Assembly (NCBI RefSeq): GCF_016862775.1 | Contig: NZ_BONP01000003.1 | Coordinates: 186,001-250,000 of the forward strand | DNA: 64,000 nt | From: Cellulomonas phragmiteti | Lineage (GTDB): Bacteria; Actinomycetota; Actinomycetes; Actinomycetales; Cellulomonadaceae | Reading direction: 5' to 3' | Shown: positions 1 to 64,000 of the stretch, piece after piece | Numbering within the stretch: the first letter of the stretch is position 1 | Layout of the letters: every line of letters begins with the position of its first letter | Translations under genes and position numbers: made by a program | The notes under the pieces: model-generated | The model's input: only the letters and a program-made list of their open reading frames with translations | Database searches by the model: none | Told to the model about the DNA's origin: nothing

Positions 1-167
1 GCGCGACCCGTCAGGTAGGGCAGGAAGGCCTGGCAGGCGAACTGCACGACGCCGCACGCGACGGCGGCGAGCAGGATGCCCCACTGGCGCCGGGCCATCC
101 ACCACAGGTAGGTGGCGGGTCCGCGCAGCGGTGGGGTGCCGGGATCGGCCAGGGGGAGGGAACGCAC
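1..167 (-). CDS. ABC exporter, N-terminal fragment (truncated by window edge)
   Basis: Only the first 55 or so codons are inside the window; the rest lies before base 1. The peptide begins VRSLPLADPGTPPLRG, continues with WWMARRQWG and then a hydrophobic segment. This order, a short proline-rich cytoplasmic start, a basic-aromatic stretch and then the first membrane helix, is usual for the transmembrane half of ABC exporters of the MdlB/MsbA type. The start is taken as the GTG at 165-167; a TTG three codons upstream (174-176) is an alternative, and neither has a clear ribosome site. No nucleotide-binding domain is visible here, so the family call is an inference from a short fragment. Confidence 0.5.
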   Translation of the reverse strand, partial: MRSLPLADPGTPPLRGPATYLWWMARRQWGILLAAVACGVVQFACQAFLPYLTGR

Positions 168-411
168 GTCGGGCAACGTTACGGGGGGCCACCGACACCC
201 ACGAAGGCGTTTTCCCGGGCGGCGGCGCAGGGCGGCAGGAGCGCGCTCACCTGCCCCGGCGGAGGTGTGCACGGCGCACCCGCAGGGGGTGAACTCCGGC
301 GACTGGGCCCGTGGGCCCTGGCCGCCCGGGTCGTCCCCCCACGGCCGGGCCCACGGTGAGCCGGGGGGCCCTGCCCAGGGGCCCCGCCGACCGGGACGAT
401 CGGTGGGTGCC

Positions 412-765
412 TCAGTCTCCCGAGCCCGGACGGGTGCCCTCGACGCGTGCCACGACGCTGCCCGGGCGCAGGTCCCAGCGCCGGAAGCTGCCGGTCGGGG
501 CCTCGAGCACGTCCACGGCGCCGGCGCGGGGCACGACCAGGCCGAACGGCCGCAGCACGTGCACCGCGACGACGACGCCGGCGCGGTCGAGCTGCGCGAC
601 GTCGAGCGACCGGGTCATCCCGACGCCGTGCACGGAGGGCTCGTCGACGAACCACATCGCCTCGGGCAGGCGCCGACGCCCGAGCATCCCCCGCGCGCGC
701 AGCGCCCAGGTGTCGGCCAGCATGAGCGCGGCCACGTCGCGACCGTCGACCAGGAGTCGGTGCAC
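412..765 (-). CDS. DUF192 family protein
   Basis: Small protein of 117 residues with the DUF192 layout: an N-terminal strand (HRLLVDGRDVAALMLADT), the typical ARGMLGRRRLPEAMWF segment near residues 25-40, then SVHGVGMTRSLDVAQLD and a C-terminal strand pair ending in a VLEAPTGS-like turn. DUF192 proteins are small beta-barrel proteins of unknown function, often linked to envelope or secretion genes. I chose the GTG at 763-765 because the conserved fold begins there; an ATG at 882 would add about 39 residues with no similarity to the family. It diverges from the Tad pilus operon that starts at 976, so it may share its control region, but nothing proves a functional link. Confidence 0.75.
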   Translation of the reverse strand: MHRLLVDGRDVAALMLADTWALRARGMLGRRRLPEAMWFVDEPSVHGVGMTRSLDVAQLDRAGVVVAVHVLRPFGLVVPRAGAVDVLEAPTGSFRRWDLRPGSVVARVEGTRPGSGD

Positions 766-975
766 GGGGCCAGTGTGCCCGTGCGGAGCGGGGACCGACG
801 ACGCGGATGGGATGATCCGGACGATATCCTCCGGGCGCCCCCTCGCGCTGCCGGACCGCCACGCGGCCGGACGGGTGAACACGACAATCCGGACGTGCTT
901 CCGTCAGGGGCGTGGGGCACTCTCGACGTGCCGCAGCTGCGGAACCGACCATCGAGCAGACCGAGGAGGGTGGAC

Positions 976-1749
976 GTGACGGTCCTGGCGCTGAGCCCTG
1001 CGAGTCAGGTGCCCGAGGGCACGGTCGTCGCCGCACCGGACGTCGAGTCCGTCGTCGAGCGGCTCCTCGAGCTGGGCGACACCGAGCACGTGCTGGTCGT
1101 CGCGGCGGACCGTGCCGGGCACGAGGCCGCCCGGGCCGCGCGCCTGGTGCTCGGCGAGAGCCGGCTCGGCGTCCTGCGCCACGAGGCCCCGCCCACCGCG
1201 TGGTTCGTCGCCGTCGCGGCCCTGCGCATGCTGCCGCCCGTCGCGCTCGGCCTCGCCCCGGCGCTGCTCGAGGCGGTGGCACGGGACTCCCGGACGGCCG
1301 CCCTGCTCTCCTCGGTGACCGGGCTCGAGCGCCCGCGCCCGTCGATGGGCCTCGACCTGGCCAGCCGCATGCCGGGCTCCGTCTTCCGGGTCGACTGGAG
1401 CGCCCAGACGGTGGCGCGCGGCGACGCCCTCGACCTGCCCGCCGGGCTCGCCGCGATCACGGCGGCCTCGGAGCGGCCCGTGCGCGAGCTCGACGACACC
1501 GCCTGGGGCCCGACCCGGATCGAGCTGTCGGTCGACGGCACCTTCTGGGGCGCGAAGCGGTGGTTCGAGGCGACCGTGCTGCTGCGCCCGCTCGAGGAGA
1601 CCGTGGACGGGCTCCTGCGTCACGACGTCGTCGCCGCCGCGGAGAGGTGCGTCTCCTGCGCGCGGCACGTCGCCGGCGACCTCTGCGTCTTCTGCCAGAT
1701 CCCGGTGCCCTCCGGCGCCGTCCCCGCCCACTCAGGAGGACACGTATGA
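976..1749 (+). CDS. Tad-locus protein of unknown function with C-terminal zinc ribbon
   Basis: 257-residue protein that I do not recognise as a named family. It opens the Tad pilus operon and its stop overlaps the cpaB start (ATGA). The GTG at 976 is preferred because a GAGGAGG ribosome site lies 6 bases upstream. The first half is alpha/beta-like and leucine/alanine rich (VVAAPDVESVVERLLELG). The C terminus carries two CxxC pairs (Cys225/228 and Cys237/240, CVSC...CVFC) that look like a zinc ribbon. There is no signal peptide or membrane segment, so it is probably cytoplasmic. Tight coupling to cpaB suggests an assembly or regulatory role in pilus biogenesis, but this is inference from position alone. 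Confidence 0.65.
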   Translation: MTVLALSPASQVPEGTVVAAPDVESVVERLLELGDTEHVLVVAADRAGHEAARAARLVLGESRLGVLRHEAPPTAWFVAVAALRMLPPVALGLAPALLEAVARDSRTAALLSSVTGLERPRPSMGLDLASRMPGSVFRVDWSAQTVARGDALDLPAGLAAITAASERPVRELDDTAWGPTRIELSVDGTFWGAKRWFEATVLLRPLEETVDGLLRHDVVAAAERCVSCARHVAGDLCVFCQIPVPSGAVPAHSGGHV

Positions 1750-2441
1750 ACCCGCGCCAGCGGCGAGGGGCGCTCTTGCTCGTCGTCACGGCCCTCGGCG
1801 CGATCGCGGTCTTCCTCGCGGTCGTCGTCTACGTCGGTGACGTGAGCTCACGCGTCGGACCCATGACGCAGGCCCTCCAGCTCACCCGCGCGGTGGACGC
1901 CTACGAGCCCATCGAGCCCGACATGCTCGAGGTCGTCGAGGTGCCCGAGCGCTGGGTCCCGCCGACCGCGGTCCGTGACGCCCAGGCGACGAGCGGCCTG
2001 GTGGCCGCGACCGCGCTGCCCGGGGGGTCGCTGCTGCAGGAGGGGATGCTCGTGCCGCGTCCGGGCGTGCAGCCCGGCTACCGCGAGGTCGCCATCGTCG
2101 TCGACGCCGAGACCGGCGTCGCGGGCAAGGTGGCGCCGGGCGACCACGTCGACATCCTCGCGACCGTCGAGGGCGACGAGCAGCGGCCGCCGCGGTCCGA
2201 GATCTGGGTCTCCAACGCCCTGGTCCTCGAGGTCGGGCTCCCGCGCGACGTCGAGTCCTCGGACGCGGGGGGCAACTTCGGCACGACCCAGGGGGTACCG
2301 GTGACGTTCGCTCTGACCTCGAACGACGCGCTGCGTCTGGCCTACGTCGAGAGCTTCTCGGTCAAGCTGCGCCTCGCCCTGCGCGGTGACGGCGACGACC
2401 AGATCCTCACCGACGACGACCTCGTGTTCCAGGCAGGGTGA
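1746..2441 (+). CDS. cpaB: Flp pilus assembly protein CpaB/RcpC
   Basis: 231 residues with one N-terminal membrane helix (about residues 9-30), then an SAF-like region (LTRAVDAYEPIEPDMLEVVEVPE split over residues 42-65, ATALPGGSLLQEGMLV) and the RcpC/CpaB domain typified by GKVAPGDHVDILATVE. Family members are anchored in the membrane and face outward, where they are thought to help guide or gate the Flp pilus. The start ATG overlaps the preceding stop by 4 bases, so translation is probably coupled. The protein is near the short end for the family, as is common in actinobacteria. Confidence 0.88.
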   Translation: MNPRQRRGALLLVVTALGAIAVFLAVVVYVGDVSSRVGPMTQALQLTRAVDAYEPIEPDMLEVVEVPERWVPPTAVRDAQATSGLVAATALPGGSLLQEGMLVPRPGVQPGYREVAIVVDAETGVAGKVAPGDHVDILATVEGDEQRPPRSEIWVSNALVLEVGLPRDVESSDAGGNFGTTQGVPVTFALTSNDALRLAYVESFSVKLRLALRGDGDDQILTDDDLVFQAG

Positions 2442-2446
2442 CGGCC

Positions 2447-3991
2447 ATGTCGACCAAGGTCCTGCTCGCCTCCCCGGACGAGCGCACGCTCGAGCGGATG
2501 TCCCAGGTCCTCGCCGAGGCCGAGGCGATCACGCTCGTGCAGATCGTGCGCGACGCGCCCTCGATCGAGGACGCGCTCACCCGCAACCCCGACGTCGACG
2601 TGCTCGTGATCGACGACCAGCTCGACACCGGGCGCGGCCTGGCGGTCGCGCGAGCCGTGGGTGCGGCCAACCCGCTGCTCGGCATCGTCATGCTCGTCGA
2701 CCAGGCGGGCCCCGAGCAGCTGGCCGCGGCCATGGACTCGGGCGCACGCTCGGTGCTGTCCCGCTCGTCGAGCCTCGCCGAGGTCGGCTCCCGGCTCGAG
2801 GGGGTCGCCCAGTGGGTGAGCGCCGCGCGGTCGGCCGTCTCCGCCGACGCCCGCGGCGGGCGCGCCGGGCGCATCATCGCCGTCGCGGGTGCCAAGGGCG
2901 GGGTGGGCGCGTCGGTCCTGTCGGTCCTCATGGCGCGCTCGCTCGTCGGCACGCGGACCGTCGGGCTGGTCGACCTCGACCTGCAGACGGGTGACCTGGC
3001 CGCCTACCTCGGCGTGCACACCCGCCGGTCCGTGGTCGACCTGGTCGACATCGCCGGCGAGATGACCGGGCGCATCCTGCGCGAGACGTCGTACGACGTC
3101 CCCGGGGGGATCCGGCTGCTCTCGGCCCCCAACGAGGGGGAGCGCGAGGAGGAGATGACCGCCCGTGCCGCGCGCTCCGTGGTCAACGCCCTGCGCTACC
3201 AGTACGACGTCTCCGTCATCGACGTCGGGTCCCACCTGACGGAGTCCACCGCGGCCGTGCTCGAGGAGGCCGACGCGGCCGTGCTCGTCGTGACGCCCGA
3301 CCTGCCCGCGCTGCGGGCGGCACGTCGCACCCTGGCGATGTGGGAGCGGCTGGTCGTCCGACCCCGCTCGGGCGTGCACGTCGTGCTCAACCGCCAGCAC
3401 CGCAAGAACGAGGTCACCGAGGCGCTCGCCGCCAAGATCGTGGAGTCGCGGATCGACGCGGCCGTGCCGGACGGCGGCGCGGCCTTCGAGTCCGCGATGA
3501 ACACCGCGACCGTGGCCACCGCGTCGGGTCCGGCCCACACGGCGGCCGCGCGCTTCGCGGACGGCCTGGCGGGGCGCGCCGAGGAGGTGACGCCCGAGGA
3601 GGCGGTCGACGAGGGGTTCGCCGAGGCCAAGGGCCGGCGCCGCGCGCGCCGCGACGCGGGGCAGTCGTCGGTCGAGCTGCCGGTGGCCTTCGCGGTCGCG
3701 CTGCTCGTCCTGCTCCTCGCCGCCCAGGGGATCGCGTGGGGCGCCGGGTACCTGTTCGCCCGGGACGCCGCGCACGAGGGCGCCCGGACCGTCGGGATGG
3801 TCGCGTGGGGCCCGGCGGCCGTCGCGTCCGCCCGCGCCGACGCGCTCGACCAGCTGCGCGGCCCGTGGCGCGCGCGGGCGACCGTCGACGTGTCCCCGTC
3901 CGACGTCAGCGTGCACATCGTCGCGCCGACCGTGGTGCCCGGGGTCAACCTCACCTCGTCCGTGTCCGCCCACGTCCAGAGGGAGCAGTGA
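2447..3991 (+). CDS. TadZ/CpaE-like ATPase fused to a TadE-type pseudopilin
   Basis: 514 residues read as one open frame. Residues 1-115 form a degenerate receiver-like domain; residues about 140-390 form a MinD/ParA-type P-loop ATPase with the atypical AKGGVGAS Walker A seen in TadZ proteins and a DVSVIDVGSHL Walker B-like segment. After a basic linker (KGRRRARRDA) comes a class III prepilin signal at G405, followed by QSSVEL and one long hydrophobic helix, then about 85 residues typical of TadE. Normally TadZ (polar localisation ATPase) and TadE (minor pseudopilin) are separate genes. The ATG at 2447 is chosen for its AGGCAGGG ribosome site; a GTG at 2438 overlaps the cpaB stop. The fusion could be cut by prepilin peptidase after Gly405, or it could hide a sequencing frameshift, though codon usage is uniform. 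Confidence 0.85.
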   Translation: MSTKVLLASPDERTLERMSQVLAEAEAITLVQIVRDAPSIEDALTRNPDVDVLVIDDQLDTGRGLAVARAVGAANPLLGIVMLVDQAGPEQLAAAMDSGARSVLSRSSSLAEVGSRLEGVAQWVSAARSAVSADARGGRAGRIIAVAGAKGGVGASVLSVLMARSLVGTRTVGLVDLDLQTGDLAAYLGVHTRRSVVDLVDIAGEMTGRILRETSYDVPGGIRLLSAPNEGEREEEMTARAARSVVNALRYQYDVSVIDVGSHLTESTAAVLEEADAAVLVVTPDLPALRAARRTLAMWERLVVRPRSGVHVVLNRQHRKNEVTEALAAKIVESRIDAAVPDGGAAFESAMNTATVATASGPAHTAAARFADGLAGRAEEVTPEEAVDEGFAEAKGRRRARRDAGQSSVELPVAFAVALLVLLLAAQGIAWGAGYLFARDAAHEGARTVGMVAWGPAAVASARADALDQLRGPWRARATVDVSPSDVSVHIVAPTVVPGVNLTSSVSAHVQREQ

Positions 3992-4365
3992 TGCGTGCAC
4001 CGTTCCGGGACCGCCGCAGCGGGCAGCCCGACGACCGGGGCGCGGCAGCCGTCGAGCTCGTGGGGTACGTGACGATCGTCGTCATGGCCGCGCTGCTCTG
4101 CCTCCAGGGCGTGTACGTCTCGCAGGTCGGGGCCGTCGCCCAGCAGGCGGCGCGCGACGGCGCCCGCGCCCGCGCGCTGGGCCAGGACGTCGCCTCGGCG
4201 GTGTACTCGCAGGTGCCGTCCTGGGCCCGCGTCGAGGACGTCCGCGCGCAGTCCTCCGGCGGTGCCTTCGTCGTGGAGGTCGACGTGCGCGTCCCGATCG
4301 TCGTCCGGGGGGTCACCTCGGCCAGCATCGTCGTGTCCCGCGACGCCGTCATGCCGGGGAGCTGA
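3991..4365 (+). CDS. tadE: TadE-like minor pseudopilin
   Basis: 124 residues starting with a short basic leader (RAPFRDRRSGQPDDRG), then AAAVELVGYVTIVVMAALL. The glycine followed five residues later by glutamate matches the class III prepilin cleavage signal used by Flp and TadE/F proteins. A single helix is followed by a small outward domain rich in beta residues. It starts one base before the previous stop ends (TGATG), so it is translated with the fused TadZ-TadE gene. It is probably a minor pseudopilin of the Flp pilus; TadE and TadF cannot be told apart from this sequence alone. Confidence 0.85.
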   Translation: MRAPFRDRRSGQPDDRGAAAVELVGYVTIVVMAALLCLQGVYVSQVGAVAQQAARDGARARALGQDVASAVYSQVPSWARVEDVRAQSSGGAFVVEVDVRVPIVVRGVTSASIVVSRDAVMPGS

Positions 4366-4368
4366 GCC

Positions 4369-5657
<1,289 letters not shown>

Positions 5658-5661
<4 letters not shown>

Positions 5662-6581
5662 CGCCGGTCGTCATCGCGGTCCTGCTGTTCGTGACGCTCG
5701 TGCTGCTCGTCGTCACGGTCTCGGTGCTGCAGGAGGACGCCGCGCACCGCAGCCGGCTGCTGGCGGCCGTGGACGCGCAGCCCGCCTGGGGCTCGGGCCT
5801 GACGGACCGCGTCGACGCGCTGGTGCGCCGCACGCGCTGGGGCACGCGGCTGAACGCGCTGCTCGCCGGCTCCGGCCTGGGGTCGCGGTCACCGGCGATG
5901 GTGCTCCTGCTCGTGGGGGGCAGCACCGTGCTCGCGTCCGTCCTCACCTTCGCCGTCGCCGGCCGGATCGCGGCCGTCGTCGCGGGTGCCGTCGTCGTCG
6001 TGTCGTTCCGCCAGTGGCTCGAGCGCCGCCGCGAGGCCCGGATCGAGAAGTTCATCTCGCAGCTGCCCGAGCTTGCCCGGCTCCTGGCCAACGGCGCGCA
6101 GGCGGGGCTGGGCATCCGCCGCTCCATCGAGCTGGCGGCCAAGGAGATGGACGAGCCCGCCAGCAGCGAGCTGGCGCAGGTCGCCTCGGAGCTCGCGATC
6201 GGCCAGACGCTCCACGGGGCGCTCGAGCACCTGTCGGAGCGGCTGCCCTCACGCGAGCTCGTCGTCCTCGTGCAGACCCTCGTCATCCAGGGCAAGGCCG
6301 GCGGCGCGCTGGTGACGGCGCTGCAGAACATCGCCTCGACGCTCGACGAGCGCCGCCAGCTGCGACGCGAGATCACGACCGCCGTCATCGGCGCCACGTT
6401 CTCGGGTTACGCGGTGGTGCTCATCGGCGCGTTCTCGGTCGTGTTCATGAACCTGCTCTCGCCCGGTGCGCTCGACACGATGTTCGGCACGCTGCCGGGC
6501 CAGATCGCGCTCATCACCGCCACGCTGCTCTTCCTCACCGGCTTCGTCGTCATCCGGCGCGTGACGAAGGTGAGGTTCTGA
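5658..6581 (+). CDS. tadB: Flp pilus inner-membrane platform protein TadB
   Basis: 307 residues. N-terminal membrane helix (about 5-25), a pair of helices near 80-115, the T2SSF domain with KFISQLPELARLLANGAQAG and the helix-rich ELAIGQTLHGALEHLSERL, and two C-terminal membrane helices. Such proteins form the membrane platform on which the TadA ATPase acts. The GTG start at 5658 overlaps the tadA stop by 4 bases. The order TadA-TadB-TadC is the canonical one. No missing elements are seen. Confidence 0.92.
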
Positions 6582-7462
6582 TGTCGCTGCTGCTGGGGGC
6601 CTTCGCGGCCCTGCTCACCGTCCTGGGCGTCACCGGCGCGCGGATGATGCGCACCACGGGCCTGGAGGACGTCGAGGCCCAGCTGCGCACCGCGCCGACG
6701 GCGCAGCGCGAGCGGGGGTTCGGGGCGTTCCTCGACCGGCTCGGCTCGCTGTTCCTCGGGACCACCATGCGCATGTACGGCCCGGTGCGGCTGCGTCGGC
6801 TCGAGGAGACGATCCGCCGTGCCGGACGCCCCGACGGGCTGACCCTGACCGTCTACCTGCGCCGGCAGGCCGCGTTCGTCGTCATCGGCGCCGTCGGCCT
6901 CGTGGTGTTCATGGCCGCCGGGCAGCCGTGGACCGGGATCCTGCTGGCGGTCCTGCTGGCCGGGTGGATGCGGCTGTGGCTGCTGTCCGCGGGCCGCAAG
7001 CGCCAGGAGCAGATCGACATGGAGCTCCCGGACTTCCTCGACGTGCTCGGGGTCACGGTCACCGCCGGCCTTGGCTTCCGCCAGGCCGTCGAGCGCGTCT
7101 GCGAGTTCCACACCGGCCCCCTGGCCGACGAGATGCGCACCGTCCTGCAGGAGATGGGCGTCGGGGTCTCGCGGCGCCAGGCGTTCATCGCCATGCGCGA
7201 CCGCACGCGGTCCGACGGTGTCTCGGCGTTCGTGACGGCCCTGCTGCAGGCCGAGGAGCTGGGCGTGCCGCTGTCCAGCGCGCTGGACGACATCGCCTCC
7301 GACGTCCGCAAGGAGCACGCGCAGCGCGTGCGGCAGGCCGCCGCCAAGGCCGCCCCCAAGGTGTCCCTCATCGTGACGATGACGATCGTGCCCGGCACCC
7401 TCATCCTCATCGGCTCGTCGATCCTCCTCGCGAACCGCGAGGTCCTCGGTGGGATCTTCTGA
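6581..7462 (+). CDS. tadC: Flp pilus inner-membrane platform protein TadC
   Basis: 293 residues with an N-terminal helix, a central helix pair around residues 90-135, the T2SSF signature MELPDFLDVLGVTVTAGLG, and a C-terminal helix (VSLIVTMTIVPGTLILIG). It is the paralogous partner of TadB in the pilus platform. ATG at 6581 overlaps the tadB stop as TGATG. The next gene, a histidine kinase, begins 1 base after its stop, so the assembly genes and the two-component genes are likely one transcript. Confidence 0.92.
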   Translation: MSLLLGAFAALLTVLGVTGARMMRTTGLEDVEAQLRTAPTAQRERGFGAFLDRLGSLFLGTTMRMYGPVRLRRLEETIRRAGRPDGLTLTVYLRRQAAFVVIGAVGLVVFMAAGQPWTGILLAVLLAGWMRLWLLSAGRKRQEQIDMELPDFLDVLGVTVTAGLGFRQAVERVCEFHTGPLADEMRTVLQEMGVGVSRRQAFIAMRDRTRSDGVSAFVTALLQAEELGVPLSSALDDIASDVRKEHAQRVRQAAAKAAPKVSLIVTMTIVPGTLILIGSSILLANREVLGGIF

Positions 7463-7463
7463 C

Positions 7464-8654
7464 ATGACGACGCCGGTCGCGCCGGAGCGGCCGGCCCACC
7501 TCGCGATCAGCCGGGTCACCCGGCTGCTGAGCGAGGTCCGGCTCGCGACGCTCGCCGTCGCGCTGGTCTCGGCCGTCGTGGGCGGCACCGCCGACCTGGC
7601 CGACCTGTGGGTCGTGCTCCTCGCGGTGCCGTTCTCCGTGGTCCCGGCCCTCACGTGGGACACGCGCGGCGCGGCGCTGTCGCGCTCGGGGATCCTGCTG
7701 GCCTGCGACCTGGTCACCACGGTGCTCGTGCTGCTGGCGCTGTCGAGCGAGATCATGACGGTCTACGCGGCCGCGACGGTCGCGCTGCTGGGCGTCGTGG
7801 TCGGCGCACGGCTCGCGCTCGTCATGGCGGTCGCGATCGCCATGACGCTGGCCTACTCGGCGGGCGTCGAGGCGAGCGGGGCGACGTGGCTGGTCGCGCT
7901 CACGGGCGCGGTCGGCGTCACGGCGATGGCGTGGGCCGGTGCCGCCCTCGGCCGCTCCCTGCGCACGCAGGACGAGGTGGCCCAGCAGGCGGCCTTCGCC
8001 CAGGCGCGTCGTGCCGCGACCCTCGAGCGGGTCCGGATCGCCCGGGACCTGCACGACACCGCGGCGGGCGACCTGGCGGGCGCCACCATGCTCAGCGGGA
8101 CCCTCGTCGAGCGGCTCGAGCGCGAGGGCGTCTCGGAGCGCACGCTGACGATCGCGCGGCAGCTCGACAGCGCGTGCCGGGCCGCCCACCTGGACACGCG
8201 CACCGCGCTCGGTGAGCTGCGACGCGCCGGCGGTCAGCCGCTCGACGAGCTGCTCGACGTGTGCCGGCGGTGGGGCCGGGACACGGGCGTGGCCGTCGAC
8301 CTCGACCTCGACCCCGCGTACGCGGAGGTCGAGCCCGAGCTCGCCGGTGACGTGCGCGCCATGGTGCTCGAGCTGCTCGAGAACGTGCGACGGCACGCCG
8401 CGGCCCGGCACGTGGACGTCGTCGTGACGCTCGGCGGCGGAACCCTGGTGCTGACCGTGGACGACGACGGCTGCGGGATGGCCGACGACGCGGTCCCGGA
8501 GGCGCTGGCGTCCGACGGGCACTTCGGCCTGCTGGGTCTCGAGGAACGTGCCGGCAGCAGAGGGGGCCGCGTCGAGCGTGCTCCGGCTCCGCGCGGCGGC
8601 CTGCGCACCCGCGTCACGCTGCCGCTGGTGCCCGACGAGGTGGAGGTGCGATGA
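7464..8654 (+). CDS. NarL-type membrane sensor histidine kinase in Tad operon
   Basis: 396 residues: five or six membrane helices in residues 30-165 without a large extracellular loop, then a HisKA_3 dimerisation domain with the phospho-acceptor in ARDLHDTAAG (His197), and an HATPase domain with N box LELLENVRRHA, G1 box DDDGCGM and GLLGLEERA. Kinases of this kind have mostly membrane-embedded sensors that report on envelope state. It is transcribed with tadC and overlaps its response regulator by 4 bases, so it probably regulates the pilus island or is produced with it. The signal is unknown. Confidence 0.9.
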   Translation: MTTPVAPERPAHLAISRVTRLLSEVRLATLAVALVSAVVGGTADLADLWVVLLAVPFSVVPALTWDTRGAALSRSGILLACDLVTTVLVLLALSSEIMTVYAAATVALLGVVVGARLALVMAVAIAMTLAYSAGVEASGATWLVALTGAVGVTAMAWAGAALGRSLRTQDEVAQQAAFAQARRAATLERVRIARDLHDTAAGDLAGATMLSGTLVERLEREGVSERTLTIARQLDSACRAAHLDTRTALGELRRAGGQPLDELLDVCRRWGRDTGVAVDLDLDPAYAEVEPELAGDVRAMVLELLENVRRHAAARHVDVVVTLGGGTLVLTVDDDGCGMADDAVPEALASDGHFGLLGLEERAGSRGGRVERAPAPRGGLRTRVTLPLVPDEVEVR

Positions 8655-9355
8655 GGATCCTGGTCGTCGACGACAACGCGCTGATCAGACTCGGCCTGCG
8701 TGCCGCGCTGGAGGAGCTCGAGGACGTGGTGAGCGTCGACGAGGCCGGCGACGGGCAGGCGGCGCTGGACCGCGCCGCCCGGGGCGACATCGACGTCGTC
8801 CTGCTGGACGTGCGGATGCCCGGCCGCGACGGCCTGTCGGTGCTGCCGGAGCTGGTGGGGCACGCGACGGTCGTCATGCTGACCAACACGGACGACCTGG
8901 GCGCGGTGGGGGAGGCCATGCGCGCCGGCGCGGCCGGCTACATCATCCACGGCTCGCTGCAGCCCTCGGGGATCGGCGCGGCCATCCGCGCCTGCCTGGC
9001 GGGCGGCACGGTGATGTCCGGGCTGGAGCCGTGGGCCTCGCTCACGCCGCCGGAGCCGCCCGCGACGCCGTCGGTGGGCTCCGGAGGGCGGCGCGACGAC
9101 CTGTCGACGCGCGAGGCCGAGATCATGGACGTCGTCGCGCAGGGGCTGACCAACACCCAGATCGCACGGCAGCTGTTCCTGTCCGAGAAGACGGTGAAGA
9201 ACCACATCAACCGCATCTTCGCGAAGCTCGGCGTGACCAACCGGGCGCACGCCGTCGCCGTGTGGCTGGGCACGGACGCTGGGCCCGCGGGCCCAGGGAC
9301 GAATGGGACCGCAGTGGGTCCTGGGCCGCTCGTGGACGGGCGGCCACGCCCGTAG
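8651..9355 (+). CDS. LuxR/NarL-family response regulator in Tad operon
   Basis: 234 residues: receiver domain with DDN acidic pair, phospho-acceptor Asp53 in LLDVRMPG and Thr78, then a LuxR-type helix-turn-helix (LSTREAEIMDVVAQGLTNTQ, LSEKTVKNHINRIFAKLGV) and a proline/glycine-rich tail of about 25 residues. The invariant switch lysine that normally follows the fourth strand (GYxxK) is replaced by His100 in AGYIIHGS, so phosphorylation coupling may be altered. It is the cognate partner of the kinase it overlaps. The Flp pilin promoter lies directly downstream and is an obvious candidate target, though no binding site can be proven. Confidence 0.9.
   Translation: MRILVVDDNALIRLGLRAALEELEDVVSVDEAGDGQAALDRAARGDIDVVLLDVRMPGRDGLSVLPELVGHATVVMLTNTDDLGAVGEAMRAGAAGYIIHGSLQPSGIGAAIRACLAGGTVMSGLEPWASLTPPEPPATPSVGSGGRRDDLSTREAEIMDVVAQGLTNTQIARQLFLSEKTVKNHINRIFAKLGVTNRAHAVAVWLGTDAGPAGPGTNGTAVGPGPLVDGRPRP
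9281..9294. repeat. Paired GGGCCC hexamers upstream of the flp promoter
   Basis: GGGCCC occurs twice with 2 bases between the copies, inside the 3' end of the response regulator gene and about 60 bases upstream of the flp -10 box. The same arrangement is found at 305-318. GGGCCC is common by chance in DNA this GC-rich, so the functional meaning is weak. Confidence 0.25.
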
Positions 9356-9358
9356 CGT
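9353..9358 (+). promoter_or_regulatory. Putative -10 box of the flp pilin gene
   Basis: TAGCGT fits the TAnnnT -10 pattern seen before many genes in this window. It would start transcription near 9365 and leave a leader of about 50 bases with an AGGAGGA ribosome site at 9401-9407. No convincing -35 box is visible. Confidence 0.45.
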
Positions 9359-9413
9359 CGTCCTTGTCAGAACGGACTTCGGGGCGCTGGCCCCACGCTC
9401 AGGAGGAAACACC

Positions 9414-9638
9414 ATGGAGAACCTCACGCGCCGCGCGCTCGCCGTCCGCCTCGCCGTCACCGGCATCGTCCTCGGTGCGTTCGACCGCGCCGGCCGGGAC
9501 GACCGCGGCCAGGGCTCGGTCGAGTACGTCGGTATCATCCTGGTCGTCGTCGCGATCATCGGCGTCGTCATCGCCGCCGCGTCCGGCCTGGGCGGCACGA
9601 TCGTCTCCCGCCTGTCCGAGGCCATCAGCGGCATGTGA
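9414..9638 (+). CDS. flp: Flp-type major pilin
   Basis: 74 residues. A basic leader of about 32 residues ends in DDRG, followed by QGSVEYVGIILVVVAIIG, the hallmark Flp sequence with Glu at +5 and Tyr at +6 after the cleavage glycine. Only about 42 residues remain in the mature pilin, a normal size for Flp. It has its own promoter and a strong ribosome site, and is followed by two strong hairpins, which suits a subunit needed in large excess over the assembly machinery encoded upstream. Cleavage would need a TadV-type peptidase, which is not encoded in the window. Confidence 0.92.
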   Translation: MENLTRRALAVRLAVTGIVLGAFDRAGRDDRGQGSVEYVGIILVVVAIIGVVIAAASGLGGTIVSRLSEAISGM

Positions 9639-9644
9639 TCCGCC

Positions 9645-9668
9645 GCCCGGCGGCGTACGCCGCCGGGC
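9645..9668. terminator. Perfect 24-base palindrome after flp
   Basis: A fully self-complementary sequence (arms GCCCGGCGGCGT / ACGCCGCCGGGC) starts 6 bases after the flp stop. As RNA it would fold into a near-loopless hairpin. There is no U tract. It may act as a partial terminator or an mRNA-stabilising element for flp. Confidence 0.55.
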
Positions 9669-9670
9669 TC

Positions 9671-9705
9671 ACCGGTCCGGGCCTCCGTGAGGGGCCCGGA
9701 CCGGT
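9671..9705 (+). terminator. 13-bp stem hairpin between flp and the OmpA-domain lipoprotein gene
   Basis: ACCGGTCCGGGCC at 9671-9683 pairs perfectly with 9693-9705 around a 9-base loop. Together with the palindrome just upstream it gives two tandem strong hairpins between the abundant pilin and the next gene. A partial terminator that lowers expression downstream is likely. Confidence 0.55.
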
Positions 9706-9728
9706 CTCGTCGTCCAGGAAGGACCTCC

Positions 9729-11246
9729 ATGCGTCGTGCCCGACTGCTCACCGTCGCCGCTGTGCTCGCCCTCGCCGTCACCGCGTGCACGTCGTCGGAC
9801 CCCGAGCCGGGGCCCACGACGTCGGGACCGAGCGCCACGGCCTCACCCACGGCGCCGGACGACGGCACGACGGTCGTGGAGGTCGAGCACCTGGGCGCCC
9901 CCGTGGAGCTCACCGTGCACCCGCTGCAGGTGGTGGGGGAGCACGCGCTGCTGACGGTGGACTACGCGATGCCCCAGGGCGCCCCGGCCGGGACGAACCT
10001 GTCCGTGGCCGCGCTGCTGCGCAACCCGGGCACGTTCCTCAACGTCGGGCGGCTCCGGCTGCTCGACACCGCCGGCGGGCAGGCCTGGGAGGTCGGCCGC
10101 GACGGCGGCGTGTCGATCTCGACCAGCGGTGAGCCGCTCAACCTGGCACCGGGCGGCTCCGTGACGTCGGAGGCGTTCTTCGCCGCCCCCGACACCGACC
10201 GGGTCGACGTCCTGTTCCCGTACTTCGGGCTCGTCGAGGACGTGCCCGTCGTGCGCGACGAGGACGTCGCCACGACACCGGAGGACCTGGGTGCGAGCGC
10301 CGCCGCGGTCTACCCGACGGGCGGCGTGGAGGTCTTCACGCTCGCGTACGACGGCGGCGCCAGCACCCAGGTGCAGGCGCAGGAGGCCACGGTGACCCTG
10401 GCCTCGGACGTGCTGTTCGCGACCGACGTCTTCGAGCTGACGCCCGAGGCCGCGGCCGTCGTCGACAACGCCGCCGCGCAGATCAAGCAGGCCGCCCAGG
10501 CGGGCGAGGTCGTCGTGGTGGGCCACACCGACGACGTGGGGACCGACGACTACAACCTCGACCTGTCGAACAAGCGGGCGGCCTCGGTCGCGGCGCGGCT
10601 CGGGCCGGCGCTGGGAGCGGGCTTCACGCTGCGGACCGAGGGCAGGGGAGAGACCGAGCCCGTCGCCCCCGGCACGAGCGCCGAGGCGCGCGCGGCGAAC
10701 CGCCGCGTCGAGGTCCGCTTCACGGCGGTCGAGGCGGGGCAGGCCATCGAGGTGACGACGGGGGCCGCCGCGGTGCCCGAGGCCACGGGGCCCGTCGCGT
10801 CTGGCAGCACCCCGGTCGAGGTCGAGGTGCAGGGGGCCACCTGGTCGGTCACCGCGCAGGAGGTCCGACGCCGGGGCCCGTACCTCGTCGGCACCCTGCG
10901 TCTCGAGCGCGTCTCGAGCGGCATGGGCGCCCCGGTCGGCCTGTTCGGCGACTTCGCGTCCGGTCGGCTGCTGTCCCGCGGGCTGTCGTCGACGACGCTG
11001 ACCGCCGGTGCCTACGGGGCGACGCTGCTCGGTGAGGGCTCGCGCTTCTTCCCCGCCGACTACCTCAACGGCAACGCCGGTCTCGACGACGCGCGCGGCG
11101 TGCTCGCGGACCAGTTCATCGACGTCCCCCTGTCCGAGGGGCAGGCCGTCACGGTGCACGCCGTGTGGCCCGACACGGGCGGCGACGCGGTGTCGATCGA
11201 CGCCGAGGGCCGCTTCCGGATCACCGACGTGCCCGTCGAGCGCTGA
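9729..11246 (+). CDS. OmpA-domain lipoprotein
   Basis: 505 residues. A lipoprotein signal (MRRARLLTVAAVLALAVTAC) gives a lipidated Cys near residue 20, followed by a Ser/Thr/Pro-rich linker. The middle holds an OmpA-like peptidoglycan-binding domain (about residues 225-340: FELTPEAAAVVDNAA, VVGHTDDVGTDDYNLDLSN, KRAASVAARL, RVEVRF) with the Asp and Arg used by this family to grip diaminopimelate or equivalent stem-peptide residues. The N-terminal and C-terminal thirds look like beta domains with no family I can name. In a Gram-positive it would tether wall to membrane, perhaps anchoring the pilus base. A good AGGAAGGA site supports the ATG at 9729. Confidence 0.82.
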   Translation: MRRARLLTVAAVLALAVTACTSSDPEPGPTTSGPSATASPTAPDDGTTVVEVEHLGAPVELTVHPLQVVGEHALLTVDYAMPQGAPAGTNLSVAALLRNPGTFLNVGRLRLLDTAGGQAWEVGRDGGVSISTSGEPLNLAPGGSVTSEAFFAAPDTDRVDVLFPYFGLVEDVPVVRDEDVATTPEDLGASAAAVYPTGGVEVFTLAYDGGASTQVQAQEATVTLASDVLFATDVFELTPEAAAVVDNAAAQIKQAAQAGEVVVVGHTDDVGTDDYNLDLSNKRAASVAARLGPALGAGFTLRTEGRGETEPVAPGTSAEARAANRRVEVRFTAVEAGQAIEVTTGAAAVPEATGPVASGSTPVEVEVQGATWSVTAQEVRRRGPYLVGTLRLERVSSGMGAPVGLFGDFASGRLLSRGLSSTTLTAGAYGATLLGEGSRFFPADYLNGNAGLDDARGVLADQFIDVPLSEGQAVTVHAVWPDTGGDAVSIDAEGRFRITDVPVER

Positions 11247-11282
11247 CGCGCGCCCCGTCCCCACCCAGAGAGCGAGCACGCG

Positions 11283-12404
11283 ATGTCATGGACGAGCCCG
11301 GCCCCCCGGGGCCGCCGCGTCGACGGTCGGGCCGTCGCCCTGTTCGTCGTCCTCGACCTGGTGACGTTCGCGCTGCTCTACTGGCTGCTGCTGCCGGCGT
11401 TCGCGGCGTTCCTCGCCGCGATCGAGCCCACCACGGCCCTGGCCATCGGGTGGGTGCTCTCGGCCGTGCGCCTGACGTGCGTGGGGGTCGTCGTCCTGCG
11501 CTCGTACCGTGACCGCCGGGGCCTCGAGGAGCGGCGCGACGCGCTCCCGACGATCCTCGTGGCGGCCGGGGGCGCGTGGCTGCTGCAGCTGCTCCTGGGC
11601 GTGCTCGGGGCGGCGGTGCTCGGTGAGTCGATCTGGTCCTGGCAGGTGCTGCTCGACCTCGCCACGTGGGTCGGGTTCCCGCTGCTGGCGCTGCTGTTCG
11701 TCAGCCCGGGGGAGGCCCAGGTGCTGCCCCCGCGGTTCCGCCGCAGCCTGGCGGGCGACCGCGGCGCGACGAACCTGCTCATCGTCCCGGCGGTCGCCGG
11801 GCTCCTGGCCGTCGCGCTCCTGGTCATCGGGATCGCCGGGTCGGCCACCTCGGACTCCCGCGAGTCCCGCACCGCGGCGGACGCGGCGGCGCTCGCCGCG
11901 GCGGACGTGTGGCGCGACGGGGTGCGTGGCGCGTTCGACGCCGCACGGTGGGCGGGCGACCCGGACGACTTCTGGCGCTTCGCGGGGACGGACCTCGGGT
12001 CGCTCACGTCCGGCGCGATGATCGACTCCGCGCGCGCCTACGCCGCGGCGAACGGGGCGGAGCTCGTCGACGTCGACGTCGACGCCTACCGGGCGCAGGT
12101 CACCGTGCGGGTGCGGAACCACGAGACCGTGCCCCAGACCTCGCGACGCATCGAGTCCGTCGCGACCGCGGAGCTGCGGCTCGAGTCGGGCGTCTGCCGC
12201 TCCGGGCGGTTCCTCGGCTTCCGCGTGGGCTCGACGTGCCGCACGGCTGCCCCGGCGCCGACCCCGACCCCGTCGCCCACCCCGGAGCCCGTCGAGGACC
12301 CGGAGGCGCCGCCACCGCCGCCCCCGCCTCCGCCGCCGCCGTTCGCGCCGCCGTCGGGCATCGGGGCGTTCCTCGTGGACACGCGTCTGGTCGTCCGCGG
12401 CTGA
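11283..12404 (+). CDS. TadG-like pilus protein with extra N-terminal membrane domain
   Basis: 373 residues. Residues 1-150 hold about four membrane helices. A TadG/TadE-like region follows (GDRGATNLLIVPAVAGLLAV) with the RTAADAAALAAADV motif typical of TadG-like proteins, then a soluble domain and a tail with TPTPSPTPEP and an 11-residue proline run before the end. In usual TadG proteins the first helix is at the N terminus; here a separate four-helix domain precedes it. The prepilin-like glycine lacks Glu at +5, so cleavage is doubtful. Its place between the OmpA-domain lipoprotein and the large pseudopilin marks it as part of the accessory pilus set. Confidence 0.75.
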   Translation: MSWTSPAPRGRRVDGRAVALFVVLDLVTFALLYWLLLPAFAAFLAAIEPTTALAIGWVLSAVRLTCVGVVVLRSYRDRRGLEERRDALPTILVAAGGAWLLQLLLGVLGAAVLGESIWSWQVLLDLATWVGFPLLALLFVSPGEAQVLPPRFRRSLAGDRGATNLLIVPAVAGLLAVALLVIGIAGSATSDSRESRTAADAAALAAADVWRDGVRGAFDAARWAGDPDDFWRFAGTDLGSLTSGAMIDSARAYAAANGAELVDVDVDAYRAQVTVRVRNHETVPQTSRRIESVATAELRLESGVCRSGRFLGFRVGSTCRTAAPAPTPTPSPTPEPVEDPEAPPPPPPPPPPPFAPPSGIGAFLVDTRLVVRG

Positions 12405-12559
12405 CCGCCGCGCCGCGAGGTCGGTGCGCGGCAGACCGCACCCACCGCCGCCGGCATAGGCCCAGGGGCCTGCCCCACGCCGCGTCCCCGCCGTGCGCCT
12501 GGGCCCGACGGCGCCCGCTGCGGGCACCCGGGCCCACGACCCGCAGCACCCCCGATCGT

Positions 12560-12565
12560 TAGTCT
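12560..12565 (+). promoter_or_regulatory. Putative -10 box of the large Flp-like gene
   Basis: TAGTCT matches the TAnnnT pattern. Transcription would start near 12572, leaving a very short leader that contains GAGGAGG just before the ATG at 12589. The 150 bases upstream are GC-rich with GGGCCC motifs and hold no gene. Confidence 0.5.
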
Positions 12566-12588
12566 CGCCGTGAGTCGAGGAGGCAGGA

Positions 12589-13989
12589 ATGAGCGCACGT
12601 CCGGGCGGCCCGTCGAGGTCGGTCATGCGGGGGCGCGTCGAGCGCACCGACGAGGGCGCAGGCCTCGTGGAGTACGTCGGTGCGATCGCCGTGGTCGTCG
12701 CCCTCGTCGCGGGGATCATGCTGTGGGCGACGCCGGTGGGCGACCAGATCGTCGCGCGCCTGTGCGACGCGTTCGACGCGGACTGCGGCGGTGGCGAGAT
12801 CGACATCGACCGCGAGCCCGAGCGCGCGTGCACGCAGGCCACCGACACCACGTCCGTGCAGGCGGGCGTCTCGATCGCGTTCATCGACCTCGGTGGTGAG
12901 GGCTCGATGTCCGTCGAGCGCATGAGCGACGGCACGTACCGCGTGACGCTCAACGGCGAGGCGGCGGTCAAGGCCGTGGCGTCGGCCGGCGAGGCCCACG
13001 GTGGCCTCGAGATCATGGGCTACGGCGGCAACGTCGAGCTGAGCGCCGAGGCGGCGGCCGGGTTGTTCGCCGGTGCCGGTGCGGAGTTCACCTTCAGCTC
13101 GATGGACGAGGTCCAGGACTTCAACGGCTGGGTGCAGCGCAAGGTGCTGCAGGGTGCCGCCGTCTCCGCGGCCGGCCCCGGTGGCCCCGTCGTGGGCCTC
13201 GGCTTCGCCGCCGTCGGCGGGCTCATCGACTGGATCACGGGCTACGACTACACCCCGCCCGCGCCGAGCGCGGTGTACGCGGAGGGTGGTGTGGTCGCCA
13301 ACGCCGGTGCCGGTGTGGGCGTCGGCATCGGGGGCGGCTCGGCCGAGGTCGAGATGAAGAACGCCCTCGGCACCAAGCTCGACACGGCGACCGGTGACAT
13401 CACCATCTACACCCGGGTGGAGATCAGCGCGGAGGCCGCGGCGCAGCTCGGGTTCTCCAGCAGCGACCCGAACTGGGGCCAGGGCGGCGACGTCAGCGGC
13501 CAGGTGCAGATGGTCGTGGCCACGACCGTCGGGCCGGACGGGCGGCTGAACCACGTCTCGCTCGAGGGCGCCGCGTCGTCCGAGGGTGCCTACGCCCTGA
13601 CGGACCTCGGCGGGTACCCGATCTCCGACGGCTACGGCAAGGGGGTGACGCTGTCCGCCGACTTCGCCGTGACCGACGCGAACCGCTCCCGCGTGACCGC
13701 CGCGCTGGCTGGTCTGGGTGCGGTCGCCACGACCACGGGCAGCCCGGCGCTGGGCGTGGCCGGGGGTGTGCCGCTGATCTTCGACGAGGCCCGCCGCAGC
13801 GGTGACATCACGGCCCAGTTCCTCGACGTCAGCTCCCAGGACCTGCTCGCCGCCGCGCTGTCCCTCAAGGCTCCGGCCGTCGGTGGACTAGGGTTCTCGC
13901 TCGGCGCCTCGACGTCGTCGTCCGAGACGACCGACGCCTACTACCTGACGCCGACCGGTTGGAAGGATTGGACGGGGTGCATCGCATGA
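12589..13989 (+). CDS. Large secreted protein with Flp-type pilin N terminus
   Basis: 466 residues. After a basic leader of about 24 residues ending in TDEG comes AGLVEYVGAIAVVVALVAG, the same class III signal as in the Flp pilin (Gly, then Glu at +5, Tyr at +6). Instead of ending after the helix, the protein continues for about 420 residues, rich in Gly, Ala and beta-prone repeats (for example AGAGVGVGIGGGSAEVEMKN), with few cysteines. I know no name for the C-terminal domain. The architecture suggests a minor pilin carrying a functional head, such as an adhesin or pilus tip. It has its own promoter and ribosome site and overlaps the next lipoprotein gene by 4 bases. Confidence 0.75.
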   Translation: MSARPGGPSRSVMRGRVERTDEGAGLVEYVGAIAVVVALVAGIMLWATPVGDQIVARLCDAFDADCGGGEIDIDREPERACTQATDTTSVQAGVSIAFIDLGGEGSMSVERMSDGTYRVTLNGEAAVKAVASAGEAHGGLEIMGYGGNVELSAEAAAGLFAGAGAEFTFSSMDEVQDFNGWVQRKVLQGAAVSAAGPGGPVVGLGFAAVGGLIDWITGYDYTPPAPSAVYAEGGVVANAGAGVGVGIGGGSAEVEMKNALGTKLDTATGDITIYTRVEISAEAAAQLGFSSSDPNWGQGGDVSGQVQMVVATTVGPDGRLNHVSLEGAASSEGAYALTDLGGYPISDGYGKGVTLSADFAVTDANRSRVTAALAGLGAVATTTGSPALGVAGGVPLIFDEARRSGDITAQFLDVSSQDLLAAALSLKAPAVGGLGFSLGASTSSSETTDAYYLTPTGWKDWTGCIA

Positions 13990-14573
13990 GGGCTCTGAAG
14001 GCGACCGTCGCGGTGGTGGCGCTGCTCCTGGTGGCGTCCTGCTCGGGGGAGGACGACGCGGCCGGTCCGGAGGCGTCGGGCCCGACCTCGTGGGACATCA
14101 CCGCGGTGGACGGGATCGACGGCGCGACGCGCGAGTCGGTCGACGGCATCGGGATCGACGTGCCCGCGGACTTCGAGGGTGACCCGCGCCAGGTCGACGG
14201 CACCACCTCGCAGCTCGTGCTCATGCGCGAGGGCGAGGAGCGCTCGGAGGTCAACCTCACCGTGACCCGCGAGGACGACCTCACGGACGACGCGGTGACC
14301 GCCGCCGCCGGCACCGCCTTCGCCCAGCTCGGCGCGACGGGGTCCGCGAGCGACCTCGAGCAGGTGCCGCTGAGGTGGGAGGGCTTCGGCAACGCGATCG
14401 CGGTGCGGGGCGTGCTGACGCTCGAGGACGGCACGGAGCGCGACGTGGAGTACGTCACGACCCGGGACCCCGACGGGACGCGGCTGGTGGCGGTGTGGAC
14501 CGAGGCCCCGCGCGGCGAGCTCGAGGGCTCCACCGCGCAGGAGGTGCTGCGCTCCGTCCGGGTCGACGGCTGA
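13986..14573 (+). CDS. Small lipoprotein coupled to the large Flp-like gene
   Basis: 195 residues with a lipoprotein signal ([14 protein letters not shown], Cys near residue 19), an acidic linker, and a domain of about 140 residues with alternating strands ([43 protein letters not shown]-like end) that resembles small LpqN-type or PsbP-like lipoprotein folds, though I cannot assign a family. The start overlaps the preceding stop as ATGA, so it is made together with the large pseudopilin-like protein and may be its partner at the cell surface. Confidence 0.7.
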
Positions 14574-14609
14574 GGGGTGCGGGCGGGGCTCGGCCGTCAC
14601 GTCGCCGAC

Positions 14610-14615
14610 TAGGCT
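14610..14615 (+). promoter_or_regulatory. Leaderless -10 box of guaA
   Basis: TAGGCT lies exactly 7 bases before the GTG at 14623, so the transcript should begin at or next to the start codon. No ribosome site is present. Confidence 0.65.
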
Positions 14616-14622
14616 GGTCCGC

Positions 14623-16224
14623 GTGACGCAGACCCCCGAGCCCGCCACGCCCCCCCAGCCCACGACGCACCGCCCGGTCCTCGTCGTCGACTTCGGCGCC
14701 CAGTACGCGCAGCTCATCGCGCGTCGCGTGCGCGAGGCGAACGTCTACTCCGAGATCGTGCCGCACACCGCGAGCGTCGAGCAGATCCTGGCCAAGGACC
14801 CGGCGGCGATCATCCTGTCCGGCGGCCCGTCCTCGGTGTACGCGGCCGGTGCGCCGTTCGTCGGCCCGGAGCTGTTCGAGGCCGGCGTGCCCGTGCTGGG
14901 CATCTGCTACGGCTTCCAGGCGATGGCGCAGGCCCTGGGTGGCACGGTGGCGCAGACCGGGCAGCGCGAGTACGGCGGGACGGCCGTCGAGGTCACCGCC
15001 CCCGGCACCGTGCTGGACGGCAGTCCCGACGCGCAGACCGTCTGGATGAGCCACGGCGACGCCGTGCACGCCGCGCCCGAGGGCTTCGAGGTGCTCGCGA
15101 CGAGCGCCGGCAGCCCCGTCGCCGCGTTCGAGGACCGTGAGCGTCGCCTCTACGGCATGCAGTGGCACCCCGAGGTGAAGCACTCCCCGCTGGGCCAGGC
15201 CGCCATCGAGAACTTCCTGTACCGCGGCGCCGGCCTGGCGCCCGACTGGAACCCGGGCAACGTCATCGCCGAGCAGGTCGAGCGCATCCGCGCCCAGGTC
15301 GGCGACGCACGGGTGATCTGCGGGCTGTCCGGCGGCGTCGACTCGTCCGTCGCGGCCGCGCTCGTGCAGCGTGCCGTGGGGGACCAGCTCACGTGCGTGT
15401 TCGTCGACCACGGCCTGCTGCGGGCGGGCGAGGCGGAGCAGGTCGAGCAGGACTTCGTGGCCGCGACGGGGGTGCAGCTCAAGGTCGTCGATGCGCGCGA
15501 GCGGTTCCTCACCGCGCTCGCGGGCGTGTCCGACCCGGAGACGAAGCGCAAGATCATCGGCCGCGAGTTCATCCGCGTGTTCGAGGACGCCGCCCGCGAG
15601 GTCGTCGAGGACGCGGGCGCGCACGGCGAGGCCGTCGAGTTCCTCGTGCAGGGCACGCTGTACCCGGACGTCGTGGAGTCCGGCGGCGGTGAGGGCGCGG
15701 CGAACATCAAGTCGCACCACAACGTCGGCGGGCTGCCGGACGACCTGCAGTTCCGGCTCGTCGAGCCGCTGCGCACGCTGTTCAAGGACGAGGTCCGCGC
15801 CGTCGGCCTGGAGCTGGGCGTGCCCGAGGTCATCGTGTGGCGCCAGCCGTTCCCCGGCCCCGGGCTGGGGATCCGGATCGTGGGGGAGGTCACCGCCGAG
15901 CGTCTCGAGACGCTGCGCGCCGCCGACGCGATCGCCCGCGAGGAGCTGACGCGCGCGGGCCTGGACCGTGAGATCTGGCAGTGCCCCGTCGTCCTCCTGG
16001 GCGACGTGCGCTCGGTGGGCGTGCAGGGCGACGGCCGCACCTACGGGCACCCGGTCGTGCTGCGTCCCGTGTCCTCCGAGGACGCCATGACGGCCGACTG
16101 GACGCGCCTGCCCTACGACGTGCTGTCGACCATCTCGACCCGCATCACCAACGAGGTCCCCGAGGTCAACCGGGTGGTGCTGGACGTGACGAGCAAGCCG
16201 CCGGGCACGATCGAGTGGGAGTGA
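14623..16224 (+). CDS. guaA: GMP synthase (glutamine-hydrolysing)
   Basis: 533 residues. It converts XMP, glutamine and ATP to GMP in the cytoplasm. The class I glutamine amidotransferase domain has the nucleophile elbow [10 protein letters not shown] (Cys95) and WHPEVKH (His182, Glu184). The ATP pyrophosphatase domain starts with [13 protein letters not shown] and contains [10 protein letters not shown] and [11 protein letters not shown]. The dimerisation domain ends with the typical KPPGTIEWE. Length is standard for the family. The start is supported by a leaderless promoter box 7 bases upstream. Confidence 0.97.
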
Positions 16225-16667
16225 GCGGCACGGACGAGAGGACGAGCGTGGACGACGGACCGACGACCGCCCCGACGGGGGCCCGCGCACCCGAGGCGAC
16301 CGCCTGGGGCCACAAGGCCCGCAGGTCGCTGTCGCGCTACCGGGTGATGGCGTGGATCACCGGCGTGATGCTGCTGGTCCTGTGCGTCGAGATGGTCCTC
16401 AAGTACGTGCTCCAGCTGCCGGGGTTCAACGTCGAGGGCGACTGGCGCAACGAGGCGGCGCGGATCGTCGCGATGGTGCACGGGTGGGTGTACGTCGTGT
16501 ACCTCGTCACGGTCTTCGACCTGTGGTCGACCCTCCGCTGGCGGCTCGGGCGCCTGGTCACCATGGCGGCGGCGGGGGTCGTGCCCGTCATGTCGTTCGT
16601 GCTCGAGCGTCGCGTGCACGCGGACGCCCGGCAGCGCATCGACGCGGCCGCCGGGCCGCAGGCCTGA
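16221..16667 (+). CDS. DUF3817 family membrane protein
   Basis: 148 residues from a GTG that overlaps the guaA stop (GTGA). A second GTG at 16248 has a better ribosome site (GAGAGGA) and would give 139 residues. After a cytoplasmic stretch, the DUF3817 core follows: [20 protein letters not shown], then [20 protein letters not shown] and [15 protein letters not shown] with a third helix. Function unknown. This family often sits next to guaA in actinobacteria, and the same linkage is seen here. Confidence 0.85.
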
Positions 16668-16683
16668 CGCGGGGACCCGACGC

Positions 16684-17850
16684 GTGCGGATCGTCCACGT
16701 CTCCGACTGCTTCGCCCCCCGGACGGGCGGCATCGAGACGCAGGTCGGCGACCTGGCGCGGCACCAGGTGCGGGCGGGTCACGAGGTCCACGTCCTGACG
16801 GCGACGCTCGGCGAGGGCGGGGAGCGCGGCGGGGTCGTCGACATCGAGGAGGGCGTGCACGTGCACCGGCTCGGTGCGCGCCTCCCGTTCGACCTGCCTG
16901 TCAACCCCGTCGCCGGTCCCGGCCTCCTGCGGTCGGCGCTGGGGGACGTGCGGCCCGACGCCGTCCACGTGCACGCCGGCGTGGTCTCGCCGTTCGCGTT
17001 CGACGGCGTGCGCGTCGCCACCGCGGCGCGGTACCCGACGGCGATCACGTGGCACTGCATGCTCGACGGCACGCTCGGGATCGGCCGGCCCCTCGTGCGG
17101 CGCACCGCCTGGCGGCACCTGCCGGCGGCGCTCAGCGCCGTCAGCGGGGAGGCGGCGCAGCGGGTGCGCGCCCTGTTCGACGCCCCTGTCGACGTGGTGC
17201 CCAACGGCATCGACGTCGCGGCGTGGGCGCCGGAGCCGGGCGCGACGGGTGCGGGCGGGGACCCGGCCGCGCCGCTGCACCTGGTGGCGACGATGCGCCT
17301 GGCGCCCCGCAAGCGTGCCGTGCCGCTGGTCGACGTCGTCGCCGCGGCGGCCCGGCGCCTGCCTCCGGGAGCATTGCGGGTCACCCTGATCGGGGACGGT
17401 CCGGCGCGCGACGCGGTCCGGGCACGCGTGGCGTCCGCCGGGCTGCAGGACGTCGTGGACCTGCGCGGTCGTCTGGCGCGCGCGGACGTCCGCGCGGCGT
17501 ACGGCGACGCCGACGTGTTCCTCGCGCCGGCCCGCCTCGAGTCGTTCGGCATCGCCGCCCTCGAGGCGCGCACGGCCGGGCTGGCGGTGCTCGCGCACGC
17601 CGGGACGGGCGTCGGGGAGTTCGTCACCGACGGACTGGACGGGTTCCTCGTCGCCGACGACGCCGAGATGGCCGAGGCGGTCGTGCTGCTCGCCGAGGAC
17701 CGTGCCCTGCTGGCGAGGATGCGGGAGCGGGCCGCCACGGTGCCGCCGCCGTTCGGGTGGGAGCACGTGCTGGCCGCGGCCGACGCCCAGTACGCCCGGG
17801 CGTCCCGGCTCGTCCGCGCCGACGGCGCGGCCGCGACCCGGCCCAGGTGA
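16684..17850 (+). CDS. Family 4 glycosyltransferase
   Basis: 388 residues with the GT-B layout: VHVSDCFAPRTGGIETQVGDL at the start (the GGIE donor-domain loop), an Ala-rich N domain, PNGIDVAAWAP at the hinge, RLAPRKRAVPLVD in the C domain, and the EX7E-like segment FLAPARLESFGIAALEARTAG. It would transfer a sugar from an activated donor to a lipid, glycan or small molecule. Substrate cannot be read from the sequence. It starts with GTG 16 bases after the DUF3817 stop and is probably cotranscribed with guaA. Confidence 0.88.
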   Translation: MRIVHVSDCFAPRTGGIETQVGDLARHQVRAGHEVHVLTATLGEGGERGGVVDIEEGVHVHRLGARLPFDLPVNPVAGPGLLRSALGDVRPDAVHVHAGVVSPFAFDGVRVATAARYPTAITWHCMLDGTLGIGRPLVRRTAWRHLPAALSAVSGEAAQRVRALFDAPVDVVPNGIDVAAWAPEPGATGAGGDPAAPLHLVATMRLAPRKRAVPLVDVVAAAARRLPPGALRVTLIGDGPARDAVRARVASAGLQDVVDLRGRLARADVRAAYGDADVFLAPARLESFGIAALEARTAGLAVLAHAGTGVGEFVTDGLDGFLVADDAEMAEAVVLLAEDRALLARMRERAATVPPPFGWEHVLAAADAQYARASRLVRADGAAATRPR

Positions 17851-17858
17851 CGCACCTG

Positions 17859-17879
17859 CCCCGGGCCCTAGGTCCGGGG
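17859..17879 (+). terminator. Weak hairpin after the glycosyltransferase gene
   Basis: CCCCGG and CCGGGG form a 6-bp stem around a 9-base loop just after the stop. It could end the guaA transcript. Confidence 0.3.
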
Positions 17880-17885
17880 TAGCGT
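17880..17885 (+). promoter_or_regulatory. Possible -10 box upstream of the small membrane protein gene
   Basis: TAGCGT fits the local -10 pattern. If used, it gives a leader of about 155 bases to the gene at 18049. That leader contains a TCACCC-GGAC-GGGTGA hairpin at 17893-17908 and a GGGACC palindrome at 17927-17940. Confidence 0.3.
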
Positions 17886-17926
17886 CGGTGCGTCACCCGG
17901 ACGGGTGATCACTGCGACCCCCGTGC

Positions 17927-17940
17927 GGGACCAGGGTCCC
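17927..17940. promoter_or_regulatory. GGGACC-N2-GGTCCC palindrome
   Basis: Perfect 6-bp inverted repeat with a 2-base centre (AG) in the gap before 18049. The same arms and spacing occur before sucC at 32832-32845, which makes it a candidate operator rather than a chance hairpin. Confidence 0.35.
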
Positions 17941-18048
17941 ACCACATCGGCCCGACCTGCGACGACGCTGTTCACGTGAGCACATGGCTCACCGGGCCGG
18001 ACCTCCGGTCACGTGGGGGTCCAGTACGTACCGATCGGGGAGATCGAG

Positions 18049-18513
18049 ATGTCGAACGCAGCAGTCCAGTCCAAGCCGGGCCACCTCAAGGTGCTGGCGA
18101 TCATCGTGCTCGCCTTCGGCGGCCTGTTCGCCGTCTCCGGTACCGCCACCTGGCTCCTCGTCGCCGGCAACCTCCGCGCCGAGCAGGTCACCGTCGCCGA
18201 CGACGCCGCGGCCTTCGCCGGTGAGCTGGTCGACACGCCCTGGGAGGCGTGGGCACAGGCTGACATCATCAACCACCACGCGCTCGAGGGCTCCGGCGGC
18301 AAGACCTACGCGCAGCTCGACCGCGACGACCCGGCCCGCGCCACCGTCATGAACGGGTCGTTCCTGCGGGCGTCGCTGTTCACCTCGGTGCTGGCCTTCG
18401 GGGTGTCGCTCCTGGTCTTCGGCCTCGGCGTCGTCTTCATCATCACCGGCGAGGCGCTGCGCCGCATCGCCGTCCGGCTGGAGTCGCCGATCGGCGTCCC
18501 GCCCGCCGCCTAG
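18049..18513 (+). CDS. Small membrane protein of unknown function
   Basis: 154 residues with two membrane helices, near residues 13-38 and 105-130, and an outward loop of about 65 residues between them (AFAGELVDTPWEAWAQADII, HHALEGSGGKTYAQL). Related actinobacterial proteins are sometimes labelled aromatic ring-opening dioxygenase LigA in databases, but nothing here resembles a dioxygenase. ATG at 18049 has GGGGAG 6 bases upstream. It is probably a single-gene transcript ended by the strong hairpin at 18580. Confidence 0.72.
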   Translation: MSNAAVQSKPGHLKVLAIIVLAFGGLFAVSGTATWLLVAGNLRAEQVTVADDAAAFAGELVDTPWEAWAQADIINHHALEGSGGKTYAQLDRDDPARATVMNGSFLRASLFTSVLAFGVSLLVFGLGVVFIITGEALRRIAVRLESPIGVPPAA

Positions 18514-18579
18514 TCCGTCCGAGCGCCCGAACCCTCCACGGGCCGCACCGCGCGGACCGGTGAGCGGACCGCACGGCAG

Positions 18580-18624
18580 ACGACCGAGGACCGGTACCCG
18601 TTACGGGTACCGGTCCTCGGTCGT
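18580..18624. terminator. Bidirectional terminator with 21-bp perfect stem
   Basis: Bases 18580-18600 pair without mismatch with 18604-18624 around a TTA loop. It lies between two convergent genes (ends at 18513 and 18660), so it can stop transcription from both sides. Confidence 0.8.
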
Positions 18625-18659
18625 GTGCGGTGGCCCCGCCCCGGCGGGCGGGCCGTCGC

Positions 18660-18950
18660 TCAGCGCTCGCCCGCCCGGCCGCGGCGCAGGCCCTGGACCA
18701 GCGGCCCGACGATGAGCGCGACGCCCGCGGCGATGAGGAGCACGATCGCGGCGAGCTGCACGTCGATCGTGTACCCGGCGGCGACGATGAGGACGCCGAC
18801 GCCGACGAGCACGACGATCAGGCCCCAGGCGACCGTCCCCACCCGGACCCCGGTCCGGTGGACCGGCGGGGTGGTGTCGGACGTGACGTCGGACGTGGCG
18901 TCGGACGTGCCCGTGACGGGCTGGTCCTCGGGGGTGGTGGCGGTGCTCAT
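18660..18950 (-). CDS. Small two-helix membrane protein of the PspC cassette
   Basis: 96 residues: a polar N-terminal stretch with repeated TSDxTSD motifs, then two membrane helices (VGTVAWGLIVVLVGVGVLI and VQLAAIVLLIAAGVALIV) and a basic end. No family I can name. The start overlaps the stop of the PspC-domain gene by 4 bases, so the two are one transcript and the protein probably works at the same membrane site. Confidence 0.75.
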   Translation of the reverse strand: MSTATTPEDQPVTGTSDATSDVTSDTTPPVHRTGVRVGTVAWGLIVVLVGVGVLIVAAGYTIDVQLAAIVLLIAAGVALIVGPLVQGLRRGRAGER

Positions 18951-20377
18951 GATGCGGCCTCCTCGATGATGCGGACCTCGCCGACGCCCGACGAGATGTC
19001 GAGCACGAGGTTCGGTGAACCGGCGGCGGCGGCGTCGTCCTCGTAGGTCAGGTCCCCGAGGCCGACGCCACTCTGCTCCTGCACGTCGTCGTCCGACTCG
19101 AAGCGGACCGAGCCGATGCCGGCCGTGACGTTCGCACGCACGGCCGCCTCCTGCGGGACGACGACCGTGAGCTGCCCGGCGCCGATCGAGATCGGCACCC
19201 GCAGCACGGAGTCGTCCAGCGGGACGCCGGTCAGGTCGATGCGGGAGGTGCCCGCACCGAGATCGAAGCCGCTGCGCGCGTCCTCGCGGCTCGTGACGGT
19301 GACGTCCCGGGCCTGGCCCTCCCAGCCCCGGACGGTGTCCGACCAGTCGGTCTGGTGCACCAGGGCCGTCGGGACCCACACCAGGGCGCCGGCGACGGCG
19401 AGGAAGCCGACGAACCCGCTGCTGCGACCCCGCAGGCCGAGGGTCACGATGCCCAGACCCGCCAGGGCCAGCGCGACGCCGCCCGCGGTGAGCCCCACGG
19501 GGCCGGAGAACGCGCCGACCCGCTCGGCGAGCAGGAGCACGCCCAGGGTGACCACGCTCAGCCCGATGACGGTGCCGACCGTGACGGCGTCCGCGCTGCG
19601 GCGCGGCGGTCGGGGCGGGACCGGGGGAGCGGGCGGGACGGGCGCGCTGCCGTACGACGCGTACGGCGGGTACGGCGGGTAGGGCGGCGCGGGCGGTCCG
19701 CCGGGCACCGGCGGCACCGGTGGCGCGGGCGGCACGGGCATGGCGGCCGTCGCCGTGGACGCCCACGTCACGGGCGCCGCGGCGGCGCCGGCCGTCGGGG
19801 CCGAGCCGGGCGTGGCACCAGCACCCGGCGCGCCGGGCGACCACGCGGGCGCCTGCCACGTGCCGGGCTGACGACGCTGCACGGCGGTCACGACCAGGGC
19901 GACCACGCCGACGACGCACGCGAGCCACAGGACGCCGCCCAGGGCGCCGCCGCCGTCCCAGAACCACCACCAGCCGTCGCCGCGGGCGAGGCCGACGACG
20001 ACGAACGCGAGGGAGCCGAGCAGGGCGCCGTCGGCGTCGCCCGCGCCGAGCCGCTCGAGCAGGATGCGGTTGTCCCGGGCGTCCGGCAGGAGCGCCCAGG
20101 CCACCCCGTAGAGCACGAGCCCGAGCCCGCCGACGAGGAACGTCACGGCCAGCAGGCCGCGCACGATGAGTGGGTCGACCCCGACGCGCGCGGCCAGGCC
20201 GCCGGCGACCCCGCCGACCCAGCGCTCGTCGGAGCGGTACAGCCCCGTGCGGCGCACCCCGGCCCAGAAGGCGTGGGGGGCGGGCGGGGGCGTGGTGCCC
20301 GGGTGCGGTCCGGGACCCGGGCCGGGCGTCGTGCCCGGCGTGCCGGCGTCGGGGCCGGCGGGAGTCTGCGTGTCCAT
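18947..20377 (-). CDS. PspC-domain protein with LiaF-like C terminus
   Basis: 476 residues. A Pro/Gly-rich start is followed by a PspC domain (residues about 45-105: GLYRSDERWVGGVAGGLAAR, helix LAVTFLVGGLGLVLYGVAW), two more helices, a long proline-rich linker (PPAPPVPPVPGG), four helices, and an outward beta domain (SRIDLTGVPLDDS, VPISIGAGQLTVVVP) similar to the C-terminal part of LiaF. Such proteins sense or restrain envelope-stress signalling together with a neighbouring kinase. The ATG at 20375-20377 is preferred; an upstream ATG at 20536 would add 53 residues of unlikely sequence. It diverges from the PspC-kinase gene at 20524. Confidence 0.85.
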   Translation of the reverse strand: MDTQTPAGPDAGTPGTTPGPGPGPHPGTTPPPAPHAFWAGVRRTGLYRSDERWVGGVAGGLAARVGVDPLIVRGLLAVTFLVGGLGLVLYGVAWALLPDARDNRILLERLGAGDADGALLGSLAFVVVGLARGDGWWWFWDGGGALGGVLWLACVVGVVALVVTAVQRRQPGTWQAPAWSPGAPGAGATPGSAPTAGAAAAPVTWASTATAAMPVPPAPPVPPVPGGPPAPPYPPYPPYASYGSAPVPPAPPVPPRPPRRSADAVTVGTVIGLSVVTLGVLLLAERVGAFSGPVGLTAGGVALALAGLGIVTLGLRGRSSGFVGFLAVAGALVWVPTALVHQTDWSDTVRGWEGQARDVTVTSREDARSGFDLGAGTSRIDLTGVPLDDSVLRVPISIGAGQLTVVVPQEAAVRANVTAGIGSVRFESDDDVQEQSGVGLGDLTYEDDAAAAGSPNLVLDISSGVGEVRIIEEAAS

Positions 20378-20523
20378 GGCTCGATCCTGGACGCCGGCGG
20401 TGCCGCACACATCGGGGACCACCCCTGACCCGACCCTGGGGCCGACCCCCAGGTCCCGCTCCGCGACCCTGAACCTCGCCCGGGTGCACGCCCGGGCGTC
20501 CCCCCGCGTGTGACGATCAGTGC

Positions 20524-21855
20524 GTGACCACTGCACCGTACGGCGCCACCGCGCAGGCCGGCGCGCCCGTGCGCGTCCGTCTGCCGCTGCGCCGCCCGGA
20601 GCGGGGGAGGTGGTTCGCCGGGGTCGCGACGGGGCTGGCGGCGCACCTCGACCTGCCGGTCGGGCTCGTGCGCGTCGTGCTCGTCGCGCTCGTGCCCGTC
20701 GCGGGCGTCGGCCTGGCGCTCTACGTGTTCTGGTGGCTCACCGTGCCCGTGGGCGACCCGGCCGTGGCGGCGGCGTCCGGACGGCCCAGCGCGCTGCAGC
20801 GGCTCGCCCGCCGCCAGGCGCTGCGTGCCGACGGGCGGCGCATCCCGTGGGCGGAGCTCGCGCTGGGCGCGCTGCTCGTGGTGACGGCCGGCGTGCTGGT
20901 CGCGATGCGGTCGGGTGCGCGCCTCGACGCGCCGTGGGCGCTGCCCGTGCTGGTGGTGCTCGTCGGCGTCGCCCTCGCCTGGAGCCAGCTCGACGCGGTC
21001 CAGCACGGCCGGGCGGACGGACGCCGCATCAGCGTCCTGCGGCTCATCGGCGGCGGGCTGCTCGCCGCGGCCGGGGTGCTGCTGATCGCGGGTCAGGCCG
21101 TCGGGCAGGGCGTCGAGCCGATGCTGCTGGTGCAGTCCGGCGTCGCGGCGCTGGCGGTGCTGCTGGGTGTGGGGCTGGTCATGGCGCCGTGGTGGGTGCG
21201 GCTCGTGCGCGAGCTGGGGGACGAGCGGGCGGCCCGCGCCCGGGAGGCCGAGCGGGCGGACATCGCGGCGCACCTGCATGACTCGGTGCTGCAGACGCTC
21301 GCGCTCATCCGCGCGCGCGCCGACGACCCGGCCGACGTCGCCCGCATGGCCCGCGCGCAGGAGCGCGAGCTGCGCGAGTGGCTGTACGACGACCGTCACG
21401 AGCCGGGGACGTCGCTGGTCGGGGCCCTGCGTGCGGTCGTCGCCGAGGTCGAGGACTCACGCTCGGGTCCGGGCGGCGAGCCCGTGGCGGTCGACGTCGT
21501 CGTCGTGGGCGACCGTGTCCCCGAGCCCGACACCCTCGCGCTGCTGCAGGCCACGCGCGAGGCCCTCGTCAACGCCGTGGTGCACGGCCGGCCGCCGGTG
21601 TCGCTGTACCTGGAGGTCGGTCCGCAGTCCGTCGAGGTCTTCGTGCGGGACCGCGGCGAGGGGTTCGACCTGGACGACGTCGGTCCCGACCGCTTCGGCG
21701 TCCGGGAGTCGATCATGGGACGCGTGCGGCGCCGTGGCGGCACCGCACGTGTGACGAGCAGCCCCGAGCGGGGCACCGAGGTCCACCTGTGCATGCCCGT
21801 CGGCGGCGGCGGGTCCGGCAGGGGCCCGGACGAGGACGAGGAGCGCGAGGCGTGA
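20524..21855 (+). CDS. PspC-domain sensor histidine kinase
   Basis: 443 residues. An N-terminal PspC domain (RRPERGRWFAGVATGLAAHL, then a helix with VRVVLVALVPVAGVG) is fused to about four more membrane helices and a HisKA_3/HATPase kinase. The phospho-acceptor is His252 in HLHDSVLQTLALI; ATPase motifs include EALVNAVVHG and VRDRGEGFDLDD. This is the usual actinobacterial envelope-stress kinase, related to LiaS. It diverges from the PspC/LiaF-like gene and overlaps its response regulator by 4 bases, giving a three-component set (LiaF-like, LiaS-like, LiaR-like). Confidence 0.9.
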   Translation: MTTAPYGATAQAGAPVRVRLPLRRPERGRWFAGVATGLAAHLDLPVGLVRVVLVALVPVAGVGLALYVFWWLTVPVGDPAVAAASGRPSALQRLARRQALRADGRRIPWAELALGALLVVTAGVLVAMRSGARLDAPWALPVLVVLVGVALAWSQLDAVQHGRADGRRISVLRLIGGGLLAAAGVLLIAGQAVGQGVEPMLLVQSGVAALAVLLGVGLVMAPWWVRLVRELGDERAARAREAERADIAAHLHDSVLQTLALIRARADDPADVARMARAQERELREWLYDDRHEPGTSLVGALRAVVAEVEDSRSGPGGEPVAVDVVVVGDRVPEPDTLALLQATREALVNAVVHGRPPVSLYLEVGPQSVEVFVRDRGEGFDLDDVGPDRFGVRESIMGRVRRRGGTARVTSSPERGTEVHLCMPVGGGGSGRGPDEDEEREA

Positions 21856-22505
21856 ACGAACCGGTCGACGTGGTGCTGGTCGACGACCACCACATGTTCC
21901 GTGCGGGCGTGAAGGCGTCCCTCGACGCCCGCGTGCGCGTGGTGGGTGAGGCGGCGACGGTCGACGAGGCGGTGCAGGTGGTCCACGACCTGCGGCCCCC
22001 GGTGGTCGTGCTCGACGTCCACCTGCCCGGTGGTGACGGCGGGGGTGGCGCCGAGGTCGTGCGGCGCTGCGTCGACGTGCCCGGGACCCGGTTCCTCGCG
22101 CTGTCGGTGTCCGACGCGGCCGAGGACGTCGTGGCCGTCATCCGCGTCGGTGCGCGCGGCTACGTGACGAAGGCGATCGACGCGACGGCGCTCTCGGACG
22201 CCGTGCTGCGGGTCGCGGGCGGCGACGCGGTGTTCTCTCCGCGGCTCGCCGGCTTCGTGCTCGACGCCTTCGGTGCGGCGGCGGGCGACGTCGCGACGGG
22301 CGACGACGAGCTGGACCGGCTCTCGGCGCGCGAGCGCGAGGTGATGCGGCTCATCGCGCGCGGGTACACGTACCGCGAGGTCGCGGGCGAGCTGTTCATC
22401 TCGGTGAAGACCGTCGAGACGCACGTGTCCGCGGTGCTGCGCAAGCTGCAGCTGTCGAACCGCAACGAGCTGACCCGGTGGGCGGCGGCGCGTCGCCTGC
22501 TCTGA
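21852..22505 (+). CDS. LuxR-family response regulator, LiaR-like
   Basis: 217 residues: receiver with VLVDDHHMFRAGV, phospho-acceptor Asp55 in VVLDVHLPGG, and the switch Lys in GYVTKAID, followed by a LuxR helix-turn-helix (LSAREREVMRLIARGYTYRE, ISVKTVETHVSAVLRKLQLS). It starts at a GTG overlapping the kinase stop. It probably controls its own cassette and the divergent PspC gene. Unlike the regulator at 8651, all receiver residues are intact. Confidence 0.92.
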   Translation: MNEPVDVVLVDDHHMFRAGVKASLDARVRVVGEAATVDEAVQVVHDLRPPVVVLDVHLPGGDGGGGAEVVRRCVDVPGTRFLALSVSDAAEDVVAVIRVGARGYVTKAIDATALSDAVLRVAGGDAVFSPRLAGFVLDAFGAAAGDVATGDDELDRLSAREREVMRLIARGYTYREVAGELFISVKTVETHVSAVLRKLQLSNRNELTRWAAARRLL

Positions 22506-22523
22506 GCCGGCCTGCCCGGCTCA
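22503..22523. terminator. Compact bidirectional hairpin spanning both stop codons
   Basis: TGAGCCGG and CCGGCTCA form an 8-bp stem with a 5-base loop. The stem contains the stop codon of the response regulator on one side and that of the convergent HIT-like gene on the other. Confidence 0.6.
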
Positions 22524-23150
22524 GCGGGGGGCGGTGCCCGCGTCCAGCGCGGCGACGACCGACGCGACGACGGCGTCCCACTCGTCGTCGGGAAGGGCGG
22601 GCAGGTGGTGCGTCCACAGCGGCATGACCAGGCCGCGCAGCTGCACCATGCCCTCGGGCCGGGCGAAGAAGAAGACGTGCAGGTGCCCGTTGCCGTCGCC
22701 CCAGCGGTGCACGTGCACCCGGCCGACGCCGGGGACGGCGGCCAGGGCACGTTCGACGCGCACGATCATGCGGCCCAGCTCGCCCGCGGCCTCGTCGTCG
22801 AGGTCGCCCAGGTCCCCGTGCGCGCGGGGGCCCAGGACGAGCGTCGGGACGCTGACCGGGCGGGGCGCGCTGAGCACCCACGTGTCGTCCGTCCACGCGA
22901 AGCGCGCGTCGTCCTGCGCGCACCGCGAGCAGGTGCTCGCGTCCTCGTCCTGCCGCGGCGGCTCGGGCACGACCGGGTCCTCGAGCGCGCGCAGCCGCAG
23001 GCCCTCCCGCTCGAAGGGGAAGGTCTCCCAGTCGGCGATGGTGCCGACGGCCGCGCGCCCGTCGGGGCCGGCCGCGGCGCGGGCGCGGGCGACCAGGGCC
23101 TCGACGTCGAGCGTGGCGCCCGTGGCCGGGTCGTCGGTCGTGCCGGTCAT
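22521..23150 (-). CDS. HIT-like protein of unknown substrate
   Basis: 209 residues. A CxxC pair near residue 74 (CSRCAQDD) precedes WTDDTWVLSAPRPVSVPTLV and the segment HVHRWGDGNGHLHVFFFARP, which matches the layout of histidine-triad nucleotide-binding proteins of the GalT/HIT superfamily. The triad is not canonical HxHxHxx, so nucleotide hydrolase or transferase activity is not certain. No signal peptide. Start ATG is the only good one. It diverges from the small membrane gene at 23324, with a TetR-like palindrome in the shared gap. Confidence 0.6.
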   Translation of the reverse strand: MTGTTDDPATGATLDVEALVARARAAAGPDGRAAVGTIADWETFPFEREGLRLRALEDPVVPEPPRQDEDASTCSRCAQDDARFAWTDDTWVLSAPRPVSVPTLVLGPRAHGDLGDLDDEAAGELGRMIVRVERALAAVPGVGRVHVHRWGDGNGHLHVFFFARPEGMVQLRGLVMPLWTHHLPALPDDEWDAVVASVVAALDAGTAPR

Positions 23151-23286
23151 GCGCGCCCCCTGGTGGTCCGTGTCGTCCGTGTCATCCGTGGTCGTGCGAG
23201 CCGTGCCGGCCCGTGCGGGTCGGTGCGGGGCCGTGCCCGAGGCTAGCGGGCCGCCGGCGGCGGGGTCCGGTGCGCGTCCGGCAGCG

Positions 23287-23307
23287 GATCTGACGGGACG
23301 TCAGATC
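23287..23307. promoter_or_regulatory. 8-bp inverted repeat, candidate repressor operator
   Basis: GATCTGAC and GTCAGATC flank a 5-base centre GGGAC. The repeat ends 3 bases before the -10 box (23311-23316) of the membrane gene at 23324 and lies in the gap to the divergent HIT-like gene. Spacing and symmetry resemble TetR-type operators. Confidence 0.55.
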
Positions 23308-23310
23308 GTC

Positions 23311-23316
23311 TAGGGT
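23311..23316 (+). promoter_or_regulatory. Leaderless -10 box
   Basis: TAGGGT lies exactly 7 bases before the ATG at 23324. No ribosome site is visible, in line with a leaderless transcript. Confidence 0.6.
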
Positions 23317-23323
23317 GGTGCGC

Positions 23324-23671
23324 ATGGACGTCGTGTACGGGGTGCTCGTGGTGCTCCACCTCCTCGGGTGGGCGATGGTGTTCGGTGGCGTGCTGGCCGG
23401 CCTGCGGAAGGCGACGCTCACGCCGGGCGCCCTGCACGGGGTGCTGACGGCGCTGCTGACCGGCCTGGTGCTCGTGGGGCTCGCGTCGTCGGGCGTGGCG
23501 GGCCAGGCGCCCGACCACGTCAAGATCGCGGTCAAGCTCGTCGTCGCCCTCGTCGTGACCGCGCTGGTGGTCGTCGGGCACCGGCAGCCCCGGCGCGTGA
23601 CGCGCGGGTACCTCGGGGCGATCGCGGGCCTCACCGCGCTGAACGTCGCGGTCGCCGTCCTCTGGCGCTGA
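23324..23671 (+). CDS. Small polytopic membrane protein
   Basis: 115 residues with about four membrane helices (VYGVLVVLHLLGWAMVFGG, LHGVLTALLTGLVLVGLASS, VKIAVKLVVALVVTALVVV, LGAIAGLTALNVAVAVLW). A conserved-looking His in the first helix and the GHRQPRR loop are the only polar marks. Family not recognised with confidence; similar short four-helix proteins are annotated as hypothetical in actinobacteria. The gene is preceded by a leaderless promoter and a palindromic candidate operator, so it seems specifically regulated. Confidence 0.72.
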   Translation: MDVVYGVLVVLHLLGWAMVFGGVLAGLRKATLTPGALHGVLTALLTGLVLVGLASSGVAGQAPDHVKIAVKLVVALVVTALVVVGHRQPRRVTRGYLGAIAGLTALNVAVAVLWR

Positions 23672-23695
23672 CCGGCGCCGCCGGGCGCGAGTCGC

Positions 23696-23701
23696 TAGCC
23701 T
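23696..23701 (+). promoter_or_regulatory. Leaderless -10 box
   Basis: TAGCCT sits 7 bases before the GTG at 23709, the same geometry as at guaA and purN. Confidence 0.6.
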
Positions 23702-23708
23702 CACGTCC

Positions 23709-24203
23709 GTGACGATCGACTGGGCCGCGGAGCTCGACCTGCTCGTGACGGTCCTCGTCGTCGTCGGGCTGGTCGGCGTGGTCGTGCAGGTGCTGCCCGG
23801 GGCCTTCCTCGTCGGCGGTGCCGTGACGCTGTGGGGCGCGCTGCAGGGCACCGGTCTCGGGTGGACGGTCGCCGTCGTCGCCGTGCTGCTCACCGCCGCG
23901 GGGCAGGTGGTGAAGTACCTCGTCGCGGGGCGCCACCTGCAGCGCTCCGGCGTGCGCAGCAGCACCCTCGCGTGGGGGGCGGTCGCGGGTGTCGTCGGGT
24001 TCTTCGTCGTCCCGGTGGTCGGGCTGTTCCTCTTCTTCGTCGGTGCCGTCTTCCTCGTCGAGTGGCTGCGCGCGCGCGACACCCGGACGGCCTGGCGTGC
24101 GACGGTGCGCGCCCTGCAGGCGACCGGCCTGACGATCCTCGTGGAGCTGGCCACCGCGATGCTGGTCGTCGGGGTGTGGGTGGTGGCGCTCGTCGCACGC
24201 TGA
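23709..24203 (+). CDS. DUF456 family membrane protein
   Basis: 164 residues with the DUF456 pattern: LLVTVLVVVGLVGVVVQVLP followed by GAFLVGGAVTLWGAL, then a glycine-zipper-like stretch (GAVAGVVGFFVVPVVGLFLF) and a final helix (ILVELATAMLVVGVWVVALV). The family is widespread and of unknown function. Start GTG is fixed by the leaderless promoter. The next gene has its own promoter. Confidence 0.85.
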   Translation: MTIDWAAELDLLVTVLVVVGLVGVVVQVLPGAFLVGGAVTLWGALQGTGLGWTVAVVAVLLTAAGQVVKYLVAGRHLQRSGVRSSTLAWGAVAGVVGFFVVPVVGLFLFFVGAVFLVEWLRARDTRTAWRATVRALQATGLTILVELATAMLVVGVWVVALVAR

Positions 24204-24241
24204 CGCGGGCACGCCGGCGCCGGGATGTCGGTGGCGGCGCC

Positions 24242-24247
24242 TAGGCT
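24242..24247 (+). promoter_or_regulatory. Promoter -10 box of pcrA
   Basis: TAGGCT lies 10 bases before the ATG at 24258. A GGGAGG site between box and start leaves almost no leader, so the transcript is leaderless or nearly so. Confidence 0.55.
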
Positions 24248-24257
24248 GGGAGGTGCC

Positions 24258-26822
24258 ATGACGTCGTTGTTCGAGAGCCTCGCCCTGCCCGTCCCCGGAG
24301 CGCCCGTCCCGGCGCCCGACGCGCGCGCCGCCGTCGCGCGCTCGCACGCCGGGGAGTCCTCCGGGCTGCCGCTGGTCGTCCCGCCGCGGGACGACGACCC
24401 CGCCGACCCGCACGACGCGCAGGCCGCGGACCGCGCGGCCGCCGACGCGACCCGTGCCGCCGCGCTGCTCGACGGGCTCAACCCGCAGCAGCGCGCGGCC
24501 GTGCTGCACGGGGGCGGGCCGCTGCTCATCGTCGCGGGTGCCGGGTCGGGCAAGACGCGTGTGCTGACGCACCGCATCGCGCACCTGCTGGCCACGCGCC
24601 GGGCGCGCGCGGGCGAGATCCTCGCGATCACGTTCACCAACAAGGCGGCCGCCGAGATGCGCGAGCGCGTCGAGCACCTCGTCGGGCCGTCGGCGCAGCG
24701 CATGTGGGTCTCGACGTTCCACTCCGCGTGCGTGCGGATCCTGCGGCGCGAGGCCGCGACGCTGGGGCTGCGCACGAGCTTCTCGATCTACGACCAGGCC
24801 GACTCGCAGCGGCTGCTGACGCTCGTCGCCCGCGAGCTCGAGCTGGACCCCAAGCGGTACCCGGCCAAGGCGCTGGGGCACAAGATCTCCGCGCTCAAGG
24901 ACGAGCTCGTCGACCCCGACGCGTTCGCCGCCAGCAACGGCGGCGGGAAGGCCGACGAGTTCGACACGGTCCTCGCGCAGGTCTACACGCGCTACCAGCA
25001 GCGGCTGCAGCAGGCCAACGCCCTGGACTTCGACGACCTCATCATGCGCACCGTCCACCTGCTGCAGGCGTTCCCGCAGGTCGCCGAGCACTACCGCCGC
25101 CGGTTCCGGCACGTCCTGGTCGACGAGTACCAGGACACCAACCACGCGCAGTACGTGCTGGTGCGCGAGCTCGCGGGCGTCGGGGCGCAGGACGGCGACG
25201 GCGTCGGGCGCGGCGAGCTGACCGTCGTCGGTGACGCCGACCAGTCGATCTACGCGTTCCGCGGGGCGTCGATCCGCAACATCATGGAGTTCGAGGCCGA
25301 CTACCCGGACGCCACCACGATCCTGCTGGAGCAGAACTACCGCTCGACGCAGACCATCCTCTCGGCCGCCAACGCCGTCATCAGCAAGAACTCCGGACGC
25401 CAGGCCAAGCGCCTGTGGACCGACTCCGGTGCCGGCGCGCAGATCGTCGCGTACGTCGCGGACACCGAGCACGAGGAGGCGCGGTTCGTCGCCGAGGAGA
25501 TCGACCGGCTCGGCGACACCGACGGCGTGCGGCCCGGCGACGTCGCGATCTTCTACCGGGCCAACGCGCAGTCGCGTGCGCTCGAGGAGGTGCTGGTCCG
25601 CGTCGGGCTTCCCTACAAGGTCGTCGGCGGCACGCGCTTCTACGAGCGCAAGGAGATCAAGGACGCCGTCGCGTACCTGCGGGCGATCGCCAACCCCGAC
25701 GACGACGTGAGCACCCGACGCATCCTCAACGAGCCGAAGCGCGGGCTGGGGGACCGGTCGGAGGCCATGGTCGCCTCCTACGCGGAGCGGGAGCGCATCT
25801 CGTTCGGTGCCGCCCTCACGCGCCTCGACGAGGTGCCCGGCCTCGGGACGCGCGCGCTCACCGGGCTGCGCGCGTTCGCCGGGATGCTCGACGAGCTGCG
25901 CGACCTCGCCGCGTCCGGCGCCGGACCCGCCCAGGTGCTCGGCGCCGCCCTCGACCGCAGCGGCTACCTCACGACGCTGCGCGGCAGCGACGACCCGCAG
26001 GACGGCTCACGCGTCGACAACCTCGCCGAGCTGCACGCGGTCGCCGCCGAGTTCGAGCAGGCCGAGCCCGAGGGGACCCTCACCGACTTCCTCGAGCGCG
26101 TGTCCCTCGTCGCGGACTCGGACCAGATCCCCGTGCCGGACGGCGCCGACGACGCCGCGACCGCCGCCGCGGCGCGCGACGCGGGCGTGGTGACGCTCAT
26201 GACGCTCCACACCGCCAAGGGCCTCGAGTTCCCCGTCGTGTTCCTCACCGGCATGGAGGACGGCACCTTCCCGCACATGCGCTCCCTGGCCGACCCGGAC
26301 CAGCTCGCGGAGGAGCGGCGCCTGGCGTACGTCGGGCTCACGCGCGCGCGGCAGCGCCTGTACGTGTCACGCGCCGCGGTGCGCACCGCCTGGGGCGTGC
26401 CCAACGAGTTCCCGCCCAGCCGCTTCCTCGACGACCTCCCCGACGACCTCGTGGACTGGCGCCGCCGGGAGTCCTCGACGTCGCGGCTGCGCGGCGGATG
26501 GGGCTCGGGCTTCGGGTCCGGCGGCGGTGCACGCGGCGGGTCGTCGTGGGGCGAGCGCGGCGGCTCCGGGTCGAGCAGCGGTCCGGTCCGCACCGAGAAG
26601 CGCGAGCCGCTGCCGCGCACCGGGGCCTCGTTCGGCTCGGCGACACCCCGTGCCGCCGTCCCCGACCTCGCCGTCGGCGACAAGGTCACGCACGACGCCT
26701 ACGGGCTGGGGACGGTCGTCGCGCTCGAGGGGGCGGGTCAGAACGCGGTCGCCAAGATCGACTTCGGCACGAACGGCGAGAAGCGCCTGCTGCTGCGGTA
26801 CTCCCCGGTGACCAAGCTGTAG
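24258..26822 (+). CDS. pcrA: ATP-dependent DNA helicase PcrA/UvrD
   Basis: 854 residues. Superfamily 1A helicase working in DNA repair and replication-transcription conflict. After a divergent N-terminal tail of about 75 residues come motif Q (LNPQQRAAVLHGG), Walker A AGAGSGKTRVL, motif Ib (STFHSACVRILRR), motif II (VDEYQDTNHAQY), motif III (GDADQSIYAFRGA), motif IV (EQNYRST), motif V (LMTLHTAKGLEFPVVF) and motif VI (YVGLTRARQRLY). A Gly/Ser-rich linker leads to the C-terminal Tudor-like RNA-polymerase contact domain (VGDKVTHDAYGLGTVVALEG) ending SPVTKL, as is usual for actinobacterial PcrA. Confidence 0.96.
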   Translation: MTSLFESLALPVPGAPVPAPDARAAVARSHAGESSGLPLVVPPRDDDPADPHDAQAADRAAADATRAAALLDGLNPQQRAAVLHGGGPLLIVAGAGSGKTRVLTHRIAHLLATRRARAGEILAITFTNKAAAEMRERVEHLVGPSAQRMWVSTFHSACVRILRREAATLGLRTSFSIYDQADSQRLLTLVARELELDPKRYPAKALGHKISALKDELVDPDAFAASNGGGKADEFDTVLAQVYTRYQQRLQQANALDFDDLIMRTVHLLQAFPQVAEHYRRRFRHVLVDEYQDTNHAQYVLVRELAGVGAQDGDGVGRGELTVVGDADQSIYAFRGASIRNIMEFEADYPDATTILLEQNYRSTQTILSAANAVISKNSGRQAKRLWTDSGAGAQIVAYVADTEHEEARFVAEEIDRLGDTDGVRPGDVAIFYRANAQSRALEEVLVRVGLPYKVVGGTRFYERKEIKDAVAYLRAIANPDDDVSTRRILNEPKRGLGDRSEAMVASYAERERISFGAALTRLDEVPGLGTRALTGLRAFAGMLDELRDLAASGAGPAQVLGAALDRSGYLTTLRGSDDPQDGSRVDNLAELHAVAAEFEQAEPEGTLTDFLERVSLVADSDQIPVPDGADDAATAAAARDAGVVTLMTLHTAKGLEFPVVFLTGMEDGTFPHMRSLADPDQLAEERRLAYVGLTRARQRLYVSRAAVRTAWGVPNEFPPSRFLDDLPDDLVDWRRRESSTSRLRGGWGSGFGSGGGARGGSSWGERGGSGSSSGPVRTEKREPLPRTGASFGSATPRAAVPDLAVGDKVTHDAYGLGTVVALEGAGQNAVAKIDFGTNGEKRLLLRYSPVTKL

Positions 26823-26837
26823 GGACGGGCGGCCACG

Positions 26838-27506
26838 TCAGGGCGCGTGCAGCAGACGCGGCCGGGCAGGGTCGGCGTGGTCGATCACCAGGTCGGCACG
26901 CTCCGTGGGCGAGCACGCCGCGAGATAGAGCAGCTGGCCCTCGCGGCAGCGGGCGTTCGCCGGGTCGAGCGGGTCCGGCGGGCAGCCGTCGCGCTCGGCC
27001 ATCCGCGCGAACGTCACCTCGGCGGGCACGTCGAGCCACACCGAGAGGTCCCACACGTCGGCCAGCTCGTCACGGTGCAGGAAGATGCCGTCGACGAGCA
27101 GCACCGTCGCGTCCTCGACGTCGACCCACGGGGTGCCGGGGTCGGCGTCCGTCGTGAGGTCGTGCACGGCCGTGCGCACGCGCCGGGGCCGCTCGGACCC
27201 CGGGGCCAGGGGATCGAGCAGCACCCGGTGGAACGCGTCGAGGTCGTAGGAGTCGAGGAAGAAGCCCTCGGGGCTCGTGCGTCCGCGGCGGTACCGCTCG
27301 ACCGCGGGCCGGTGGAAGCCGTCGACCGACGCGCGCAGCACACGCTGCCCGCGTGCCCGCAGCACGCCCGCCAGCTCGTCGGCGAGCGTCGTCTTGCCCG
27401 CACCGTCCACCCCGTCGACCGCGACCCGCACGGGCCTGCCGAGCCTGCGCGGGTCGGGGACGGCGGCGGCGACCTGCGCCAGGACGCGGTCCCGCTGGTC
27501 GCTCAC
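26838..27506 (-). CDS. Uridine-kinase-like P-loop kinase
   Basis: 222 residues with Walker A VDGVDGAGKTTLADELA near residue 33, the lid and substrate segments SVDGFHRPAVERYRRG, GFFLDSYDLDAF, the Walker B-like VLLVDGIFLHRDEL, and LSVWLDVPAEVTFARMAERD. These match actinobacterial uridine kinase-like proteins of the PRK/UDK group. The substrate may be uridine or another small hydroxyl compound; the FHRP and GIFLHR motifs fit uridine-type kinases. Its GTG start overlaps the M1 peptidase stop by 4 bases, so it is the third gene of the synthetase operon, a surprising partner. Confidence 0.82.
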   Translation of the reverse strand: MSDQRDRVLAQVAAAVPDPRRLGRPVRVAVDGVDGAGKTTLADELAGVLRARGQRVLRASVDGFHRPAVERYRRGRTSPEGFFLDSYDLDAFHRVLLDPLAPGSERPRRVRTAVHDLTTDADPGTPWVDVEDATVLLVDGIFLHRDELADVWDLSVWLDVPAEVTFARMAERDGCPPDPLDPANARCREGQLLYLAACSPTERADLVIDHADPARPRLLHAP

Positions 27507-28834
27507 GCGGGCCACGCGGGGAGCCGTGCGGCGAGCCACCGCCGGACCAGCGCGTCGACGGGCCTGCCGGCGACGGACGAGGCGCACGCGACGAACGCGG
27601 CCGTGTCGACCGTGGAGTGCCGGTGCGTGACGGCCCACGTGCGCAGCAGCCGCGCGAAGGCCTCCTCGCCAAGGTCGAGCCGCAGCGCGTGCAGCACCAG
27701 GGCGCCACGCTGGTAGACCCGGTCGTCGAACATCCGGTCCGGGCCGGGGTCGGCGACGTCGATGTCCTGCGGCAGCCGGGCGTGCCGCGCGTGCGAGGCC
27801 CGGGCCAGCGTGTCGGCGTCCTGCCCGCCCGAGGCCGCGGACCACAGCCACTCGGCGTAGCACGCGAACCCCTCGTGCAGCCAGATGTCGCGCCAGGTGC
27901 CCACGGTCAGGCTGTTGCCGAACCACTGGTGCGCGAGCTCGTGCGCGACGAGCCGCTCCCAGGTGCCGCGCCCGTCGACGTGGTTGGCGCCGAACGTCGA
28001 CATCGCCTGCGCCTCGAGCGGCACCTCGAGGTCGTCGGCGGTGACGACGACCGCGTACTCGGCGAACGGGTACGGCCCGAAGAGCTCGGTGAACAGCGTC
28101 ATCATCTGCGGCTGACGCGCCAGGTCCGCGCGCGCCCGCGCCACCAGGGGGCGCGGCACGTACGCGCGCTGCACCACGGGACCGCCCGCCAGCAGGAGCT
28201 CGTCGTACCGGCCGACCTGCACCGCCGCGAGGTAGGGCGCGGTCGGCTCGGGCTGCTCGTACACCCACCGCACGCGCCCGGCGCGCGCGGTCCGCTGCGT
28301 CCGCACGCCGTTGGCGACCACGGTGTACGGGGCCTCGGCGCTCACCGCGACCCGGAACGCGGCCTTGTCGCCCGGGCTGTCGTGGCAGGGGAACCACGAC
28401 GGGGCGCCGTCGGGCTGCCCGGCGACGATGACGCCGTCGGTCAGCTCCTCCCAGCCCACGTCGCCCCAGCGCCCGACGAGCGGCCGCGGCTGCCCCTGGT
28501 ACGCGACCCGCACCGTGAACGACGCCCCCGCGGGCAGCGCGGACGCGAGGCGCACCGTGAGGTGCCGCGGCTGCTGCCGCCAGCGTGCCGGTCGTGCGCC
28601 GTCGACGCGCACGTCGCCCACCCGGAGCCCGGTGAGCTCGAGCCGGACCTCCTCGAGCGGGCGCGTCGTCGTGGCCGCGACCTCGGCGACGCCGTCGAGG
28701 CGGTTGGTCGCGACCCGGTAGTCCAGGTCGAGGTCGTACGACTGCACCGTGAAGCCGGGGTCGGGCCGCCCCGGCAGGTACGGGTCGGCGTCGTCGGTCG
28801 CGGGACGCTCGCGGGACGGGCGCAACCCGCTCAT
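27503..28834 (-). CDS. M1 family zinc metallopeptidase
   Basis: 443 residues. Zinc site HELAHQWFGN (His298, Glu299, His302) with the third ligand Glu321 in LHEGFACYAEW. The usual GAMEN exopeptidase motif is replaced by LEAQAMSTFGAN (residues 273-284). Residues 25-220 form the beta-sheet N-terminal domain (VQSYDLDLDYRV, GWEELTDGVIVAGQPDG). It lacks the long C-terminal helical domain of full aminopeptidase N, as in short actinobacterial M1 enzymes. No signal peptide is seen. It overlaps the Pls-type synthetase by 4 bases, suggesting a role in trimming, releasing or detoxifying that peptide product. Confidence 0.9.
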   Translation of the reverse strand: MSGLRPSRERPATDDADPYLPGRPDPGFTVQSYDLDLDYRVATNRLDGVAEVAATTTRPLEEVRLELTGLRVGDVRVDGARPARWRQQPRHLTVRLASALPAGASFTVRVAYQGQPRPLVGRWGDVGWEELTDGVIVAGQPDGAPSWFPCHDSPGDKAAFRVAVSAEAPYTVVANGVRTQRTARAGRVRWVYEQPEPTAPYLAAVQVGRYDELLLAGGPVVQRAYVPRPLVARARADLARQPQMMTLFTELFGPYPFAEYAVVVTADDLEVPLEAQAMSTFGANHVDGRGTWERLVAHELAHQWFGNSLTVGTWRDIWLHEGFACYAEWLWSAASGGQDADTLARASHARHARLPQDIDVADPGPDRMFDDRVYQRGALVLHALRLDLGEEAFARLLRTWAVTHRHSTVDTAAFVACASSVAGRPVDALVRRWLAARLPAWPA

Positions 28835-31800
28835 GCGGGGGCGATGGGGTTGCCCGCCCAGCGCGACCCGGCGGGCACGGCGTCGCCGCGCAGCACCAGC
28901 GACGACGCGCCGACGCTCGCCCCGTCTCCGAGGTGCGCCGCCGGCAGCACCACCCCGTGGGGCCCGAGGCTGGCGCCCGCGCCGATCCGCACCGTGTCGA
29001 GGCTCATGACACGATCATGGAACAGGTGCGTCTGGAGCACACAACCGCGGTTCACCGTGGCGCCGTCCCCGACGTGCACCAGGTCGGCCTCCGGCAGCCA
29101 GTACGTCTCCAGCCACGCCCCGCGCCCGATGCGCGCGCCCAGGGCGCGCAGCCACCAGGTCAGGGCGGGTGAGCCGAGCGTCGCCGGGCCCAGCCAGGGC
29201 ACGGCCAGGACCTCGGCGAACGCGTCGGCCAGCTCGTTGCGCCAGACGAACGAGCTCCACAGCGGGTGCTCGCCCGCGCGGATGCGCCCGACGAGCGCCC
29301 ACTTGGCGACGACGGCGGCCCCGCACGCGAGCACGGCGGCACCCAGCACCGCGACGGGGGACGCGAGCGCGGCGACGAGCACGCCGTGCGTGCCGAGCAC
29401 GTGGGTCAGCGTGAGCAGCATCCCGACCGCGAGGGCGAACGACAGGACGACGGGGACGAGACGGCACACCTCGACGAGCGCCCGCGCGACCCGCAGCCGC
29501 GCGGGAGGCGCGTACGTGCGCTCGTCGGGGGCGTCGCCGGTGACCCGCCGCAGGCGCTGCGGCGGCGAGCCCAGCCACGACGTGCCCTTCTTGGCACGCT
29601 CGGGCGTCGCGGACAGCACGGCGACGAGGCCGCGCGCCGGCACCGCACGCCCGGGCGCGATCATGCCGGAGTTGCCGAGGAAGGCGCGCTTGCCGATGCT
29701 CGCGGGCTCGACGCGCAGGTACCCGCCGCCCAGCTCGTACGAGCCGATGAGGGTGTCGTCGGCGAGGAACGCGCCGTCGCCGATGCGCGTCATCGACGGC
29801 AGCAGCAGCACGGTCGAGGCCTCGACGTCGCGGCCGACCCGGGCACCCAGGGCACGCAGCCACGCGGGTGTCGCGCTGCTCGCGTACAGCGGGTACAGCT
29901 GGGTGCGGGCGTCGTCCATGAGCCGCAGCGTGGCCCACGCGCGCCAGCCGCTCGCCGAGCGGACGGGGTAGGCCCCGGGCTCGAGCCCCGTGGCGAGCAG
30001 CCGTGCCGCGGCCCACGTGGTGGTCAGCAGGACCAGCGCGGACGCGAGGGCGCCGACGGGCAGCACGGGCAGCGCCGCGACGGCGGCCGCGACCACGTCG
30101 GGTGCCCCGCGGGTGGCGCCCGCGACGACCGCGAGGCCGGTCGCGAGCGCGGCCAGCGGCAGGGACGCCAGCAGCGCGGCGCTCGCGCCGTAGACCGGGA
30201 TCCAGCGTCGGCCGCGCGGCGGGCGCTGCCGGGGCCAGCGCTTGCGCGCGGGTCCCTCGAAGACGGCGGGCGAGCCGGCCCACAGCTCGCCGGGGGGCAC
30301 CGACCCGGTGACGACGGTGCCGGGTGCGACCTCGGCGCCCTGGCCCACGCGGCTGCCGGGCCCCAGCGTGCTGCGGGTGCCGACCGTGGCGCGCTTGTCG
30401 ACGCGGACGCGGCCCACCTGCAGGACGTCCCCGTCGAGCCAGTGGCCCGACAGGTCGACCTCCGGCTCGATCGCGCACCGGTCCCCGAGGACCAGGTGGC
30501 CCGTGACGGGCGGCAGCGCGTGCAGGTCGACGCCCGCGCCCACGCGGGCACCGAGCGCGCGGGCGTACACCGCGTTCCACGGGGCGCACGACAGGTTGCC
30601 CGCGCCTGCCGCGACGGCCCACGACTCGGCGAACCACAGCCGCAGGTGCACCCCGCCGCCGCGCGGGTAGCGGCCGGGGGTGACGCCGCGCAGCAGCGTG
30701 CGCGCGACCAGCACGGTCGACCCCATGCGTCCCAGCGGGCTGACCAGCAGCACCCAGCCGGCGGCGAACCACCACGCCGCCCCGGGCACGGGCGGTGCCC
30801 ACGCGACGCCGGCGGCCGCGAGCGCGGCGTCGGCCCCCAGGGCCCACGTGACCCAGCGCAGCCCGACGAGCACCGCCAGCGGCAGCCCGAGCAGGACCTG
30901 CACGGCCCGGGCCCGCGCGGGCGTGGGGGCCGGCACGTGCGCGTCCTGCACGGGCGCGGGCGTGAGCTCGTCGAGCCGGCGCGCCAGGGCGCCGAGCCGC
31001 GGGTGCTCGTAGACGTCGGCCACCGTCGCGGTCGGGTAGCGGGCGCGCAGCGCGGACACGAGCTGCGCCGCGGCCAGGCTGCCGCCCCCGGCGGCGAAGA
31101 AGTCGTCGTCGGGGCCCTGGACCGCCGTGCCCAGGGCCGCGGTCCAGCACCCGGCCACCCACTCCTGCGTCGGGTCGAGGTCCGCCGCGGGCCCGGGGTC
31201 GGCGCCGGGTGCGCCGACGAGCGGCCAGGGCAGGGCGTCGCGGTCGACCTTGCCCGACCCGCGGGTGGGGATCTCCTCGACCACGGCGAGGAGGGGCACG
31301 AGCGCGGCGGGCAGCACGTCGCGCAGCGCGGACCGCGCCGCGTCGAGGTCGACCTGCGCGCCGGGCAGGGCGGCGAGGTAGCCGACGAGCACGGACGTGC
31401 CGGCCGGTGTGCGTCGGACGGCGGCCGCGGCGGCACCCACGCCGGGCAGCGCACCCAGGGCGGCGTCGACCTCGCCCAGCTCGATGCGCCGGCCGCCGAT
31501 CTTCACCTGGTCGTCCGCCCGCCCGACGAACACGAGCCCGGCGTGCTCGTACCGCACGAGGTCGCCGCTGCGGTACGCGCGCTCCCAGCCGAGGCCCGGC
31601 GCCGGGGCGAAGCGCTCGGCGTCGCGCGCCTCGTCGAGGTAGCGCGCGAGCCCGACGCCGCCGATCACGAGCTCGCCGGTCCCGCCCTCGTCCACGGGGG
31701 CGCCGTCGGGGCCGACCACGGCCAGGTCCCAGCCGTCGAGCGCGTGGCCGATGCGCACCGGGCCGGTGCCGTCGAGCAGGGCCGCGCACGCGACGACGGT

Positions 31801-32694
31801 CGCCTCGGTGGGCCCGTACGTGTTCCACACCTCGCGCCCGGGGGTCGCGAGGCGGGCGACCAGCTCCGGGGGGCAGGCCTCGCCGCCGAAGATCAGGAGC
31901 CGGACGCCGTCGAGCTGGTCGGCGGACCACAGCCCGGCCAGCGTGGGGACGGTCGAGATGACGCTGATGCGCTGGGCGACCAACCACGGTCCGAGGTCCA
32001 TGCCGGTGCGCACGAGCGCGCGCGGCGCGGGCACGAGGCACGCGCCGTGCCGCCACGCCAGCCACATCTCCTCGCAGGACGCGTCGAACGCGACGGACAG
32101 GCCGGCGAGGACCCGGTCGCCGGGGCCCAGCGGCGCGTCCTGCAGGAAGACCCGGGCCTCGGCGTCGACGAACGCCGCCGCGGACCGGTGCCGGACCGCG
32201 ACGCCCTTGGGGACGCCCGTCGAGCCGGAGGTGAAGATGATCCAGGCGTCGTCCTGCGGCTCGGGGGGCGGGGGAGCGGGCACGCTCGTGGCGGCCGCCC
32301 GGCGCCGGTCGTCGGGCTCGGCCGCGAGGTCACCCTCCCCGAGCACCCGCACGACGCCGGCCTCCCGGAACACGGTGCGGGCGCGCTCCTCGGGGTCGTC
32401 CACGTCGACCGGGACGTAGGCGGCGCCCGCCGCGAGGACCGCGAGGATCGCCGTGTAGAGCTCGGTGGTGCCCGAGGGCACGTGGATGCCGACGCGGTCA
32501 CCGCGCCGCACGCCCTGCGCGGCGAGGCGCGCGGCCCCCTCGCGGACGTGGACGGCCAGCTCGGCGTACGTGAGGACGGTGCGGCCGTCGTCCAGGGCGG
32601 GGGCGTCCGGGTGCGCGGCGACGGTCGCGTCGAGGACGTCCAGCAGGGTGCGCGGCGGCGGAGCGAGGTCGCCGCGCAGGTAGGGCGAGGTCAC
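28831..32694 (-). CDS. Pls/PosA-type nonribosomal peptide synthetase (poly-amino-acid synthetase)
   Basis: 1287 residues in a single module: adenylation domain (residues 15-490; FTSGSTGVPKG, FDASCEEM, NTYGPTEAT, YRSGDLVRYE, GRADDQVKIGGRRIE, GSGKVDRDAL), carrier domain with the phosphopantetheine Ser539 in DFFAAGGGSL, then a membrane region of about six helices interleaved with three hexapeptide-repeat, LbH-like domains (for example AIGxxG-type repeats around CAIEPEVDLSG, IGDGAFLADDTLIG, VHVGDGATVNRG). This is the epsilon-poly-L-lysine synthetase architecture, which has no condensation or thioesterase domain and joins monomers on the membrane. Specificity residues aligned by eye to PheA are D204 A205 E208 S247 I268 G270 T292 V300 V301 K482, close to the remembered lysine code of bacitracin synthetase. 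GTG at 32694 is chosen from the conserved start. Confidence 0.9.
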   Translation of the reverse strand: MTSPYLRGDLAPPPRTLLDVLDATVAAHPDAPALDDGRTVLTYAELAVHVREGAARLAAQGVRRGDRVGIHVPSGTTELYTAILAVLAAGAAYVPVDVDDPEERARTVFREAGVVRVLGEGDLAAEPDDRRRAAATSVPAPPPPEPQDDAWIIFTSGSTGVPKGVAVRHRSAAAFVDAEARVFLQDAPLGPGDRVLAGLSVAFDASCEEMWLAWRHGACLVPAPRALVRTGMDLGPWLVAQRISVISTVPTLAGLWSADQLDGVRLLIFGGEACPPELVARLATPGREVWNTYGPTEATVVACAALLDGTGPVRIGHALDGWDLAVVGPDGAPVDEGGTGELVIGGVGLARYLDEARDAERFAPAPGLGWERAYRSGDLVRYEHAGLVFVGRADDQVKIGGRRIELGEVDAALGALPGVGAAAAAVRRTPAGTSVLVGYLAALPGAQVDLDAARSALRDVLPAALVPLLAVVEEIPTRGSGKVDRDALPWPLVGAPGADPGPAADLDPTQEWVAGCWTAALGTAVQGPDDDFFAAGGGSLAAAQLVSALRARYPTATVADVYEHPRLGALARRLDELTPAPVQDAHVPAPTPARARAVQVLLGLPLAVLVGLRWVTWALGADAALAAAGVAWAPPVPGAAWWFAAGWVLLVSPLGRMGSTVLVARTLLRGVTPGRYPRGGGVHLRLWFAESWAVAAGAGNLSCAPWNAVYARALGARVGAGVDLHALPPVTGHLVLGDRCAIEPEVDLSGHWLDGDVLQVGRVRVDKRATVGTRSTLGPGSRVGQGAEVAPGTVVTGSVPPGELWAGSPAVFEGPARKRWPRQRPPRGRRWIPVYGASAALLASLPLAALATGLAVVAGATRGAPDVVAAAVAALPVLPVGALASALVLLTTTWAAARLLATGLEPGAYPVRSASGWRAWATLRLMDDARTQLYPLYASSATPAWLRALGARVGRDVEASTVLLLPSMTRIGDGAFLADDTLIGSYELGGGYLRVEPASIGKRAFLGNSGMIAPGRAVPARGLVAVLSATPERAKKGTSWLGSPPQRLRRVTGDAPDERTYAPPARLRVARALVEVCRLVPVVLSFALAVGMLLTLTHVLGTHGVLVAALASPVAVLGAAVLACGAAVVAKWALVGRIRAGEHPLWSSFVWRNELADAFAEVLAVPWLGPATLGSPALTWWLRALGARIGRGAWLETYWLPEADLVHVGDGATVNRGCVLQTHLFHDRVMSLDTVRIGAGASLGPHGVVLPAAHLGDGASVGASSLVLRGDAVPAGSRWAGNPIAPA

Positions 32695-32831
32695 GACGGG
32701 CGATCCTGCCACCGGCTCCGCCCGGGAGCGGCCGCGTTCACGGTGCGGTCGACGCCTCGTCGTCGGGTGTTCACCGCCGACGGCGGTCCGGGCGGGCGGT
32801 GGTGAGCGCGGCCACAGTGTCTTGATGTCGA

Positions 32832-32845
32832 GGGACCTCGGTCCC
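32832..32845. promoter_or_regulatory. GGGACC-N2-GGTCCC palindrome at the sucC promoter
   Basis: Same arms and spacing as at 17927-17940. It ends 5 bases upstream of the putative sucC -10 box, where a bound protein would block or assist RNA polymerase. Confidence 0.4.
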
Positions 32846-32850
32846 GGCGA

Positions 32851-32856
32851 TACGAT
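32851..32856 (+). promoter_or_regulatory. Putative -10 box of sucCD
   Basis: TACGAT fits the consensus well and would give a leader of about 55 bases. A TTGATG at 32822-32827 is too far upstream (23 bases) to serve as a standard -35. Confidence 0.5.
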
Positions 32857-32918
32857 CGTCCGGGCGATGCGGCCGCACCGGGCCGCTGCACGCGGTCGAC
32901 GAGAGGAAACCGGACCAG

Positions 32919-34100
32919 GTGGACCTGTTCGAGTACCAGGCACGTGACATCTTCGAGAAGCACGGCGTGCCCGTGCTCGGCGGCATCGTCGCCACGACGC
33001 CACAGGAGGCCCGCGCGGCAGCCGAGCAGCTGCTCCCGCCCGAGGGCGGCGTCGTCGTCGTCAAGGCGCAGGTCAAGACCGGTGGCCGCGGCAAGGCCGG
33101 GGGCGTCAAGCTGGCACGCTCGGCCGACGAGGCCGCCGCGACGGCGGGCGAGATCCTCGGCATGGACATCAAGGGCCACACGGTGCACCGCGTGATGGTC
33201 GCGGCCGGCGCCAAGATCGCCCAGGAGTTCTACTTCTCGCTCCTGCTGGACCGCGCCGAGCGTCGCTACCTGGCGATGGCCTCGGTCGAGGGCGGCGTGG
33301 AGATCGAGCAGCTCGCGGTCGAGCGTCCCGAGGCGCTCGCCAAGGTCGCGGTCGACCCGCGCACGGGCATCGACCAGGCGACGGCGGACGAGATCGTCGC
33401 GGCCGCGGGCTTCGCCCCGGAGATCGCGGGCCAGGTCGCCGACGTCCTGCAGAAGCTGTGGCGCGTGTACGACGAGGAGGACGCCACGCTGGTCGAGGTC
33501 AACCCGCTCGTCCTCACGGAGGACGGCCAGGTCGTCGCCCTCGACGGCAAGGTCACCCTCGACGCCAACGCGGACTTCCGGCACCCGGACCACGCGGCCC
33601 TCGAGGACGCGGCCGCCGCGGACCCGCTGGAGGCGCGCGCCAAGGAGAAGGACCTCAACTACGTCAAGCTCGACGGCGAGGTCGGCATCATCGGCAACGG
33701 CGCGGGCCTCGTCATGAGCACCCTCGACGTGGTCGCGTACGCCGGTGAGGCGCACGGCGGGGTGCGGCCCGCCAACTTCCTCGACATCGGCGGCGGCGCC
33801 TCGGCCGAGGTGATGGCCGCCGGCCTCGACATCATCCTCACGGACCCGCAGGTGAAGTCCGTGTTCGTCAACGTGTTCGGTGGGATCACGGCCTGCGACG
33901 CCGTGGCCAACGGCATCGTCGCCGCCCTGCAGATCCTCGGGGACGAGGCGTCGAAGCCCCTCGTCGTGCGGCTCGACGGCAACAACGTCGTCGAGGGCCG
34001 GCGCATCCTCGCCGAGGCCGGGCACCCGCTCGTCACGCTCGCCGACACGATGGACGGCGGCGCCGACACGGCTGCCCGCCTGGCGCACGCCGCCGCCTGA
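32919..34100 (+). CDS. sucC: Succinyl-CoA synthetase beta subunit (ADP/GDP-forming)
   Basis: 393 residues. Starts with the invariant [19 protein letters not shown]. The ATP-grasp domain includes [21 protein letters not shown], and the C-terminal CoA-ligase half contains [19 protein letters not shown] and [16 protein letters not shown]. With SucD it interconverts succinyl-CoA and succinate with substrate-level phosphorylation in the TCA cycle. GTG at 32919 has GAGAGGA upstream. sucD follows after 31 bases in the same transcript. Confidence 0.96.
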
Positions 34101-34131
34101 GACCCCCGACGCAGAGAGAAGCAGACTCCAC

Positions 34132-35010
34132 ATGGCGATCTTCCTCACCGAGGACTCCAAGGTCATCGTCCAGGGCATGACGGGTTCGGAGGGCCAGAAG
34201 CACACGACCCGCATGCTCGCGTCCGGCACGAACGTCGTCGGCGGCGTCAACCCGCGCAAGGCGGGCACGTCCGTCACGTTCGGTGACGTCGACGTGCCGG
34301 TGTTCGGGTCGGTGGCCGAGGCCATCGCGGCGACCGGCGCCGACGTCTCCGTCATCTTCGTCCCGCCGGCGCACACCAAGGGCGCCGTCGTCGAGGCCGT
34401 CGACGCGGGCATCCCGCTGGCCGTCATCATCACCGAGGGCGTCCCCGTGGCCGACACGGCCGAGTTCTTCTCCTACGCGCAGGAGAAGGGCGTGCGGCTC
34501 ATCGGCCCCAACTGCCCCGGCCTGATCAGCCCCGGCAAGTCGAACGTCGGCATCATCCCCGCCGACATCACGGGCCCCGGCAAGGTCGGCCTGGTCTCCA
34601 AGTCCGGCACCCTGACCTACCAGATGATGTACGAGCTGCGGGACTTCGGGTTCTCCACGGCCATCGGCATCGGCGGCGACCCGATCATCGGCACCACGCA
34701 CATCGACGCCCTCGCCGCGTTCGAGGCCGACCCCGAGACCGAGGTCATCGTGATGATCGGCGAGATCGGCGGCGACGCCGAGGAGCGGGCGGCGGCCTAC
34801 ATCGCCGAGCACGTCACCAAGCCGGTCGTCGGCTACGTCGCCGGGTTCACCGCCCCCGAGGGCAAGACCATGGGCCACGCGGGCGCGATCGTGTCCGGCT
34901 CGTCGGGCACCGCGCAGGCCAAGAAGGAGGCCCTCGAGGCCGCCGGCGTGAAGGTCGGCAAGACGCCGTCCGAGACGGCACGGCTGGCGCGCGAGCTGCT
35001 CGGCGCCTGA
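34132..35010 (+). CDS. sucD: Succinyl-CoA synthetase alpha subunit
   Basis: 292 residues. CoA-binding Rossmann domain with [22 protein letters not shown] and [11 protein letters not shown]; the phosphorylated histidine is His249 in GHAGAIVSG, followed by [16 protein letters not shown], the typical end. It carries the phospho-His that passes phosphate to the SucC nucleotide site. Length and motifs are standard. Confidence 0.96.
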
Positions 35011-35024
35011 GACGTCCGTCCCAC

Positions 35025-35058
35025 CCGCGGCCCCGGTCCCCACGGACCGGGGCCGCGG
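35025..35058 (+). terminator. 15-bp stem terminator after sucD
   Basis: Bases 35025-35039 pair perfectly with 35044-35058 around a 4-base loop, 15 bases after the sucD stop. It probably ends the sucCD transcript. Confidence 0.7.
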
Positions 35059-35142
35059 TGCGTCCGGGACCCGGGCGGCGGGGCGGCGACGCGCCGGGCC
35101 CGGGTCCGGCGCCGCGCTGGGCGCACCGGTCACCATGGGCGG

Positions 35143-36447
35143 GTGCCCCTGTCCACCGGTCCCGTCCCCGTCGCGGGGCGCGCCCGTCGCGTCCTGCAGG
35201 ACGACCCGCGCCCGACGTTCTTCACGTCGACGATCGACGGCGCCCCCCGGTGGGCGATCGGCGTGCTCACGGCCGTGCAGGCCGCGGCGCTGTCGCTGCT
35301 GACGCTCGCGGTGCCCGCGATCGCGGTGTTCGTCGCGACGTCGGCGGACCCCGCCAACGCCGACGTGGGGTGGACCCGTGCGGTCGTCGTGGCGACCAAC
35401 CTGTGGCTGCTCGCGCACGGCGTGCCCGCGGGCCTCGGTGGCGTGGTCGTGTCCGTCGTCCCGCTGGGGCTGACGGTGCTGGCCCTGTTCACCTGCTACG
35501 CCTCGGCGCGCCGCTCGGGCCACGCGACCCGCAGCGGCGCCCTCGCCTCGATCGGCGGCTACGCGGGCGTCACCGGGCTCGTCGCGCTCGTCGTCGGTGC
35601 GGGTGCGGCGGGGGTGCTGCGGGCGCTCGTCGGCGGCCTGCTGGTCGGTGGCCTGGGCATCGGTGCCGGTCTGCTGCGGCGTCCCGAGGCGCCCCCGTGG
35701 GGGCGGGTCGTCGCACCGCTCGGTGACCGGCTCCCGGCCCCCGTGGCGGTGGGTGTGCGGGCCGGCGTGCTCGCCGCGGCCGGCCTCGTGGCGCTCGCCG
35801 CGCTGCTGACGACGCTGTGGGTGCTCGCGGGCCGTGCGACGGTCGTCGACGTGGCCCGCGGCCTGTCGCTCGACGCGGTCGGCGGCATCGTGCTCGCCCT
35901 CGCCGAGCTCGCGTTCGTGCCCAACCTCGTCGTGTGGGCACTGGCGTGGATCGCCGGTCCGGGCTTCGCCGTCGGGGCGGGTACGCGCTTCGCGCCCTCC
36001 GAGGTGGTGGGGGGGCCGATGCCCGCGCTGCCGCTGCTCGGGGCGCTGCCGGACGCGCACGGTGGGGCCGTGCTGCTCGCACCGCTGCTCGTCGTGGGTG
36101 TCGGCGTCCTCGCCGGGCTCGCCGTCCACCGGTGGCTCGAGCCGGTCCGGCCCCGGGACGTCGCGGTGGCCGTGGGGGTCGCCGCGCTGGTCGCTGGGAT
36201 CCTGGCGGCCCTGCTCGTGGCCGTGGCCGGCGGTGCCGCCGGCCCGGGGCGGATGGCGCAGGTCGGTGCCCACCCGTGGTGGGTGGGTCTGGTCGTCGCC
36301 GCCGGGGTCGGGGGTGGCGTGGCGGTCGCGGCCGTGCCGTCCGACCGTGCCGTGCGCGACGCGGTGCAGGACCGGTGGGCGCGGCGGCGCGGTGCCGTGC
36401 CGGCAGGCGTGCCCGACGCCGCGCCGGGCGCCGCGTCCGACACCTGA
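35143..36447 (+). CDS. DUF6350 family polytopic membrane protein
   Basis: 434 residues with about ten membrane helices and a Pro/Ala-rich cytoplasmic tail. The family marks are the position between sucD and purN and segments such as LWLLAHGVPAGLGG, PLGLTVLALFTCYASARRSG and LVVWALAWIAGPGFAVGAGT, which are typical of this actinobacterial family. Function unknown. GTG at 35143 is used as start; there is no clear ribosome site. Confidence 0.85.
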   Translation: MPLSTGPVPVAGRARRVLQDDPRPTFFTSTIDGAPRWAIGVLTAVQAAALSLLTLAVPAIAVFVATSADPANADVGWTRAVVVATNLWLLAHGVPAGLGGVVVSVVPLGLTVLALFTCYASARRSGHATRSGALASIGGYAGVTGLVALVVGAGAAGVLRALVGGLLVGGLGIGAGLLRRPEAPPWGRVVAPLGDRLPAPVAVGVRAGVLAAAGLVALAALLTTLWVLAGRATVVDVARGLSLDAVGGIVLALAELAFVPNLVVWALAWIAGPGFAVGAGTRFAPSEVVGGPMPALPLLGALPDAHGGAVLLAPLLVVGVGVLAGLAVHRWLEPVRPRDVAVAVGVAALVAGILAALLVAVAGGAAGPGRMAQVGAHPWWVGLVVAAGVGGGVAVAAVPSDRAVRDAVQDRWARRRGAVPAGVPDAAPGAASDT

Positions 36448-36486
36448 CGGGGTGACGTGACGGGCTGAGGCGCCCCCGGTGGGACG

Positions 36487-37089
36487 TCAGGGCGGGGTGG
36501 GGACGCCCAGGCGTCCGAGCACGGACGTCAGCCGCTCGCGCATGTCCAGCTCGAGCTGGGTCGCGCACCCGCGCTGCGCCTGCTGGGTGAGGGCCGCCCG
36601 CTCGCACCGCGCGTACTCCTGGGCCGCGTCCACGTAGAGCAGGGTCTGGGCGCTGATGGCCACCCAGGCGAGGGCTGCCACGATGAGCACGACCGGCAGC
36701 ACGATCACCGGGCCCCGGGCGCGGGCGCGGGCGGCGCGGACGACGGCGACGATCGCGAGCACGAGCCCGGCGACCGCGGCGACCGGTGCGCCGAGCATGG
36801 CCGGCCACGAGGCGCCGACGAGCAGCACCGAGGCGAGCAGCGCCGCGGCGGTCCAGGCGGCCGTGCGGGTGGCGCTCGCGACGCCCGCCGGATCGGGCGG
36901 GGGGGACGGGTGCGGCGCGTGCGGCGGCCCGGGCTGTGCCGGGGGCACCGGCCCGTGCGGGGTCGGCGCACCGGGCGTCGGTCCGGAGGCCCCCGTGGGC
37001 ATCTCGGGGAGCTGCTCGGGCGTCGGCTGACCGGCCCCTTGCTGCCCGGGGGGCGACGACGGGTCCGGCGGTGCCCACGGGTTGGCCAT
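36487..37089 (-). CDS. Proline-rich membrane protein, hypothetical
   Basis: 200 residues. The first 65 are proline and glycine rich (PWAPPDPSSPPGQQGAG), then three hydrophobic stretches near residues 75-150, and a polar C-terminal segment with two Cys (ARCERAALTQQAQRGCATQL) that could form a disulphide outside the cell. The layout recalls DUF4190-type actinobacterial proteins, but the match is not certain. It converges with the DUF6350 gene and diverges from purN. Confidence 0.65.
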   Translation of the reverse strand: MANPWAPPDPSSPPGQQGAGQPTPEQLPEMPTGASGPTPGAPTPHGPVPPAQPGPPHAPHPSPPPDPAGVASATRTAAWTAAALLASVLLVGASWPAMLGAPVAAVAGLVLAIVAVVRAARARARGPVIVLPVVLIVAALAWVAISAQTLLYVDAAQEYARCERAALTQQAQRGCATQLELDMRERLTSVLGRLGVPTPP

Positions 37090-37149
37090 GGCGCCATTCT
37101 CGCGCACGTCGCGGGTGGACGTGCGCCGGTGCGGTGCGGGCCGGGCCGG

Positions 37150-37155
37150 TAGGTT
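37150..37155 (+). promoter_or_regulatory. Leaderless -10 box of purN
   Basis: TAGGTT lies 7 bases before the GTG at 37163. No ribosome site is present between box and start. Confidence 0.65.
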
Positions 37156-37162
37156 GCCCGGC

Positions 37163-37834
37163 GTGACGTCCTCCTCGCAGCCCGGCCCGCCCCCGCCCGA
37201 CCGCGCCTCGGTACCGACGCACCGCCTGGTGGTGCTCGTCTCCGGCGGGGGGTCCAACCTCGGCGCCCTCCTCGACGCGCACAGCGACCCGGCGTACGGC
37301 GCCCGCGTCGTGGGCGTGGTCTCGGACAGGCCCGGGATCGCGGCGCTCGACCGGGCGCGCGACGCGGGCGTGCCCACGGCCGTCGTCGCGCTGCGGGACT
37401 TCCCGGACCGCGCGACCTGGGACCGCGCGCTCACCGAGGCGGTGGGCGTCTTCTCGCCCGACACGGTGGTCGCGGCGGGGTTCATGAAGCTGGTGGGCGC
37501 GACGTTCCTCGGCCGGTTCGGCGGCCGGACGGTCAACACGCACCCGGCGCTGCTGCCGTCGTTCCCCGGGGCGCACGGCGTGCGGGACGCCCTCGCCTAC
37601 GGGGTCAAGGTCAGCGGGTGCTCGGTGATCGTCGTCGACGAGGGCGTCGACGCCGGGCCGATCATCGCGCAGGAGACGGTGCCGGTGGCCGACGACGACA
37701 CCGAGGAGACGCTGCACGAGCGCATCAAGGTCGTCGAGCGGCGGCTGCTCGTGGACGTCGTCGGCCGGATCGCGCGCGAGGGCCTGAGCGTCGAGGGCCG
37801 CCGCGCACGCCTGGGCCGGGGCCCGGGCCGCTAG
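37163..37834 (+). CDS. purN: Phosphoribosylglycinamide formyltransferase
   Basis: 223 residues. It transfers a formyl group from formyl-tetrahydrofolate to GAR in purine synthesis. Visible motifs: [17 protein letters not shown] near the start, [31 protein letters not shown] (catalytic Asn and His) and [15 protein letters not shown] with the catalytic Asp. A divergent 20-residue N-terminal tail precedes the fold. The start is fixed by the leaderless promoter. Confidence 0.95.
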
Positions 37835-37837
37835 ACT
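37832..37837 (+). promoter_or_regulatory. Possible -10 box upstream of purH
   Basis: TAGACT overlaps the purN stop codon. It would give purH a leader of about 130 bases, or, if the in-frame GTG at 37849 is used, an N-terminal extension of 42 residues. Confidence 0.35.
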
Positions 37838-37974
37838 CGGCCGCGGTCGTGACTGGCGCAGGTGGAGGACCACCGGGGAGCGACCGCGCACACCCCCTGC
37901 CGTGCACCGCCCGCCTGGGTGCCGGGGTCCACCGAGGTCCGCCCGGACCACCGACCGACCCAGGAAGGCGCGCC

Positions 37975-39609
37975 ATGCCGCACGGCACCACCCCCCTCGC
38001 CCCCGTCCCCGACCCGACCGCCGACGCCACGCGCCGCCCCGTGCGTCGTGCGCTGCTCTCGGTCTACGACAAGTCCGGCCTCGTCGAGCTGGCGACGGCG
38101 CTGCACGCGGCCGGCGTCGAGCTCGTCTCGACCGGCTCGACGGCCGCGACCGTGGCCGCCGCGGGCGTCCCCGTGACGCGCGTCGAGGACGTCACCGGCT
38201 TCCCCGAGTGCCTGGACGGGCGCGTCAAGACCCTGCACCCGCGGGTGCACGCGGGGATCCTCGCGGACACCCGCCGCCCCGAGCACGTCGCACAGCTCGA
38301 CGAGCTGGGCGTCGCGGCGTTCGAGCTCGTCGTCGTCAACCTGTACCCGTTCACGCAGACCGTGGCGTCCGGCGCGGGCGTCGACGAGTGCGTCGAGCAG
38401 ATCGACATCGGCGGCCCCTCGATGGTGCGGGCCGCGGCCAAGAACCACCCGAGCGTCGCCGTCGTCGTCGACCCGGCCCGCTACGACGACGTCGTCGCCG
38501 CGGTCGCCGCCGGGGGCTTCACGCTCGCCGAGCGCACGCGCCTGGCCGCGCAGGCCTTCGTCCACACCGCCTCCTACGACGTGGCCGTCGCGTCCTGGAT
38601 GGGCAGCGTCGCCACGACGACCGACGAGGTCGCGGGCGTGGCGACCGGGTTCCCGGCCTGGATCGGCGCGACCTGGGAGCGCGCCGACGTGCTGCGCTAC
38701 GGCGAGAACCCGCACCAGCGTGCCGCGCTCTACACGACCGGCCACGGCCCGGCCGGGCTCGCGCAGGCCCGTCAGCTGCACGGCAAGGCGATGAGCTACA
38801 ACAACTACGTCGACGCCGACGCCGCGTGGCGCGCCGCGCACGACCACGGCGACGCCCCGACGGTCGCGGTCGTCAAGCACGCGAACCCGTGCGGGATCGC
38901 CGTGGGCGCGGACGTCGCCGACGCCCACGCCCGGGCGCACGCCTGCGACCCGGTCTCGGCGTTCGGCGGGGTCATCGCCACCAACCAGCGCCTGACGCGC
39001 GCGGCGGCCGAGCAGATCGCGCCCGTGTTCACCGAGGTCGTCGTCGCCCCCGCGTTCGACGACGACGCGCTCGACCTGCTCGCGCAGAAGAAGAACATCC
39101 GGCTCCTCGTCGTCGAGGCCCCGCCCGCGTCCCGGACCGAGACGCGCCCCGTCTCCGGGGGGCTGCTCGTGCAGGCGGTCGACCGCCTCGACGCCCCGGG
39201 CGACGACCCCGCCGCGTGGACCCTGGCGGCGGGCGAGCCCGCGGACGACGCGACGCTGGCCGACCTGGCGTTCGCGTGGCGGGCCGTGCGGGCCGTGAAG
39301 TCCAACGCGATCCTGCTCGCCGACCAGGGTGCGTCCGTGGGCGTGGGCATGGGGCAGGTCAACCGCGTCGACTCCTGCCGGCTGGCCGTCGAGCGCGCGA
39401 ACGCGGGCGGCGTCGAGCGGGCACGCGGCGCCGTCGCCGCGTCCGACGCGTTCTTCCCGTTCGCCGACGGGCTGCAGGTGCTGCTCGACGCGGGCGTGCG
39501 CGCCGTCGTCCAGCCGGGCGGGTCGGTCCGCGACGAGGAGGTCGTCGCGGCCGCGGCCGCGGCGGGCGTCACGCTGTACCTCACCGGCACCCGGCACTTC
39601 GCGCACTGA
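37975..39609 (+). CDS. purH: Bifunctional AICAR formyltransferase / IMP cyclohydrolase
   Basis: 544 residues, catalysing the last two steps of IMP synthesis. N-terminal MGS-like cyclohydrolase domain: [52 protein letters not shown]-terminal transformylase domain: [42 protein letters not shown], the typical AVKSNAIL and [12 protein letters not shown], ending HFAH. ATG at 37975 has AGGAAGG 6 bases upstream. An in-frame GTG at 37849 remains possible but would add only low-complexity sequence. Confidence 0.95.
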
Positions 39610-39616
39610 CGCGCCC

Positions 39617-39645
39617 GGCCGCCCTCCCCGGCGGGGAGGGCGGCC
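39617..39645. terminator. Bidirectional terminator between purH and the reductase gene
   Basis: GGCCGCCCTCCCC pairs with its perfect complement at 39633-39645 around a 3-base loop. It lies between convergent genes. Confidence 0.75.
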
Positions 39646-39654
39646 CGGGGCCGC

Positions 39655-40914
39655 TCACGTCGCCGGTGACGTCCGCAGCACGGTCCGCAGGTCGTCGTCC
39701 GGACCGGGCGCGTCCGGCAGGACGACGCGGGGCAGGTCGTCACGCGCGAACAGGCGGCGGGCCGCGCCGACGTCGCGCGGCCGGTCCACGACGAGCGCGC
39801 CGGTGACGAGGTCCCCGCGCGCCCACAGCGCCGTCCACCCGGTGCCCGTCGGATCGCCCAGCACGGTCACGCGGTCCTCGGCCCCCGGCAGACCGAACAT
39901 CGTCAGGTCGTGCCCGAGCTGCGTGGAGAACACGTAGGGCGTGGGCTCGGGGCCCTCGACCGGCACCCCGAGCAGCCGGCGCACCAGCACGTCGGGGCCG
40001 TGCAGGGCCTCGTCCCAGTGCCCGCCGGGCACCCAGCCGTGCCGGGCCGAGCGCCGCACGGCGACGTCGCCGACCGCCAGCAGCCCCGGCAGCGGGCCGG
40101 ACGGCCCCAGCACCCGGTACGACTCGTCGACGGCCACGGCGCCGGCGCGCAGCGGCACGGCGTCCGCCAGCCACCTGGTCGCGGGACGCGCCCCCACGGC
40201 GACGAGCACCGCGTCCGCAGCCAGCCGCGAGCCGTCCGCGAGCAGGATCCCGGTGCCGTCCACGGTGGCCACCCGCGCGGACGTGCGCAGGTCCACCCCC
40301 GCGGCCGCGTACCAGGGTGCCGTCAGGGCGCCGACCTGCGCGCCGAGCGCCGTCGACAACGGCGCGGCCTGCGCCTCGAGCACGGTCACGGCGTGCCCCG
40401 CCGCCGCGGCGACCCCGGCGACCTCGGCGCCCACCCAGCCCGCACCGACGACGACGAGCCGGCGCGGCCCGCCCGCCAGCGCCGCGCGCAGGCCGTCGGC
40501 GTCGGCGGCGGTGTGCAGCGTGCGTGCGTGCCAGCCGGGCACGGTCGTGGCGTGCGCACCGGTCGCCAGCACGACGCACGACGACGTCAGCTCCCCCTCG
40601 TCGGTGGTGACGACCGCGCCGCCCCCGGCCAGCGGGCGCAGGGCGCGGGCCGGGCGGGCCAGGTGCACCTCGTCGGCGAGCGCGTGCAGGTCGTGGCCGA
40701 GGTCGTCGGCGAGCCAGGCGGGCGAGGACCGGTCGAGCAGGTGCTTGGACAGCGGCGGCCGGTCGTAGGGCGCGACGCCCTCGGCCCCCAGCAGGCGCAC
40801 CGGGCCGTCGTAGCCGTGGTCCCGCAGCGCGGCGACGGTCCGCAGCGCGGCGAGACCGCCACCGACCACGAGGACGTCGGCCGGGGGGAGGGGGGCGCGT
40901 CGCGGGTCGGTCAC
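39655..40914 (-). CDS. FAD/NAD(P)H-dependent oxidoreductase, ferredoxin-reductase type
   Basis: 419 residues. FAD-binding VLVVGGGLAALRTVAALR at the start, the APYDRPPLSKHLL motif of ferredoxin/rubredoxin reductases, CVVLATGA, the NAD(P)-binding RLVVVGAGWVGAEVAGVAA, and the second FAD contact GLLAVGDVAV, followed by a C-terminal reductase domain (HWDEALHGPDVLVRRLLG, ALWARGDLVTGALVVDRP). It would pass electrons from NAD(P)H to a ferredoxin or similar carrier, but no partner gene is nearby. Start GTG at 40914 is preferred over GTG 40923 because a -10 box lies 7 bases before it. Confidence 0.9.
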   Translation of the reverse strand: MTDPRRAPLPPADVLVVGGGLAALRTVAALRDHGYDGPVRLLGAEGVAPYDRPPLSKHLLDRSSPAWLADDLGHDLHALADEVHLARPARALRPLAGGGAVVTTDEGELTSSCVVLATGAHATTVPGWHARTLHTAADADGLRAALAGGPRRLVVVGAGWVGAEVAGVAAAAGHAVTVLEAQAAPLSTALGAQVGALTAPWYAAAGVDLRTSARVATVDGTGILLADGSRLAADAVLVAVGARPATRWLADAVPLRAGAVAVDESYRVLGPSGPLPGLLAVGDVAVRRSARHGWVPGGHWDEALHGPDVLVRRLLGVPVEGPEPTPYVFSTQLGHDLTMFGLPGAEDRVTVLGDPTGTGWTALWARGDLVTGALVVDRPRDVGAARRLFARDDLPRVVLPDAPGPDDDLRTVLRTSPAT

Positions 40915-40921
40915 GGGGTTC

Positions 40922-40927
40922 ACCGTA
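40922..40927 (-). promoter_or_regulatory. Leaderless -10 box of the reductase gene
   Basis: TACGGT on the minus strand, 7 bases before the GTG at 40914. It supports the shorter of two possible starts. Confidence 0.55.
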
Positions 40928-40945
40928 ACGAGGGTGGCACAGCGG

Positions 40946-40951
40946 TACGCT
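40946..40951 (+). promoter_or_regulatory. Putative -10 box of the DUF3017 gene
   Basis: TACGCT on the plus strand in the divergent gap; a leader of nearly 90 bases would follow. Confidence 0.35.
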
Positions 40952-41045
40952 GGGTCCGCCGCGCACGTCGGCGGGCGCGTCCGGTCACCGACCCGGGCGT
41001 CCTCCCGGCCGTGCGGTGCCCACGACGCACGGAGGGAGCGCACGG

Positions 41046-41507
41046 ATGTCGACGCCCGCGCGCACCCCCGCCGCCGGACTGCCGGGTCCGGTGTGGCCCT
41101 CGCGGCCCGTTCCCCCGACGGTGCCGGCGTCCCTCGCGGCACCGTCCGCCGCGCCCCCCGTGGCGACACGGCCGGAGCCACCCGCAGCCGCCGAGGTCCC
41201 CGCGGAGGAGCTCCCGCTCGACCCGCGCAGCATCGCGCGTGCCGCGCTCGCGGCCGGCCGCAACAGGTCCCTGTGGTGGACGATGTCGGGGATCGTCGTG
41301 GCCGTGGCCGTGGCGTTCGTGACGGACGCCGTCGTCGGGACGTTCGCGCTCGCGCTGCTGCTGCTCGCGTCGGCGGTCGTGCGGGCCCTCGCCCCGGCTC
41401 CCGGACCCGCGGCGGTCTCGGTGCGCTCCAAGCCGCTCGACGTCGCGGTCCTCGCCGGGAGCGCGGCCACGCTGGTGGTGCTGGCGTCGGTCCTGCCGCC
41501 GGGCTGA
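41046..41507 (+). CDS. DUF3017 family membrane protein
   Basis: 153 residues: a Pro/Ala-rich N-terminal half, then RNRSLWWTMSGIVVAVAVAF, a second helix (VVGTFALALLLLASAVVRAL), the segment VSVRSKPLDVAVLAGSA and a final helix. The last three elements are the DUF3017 signature. The family is often found between purH/folD and mdh in actinobacteria, as here. GGAGGGA precedes the ATG. Function unknown. Confidence 0.82.
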   Translation: MSTPARTPAAGLPGPVWPSRPVPPTVPASLAAPSAAPPVATRPEPPAAAEVPAEELPLDPRSIARAALAAGRNRSLWWTMSGIVVAVAVAFVTDAVVGTFALALLLLASAVVRALAPAPGPAAVSVRSKPLDVAVLAGSAATLVVLASVLPPG

Positions 41508-41531
41508 GTCGCCGACGGACCCGCCAGGACG

Positions 41532-41568
41532 ACGACGGCCCCGGGAGCCGTGCTCCCGGGGCCGTCGT
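41532..41568. terminator. Bidirectional terminator, 17-bp perfect stem
   Basis: Bases 41532-41548 pair with 41552-41568 around a 3-base loop between the convergent DUF3017 and aquaporin genes. Confidence 0.8.
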
Positions 41569-41577
41569 GCGGGGGTG

Positions 41578-42600
41578 TCAGCGGTCGACGACGACCACGT
41601 CCTCCTCGGCGACGTACAGGTCGTCCTCGGCGAACAGCGAGTCCTCGAGGGGCTCGGCCGCGAAGGCGCGGTAGACCAGCGCCGCGATCGCGGCGCCGAG
41701 GAGCGGCGCGGCCCAGAAGAGCCACACCTGCTCCAGCGCCCACGACTCGGAGAAGATCGCCGCGGCGAGCGAGCGTGCCGGGTTGAGCGAGCCGTTGGTC
41801 ACCGGCAGCGCGAGCAGCAGCAGCGCCGTGTAGGTCAGGCCCACGGCGAACGGCAGGTGCTGCTTGTTCGCGCGGCGGTCGGTGGCGCCGAGGATGACGC
41901 CGACGAACACGGCCGTGCCGACGACCTCGACGAGGAGCGCGGCGACGAGGCCGAACTCGGCCTGGCCCTGCGACAGCGTCGCCAGGGGGGAGTGGTCGCC
42001 GAACCCGTTGGCGGTGCCGCTGAAGAACGTGCGGACCCCGGCCTCGCCGCCCTGGCTGACGAGGCCCGGCAGGGCGGGCGGCACGGTGAGGAACAGGACG
42101 GCCGCGCCGAGCGCGCCGCCGACGACCTGCGCGAGCCAGTAGGGCAGCAGGTCGCGGAACGGGGTGCGACCGGCGAGGCAGGCGCCCAGGGTCACGGCGG
42201 GGTTGAAGTGCCCGCCCGAGACGTTGCCGACGGCGACGATGCCCGCCAGGACCGCGATGCCGAAGCCGAGGGCGACGCCGAGACCGCCGCCGACGTTGGA
42301 GAACGCGGCGTACAGGGCGATGCCGACGCCGACGAGGACGAGGACGAAGGTGCCGAGCGCCTCGGCGCCGAGGCGCGCGAGCAGGCCCGGTCCGGCAGCG
42401 ACGACGGTCCCGGCGGGCAGCACGTAGGCGTCGTCGTCGTCCTCCTCGACGACGGCGGCGGCGGTCCGCGGCGCGGCGGGCTCGGCGACGACGACCTCCT
42501 CGACGACGACCTCCTCGACCGGCTCGGCGGGGGTGCTGGCGGGGGTGGTGTCCTCGGGCTCGGGGGAGTCCTCGGGTGTCTGAGGCTTCTGCTGGGACAT
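41578..42600 (-). CDS. MIP family aquaporin/glycerol channel with acidic N-terminal tail
   Basis: 340 residues. Six-helix MIP fold with the two NPA boxes [12 protein letters not shown] and [11 protein letters not shown]; the first NPA is followed by ValThr as in water channels. The second box is NPARS, as in aquaporin Z-like proteins, so water transport is the best guess. About 70 residues before the first helix form an acidic, Pro/Glu/Val-rich tail ([24 protein letters not shown]) and the C-terminal tail is also acidic ([18 protein letters not shown]). Most bacterial aquaporins lack such tails. The gene diverges from icd, with a 30-bp dyad in the gap. Confidence 0.9.
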
Positions 42601-42780
42601 GTCGGTCCTGTCGTGTGAGGTGGGTGAGCCACCGGTCGGTGCCGCGTCGTCGTGCCGGGCCCGGAGGGTGGGTGCGGTGCGACGACAACGGGGCGAACTA
42701 CGCAGGGCACAGCATGCCAGCCCGGGCTGTGCGTGCGCAGGGATGCGGGTCCCGGGCCCGCGCCGGGGCGGACGGGACCT

Positions 42781-45192
<2,412 letters not shown>

Positions 45193-45200
45193 CGCCGTCG

Positions 45201-45220
45201 GCCCGGCTCCCGTGCCGGGC
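45201..45220. terminator. Short bidirectional hairpin after mdh
   Basis: GCCCGGC and GCCGGGC form a 7-bp stem with a 6-base loop between convergent genes. Confidence 0.5.
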
Positions 45221-45248
45221 GGTGGCGGCGGGTGGTGGCGGCGGGCAC

Positions 45249-45884
45249 TCAGCCCGCCGCCACCCGTGCCATCTCGCGGACGACCGCGGCGAGCGCGTGC
45301 GGGGCGTCGTGCTGGACGTAGTGCCCGCAGCCCGGGAGCACCCGGACGGCGACGCCGTACCGGCGGTGCAGCTCGGCAGCGGCGGTGTGGCGCGGCCGGG
45401 GTGAGCGCCCCCCCACGGTGACGAGGACGGGGCCCTGGCCTGCGCCGGGCGCGGCGGGCTCGAACGCGCGGAACATCGCCAGGTCGCGGCCGACGGCGGC
45501 GTGGTCGTCGGGTGCGTCGTCGATCCGCCAGGTCGGCCCGTACAGCGCGGCCCCGAAGCCGGCGACGCCGCCGGTGCGCCAGCCCTCGACGACGTGGTCG
45601 AGCAGGCCGGGGACGAGCGACCCGACGGCGGGCTCGTGCAGCACCGCCCCGGCGAGCGGGACGTCGGTCGCGGCGAGCGCCAGGCCGAGGGTCGCGCCGC
45701 CGCTGACCCCCACGACGAGAGCGCCCGCGGCGTCGCCGAGCGCGTCGAGCTCGCGCCGCAGGTCCCCGGTGCTGGGGCGGGTGGCCGCGACGACGTCGAG
45801 GCCGGTCAGCAGCGGCACGAGGCGGTCCCAGACCCGGGCGGTCGTCGCCGCGCCGTGCACGAGCAGGACGCGGGGCGGCGGCAT
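45249..45884 (-). CDS. Alpha/beta hydrolase
   Basis: 211 residues. Oxyanion segment VLLVHGAATTARVWDRLVP, nucleophile elbow GVSGGATLG (Ser near residue 61), and the catalytic His in GCGHYVQHDAPH near the end. The catalytic acid is not obvious. Small single-domain hydrolase, probably an esterase or similar; substrate unknown. Start is fixed by a leaderless promoter box 6 bases upstream. Confidence 0.85.
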   Translation of the reverse strand: MPPPRVLLVHGAATTARVWDRLVPLLTGLDVVAATRPSTGDLRRELDALGDAAGALVVGVSGGATLGLALAATDVPLAGAVLHEPAVGSLVPGLLDHVVEGWRTGGVAGFGAALYGPTWRIDDAPDDHAAVGRDLAMFRAFEPAAPGAGQGPVLVTVGGRSPRPRHTAAAELHRRYGVAVRVLPGCGHYVQHDAPHALAAVVREMARVAAG

Positions 45885-45890
45885 GGCGCG

Positions 45891-45896
45891 AGCCTA
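45891..45896 (-). promoter_or_regulatory. Leaderless -10 box of the hydrolase gene
   Basis: TAGGCT on the minus strand, 6 bases before the ATG at 45884. Confidence 0.6.
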
Positions 45897-45993
45897 GGGC
45901 GCGCGGGTCGCGACGTCCCGACCCGCCGGCCGGCCCGCTGCGTCAGATACGGAGCCGTTACGTCACGCACCTCTGTCCGAAACATCCCGCTCC

Positions 45994-45999
45994 TACGTT
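45994..45999 (+). promoter_or_regulatory. -10 box of the BMP-type importer operon
   Basis: TACGTT lies exactly 7 bases before the GTG at 46007. Transcription should begin on that GTG, which opens a short leader reading frame rather than the ABC gene itself. Confidence 0.6.
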
Positions 46000-46006
46000 G
46001 TGGCGC

Positions 46007-46040
46007 GTGGATACACGCAGGGATACTGCGGTGGATACAC
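46007..46040 (+). repeat. GGATAC repeats with 12-bp period, candidate operator
   Basis: GTGGATACAC occurs identically at 46007-46016 and 46031-46040; GGATAC is also present midway at 46021-46026. The three copies lie 12 bases apart, directly at the predicted transcription start. Each full copy has GTG-GATA-CAC symmetry. Confidence 0.5.
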
Positions 46041-46072
46041 CACCGCGCGCCCGCGGAGCGGCACGGCCATGA
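46007..46072 (+). CDS. Leaderless 21-codon leader peptide
   Basis: GTG at 46007 opens a frame of 21 codons ([20 protein letters not shown], then P) whose TGA overlaps the ABC ATPase start as ATGA. The -10 box 7 bases upstream fits a leaderless transcript that begins on this GTG. Translation of the leader would bring ribosomes to the poorly marked ABC start. The repeated Asp-Thr pairs come from a 12-base DNA repeat, so the peptide sequence itself may not matter. It could be an attenuator or only a coupling device; there is no direct proof that it is translated. Confidence 0.5.
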
Positions 46073-47619
46073 CAGCCGAGCCGGTCGTCCGCGCCGCCAG
46101 CCGGGTCGGCAAGCCGCCCGCGTTGCTCGAGGCCCGCAGCCTCACCAAGCGCTTCGGTGACGTGGTCGCCAACGCCGACGTCGACCTGACCGTGCTCCCG
46201 GGCACGGTGCACGGGCTGATCGGGGAGAACGGCGCCGGCAAGAGCACGCTGCTGAAGATGCTGTACGGCGTCTACACCCCCGACGAGGGCCGGCTCTACG
46301 TCGACGGCGCGCCCGTCGAGCCCGGCAGCCCGGCGGACGCCCGTGCGCTCGGCATCGGCATGGTCTTCCAGGACCTGCGCCTGGTGCCCGCGCTGACCGT
46401 GGCCGAGAACATCGCCCTCGCCCTGCCCCGGGGACCGCTGCTCGGCCTGCGGGCGCTCTCGGCGCGCGTCACCGAGGCGTCCGAGCGCTACGGGCTGTCC
46501 GTCGACCCGGCGGCGACGGTGCGCCACCTGTCCATCGGCGAGCGCCAGCGCACCGAGATCCTCAAGGTCCTCATGACCGGGGCGCGGCTCGTCATCCTCG
46601 ACGAGCCCACCAGCGTGCTGGCGCCGCGCGAGGTCGACGCGCTCTTCGAGGTCGTCGCGCAGCTGCGCGACCAGGGGCTGGCGGTCGTGCTCGTCACGCA
46701 CAAGCTCAACGAGGTCCGGGCGATCGCCGACCAGGTCACGGTCCTGCGCGGGGGACGCGTGATCGTCGGAGCCGCCGACCCGGGGGGCTTCACGGACGAG
46801 GAGCTGGTGGAGGCCATGGTCGGGCGGCGCGTGCCTCCGCTCTCGCAGGAGCGCCCACCCGTGCCGGACACCGAGCGCCCGGCCCTGGAGCTGCGCGGCG
46901 CGACCGCGCAGGGCGACCGCGGGCACGTCGCGCTCAAGCGTGTCGACCTCGACGTGCGCCCCGGGGAGCTCGTCGGTGTCGCCGGCGTGGCCGGCAGCGG
47001 GCAGAAGGAGCTGTGCGAGGTCGCGCTGGGGCTGCGTCCGCTCGCGTCGGGGACCGTGCGCCTCGGCGACGGCGAGCCCGGGCGGCTGAGCGTCCGCACC
47101 GCGCTCGACCAGGGAGCCGTGACGATCCCCGAGGACCCCGTCGCGGACTCGGTCGTGCCCGGGCTGACGGTGCTGGAGCACATGGTCCTCGACGGGCGGC
47201 CCGTCCCCCGGCGCGGGCTCGGCGTCGACTGGGGAGCCGTCGAGGCCCGGACCCGGCAGCTCGACGAGCAGGCGGGCCTGCACATCGCCCCGCGCGGACG
47301 GCAGCTCGCCTCGCTGTCGGGCGGCAACATCCAGCGGGTCGTCCTGACGCGCGAGCTCGGCCAGGACGCGACGGTCGTCGTCGCGGCCTACCCGAGCCGC
47401 GGGCTGGACGTCGCGAACACCCGGCGGACGCAGGAGCTGCTGCTCGCGCACCGCGACCGCGGCGCGGCCGTGCTGGTCGTCTCGGAGGACATCGACGAGC
47501 TCCTCGCCCTCGCGGACCGCATCGCGGTCATGCACGACGGCCACGTCGTCGGCGTGGTCGACACCGCGGACGCCGACCGGATGTCGATCGGCCGCCTGAT
47601 GCTCGGAGGTGCCGCGTGA
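46069..47619 (+). CDS. Nucleoside-type ABC importer, duplicated ATPase subunit
   Basis: 516 residues with two ATPase domains. The first has Walker [13 protein letters not shown], signature [11 protein letters not shown] and Walker [13 protein letters not shown]. The second has a degenerate Walker A ([10 protein letters not shown]), signature [11 protein letters not shown] and a weak Walker B ([12 protein letters not shown]), as is usual for BMP-type nucleoside importers. It powers the two permeases that follow. The ATG at 46069 is chosen because an upstream in-frame GTG (46000) abuts the -10 box and would not be in the transcript. Confidence 0.9.
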
Positions 47620-48740
47620 GCCAGGGGACCCGGGCCGGGACGCAGCCGGTCACGCAGGACGCCCCCGCGGGCGTCGACCCGCCGCCCGGGCCCACGTCGT
47701 GGCCGTCGCGCGCGCGGTCCGCGACGGCCTGGCTGCCGGGCGCGGCGCGCTGGGCCGGTGCGCTGCTCGCCGGGCTCGTCGTGTTCAGCGCGTTCGTGGC
47801 CGCGAACGGCGCGGACCCGCTGGCGGTCCTCGCCGACATCTGGACCTCGACGCTCACCCAGCCCGGTCAGTTCCAGCAGATCGTGCTGCGGGCCGCCCCG
47901 ATCGCCCTCGCGGGGCTCGCGGTCGTGGTGCCCGCGCGCGCCGGCCTGGTCAACGTGGGGGGCGAGGGGCAGATCGTCGTCGGCGGCATCGCCGCCGCGG
48001 GTGCCGCGATGTGGCTCACGCCGTTCTCGTCGGTCGGTGGCGTGCTGGCGGGCATGGTCGTGGCCGCGGCGCTCGCCGGTGCGGCCTGGGCCGGGATCGC
48101 GGCGGCGCTGCGTCTGGTCGTGCAGGTCAACGAGGCCGTGACCACCCTGCTCCTCAACTACGTCGCCCTCTACTCGATGCTCTTCCTCATCCTCGGGCCC
48201 TGGAAGGACCCGGCGGCGCTCGGGCAGTCGACCAGCGTCGAGCTGGTCGACTCCGTCAAGCTCCCCGTGTTCTCCGGCACGTCGATCCACGTCGGTGTCG
48301 TGCTCGCCGTCGTCGCCGCCGCGGCGGTGTGGTTCGCCCTGACCCGTACGTCCTGGGGCTTCCGCCTCACGGTGGTCGGGGGCAACGCCGAGGCCGCGCG
48401 CCGGGCGGGGCTGCCGGTCGTGCGGCTGCTGCTCACCGCCCTGCTCATCGGCGGGGCGCTGGCCGGACTCGCCGGGTTCCTGCAGCTCGCGGGCATGGAG
48501 TACAAGCTGCGCCCGACCTTCGGCCTGACGATCGGCTACGTCGCGTTCCTGGCGTCGTGGCTCGCCCGGCACAAGCCGCTGCCCCTGCTGCTGACGTCGT
48601 TCGTGCTGGCAGCGATCGCCGTGTCCGGCAACAGCCTGCAGATCGGCTCGGGGCTGCCGGCCGCGAGCGTCAACATCCTCATGGGCCTGCTGCTCGTCAC
48701 CGTCCTCGGCTGGACGAGCGCACGGAAGGAGCGCGCGTGA
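47616..48740 (+). CDS. Nucleoside-type ABC importer permease 1
   Basis: 374 residues. A polar N-terminal tail of about 45 residues precedes eight to ten helices of the BPD_transp_2 family, with the conserved [19 protein letters not shown] and [15 protein letters not shown] segments and the cytoplasmic loop [14 protein letters not shown]. This type imports purine or pyrimidine nucleosides, or related compounds. The GTG start overlaps the ATPase stop by 4 bases. Confidence 0.88.
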
Positions 48741-49648
48741 TCATCGACATCCTCGCGGGCGCGGTGCGCGGCGGGACCTCCATCATGTACGCCGGGCTGG
48801 GCGAGACGGTGTCCGAGCGGGCCGGTGTCGTCAACCTCGGCACCGAGGGCGCGATGCTCGTCGGGGCGCTCGGCGGGTACGCCGTGACGGCCGGCACCGG
48901 TGACCCGTGGATCGGCGTGCTGGGTGGTGCGCTCGCGGGTGCGCTGCTCAGTCTCGTCCACGCGGTGCTCGTCGTGAGCCGCGGGGCCAACCAGTTCGCG
49001 AGCGGCCTGACCCTCTACTTCCTCGCCCTGGGCGTCACCGCGCTGTTCGGTGCGGGCTTCGTCAGCCGCCAGATCAACGCCTTCGCGACCGTCCCGGTGC
49101 CGGTGCTCTCCGAGATCCCCGGTGTCGGCCCGGTCCTGTTCGACCACGACCCGCTCGTCTACGTCGCGTACGTCGCGGCGCCGCTGGTGTGGTGGGTCCT
49201 GTACCGCACCCGCGTCGGGCTGCTCGTGCGCACGGCGGGGGAGCGCCCGCAGGCGCTCCAGGTGCACGGGTACAGCGTCACCGCCGTGCGGTACGGCGCG
49301 ACGGTGGTCGGCGGCGCGCTGGCGGGCGTCGCCGGGTCGCACCTGTCCATCGCCTACACCAACAGCTGGTTCGAGAACATGGTCGCCGGTCGCGGGTTCA
49401 TCGCGGTCGCCCTGGTCATCTTCGCGATGTGGAACCCGCTGCGGATCATGGCCGGCGCCTACCTCTTCGGTGCGGCGCTGTCCCTGGCGTCCGTCCTGCA
49501 GACCGCGGGCGTCGCCGTCAACCAGTTCGCCCTCAACCTCGTGCCGTTCGTCCTCACCCTGGCCGTCCTGGCCGTCCTCGGCAGACGCACGCTGCAGGCC
49601 GCCCCGGACGAGCTGCTGCGCGTCTTCGACAGCAGCCGAGCGGCGTGA
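48737..49648 (+). CDS. Nucleoside-type ABC importer permease 2
   Basis: 303 residues, paralogue of permease 1 and also BPD_transp_2. Typical marks: GLGETVSERAGVVNLGTEGAM, SRGANQFASGLTLYFLALG and VAGRGFIAVALVIFAMWNP. The two permeases form the membrane channel. GTG start overlaps the previous stop by 4 bases. Confidence 0.88.
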   Translation: MIIDILAGAVRGGTSIMYAGLGETVSERAGVVNLGTEGAMLVGALGGYAVTAGTGDPWIGVLGGALAGALLSLVHAVLVVSRGANQFASGLTLYFLALGVTALFGAGFVSRQINAFATVPVPVLSEIPGVGPVLFDHDPLVYVAYVAAPLVWWVLYRTRVGLLVRTAGERPQALQVHGYSVTAVRYGATVVGGALAGVAGSHLSIAYTNSWFENMVAGRGFIAVALVIFAMWNPLRIMAGAYLFGAALSLASVLQTAGVAVNQFALNLVPFVLTLAVLAVLGRRTLQAAPDELLRVFDSSRAA

Positions 49649-49740
49649 GCACGCCCCGCCCCCGACCACCCACCCGACCGATCACCCACCTCCCCGCACG
49701 TCCCGCGACCCCGGCCCCCGGCCGGACAGGAAGGACACCC

Positions 49741-50907
49741 ATGCTGCGCACCCGTACCGTCCGTGCCGCCGTGGCGGCCACCGTGGCGGCCGCCGTGGTC
49801 GCCGTCCTCGCCGCCTGCAGCCCGGCCGCCTCGGGCGCGTCCGGCGGCGGCGCGCCCGCGGCGGCGTCCGACGTCGCGCCGGGGGAGGGGGCGACGAAGA
49901 TCGGCGTCATCGCCGTCGGCCCGCGTGACGACTTCGGCTACAACCAGGCCGTCCACCAGGGGGTGGAGGCGCTGCGCGCGGAGTTCCCCGGGATCGAGGT
50001 GCTCGACGCCTACAACATCCCCGAGGACGACACGGCGGCCACCACGATGGAGAGCATGGTCGCGCAGGGCGCCACCATCCTCTTCGCGACCAGCTACGGG
50101 CACCTGGACGCCGCCCGGCAGGTCGCGGCGGCGCACCCCGAGGTCGTCGTCGTCCACCAGGGTGGGCTGCTCGACCCCGCCCCGCCGAACATGGGCACCT
50201 ACTTCGGCAGCGTCTACGAGCCCGTGTACCTCGCGGGGATCGCCGCGGGTGCCGCGACGCGGACCGGCAAGCTCGGCTACGTCTACGCGATCCCGATCCC
50301 GCAGACGCTCGCGAACATCAACGCGTTCACCCTCGGTGCACGGTCCGTGCGGCCCGACGCGACGGTCACGGCCGTCTCGACGACCTCGTGGTGCGACCCC
50401 GCGACGCAGGCCGACCGCACGGCGTCGCTCCTCGCCTCGGGCGTCGACGTGATGACGCAGCACCAGGACTGCACCAAGACCGTCATCGAGGCGACCGAGG
50501 CCGCCGGGGCGTTCACGGTCGGGTACCACGCGGACGCCTCCAGCCTGGCGCCCGAGGGCTGGCTCACCGGGTCCGAGTGGGACTGGGGGCCGCTCTACAC
50601 GCAGATCGTGCGGACGGCCGTCGCCGGCGACTTCGTGGGCAGCGAGTTCAACGGCAACTACCGCGCGGCGATGGCCGGCGGGGAGAACCCGTTCGTCGCC
50701 TCCGCCTTCGGCCCGAGCGTCACCGACGCGACGAAGGCGCTGGTCGCGGCCGCGGCGGCCGACCTGGCCGCGGGGGGCAGCCCGTTCACCGGCCCGGTCC
50801 TCGCCCAGGACGGCTCGGTCGTCGTGCCGGAGGGCGAGACGCCGTCCGTCGACGTCATCGAGCAGATGGACTACTTCGTCGAGGGTGTCGTCGGCACCGT
50901 GTCCTGA
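49741..50907 (+). CDS. BMP family substrate-binding lipoprotein
   Basis: 388 residues. Lipoprotein signal with [12 protein letters not shown] (Cys near residue 26), then a low-complexity linker and the BMP/PnrA fold: [60 protein letters not shown], and [20 protein letters not shown]. It is the extracellular ligand receptor of the importer encoded just upstream. An AGGAAGGA site precedes the ATG. The ligand may be a nucleoside, a nucleobase derivative or a small urea compound, given the hydrolase that follows. Confidence 0.88.
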
Positions 50908-50969
50908 CCGCCCGCCCGGGGCCGGCCGCGTCGGTCGGTCCCGGGCCCCGACCCGCCGCAGGGAGCGCC

Positions 50970-51686
50970 ATGAGTCCGCACGTCCCCGGCACCACCCCCT
51001 ACCCCTGGCCCTTCGACGCCGACCTGCGCGGCGCCGCGACCGCGCTGCTCGTCGTCGTGGCGGCGGACGGTGCACTCCCGTCGTCCGTCGCCGGACGGGT
51101 CGCGCGGCTCGCGGCGGCGGTCCGGCGGGCGGGAGGGCCGGTCCTGGCGGTCACGACGACGGCCCCGCCGCCGGGCGCGTCCGTCCCACCGCGCCGGGCG
51201 ACGCCCGTGCACCCCGCGACGCCCGTGCACCCGCCGGCGCCGGGGGTCCTGCGCGGTCTCGTCCCCGACGTCGCGCTCGTGGCCGGCGGGGTCGACGGGT
51301 TCCACGCGAGCGACCTCGACCTCGTCCTGCGGCTGGGCCGCGTGCGGCGTCTGCTGCTCGCCGGGGTGGGGCTCGAGACGTGCGTGCACTCGACCCTGCG
51401 CGACGCGAACGACCGGGGGTACGAGTGCCTGCTCGTCGTCGACGCGTGCGAGCCGGCCGACCCGGACCTCGTGGCGGCGGCCGTGTCGTCCGTGGAGATG
51501 TCCGGCGGCATCTTCGGTGCGGTCGGGACGACGGACGCGGTGGTCGACGCCCTGACGCGGGCCCGGACCGTGGCCACCGCACCGGCAGCGCCCGTCCTCC
51601 CGGCACCGCCCGTCCTCCCCGCACCGCCCGCCGCCCCGGTGACCGCCGGGTCGGGTCCCGCACCGACGTCAGGAGACCTGCCGTGA
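50970..51686 (+). CDS. Degenerate isochorismatase-family paralogue (probable pseudoenzyme)
   Basis: 238 residues and clearly related to the gene that follows: both share PYxWPFDxD near the start and the segment SDLDLVLR...[19 protein letters not shown]. The nucleophile Cys138 is kept, but the catalytic Asp is Val30 and the Lys position is Ala105. The central part is about 40 residues shorter, and the C terminus ends in a [10 protein letters not shown]-rich tail. It is therefore probably inactive as an amidohydrolase and may act as a partner or regulator of its neighbour. Its stop overlaps the next start by 4 bases, which favours joint assembly. Confidence 0.8.
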
Positions 51687-52423
51687 CCGACCAGCTGACC
51701 TCCGCCCCGGCACCGACGACCGTGGGCACGTCGTTCGGCCCCGTCGAGGCCGACCCCTACGCGTGGCCGTTCGACGGGACGTTCTCGCCGTCGACGACGG
51801 CCGTGCTCAACATCGACTGGCAGCAGGACTTCTGCGGCCCGGGCGGGTACGTCGACGCGATGGGCTACGACCTGTCGCTCACCCGGGCCGGCCTGGCGCC
51901 GACCGCGCGGCTCCTGGGCGTCGTCCGGGAGCTCGGGTTCCACGTGCTGCACACCCGCGAGGGGCACCGGCCGGACCTGTCGGACCTGCCGGCGAACAAG
52001 CTCTGGCGGTCCCGCCGCATCGACGCCGGGATCGGCGACGTCGGCCCCTGCGGGCGCATCCTCACGCGCGGCGAGCCCGGGTGGCAGATCGTCCCGGAGG
52101 TCGCGCCGCTGCCGGGGGAGGTCGTCATCGACAAGCCCGGCAAGGGGTCGTTCTACGCGACCGACCTCGACCTGGTGCTGCGCAACCGCGGGATCACGCA
52201 CATCATCCTCACCGGGATCACGACCGACGTGTGCGTGCACACGACCATGCGGGACGCCAACGACCGCGGGTACGAGTGCCTGCTGCTGTCCGACTGCACG
52301 GGTGCGACCGACCACGGCAACTACCTCGCGGCGCTGAAGATGGTGACGATGCAGGGTGGGGTCTTCGGTGCCGTCGCGGACTCCGCGGCGCTGCTACGGT
52401 CGCTGGCGTCGCCGCTGACCTGA
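51683..52423 (+). CDS. Cysteine amidohydrolase, biuret hydrolase-like
   Basis: 246 residues of the isochorismatase-like superfamily. Catalytic triad Asp45 (LNIDWQQDF), Lys151 (IDKPGKGSF) and Cys184 ([11 protein letters not shown]). The spacing Asp-Lys 106 and Lys-Cys 33 equals that of the Rhizobium biuret hydrolase triad (36, 142, 175) as I remember it, and the [17 protein letters not shown] and [20 protein letters not shown] segments are also of that type. It would hydrolyse biuret or a close relative to release ammonia. Its place after a BMP importer suggests nitrogen scavenging. Substrate not proven. Confidence 0.85.
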
Positions 52424-52472
52424 GGTGCCGCCGGCCCCCGCCGGCCCCAGGGCGGCGCTCGGAGGTGGGCGG

Positions 52473-52745
52473 GTGCGGATCGCGATCCGGGTGCGACCCG
52501 GTGCCTCGCGCACCCGCGTCGGGGGGCGTCACGGCGGCGCGCTGGTCGTGGCGGTGGGGGCGCGCGCGGTGGACGGTGCCGCGACCGAGGCCGCGCTCGC
52601 GGCGCTGGCGCAGGCGCTGGGCGTGCGACGCCGCCACGTCACCCTGGTGACGGGCGCGACGAGCCGCGACAAGGTCGTCGACGTGGACGACACGGTCGTC
52701 GACGACGCCGTGCGCGCGCGGTTCGCGGCGCTCGCGGAGGGCTGA
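52473..52745 (+). CDS. DUF167 family protein
   Basis: 90 residues with the DUF167/YggU fold: IRVRPGASRTRVGGRHGGAL, AVDGAATEAALAALAQALG, VTGATSRDKVVDV. The GTG at 52473 has GGAGGTG five bases upstream. Function unknown. Widespread small basic protein. Confidence 0.85.
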   Translation: MRIAIRVRPGASRTRVGGRHGGALVVAVGARAVDGAATEAALAALAQALGVRRRHVTLVTGATSRDKVVDVDDTVVDDAVRARFAALAEG

Positions 52746-52756
52746 CGCGGCCGGGG

Positions 52757-53101
52757 TCACGCCTCGATCTGGTCGCGACGCGCCGCGACCAGCGTGCGGA
52801 TCGCGTCGTCGGGGAGGGGGTGCGCCGGGTCGAACCGGACCGTGCCCTTCGCGAGGTCGACGCCGGGGAGCGCGTCGCGTGCGGCGTCGACCGCAGCGGG
52901 ACTGAACGGGTACACCCCGATGTGACGCTTGGCGGGCATGACGGACAGCAGCGGCTTGCCGCGGTGGACGAGCGCGGGCATGCCGTAGCCGAGGCCCTGC
53001 GTGGCGTCGGGGACGAGCTCGCGCGCGACGTCGTAGACGTGCGCGATCACGGCGGCATCGGCCGGGTCCAGCCCGGCGAGGTAGTCGTCGACGGTGCCCA
53101 T
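52757..53101 (-). CDS. DUF1801 family protein
   Basis: 114 residues: TVDDYLAGLDPADAAVIAHV, LGYGMPALVHRGKPLLSVMP, AKRHIGVYPFSP, LAKGTVRFDPAHPLPDDAI. These match the DUF1801/YdhG-like family of unknown function. It diverges from the amylopullulanase gene, so the operator at 53179 may lie in its upstream region too. Confidence 0.85.
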   Translation of the reverse strand: MGTVDDYLAGLDPADAAVIAHVYDVARELVPDATQGLGYGMPALVHRGKPLLSVMPAKRHIGVYPFSPAAVDAARDALPGVDLAKGTVRFDPAHPLPDDAIRTLVAARRDQIEA

Positions 53102-53178
53102 GTCGCCATGCTGGCACCGGTGGCGGCGTCGGGGTGCGGCGCCGCGCCACGGGTCCGGTGCGTCGGGAATGACCGAAA

Positions 53179-53203
53179 CCCTTGCTGCAAGTTGTTGCAA
53201 GGG
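53179..53203. promoter_or_regulatory. TTGCAAG repeats before the amylopullulanase gene, candidate LacI/MalR operator
   Basis: CCCTTGC and GCAAGGG form an inverted repeat with an 11-base spacer; within it CTTGC-T-GCAAG is a further small palindrome and TTGCAAG-like units repeat. GCAAG/CTTGC repeats are the operator elements of maltose and amylase regulators in Streptomyces, so a LacI-family sugar regulator is the best candidate. Confidence 0.5.
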
Positions 53204-53264
53204 GTTACCGTCGCGGGGACAGCCACCGACGGCACGACGACGTGCCGCGACGAAGGAGTCCGCG

Positions 53265-56200
53265 ATGGTCGGCGCCGCTCTGCCACGTCCCACCGTCCGC
53301 CGCACCGCGCGGCACGTCCTGCCCGGGCGGCGGACCGCGGCCGCCCTCGCGGCCGCCGCGGTCGCGGTCTCGGGAGCGGTCGTCGCGGCCGGACCGCCCG
53401 CCGCGGCAGCAGCCGGCTCGGTGACCCTCGTGGGCAGCCTGCAGGACGAGCTGGGGTGCGCCGCCGACTGGGAGCCCACCTGCGGCGCCACGGCACTGAC
53501 CGCGACCGACGTCCCCGGACGCTTCTCGGCGACGTTCACGGTCCCCGGCGGGGCGCACGAGTGGAAGGTCGCGCTCGACGGCGCCTGGGACGGGTCGACG
53601 GGTGCCGACGGGACCGACGCGAACACGCCGCTCGTGCTGGCCGGCCCCGCCGACCTGACCTTCACCTACGACGCCGCGACCCGCCGCACGTCGGTCGTCG
53701 TCCCCGACCTCGCCGGCGGCTACTCGGCCGCCGACGCCGCCCTCGTCGCCGACCCGGTGCGGGACCCCGGGGCCGGCGAGCAGCTCTACTTCGTCCTCAC
53801 GGACCGCTTCGCCGACGGCGACCCGTCGAACAACACCGGCGGGCTGACCGGGGACCGCCTGGTCACGGGCCTGGACCCCACCGACAAGGGCTTCTACCAC
53901 GGCGGGGACCTGGCGGGTCTGCGGGAGCGCCTCGACTACGTCGAGGGCCTGGGCACCACGGCGATCTGGCTCACGCCGTCCTTCCTCAACCGCCCCGTCC
54001 AGGGCACGGGCGCCGACGCGTCCGCCGGCTACCACGGCTACTGGATCACCGACTTCACGCGCATCGACCCGCACCTGGGCACCAACGCCGAGCTCGAGGC
54101 GCTCATCGACGACGCGCACGCCCGCGGCATCAAGGTCTTCTTCGACATCATCACCAACCACACGGCCGACGTCATCGACTACGCCGAGGGCCGGTACACG
54201 TACGTCGAGCAGTCGGTCGAGCCGTACCGCGACGCCGCAGGCGTGCCCTTCGACCCCGCGGACTTCGCGGGGACCGACGACTTCCCGGCGCTCGACCCGG
54301 CGGTCTCGTTCCCGTACACGCCCGTGGTCGACCCCGCGGACGCCGACGTCAAGGTCCCGGCGTGGCTCAACGACCCGACGCTCTACCACAACCGCGGCAA
54401 CTCGACGTGGACGGGGGAGTCCGTCACGCACGGCGACTTCGACGGCCTCGACGACCTCATGACCGAGCACCCGCGGGTCGTCGACGGGTTCGTCGACGTC
54501 TACCAGGCGTGGGTGGACCTCGGCATCGACGGCTTCCGCATCGACACCGTCAAGCACGTGGACGACGAGTTCTGGGACGTGTTCACCACGCAGATCGCGG
54601 AGCACGCGGCGTCGGTCGGCAACCCCGACTTCTTCATGTTCGGCGAGGTGTACGACGCCGACGCGGCCCTGACGGCGCCCTACGTGCGGGACACCGACAT
54701 GAACGCGATCCTCGACTTCTCCTTCCAGGCGGCCGCGGCGAGCTACGCCCGGGGCTTCTCCGCCGCGGGCCTGCGGGCGCTGTACGCGAGCGACGACCTC
54801 TACACGACCCCGACGAGCAACGCCCAGGCGCTGCCCACGTTCCTCGGCAACCACGACATGGGGCGCATCGGGTACGCCGTGAAGGACGCGGACGACCCGC
54901 AGGCCCGCTCGGGCCTGGCACACGCCCTGATGTACCTCACGCGCGGCCAGCCGGTCGTCTACTACGGCGACGAGCAGGGCTTCGTCGGCGACGGCTCGCT
55001 GGGCGGCACCGACAAGGACGCGCGCCAGTCGATGTTCGCCACCCAGGTGGCCGAGTACGCCGACCAGGCGCTGCTCGACGGCACGCCCGCCGGGTCGGTC
55101 GACCGGTTCGACACGGACGCCGCGCTCTACCGGCACGTCGCCGCGCTCGCCGACCTGCGTGCGACGACGCCCGCGCTGACGACCGGTGCGCAGGTCGAGC
55201 GGCACGCCGAGGGAGCCGTCTACGCGTTCTCCCGCATCGGCGACGACCACGTCGAGCACCTCGTCGCGCTCAACAACGCGGCCGCACCGGTGGCCGTCAC
55301 GCTCGACACGCTGACCCCCGGCGGGACGTTCACGCCCCTGCTGGCGACCTCCGGGGCCGAGGTGGTCGACGGTGCGGCCGTCACCGCCGCGGCGGACGGC
55401 ACGGTCGCGCTCACGGTGCCCGAGTTCGGCGCGGTGGTGCTGCGGGCCGACGGCCGGGTCGCCCCCGGCGACGACGCGATCACGTTGTCCGCCCCGGGCG
55501 CGGGCGCCGCGCTCGCGGGCCTGGTCCCCGTGGCCGCGACCGTCGACGACGCGTACGCGACGACGTCGTTCGCGTACCGCGTCGTGGGCGACGCCGACTT
55601 CACGCCGCTCGGCACCGCCGAGACCGCCGCGCCGCGCGTGTTCCACGACGTCGCGGACCTCGCGCCCGGCACCCTCGTGGAGTACCGCGCCGTGCGCCAG
55701 GACGTCGCGGGCGGGCGCAGCGCCGCGTCCACCTACGCGAGCGTCGGCGTGGCCGTCGACGGCGTCGACCCGCCGCCTGGCCCGGGGGATGTCCTCGTCA
55801 CCGTGCCCGGCAGCCACAACGCCGCGATGGGCTGCCCGGGCGACTGGCAGCCGGCCTGCGAGGCCGCACGCCTGACGTCGCCCAACGGACTGGTGTACTC
55901 CGGCACGTTCACGCTCCCGCCCGGCGACTACGAGTACAAGGTCGCCGTCGGCGGCTCGTGGGACGAGAACTACGGTGCGGGCGGCGCCCCCGGGGGCGCG
56001 AACATCGCCTACACCGTGACGGGCGCGGGTCCGCAGCAGGTGACGTTCGTCTACGACGCCACGACCCACCAGGTCACCTCCTCCGCCCAGGGGCCGCTCC
56101 TCACGTTCCCGGGGTCCTACCAGAGCGAGTCCGGCTGCGCGGGCGACTGGGACCCCGCCTGCCTGGCCACCGCCCTGGTCGACGGCGACGGGGACGGCAC

Positions 56201-59126
56201 CGCCACGTTCACGCTGCCGGACCTGGCCGCCGGGACGTACGAGGTCAAGGTCGCGCACGGCCTGTCGTGGGCCGTCAACTACGGCGCCGGCGGCGTCCCC
56301 GGGGGCGCGAACATCGCGTTCTCGGCACCGGGCGGCTCACCGGTGGTGTTCACCTACGACCTGACGACCCACGTGCTCACCGTCGGCGCCGCGGACCCGC
56401 CGCTGCCGGGCACGGGGCAGCTCGCCGCGCACTGGGTCGACGCGCGCACGATCGCCTGGCCGGCGTCGTTCGTCGCGAGCGGCACCGACCCGGCGACGCT
56501 GGCCTTCACGCTGCACGCGTCCTCCGAGGCGTCGCTCGACGTCGTCGACGGTGCGGTCACGGGCGGTGACGTGATCGCCCTCACGCCGGTCGCGGGCGGC
56601 CTGACGGCGCGCCAGCTCGCCCGGTTCCCCGCGCTCGACGGCTACGTCGCGCTGCGCGTGGGCACCGACCGACGCACGGTCGAGCGCGTGCTGCGGGGCC
56701 AGCTCCTCGTGCGGCAGGCCGGCGCGGACGGGGCCGGGCAGGCCGTCACGGGTGTGCAGGTCCCGGGGGTGCTCGACGACCTGTACGCGGGCAGGGCGGT
56801 GCGGCGCGCGCTCGGCACCACGTGGGCGAAGGGCGCGCCCTCGCTCGCGCTGTGGGCCCCGACCGCGCAGGACGTCGACCTCCTGGTGTGGCCGGCCGGC
56901 CGCCGCGGCGCCGTCGACACCTCCGTCGAGCCCGTCCGCGCCGACGCACGGCGCGAGGCCGACGGGACGTGGACCGTGCGGGGGCCGCGTGCGTGGGACG
57001 GCGCGGCGTACGAGTGGGAGGTGACCGTGTACGCCCCGACGACGGGCGCGGTCGAGGTCAACAGGGTCACCGACCCGTACGCGGTGGCACTGACCCTCAA
57101 CAGCACGCACGGCGTGCTCGTCGACCTCGACGACCCGCGGTACCGCCCCCGGCAGTGGGAGCGGACCCCGCAGCCGCGCGTCCGCCCCGTGGACCAGACG
57201 ATCTACGAGCTGCACGTGCGCGACTTCTCGGTCTCCGACGCCACGGTCCCGCCCGCGCTGCGCGGCACGTACGGCGCGTTCACGGTGCGCCGCAGCGACG
57301 GTCGCGACCACCTGCGCGCGCTCGCGGACGCGGGCCTGACGACCGTGCACCTGCTGCCGACCTTCGACATCGCGTCGATCGAGGAGGACCGCGCGGCCCG
57401 GGCGACGCCGGACTGCGACCTGGCGGCCCTGCCGCCCGACTCGACGGAGCAGCAGGCGTGCGTGGCCGCCGTGGCCGCGCAGGACGGGTTCAACTGGGGC
57501 TACGACCCGTGGCACTGGACGGCGCCCGAGGGCTCGTACGCGGTCGACGCGCACGGCGGCGCGCGCGTCGCCGAGTTCCGCTCGATGGTCGGCGCGCTGC
57601 ACGCCGACGGGCTGCAGGTCGTGCTCGACCAGGTCTTCAACCACACGGCGGCCAGCGGCCAGGACGCGCAGAGCGTCCTCGACCGCGTCGTGCCCGGGTA
57701 CTACCACCGCCTGGACGCCCAGGGGCGCGTCGAGACGTCGACGTGCTGCCAGAACGTCGCCACCGAGCACGCCCTGGCCGAGAAGATGATGGTCGACTCG
57801 GTGGTCACCTGGGCCCGGGACCACAAGGTCGACGGGTTCCGGTTCGACCTCATGGGGCACCACTCGCGGCAGTCGATGGAGAAGGTGCGCGCCGCGCTCG
57901 ACCGGCTGACGCCGCGTCGCGACGGCGTCGACGGCCGGGCGGTGTACCTCTACGGCGAGGGATGGAACTTCGGCGAGGTCGCCGACGACCGGCTGTTCGA
58001 GCAGGCCACGCAGGGCCAGCTCGGCGGGACGGGGATCGGCACCTTCTCCGACCGGCTGCGCGACGCGGTCCGCGGCGGTGGCCCGTTCGACGAGGACCCG
58101 CGCCTGCAGGGGTTCGGCTCGGGTGCCTTCACCGACCCGAACGGCGCGCCGGTCAACGGCAGCGAGGCCGAGCAGCTCGCCCGCGTGCGGCACCAGGCCG
58201 ACCTGGTGCGGCTCGGCATGGCGGGCAACCTGCGCGCCTACGAGCTGCTCGCGAGCGACGGCACCGTGCGCCGCGGTGACCAGCTCGACTACAACGGGCA
58301 GCCCGCCGGGTACGCCGACTCCCCGGAGGAGGTCGTCACCTACGTCGACGCGCACGACAACGAGACGCTCTTCGACAACCTCGCCCTCAAGCTGCCGCAG
58401 GACACCCCCATGGCGGACCGGGTGCGGATGAACACCGTCTCGCTCGCCACCGTGACCCTGGCGCAGACCCCGTCGTTCTGGCACGCGGGCGCCGACCTGC
58501 TGCGCAGCAAGTCGCTCGACCGCAACTCCTACGACTCGGGGGACTGGTTCAACGTCCTCGACTTCTCGCGGCGGACCACCGGGTTCGGCCGCGGGCTGCC
58601 CCCGGCGCCCGACAACGAGGCGAGGTGGCCGTACCAGCAGCCGCTGCTGGCGGACCCGGCCCTGGTGCCGTCGACGGACGACATCTCGACGGCCGCGACC
58701 GCGGCGGCGGAGCTGCTGGAGCTGCGGTCCTCGACGCGCCTGTTCCGGTTGGGCGACGCGTCGCTGATCCGGCAGAAGGTGACGTTCCCCGGTTCGGGGC
58801 CCGAGGCGGCGCCCGGGGTCGTGGTCATGCACGTCGAGGACCGGCCCGGGTGGGACGGTGCGGCCCGGCGGTGGCGGGCGGACGTGGACCGGCGGCTGGA
58901 CGGCCTGCTCGTCGTGGTGAACGCGTCCGACGCGCCCGCCGCGCAGCGCGTCGACGTCCTGGCGGGCCGCCGCTACGTGCTGTCACCGGTGCAGGCGGGC
59001 GGGACCGACCCGTTCGTGCGCGGCACGACCTACGACCGGGCCACGGGGACGGTCGTGGTCCCGGCGCGGACGGTCGCGGTGCTCGTGGAACCGGCCGCTC
59101 GCGGGTTCGGGGCTGGGCGACCATGA
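53265..59126 (+). CDS. Secreted two-catalytic-domain amylopullulanase
   Basis: 1953 residues. Signal peptide (about 1-50). Domain order: X25-like starch-binding module (about 51-165); first GH13 amylase domain (about 170-830) with GIDGFRIDTVKH (Asp nucleophile), MFGEVYD (Glu acid) and LGNHDMGR (Asp); two tandem X25 modules near 842-940 and 944-1040, both with GCxGDWxPACxA; an N2/CBM48 region near 1050-1260 (LWAPTAQDVDLLVW); second GH13 pullulanase domain near 1310-1830 with VDGFRFDLMGHH, YGEGWNF and VDAHDNETL; a short C-terminal beta domain. It would cut both alpha-1,4 and alpha-1,6 links of starch outside the cell. AAGGAG precedes the ATG. Domain boundaries are estimates. Confidence 0.93.
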   Translation: MVGAALPRPTVRRTARHVLPGRRTAAALAAAAVAVSGAVVAAGPPAAAAAGSVTLVGSLQDELGCAADWEPTCGATALTATDVPGRFSATFTVPGGAHEWKVALDGAWDGSTGADGTDANTPLVLAGPADLTFTYDAATRRTSVVVPDLAGGYSAADAALVADPVRDPGAGEQLYFVLTDRFADGDPSNNTGGLTGDRLVTGLDPTDKGFYHGGDLAGLRERLDYVEGLGTTAIWLTPSFLNRPVQGTGADASAGYHGYWITDFTRIDPHLGTNAELEALIDDAHARGIKVFFDIITNHTADVIDYAEGRYTYVEQSVEPYRDAAGVPFDPADFAGTDDFPALDPAVSFPYTPVVDPADADVKVPAWLNDPTLYHNRGNSTWTGESVTHGDFDGLDDLMTEHPRVVDGFVDVYQAWVDLGIDGFRIDTVKHVDDEFWDVFTTQIAEHAASVGNPDFFMFGEVYDADAALTAPYVRDTDMNAILDFSFQAAAASYARGFSAAGLRALYASDDLYTTPTSNAQALPTFLGNHDMGRIGYAVKDADDPQARSGLAHALMYLTRGQPVVYYGDEQGFVGDGSLGGTDKDARQSMFATQVAEYADQALLDGTPAGSVDRFDTDAALYRHVAALADLRATTPALTTGAQVERHAEGAVYAFSRIGDDHVEHLVALNNAAAPVAVTLDTLTPGGTFTPLLATSGAEVVDGAAVTAAADGTVALTVPEFGAVVLRADGRVAPGDDAITLSAPGAGAALAGLVPVAATVDDAYATTSFAYRVVGDADFTPLGTAETAAPRVFHDVADLAPGTLVEYRAVRQDVAGGRSAASTYASVGVAVDGVDPPPGPGDVLVTVPGSHNAAMGCPGDWQPACEAARLTSPNGLVYSGTFTLPPGDYEYKVAVGGSWDENYGAGGAPGGANIAYTVTGAGPQQVTFVYDATTHQVTSSAQGPLLTFPGSYQSESGCAGDWDPACLATALVDGDGDGTATFTLPDLAAGTYEVKVAHGLSWAVNYGAGGVPGGANIAFSAPGGSPVVFTYDLTTHVLTVGAADPPLPGTGQLAAHWVDARTIAWPASFVASGTDPATLAFTLHASSEASLDVVDGAVTGGDVIALTPVAGGLTARQLARFPALDGYVALRVGTDRRTVERVLRGQLLVRQAGADGAGQAVTGVQVPGVLDDLYAGRAVRRALGTTWAKGAPSLALWAPTAQDVDLLVWPAGRRGAVDTSVEPVRADARREADGTWTVRGPRAWDGAAYEWEVTVYAPTTGAVEVNRVTDPYAVALTLNSTHGVLVDLDDPRYRPRQWERTPQPRVRPVDQTIYELHVRDFSVSDATVPPALRGTYGAFTVRRSDGRDHLRALADAGLTTVHLLPTFDIASIEEDRAARATPDCDLAALPPDSTEQQACVAAVAAQDGFNWGYDPWHWTAPEGSYAVDAHGGARVAEFRSMVGALHADGLQVVLDQVFNHTAASGQDAQSVLDRVVPGYYHRLDAQGRVETSTCCQNVATEHALAEKMMVDSVVTWARDHKVDGFRFDLMGHHSRQSMEKVRAALDRLTPRRDGVDGRAVYLYGEGWNFGEVADDRLFEQATQGQLGGTGIGTFSDRLRDAVRGGGPFDEDPRLQGFGSGAFTDPNGAPVNGSEAEQLARVRHQADLVRLGMAGNLRAYELLASDGTVRRGDQLDYNGQPAGYADSPEEVVTYVDAHDNETLFDNLALKLPQDTPMADRVRMNTVSLATVTLAQTPSFWHAGADLLRSKSLDRNSYDSGDWFNVLDFSRRTTGFGRGLPPAPDNEARWPYQQPLLADPALVPSTDDISTAATAAAELLELRSSTRLFRLGDASLIRQKVTFPGSGPEAAPGVVVMHVEDRPGWDGAARRWRADVDRRLDGLLVVVNASDAPAAQRVDVLAGRRYVLSPVQAGGTDPFVRGTTYDRATGTVVVPARTVAVLVEPAARGFGAGRP

Positions 59127-59330
59127 CTTCACCGCTCGAAGACATCGAGCACCCGCCAGGGTGATCGCCCCCAGGATCCGGGCGCTCACCCACACGGGTG
59201 GCGTCCGCCACCCTGCTGCATCGGTCAGGACACGGAATGGTCACGGCCCTTGCCGTCGTGAAGCCTTCAGGTCTTGAATGCAGCACGAAGCCGTACCCGG
59301 CTCCCCGGCACTGTCGCCGGCCCGGGTGGG

Positions 59331-59349
59331 CGGGACGACGGACGTCCCG
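59331..59349. promoter_or_regulatory. Inverted repeat before the sugar-binding lipoprotein gene
   Basis: CGGGAC and GTCCCG flank a 7-base spacer, ending 34 bases before the ATG at 59384. It may be a leader hairpin or an operator for the sugar importer. The 257-base gap from 59127 holds no gene and no sure promoter. Confidence 0.3.
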
Positions 59350-59383
59350 ACCGTCGAGCGGCGCACAGAGGGAGCGGACAACG

Positions 59384-60514
59384 ATGTCACTGGCGTGGAA
59401 GAAGAGCGCGATCGCGATGGTCGCCGCAGGTGTGCTCGTCGGGTCCATGGCGGCCTGCAGCACCGAGCGTGACGCAGGTACGGGGAGCACCGACGGCGCC
59501 GGCGGCGCGGAGGACACCATGGTCGGCATCGCGATGCCGACCAAGAGCCTCGAGCGGTGGAACCGCGACGGTGCGCACCTCGAGGGCCTGCTGCAGTCCG
59601 CAGGCTACGAGACGAGCCTGCAGTACGCCGACAACAAGGTCGACCAGCAGATCACCCAGCTGGAGAACATGATCAACCAGGGCGCCGACATCCTCGTCAT
59701 CGCCTCGATCGACGGCACGGCCCTCGCGCCGACCCTCGAGCAGGCGGCGGACGCCGGCATCACGGTCATCGCGTACGACCGCCTCATCAACGACACCCCC
59801 AACGTCGACTACTACGCGACGTTCGACAACTACGGCGTCGGCAAGATGCAGGGTGAGTTCATCGTCGAGGCCCTCGACCTCGAGAACGCCGCCGGGCCCT
59901 TCAACCTGGAGCCCTTCGCCGGGTCGCCCGACGACAACAACGCGAAGTTCTTCTTCGCCGGTGCCTGGGACATCCTGCTGCCGTACGTGGAGAGCGGCAA
60001 GCTCGTCGTCCCCTCCGGCAAGTCCCCGGCGTCGAACGACGACTGGCAGTCCATCGGCGTCCAGGGCTGGAGCTCGGACACCGCCCAGGGCGAGATGGAG
60101 AACCGTCTCAACTCGTTCTACGCCGCCGGCGCCAAGGTCGACGTCGTGCTGTCGCCCAACGACTCGCTCGCGCTGGGCATCGCCCAGGCGCTCGAGGGCA
60201 ACGGCTACGCGCCCGGCGAGGGCTACCCGATCCTCACGGGTCAGGACGCCGACCAGGCGAACGTCCTCAACATGATCGCGGGCAAGCAGTCCATGTCCGT
60301 CTGGAAGGACACCCGCACGCTCGGTGACAAGGTCGCCGTGATGGTCCAGCAGATCGTCGACGGCGACACCGTCGAGGTCAACGACGAGGAGACCTACGAC
60401 AACGGCGAGAAGGTCGTCCCGACCTACCTGCTCCCGCCGCAGGTCATCACGCCGGAGAACGTCGAGATCCTCGTCGACTCGGGCTTCTACGGCGCCGGGG
60501 ACCTCGGCCTGTGA
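59384..60514 (+). CDS. chvE: ChvE-type multiple-sugar-binding lipoprotein
   Basis: 376 residues. Lipoprotein signal ending in GSMAACSTE (Cys near residue 25). Periplasmic-binding-protein fold of the xylose/ChvE group: VGIAMPTKSLERWNRDG, QITQLENMINQGADILVIAS, ITVIAYDRLINDT, DVVLSPNDSLALGIAQAL, and ILTGQDADQANVLNMIAGKQ. It binds aldoses such as xylose, galactose or glucose outside the cell and hands them to the permease. GAGGGAG lies upstream of the ATG. Confidence 0.92.
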   Translation: MSLAWKKSAIAMVAAGVLVGSMAACSTERDAGTGSTDGAGGAEDTMVGIAMPTKSLERWNRDGAHLEGLLQSAGYETSLQYADNKVDQQITQLENMINQGADILVIASIDGTALAPTLEQAADAGITVIAYDRLINDTPNVDYYATFDNYGVGKMQGEFIVEALDLENAAGPFNLEPFAGSPDDNNAKFFFAGAWDILLPYVESGKLVVPSGKSPASNDDWQSIGVQGWSSDTAQGEMENRLNSFYAAGAKVDVVLSPNDSLALGIAQALEGNGYAPGEGYPILTGQDADQANVLNMIAGKQSMSVWKDTRTLGDKVAVMVQQIVDGDTVEVNDEETYDNGEKVVPTYLLPPQVITPENVEILVDSGFYGAGDLGL

Positions 60515-60520
60515 GACCGC

Positions 60521-60554
60521 GCCGGCCGCGCGACCCCCGGGTCGCGCGGCCGGC
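60521..60554 (+). other. Intercistronic hairpin between chvE and the ATPase gene
   Basis: Bases 60521-60536 pair perfectly with 60539-60554, giving a 14-16 bp stem with minimal loop. Such hairpins after binding-protein genes protect the upstream mRNA or partly stop transcription, allowing more binding protein than ATPase to be made. Confidence 0.6.
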
Positions 60555-60598
60555 CGCCCCACCCCCTCCGGCCGGTCCGGACCATCCAGCGAGGACAC

Positions 60599-62146
60599 AT
60601 GGACACCGAGCACATCCTCGAGATGCGCGGCATCACCAAGACCTTCCCCGGCGTCAAGGCGCTCTCCGACGTCACCCTGGCGGTGCGCCGCGGCGAGATC
60701 CACGCGATCTGCGGGGAGAACGGCGCCGGCAAGTCGACGCTCATGAAGGTGCTGTCGGGCATCTACCCCCACGGCACGTACGACGGCGAGATCGTCCTCG
60801 ACGGCGAGGTCCAGGAGTTCCGCGGCATCCGCGACTCCGAGCGCCAGGGGATCGTCATCATCCACCAGGAGCTCGCGCTCTCGCCGTACCTGTCGATCGC
60901 CGAGAACATCTTCCTCGGCAACGAGCGCGCGGCCCGCGGCGTCGTCGACTGGAACCGCACCAACGCCGAGGCGTCGCGGCTGCTCGCACGCGTCGGCCTC
61001 GCGGAGCGGCCCGACACGCGCGTGAGCGACATCGGTGTCGGCAAGCAGCAGCTCGTCGAGATCGCCAAGGCGCTCTCCAAGGAGGTGCGCCTGCTCATCC
61101 TCGACGAGCCGACCGCCGCTCTCAACGACGAGGACAGCGCGCACCTGCTCGCGCTCATCGAGGGGCTGCGTGGCGAGGGCATCACCTCGATCATCATCAG
61201 CCACAAGCTGAACGAGATCGAGAAGATCGCCGACACCACGACGATCATCCGCGACGGCCAGACGATCGAGTCGCTCGACATGCACGGCGACGACCCCGTC
61301 ACCGAGGAGCGGATCATCCGCGGCATGGTCGGACGCCCGCTCGACCACCGCTTCCCCGACCACACGCCCGTCATCGGCGAGGAGGTGCTGCGCATCGAGG
61401 ACTGGACGGTGCACCACCCCGTCGACCAGGCGCGCAAGGTCGTCGACGGCGCGAGCCTGACCGTGCGCCGGGGCGAGATCGTGGGCCTGGCGGGTCTCAT
61501 GGGCGCCGGTCGCACCGAGCTCGCGATGAGCGTCTTCGGCCGCTCGTACGGCACCCGCATCTCCGGACGCCTCTTCAAGAACGGCGTGGAGGTCACGGCG
61601 GGGAGCGTGCAGGAGGCCATCGGGCACGGCATCGCGTACGCGACGGAGGACCGCAAGCGGTTCGGTCTGAACCTCATCGACACCGTCCAGCACAACATCT
61701 CGGCCGCGGCGCTCGGCACGCTCTCGCGGGGAGGTGTCGTGGACCGCGAGGAGGAGTCGAAGATCGCCGAGCGGTACCGCAAGGACCTCAACATCCGCAC
61801 ACCGACGGTGACCGCGCTCGTCGGCAAGCTCTCGGGCGGCAACCAGCAGAAGGTCGTGCTGGCCAAGTGGCTCTTCGCCGACCCGGACGTGCTCATCCTC
61901 GACGAGCCGACGCGCGGCATCGACGTCGGCGCGAAGTACGAGATCTACACGATCATCAACAGGCTGGCCGACGCCGGCAAGGGTGTGCTCGTCATCTCCT
62001 CCGAGCTGCCCGAGCTGCTCGGGGTCTGCGACCGCATCTACGCGCTCAGCCAGGGCCGTGTCACGGGCGAGGTGGCCCGGGCCGACGCGACCCAGGAGCA
62101 CCTCATGCACTTCATGACGATGGACAAGGACGGGATCGCCCGATGA
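60599..62146 (+). CDS. gguA: Sugar ABC importer ATPase, GguA/MmsA type
   Basis: 515 residues with two ATPase domains of the CUT2 group. First: Walker [13 protein letters not shown], signature region [15 protein letters not shown], Walker [13 protein letters not shown]. Second: degenerate Walker [11 protein letters not shown], signature [14 protein letters not shown], Walker [15 protein letters not shown]. Degeneracy of the second P-loop is normal for CUT2 sugar ATPases. It works with the ChvE-like receptor and the permease that follows, whose start overlaps its stop by 4 bases. Confidence 0.93.
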
Positions 62147-63378
62147 GCACCACCACCGACGTCAACGTCCCCTCCCCGACCCCGCCCGGTGCGCCGCGCG
62201 TGTCGATCGGGCAGCGGCTGCAGGGTCTGGGCGGCAACGCGCGCCAGTACGGCATCTTCGGTGCGCTGGTCGTCATCGTCCTGCTGTTCCAGGTGCTGAC
62301 GGACGGCAAGCTGCTGCTGGCCAACAACGTCGCGGCGCTGTTCCAGCAGAACGCGCACATCATGGTGCTCGCGATCGGCATGCTCATGGTCATCGTCGCG
62401 GGTCACATCGACCTGTCGGTGGGCTCCGTCGTCGCGTTCGTCGGTGGCGTCGTGGCCACGACGATGCGCGACTTCGACGCCCCCTGGCTGGTGGCGGTGC
62501 TCGTCGGCCTGGCGCTGGGCGCGCTCGTCGGTGCCTGGCAGGGGTTCTGGGTCGCCTACGTGGGCATCCCGGCGTTCATCGTGACCCTCGCGGGCATGCT
62601 CGTGTTCCGCGGCCTCGCGCTCGTGGTGGTCGGCGAGACGCTCGCGGGCCTGCCCTCCTCGTTCATCCGCATCTCCAAGGGGTCCCTGCCCAACGTGCTG
62701 GGATTCCTCAACAACATGGACGTCGTCACGCTGGTGATCGGCGCCCTGGCCGTCGCCGCGATCGTGGTGAGCCAGCTGCGGGCGCGCAGCGCGCTGCGCA
62801 AGCACGACCTGCACGTGGAGGCGTCCGGCCTGTTCCTGGCGAAGATCGCGATGATCGCCGTCGGCATCGGCATCCTCACCGTCATCCTGTCGTTCTCGGC
62901 CGGTGGCACTCCCATCGTCCTGGTCATCGTCGGCGTCCTCGTCGTCGCCTACTCGTTCCTCATGGGCCGCACCGTCTTCGGCCGGCACATCTACGCGATC
63001 GGCGGCAACCGGGCGGCGGCGGCGCTGTCCGGCGTGAACACGCGCAAGGTCGACTTCTGGATCTTCGTCAACATGGGTCTGCTCGCCGGGGCCGCCGCGG
63101 TCTTCACCACCGCACGCGCCGGCGCCGCCATCGCGTCGGCGGGCCAGAACTACGAGCTCGACGCGATCGCCGCGTGCTTCATCGGCGGGGCGGCCGTCAC
63201 GGGCGGCATCGGCCGGATCGCCGGCGCCATCGTGGGGGCGCTGATCATGGGCGTGCTCAACATGGGGCTGTCGATCCTGTCGGTCGACCCGTCGTGGCAG
63301 ATGGCCATCAAGGGCATGGTGCTCCTGCTGGCCGTCGCGTTCGACCTGCTCAACAAGCGCCGCGCGGGCACGCAGTAG
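62143..63378 (+). CDS. gguB: Sugar ABC importer permease, GguB/MmsB type
   Basis: 411 residues. About ten to twelve helices of the BPD_transp_2 family with [40 protein letters not shown], and the loop [20 protein letters not shown], then [18 protein letters not shown]. The GGN...ALSG loop contacts the ATPase. The extra helices between residues 190 and 300 are typical of GguB/XylH. ATG overlaps the ATPase stop by 4 bases. The next gene is a ROK regulator, a likely controller of this operon. Confidence 0.93.
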
Positions 63379-63412
63379 GGCCCGGTCGCACGGTGCGGCG
63401 CGTGCGCGCCGG

Positions 63413-63418
63413 TAGGTT
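63413..63418 (+). promoter_or_regulatory. Leaderless -10 box of the ROK regulator
   Basis: TAGGTT, identical to the purN box, lies 6 bases before the GTG at 63425. Confidence 0.6.
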
Positions 63419-63424
63419 GCCCCC

Positions 63425-64000
63425 GTGAGCAGGCGAGCGGCGGCGGCGGGCTCGCAGACGGCCCTGCGCGAGGCCAACAAGGCGCTGGTGGTCGGGACGG
63501 TGCAGCGGTACGGCGGGCTCACGCAGGTCGAGCTCGCCGCCGCCACGGGCCTGTCCCAGGCGACGGTGTCGACCATCGTCCGCGAGCTGCTCGCGGCCGG
63601 CCTGGTCGACACCGCCGTCACCACCCGCAGCGGCCGGCGCGCCCAGCTCGTCACGCTCGCCCGGCGGGTGGGTCTGGCGGTGGGCGTGCAGGTGGGGCAC
63701 CGGCACCTGCGGGTCGCGCTGGGGGACTTCGCCCACGAGGTCGTGGCCGAGCAGATGCTCCCGCTGCCGTACGAGCACCCGTCGGACACCACCCTGGACC
63801 GCGCGGCCCTGCTCGTGATGGAGCTCCTCGAGCGGATCGGGTCCGGGCTCGACGACGTCGTCGGCATCGGGGTGGGCGTCCCGGCGCCCGTCGACACGGA
63901 CACCGGCATGGTCTCGGTGCCCGGTCTGCTGCGCGGCTGGGAGGGGGAGCACCTGGGGCAGGTGCTCACCAAGCGGCTGGGCCGCCCCGTGCACGTCGAC
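63425..64000 (+). CDS. ROK family transcriptional regulator (truncated by window end)
   Basis: The first 192 codons are in the window; the frame is open to the edge. An N-terminal winged helix-turn-helix (QVELAAATGLSQATVSTIVR, residues about 35-55, then GLVDT...SGRRAQLVTL) is followed by the ROK sugar-kinase-like domain (VGLAVGVQVGHRHLRVALGD, VGIGVGVPAPVDTDTG, LLRGWEGEHLGQVL). Such XylR/NagC-like proteins repress sugar uptake operons and respond to a sugar ligand. Its position next to the ChvE-GguAB genes suggests that it controls them. The sugar-binding EGH and zinc motifs would lie beyond the edge. Confidence 0.9.
   Translation, partial: MSRRAAAAGSQTALREANKALVVGTVQRYGGLTQVELAAATGLSQATVSTIVRELLAAGLVDTAVTTRSGRRAQLVTLARRVGLAVGVQVGHRHLRVALGDFAHEVVAEQMLPLPYEHPSDTTLDRAALLVMELLERIGSGLDDVVGIGVGVPAPVDTDTGMVSVPGLLRGWEGEHLGQVLTKRLGRPVHVD

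Follow-up and report, generated by a model that had tools for sequence, protein, structure and literature searches.

A probable epsilon-poly-L-lysine synthetase gene and its overlapping M1 peptidase partner in Cellulomonas phragmiteti

The gene pair described here, at positions 27503 to 32694 of a 64,000-nucleotide stretch of Cellulomonas phragmiteti DNA (the window), is very probably a pls-pldII operon whose product would be epsilon-poly-lysine, an antimicrobial polymer. Its first gene encodes a Pls/PosA-type synthetase with a substrate code identical to that of a solved epsilon-poly-lysine synthase, and its second gene, which overlaps the first by 4 nt, encodes a compact M1 metallopeptidase whose homologues occur in exactly those Cellulomonas genomes that carry pls. 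From these sequence features we predict that the two genes are co-transcribed and expressed, and that the polymer is exported. The peptidase did not figure in an earlier sequence-only reading of the synthetase; it is half of the system, and it argues for a poly-lysine product independently of the synthetase. We thus regard the Cellulomonas pls as a well-supported new example of a described system, to which our analysis adds the peptidase partner. The scientific surprise is small, since the family and its actinobacterial spread have already been published (PMC8117764, PMC10522769). Nevertheless, Cellulomonas, a genus known for cellulose breakdown, joins the likely carriers of the epsilon-poly-lysine pathway, the constancy of the synthetase/peptidase gene overlap within the genus is now visible, and the homologous enzymes of the genus could be of practical use, the polymer being a food preservative.

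The synthetase and its substrate code

The pls gene lies on the minus strand at 28831..32694, opens with a GTG codon and encodes 1287 residues, which bears out the open reading frame first delineated from the letters of the sequence. An alternative upstream start at 33003 is also open in frame, and the longer form would run into sucC, which starts at 32919 on the opposite strand; the alignments of 27 full-length same-genus relatives begin at residues 1 to 8 of the shorter, 1287-residue form. To 22 of these 27 homologues the window protein is 71 to 75% identical, with four more at 59 to 69% and one at 90%, and the C-terminal part is only 49.3% identical to that of a Streptomyces Pls from a plasmid (L193). 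Residues 598-1284 score 676.6 bits with the NCBIfam model TIGR02353 ("Pls/PosA family non-ribosomal peptide synthetase"), the curated cut-off of which is 423.1 bits, and the assignment to the Pls/PosA type made in the sequence-only reading stands: by its sequence, the product of 28831-32694 is a synthetase of this family. The composition of one adenylation and one carrier domain given in that reading likewise agrees with Pfam, which finds a single AMP-binding domain (residues 22-351, 9.1e-62), a single PP-binding domain (PF00550, residues 511-574, 7.3e-11) and hexapeptide repeats (6.3e-10), and neither a condensation nor a thioesterase domain at E ≤ 0.001. Elsewhere in the genome, the condensation family PF00668 has five matches, all on contigs other than the one with pls, and the phosphopantetheinyl transferase family PF01648 has two matches above cut-off.

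The adenylation domain (31213..32664, minus strand; residues 11-494) was delimited by its phmmer match to PDB 7WEW, "Epsilon-poly-L-lysine synthase," the adenylation domain of the Streptomyces albulus enzyme. This is the closest solved sequence (E 4.4e-190), with 67.6% identity across 476 aligned positions in a comparison limited to the adenylation domain. Alignment to 7WEW places the specificity code at residues 204, 205, 208, 247, 268, 270, 292, 300, 301 and 482, where the window enzyme reads DAESIGTVVK and 7WEW reads the same ten residues letter for letter. We take these ten positions to be those of PheA numbering, located through the core motifs. The same code had been obtained by eye against PheA, and the alignment with a characterized Pls leaves every one of its residues unchanged; the poly-lysine product that had been called plausible on that basis is now better supported, while still a prediction. 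Because identity with the code of an epsilon-poly-lysine synthase is the stronger evidence, the earlier comparison with bacitracin synthetase is not needed.

The code recurs throughout the relatives. DAESIGTVVK is present in 26 of the 27 same-genus relatives in which it is readable (a count that leaves out L066 and L067, whose pls is cut by contig ends, and L068, whose pls is in pieces), in 79 of 80 named relatives, these being the best 80 of 595, in all 36 full-length homologues drawn across the phylum and in both plasmid copies fetched from the 19 plasmid records matched. The deviating form is DAESVGTVVK, with Val for Ile at position 5, found in L065 and L079, which are identical rows in the Pls tree. 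Code position 2 has been described as following side-chain length, with Phe in diaminopropionate and diaminobutyrate enzymes, Met in ornithine enzymes and Ala in lysine enzymes, and Glu at position 3 as binding the side-chain amine (PMC10522769). The window enzyme has Ala at position 2 and Glu at position 3. Downstream of the adenylation domain, the carrier (T) domain (30973..31164, minus strand; residues 511-574, PF00550) contains the motif GGGSL with Ser539, and the motif serine is kept in all six of the commonest motif forms (23 of 29 rows).

The remainder of the protein is the C-terminal polymerization region (28843..30903, minus strand; residues 598-1284), in which TIGR02353, hydropathy, AlphaFold2 and PDB matches together indicate paired membrane helices and three left-handed beta-helix domains, C1, C2 and C3. 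An AlphaFold2 model of residues 585-1287, computed from the window and 40 named relatives (taken from the best 80 of 595), has a mean pLDDT of 86.2 and a pTM of 0.88 and consists of three repeats, each made of a pair of long helices and then a beta-rich block. The helix pairs fall at model residues 9-43/55-83, 247-277/283-317 and 495-519/521-551. In a Foldseek search, left-handed beta-helix acyltransferases, serine acetyltransferases among them, made up most of the top PDB matches of the model; the query-normalized TM-scores of the 23 matches at E ≤ 0.001 were only 0.08 to 0.15, values that would fit a match to one beta-helix out of three. The three helix-pair/beta-block repeats and their acyltransferase folds sustain the earlier description of a membrane region interleaved with three hexapeptide-repeat domains, and the model is in line with the account published of an AlphaFold model of PosA, in the portion of it consulted (PMC10522769). 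In the modeled protein, six membrane helices are interleaved with the three tandem beta-helix domains, membrane insertion itself being a prediction; by hydropathy, the second segment of the region lies below the threshold used. A catalytic site in this half of the protein was sought through conserved positions. Forty-two positions are common to all 22 rows of an alignment of the window protein, 14 full-length relatives and seven divergent relatives (23-27% identity), among them R685, W687, D979, N1008, E1154, H1223 and D1227. Across 147 rows R685 and H1223 are not invariant, and we claim no mechanism from the 42 positions.

The partner peptidase

Directly after pls lies a gene for a pldII-like compact M1 metallopeptidase of 443 residues (27503..28834, minus strand; PF01433, 3.9e-26; PF17900, 4e-12), the nearest solved relatives of which are the 474-residue zinc metalloproteases 6a8z and 6iff. 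Sequence and alignment place its zinc-binding motif, HELAH, at residues 298-302 (27929..27943, minus strand). In the window protein the full HEXXH-18-E pattern was recognized by eye; a script found it in all 138 partner genes of relatives. The stop codon of pls and the start codon of the peptidase share the 4-nt sequence ATGA (28831..28834, minus strand), an overlap that makes translational coupling of the two genes likely. At the same place, -4 when counted from the end of pls, an ATG or GTG is available in 29 of the 30 same-genus relatives fetched. In the remaining one (L068) pls is broken, so that all 29 assessable loci have such a start.

The two genes also travel together from genome to genome. 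Among 60 Cellulomonas species genomes drawn, a recognizable pls is present in 31, of which 30 have a match above cut-off and one (G039) has, among the matches listed, two sub-cut-off pieces. An M1 homologue at 53% identity or higher is present in exactly the same 31. The other 29 comprise one genome (G004) with only a 30% M1 match and 28 with none at E ≤ 1e-30. In this count, the sub-cut-off TIGR02353 matches among those listed were taken as unrelated hexapeptide proteins, with the exception of both G039 pieces and one second piece each in G035 and G050, which were read as parts of split pls genes. Across the phylum, TIGR02353 matched at E ≤ 1e-100 in 39 of 396 genomes drawn; of the 46 match rows, all but the window's own and the partial G067:C14 (44 rows) were fetched, and the full-length count leaves aside seven loci too short for an A-T-C protein as well as L163, in which the queries used gave no match. 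Beyond the genus, the M1 gene lies within 150 nt of pls at 33 of the resulting 36 phylum loci and at 75 of 80 named loci, which as the best 80 of 595 are biased toward close relatives and share species with the other sets. A start that overlaps pls by no more than 40 nt is available in 27 of these 33 phylum loci and 64 of these 75 named loci (best 80 of 595). An M1 gene also follows the gene annotated "epsilon-poly-L-lysine synthase Pls" in Streptomyces sp. NBC_01454, and the two overlap by 4 nt. Not every pls is paired in this way, since some close homologues are without an adjacent peptidase: the fetched stretch around pls contains no M1 gene in L174, L192 or L194 (the Rhodococcus opacus plasmid copy), and the M1 gene is 358 nt from pls in L181 and 603 to 2172 nt away in five named loci (best 80 of 595).

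The place where the peptidase would act is less evident than its association with pls. The window protein begins with a 32-residue hydrophilic extension in which the mean hydropathy over 12 residues is nowhere above -0.4, and no signal peptide is recognizable in it by N-terminal hydropathy, a crude test. A scan of 137 partner peptidases of relatives (one more has no anchor motif, and internal starts were picked in some rows) found that eight have, ahead of the domain, a 12-residue stretch with a mean hydropathy of at least 1.2, and by eye only the plasmid copy L193 has a true-looking signal sequence. By contrast, S. albulus PldII is said to be located outside the membrane (PMC9223678), so the window peptidase may either be exported by another route or act inside the cell. 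We consider it possible, but doubtful, that the coupled peptidase is cytosolic and clears poly-lysine that fails to exit, the pair then being a producer and safety-valve unit that many actinobacteria retain, whether they secrete the polymer or not; the gene overlap with the synthetase and the lack of a recognizable signal peptide in nearly all pairs examined point in this direction. According to the consulted part of a review, inactivation of Pld and PldII left polymer production and chain length in Streptomyces unaffected (PMC8506220), and the role of the peptidase is thus only putative.

The likely product and its alternatives

The pathway that we propose is modeled on the S. albulus enzymes. 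The A domain would activate L-lysine to lysyl-AMP, as is suggested by a code identical to that of the solved epsilon-poly-lysine synthase, and Ser539 of the phosphopantetheinylated T domain would carry the lysine as a thioester, as family members are known to do. Next, the C1-C3 beta-helix assembly, embedded in the membrane, would link lysines iteratively, alpha-carboxyl to epsilon-amino, without a condensation or thioesterase domain, and the polymer would be released at the membrane; both joining and release are known in outline for S. albulus Pls. The presumably co-translated M1 peptidase would cut epsilon-poly-lysine, probably protecting the cell, a substrate and a protective role that we infer from PldII. 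Beyond the code, the window protein resembles S. albulus Pls in its A-T architecture, its three tandem beta-helix domains, its membrane helices and the peptidase gene downstream, S. albulus pldII being reported as translationally coupled (PMC9223678). The two systems differ in that the S. albulus product is known, whereas the window's is predicted. The peptidase is likened to PldII, an epsilon-poly-lysine-degrading aminopeptidase, by description, as the product of an aminopeptidase-type gene that comes directly after pls and has a coupled start; unlike S. albulus PldII, with its reported location outside the membrane, it has no recognizable signal peptide and its substrate is a presumed one. 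The likeness to Corynebacterium variabile, also by description, is that of a pls in a non-filamentous actinobacterium followed by a peptidase gene. In that organism the two form an operon and the synthetase has been shown to make epsilon-poly-lysine (PMC8117764), a demonstrated product that sets it apart from the predicted one of the window.

Family and code together make epsilon-poly-lysine the most likely product of the Cellulomonas enzyme. Synthetases of the same overall architecture make other cationic homopolymers (PMC10522769, PMC4668381): delta-poly-ornithine, poly-diaminobutyrate, poly-diaminopropionate and epsilon-poly-beta-lysine. The code makes any of these products very unlikely: it is identical to that of the lysine enzyme, and its second position is Ala, neither the Met of PosA nor the Phe of the diaminopropionate and diaminobutyrate enzymes. 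PosA of Acinetobacter baumannii, the delta-poly-L-ornithine synthetase (PDB 8G95-8G98), belongs to the same synthetase family and has the same C-terminal region, but besides Met at code position 2 it differs from the window system in being encoded by a single-gene operon (PMC10522769). The code of the window enzyme also differs from the beta-lysine code, DGESISVVNK (PMC10522769), and the peptidase context is that of pls, whereas a different one is described for a diaminopropionate and two diaminobutyrate synthetases (PMC8117764).

Slimmer still is the chance that the enzyme activates lysine but delivers, in place of a free polymer, another end product such as a lysine isopeptide bound to a lipid or to a surface polymer. 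A C-terminal half that is predicted to be membrane-embedded and acyltransferase-like would suit such a role, as would the conservation of Pls homologues in many actinobacterial genera (among the named matches listed, at least 595) and the observation that native C. variabile has no detectable free polymer (PMC8117764). The C. variabile homologue nevertheless gave free epsilon-poly-lysine of 26 to 35 residues when placed in S. coelicolor (PMC8117764), which favors epsilon-poly-lysine as the product of the Cellulomonas enzyme as well. In C. variabile itself the Pls protein, like the polymer, went undetected according to the part of that study consulted (PMC8117764), and the Cellulomonas pls may thus be silent too. 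A search of titles and abstract openings found no report of epsilon-poly-lysine from Cellulomonas, and the consulted portion of one Cellulomonas genome paper does not mention polylysine (PMC8194134).

Genomic setting of the pair

In a tree of 77 Pls rows, made by a quick method with SH-aLRT support only, the window protein groups with the G044 copy (90% identity) inside a main Cellulomonas clade with SH-aLRT values of 97 (17 rows) and 100 (19 rows). The same-genus rows L062 and L063 are placed outside this clade, and long branches make the deep positions of L192 and L193 unreliable. When the window is compared with the same-genus loci L039-L068, only it and G044 (L061) have pcrA and sucC on either side of the pls-peptidase pair (27503-32694). 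Neither pcrA nor sucC was found in the fetched flanks, of a few kilobases, of the other 29 same-genus pls loci, and the upstream flank of L039 is common to 20 of the 29 loci compared, at 82% identity or higher. This distribution suggests that the two genes have changed place together on at least one occasion within Cellulomonas. The genes around it in the window (pcrA, sucC, sucD-like and purH-like) are housekeeping genes and hint at no function for the pair. An open reading frame for a kinase-like protein (PRK/uridine-kinase-like; 26838-27506, minus strand; PF00485, 2.6e-6), the GTG of which overlaps the peptidase stop, was considered as a third gene of the operon. It was dropped because none of the other pls loci searched, including the nearest, L061 (G044), has a homologue in its fetched stretch by tblastn at E ≤ 1e-10.

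Several further observations concern the wider family and the window. Seven loci of large-genome actinobacteria (L149, L160, L161, L162, L164, L173 and L187) encode divergent Pls-like proteins with 23 to 27% identity to the C-terminal part of the window protein; their open frames are too short for A-T-C, by eye some have a carrier-like start, and their fetched stretches contain no M1 match. Pls homologues also occur in 19 records of a plasmid collection (including NC_012520.1 and NZ_CP023152.1), Rhodococcus, Mycobacterium and Streptomyces being among the hosts, and the copy on the Rhodococcus opacus B4 plasmid has no adjacent M1 gene. In the window itself, a ZMP/ZTP riboswitch (RF01750, 50 bits) lies at 37839-37927 on the plus strand, near the start of the purH-like gene (AICARFT/IMPCHase).
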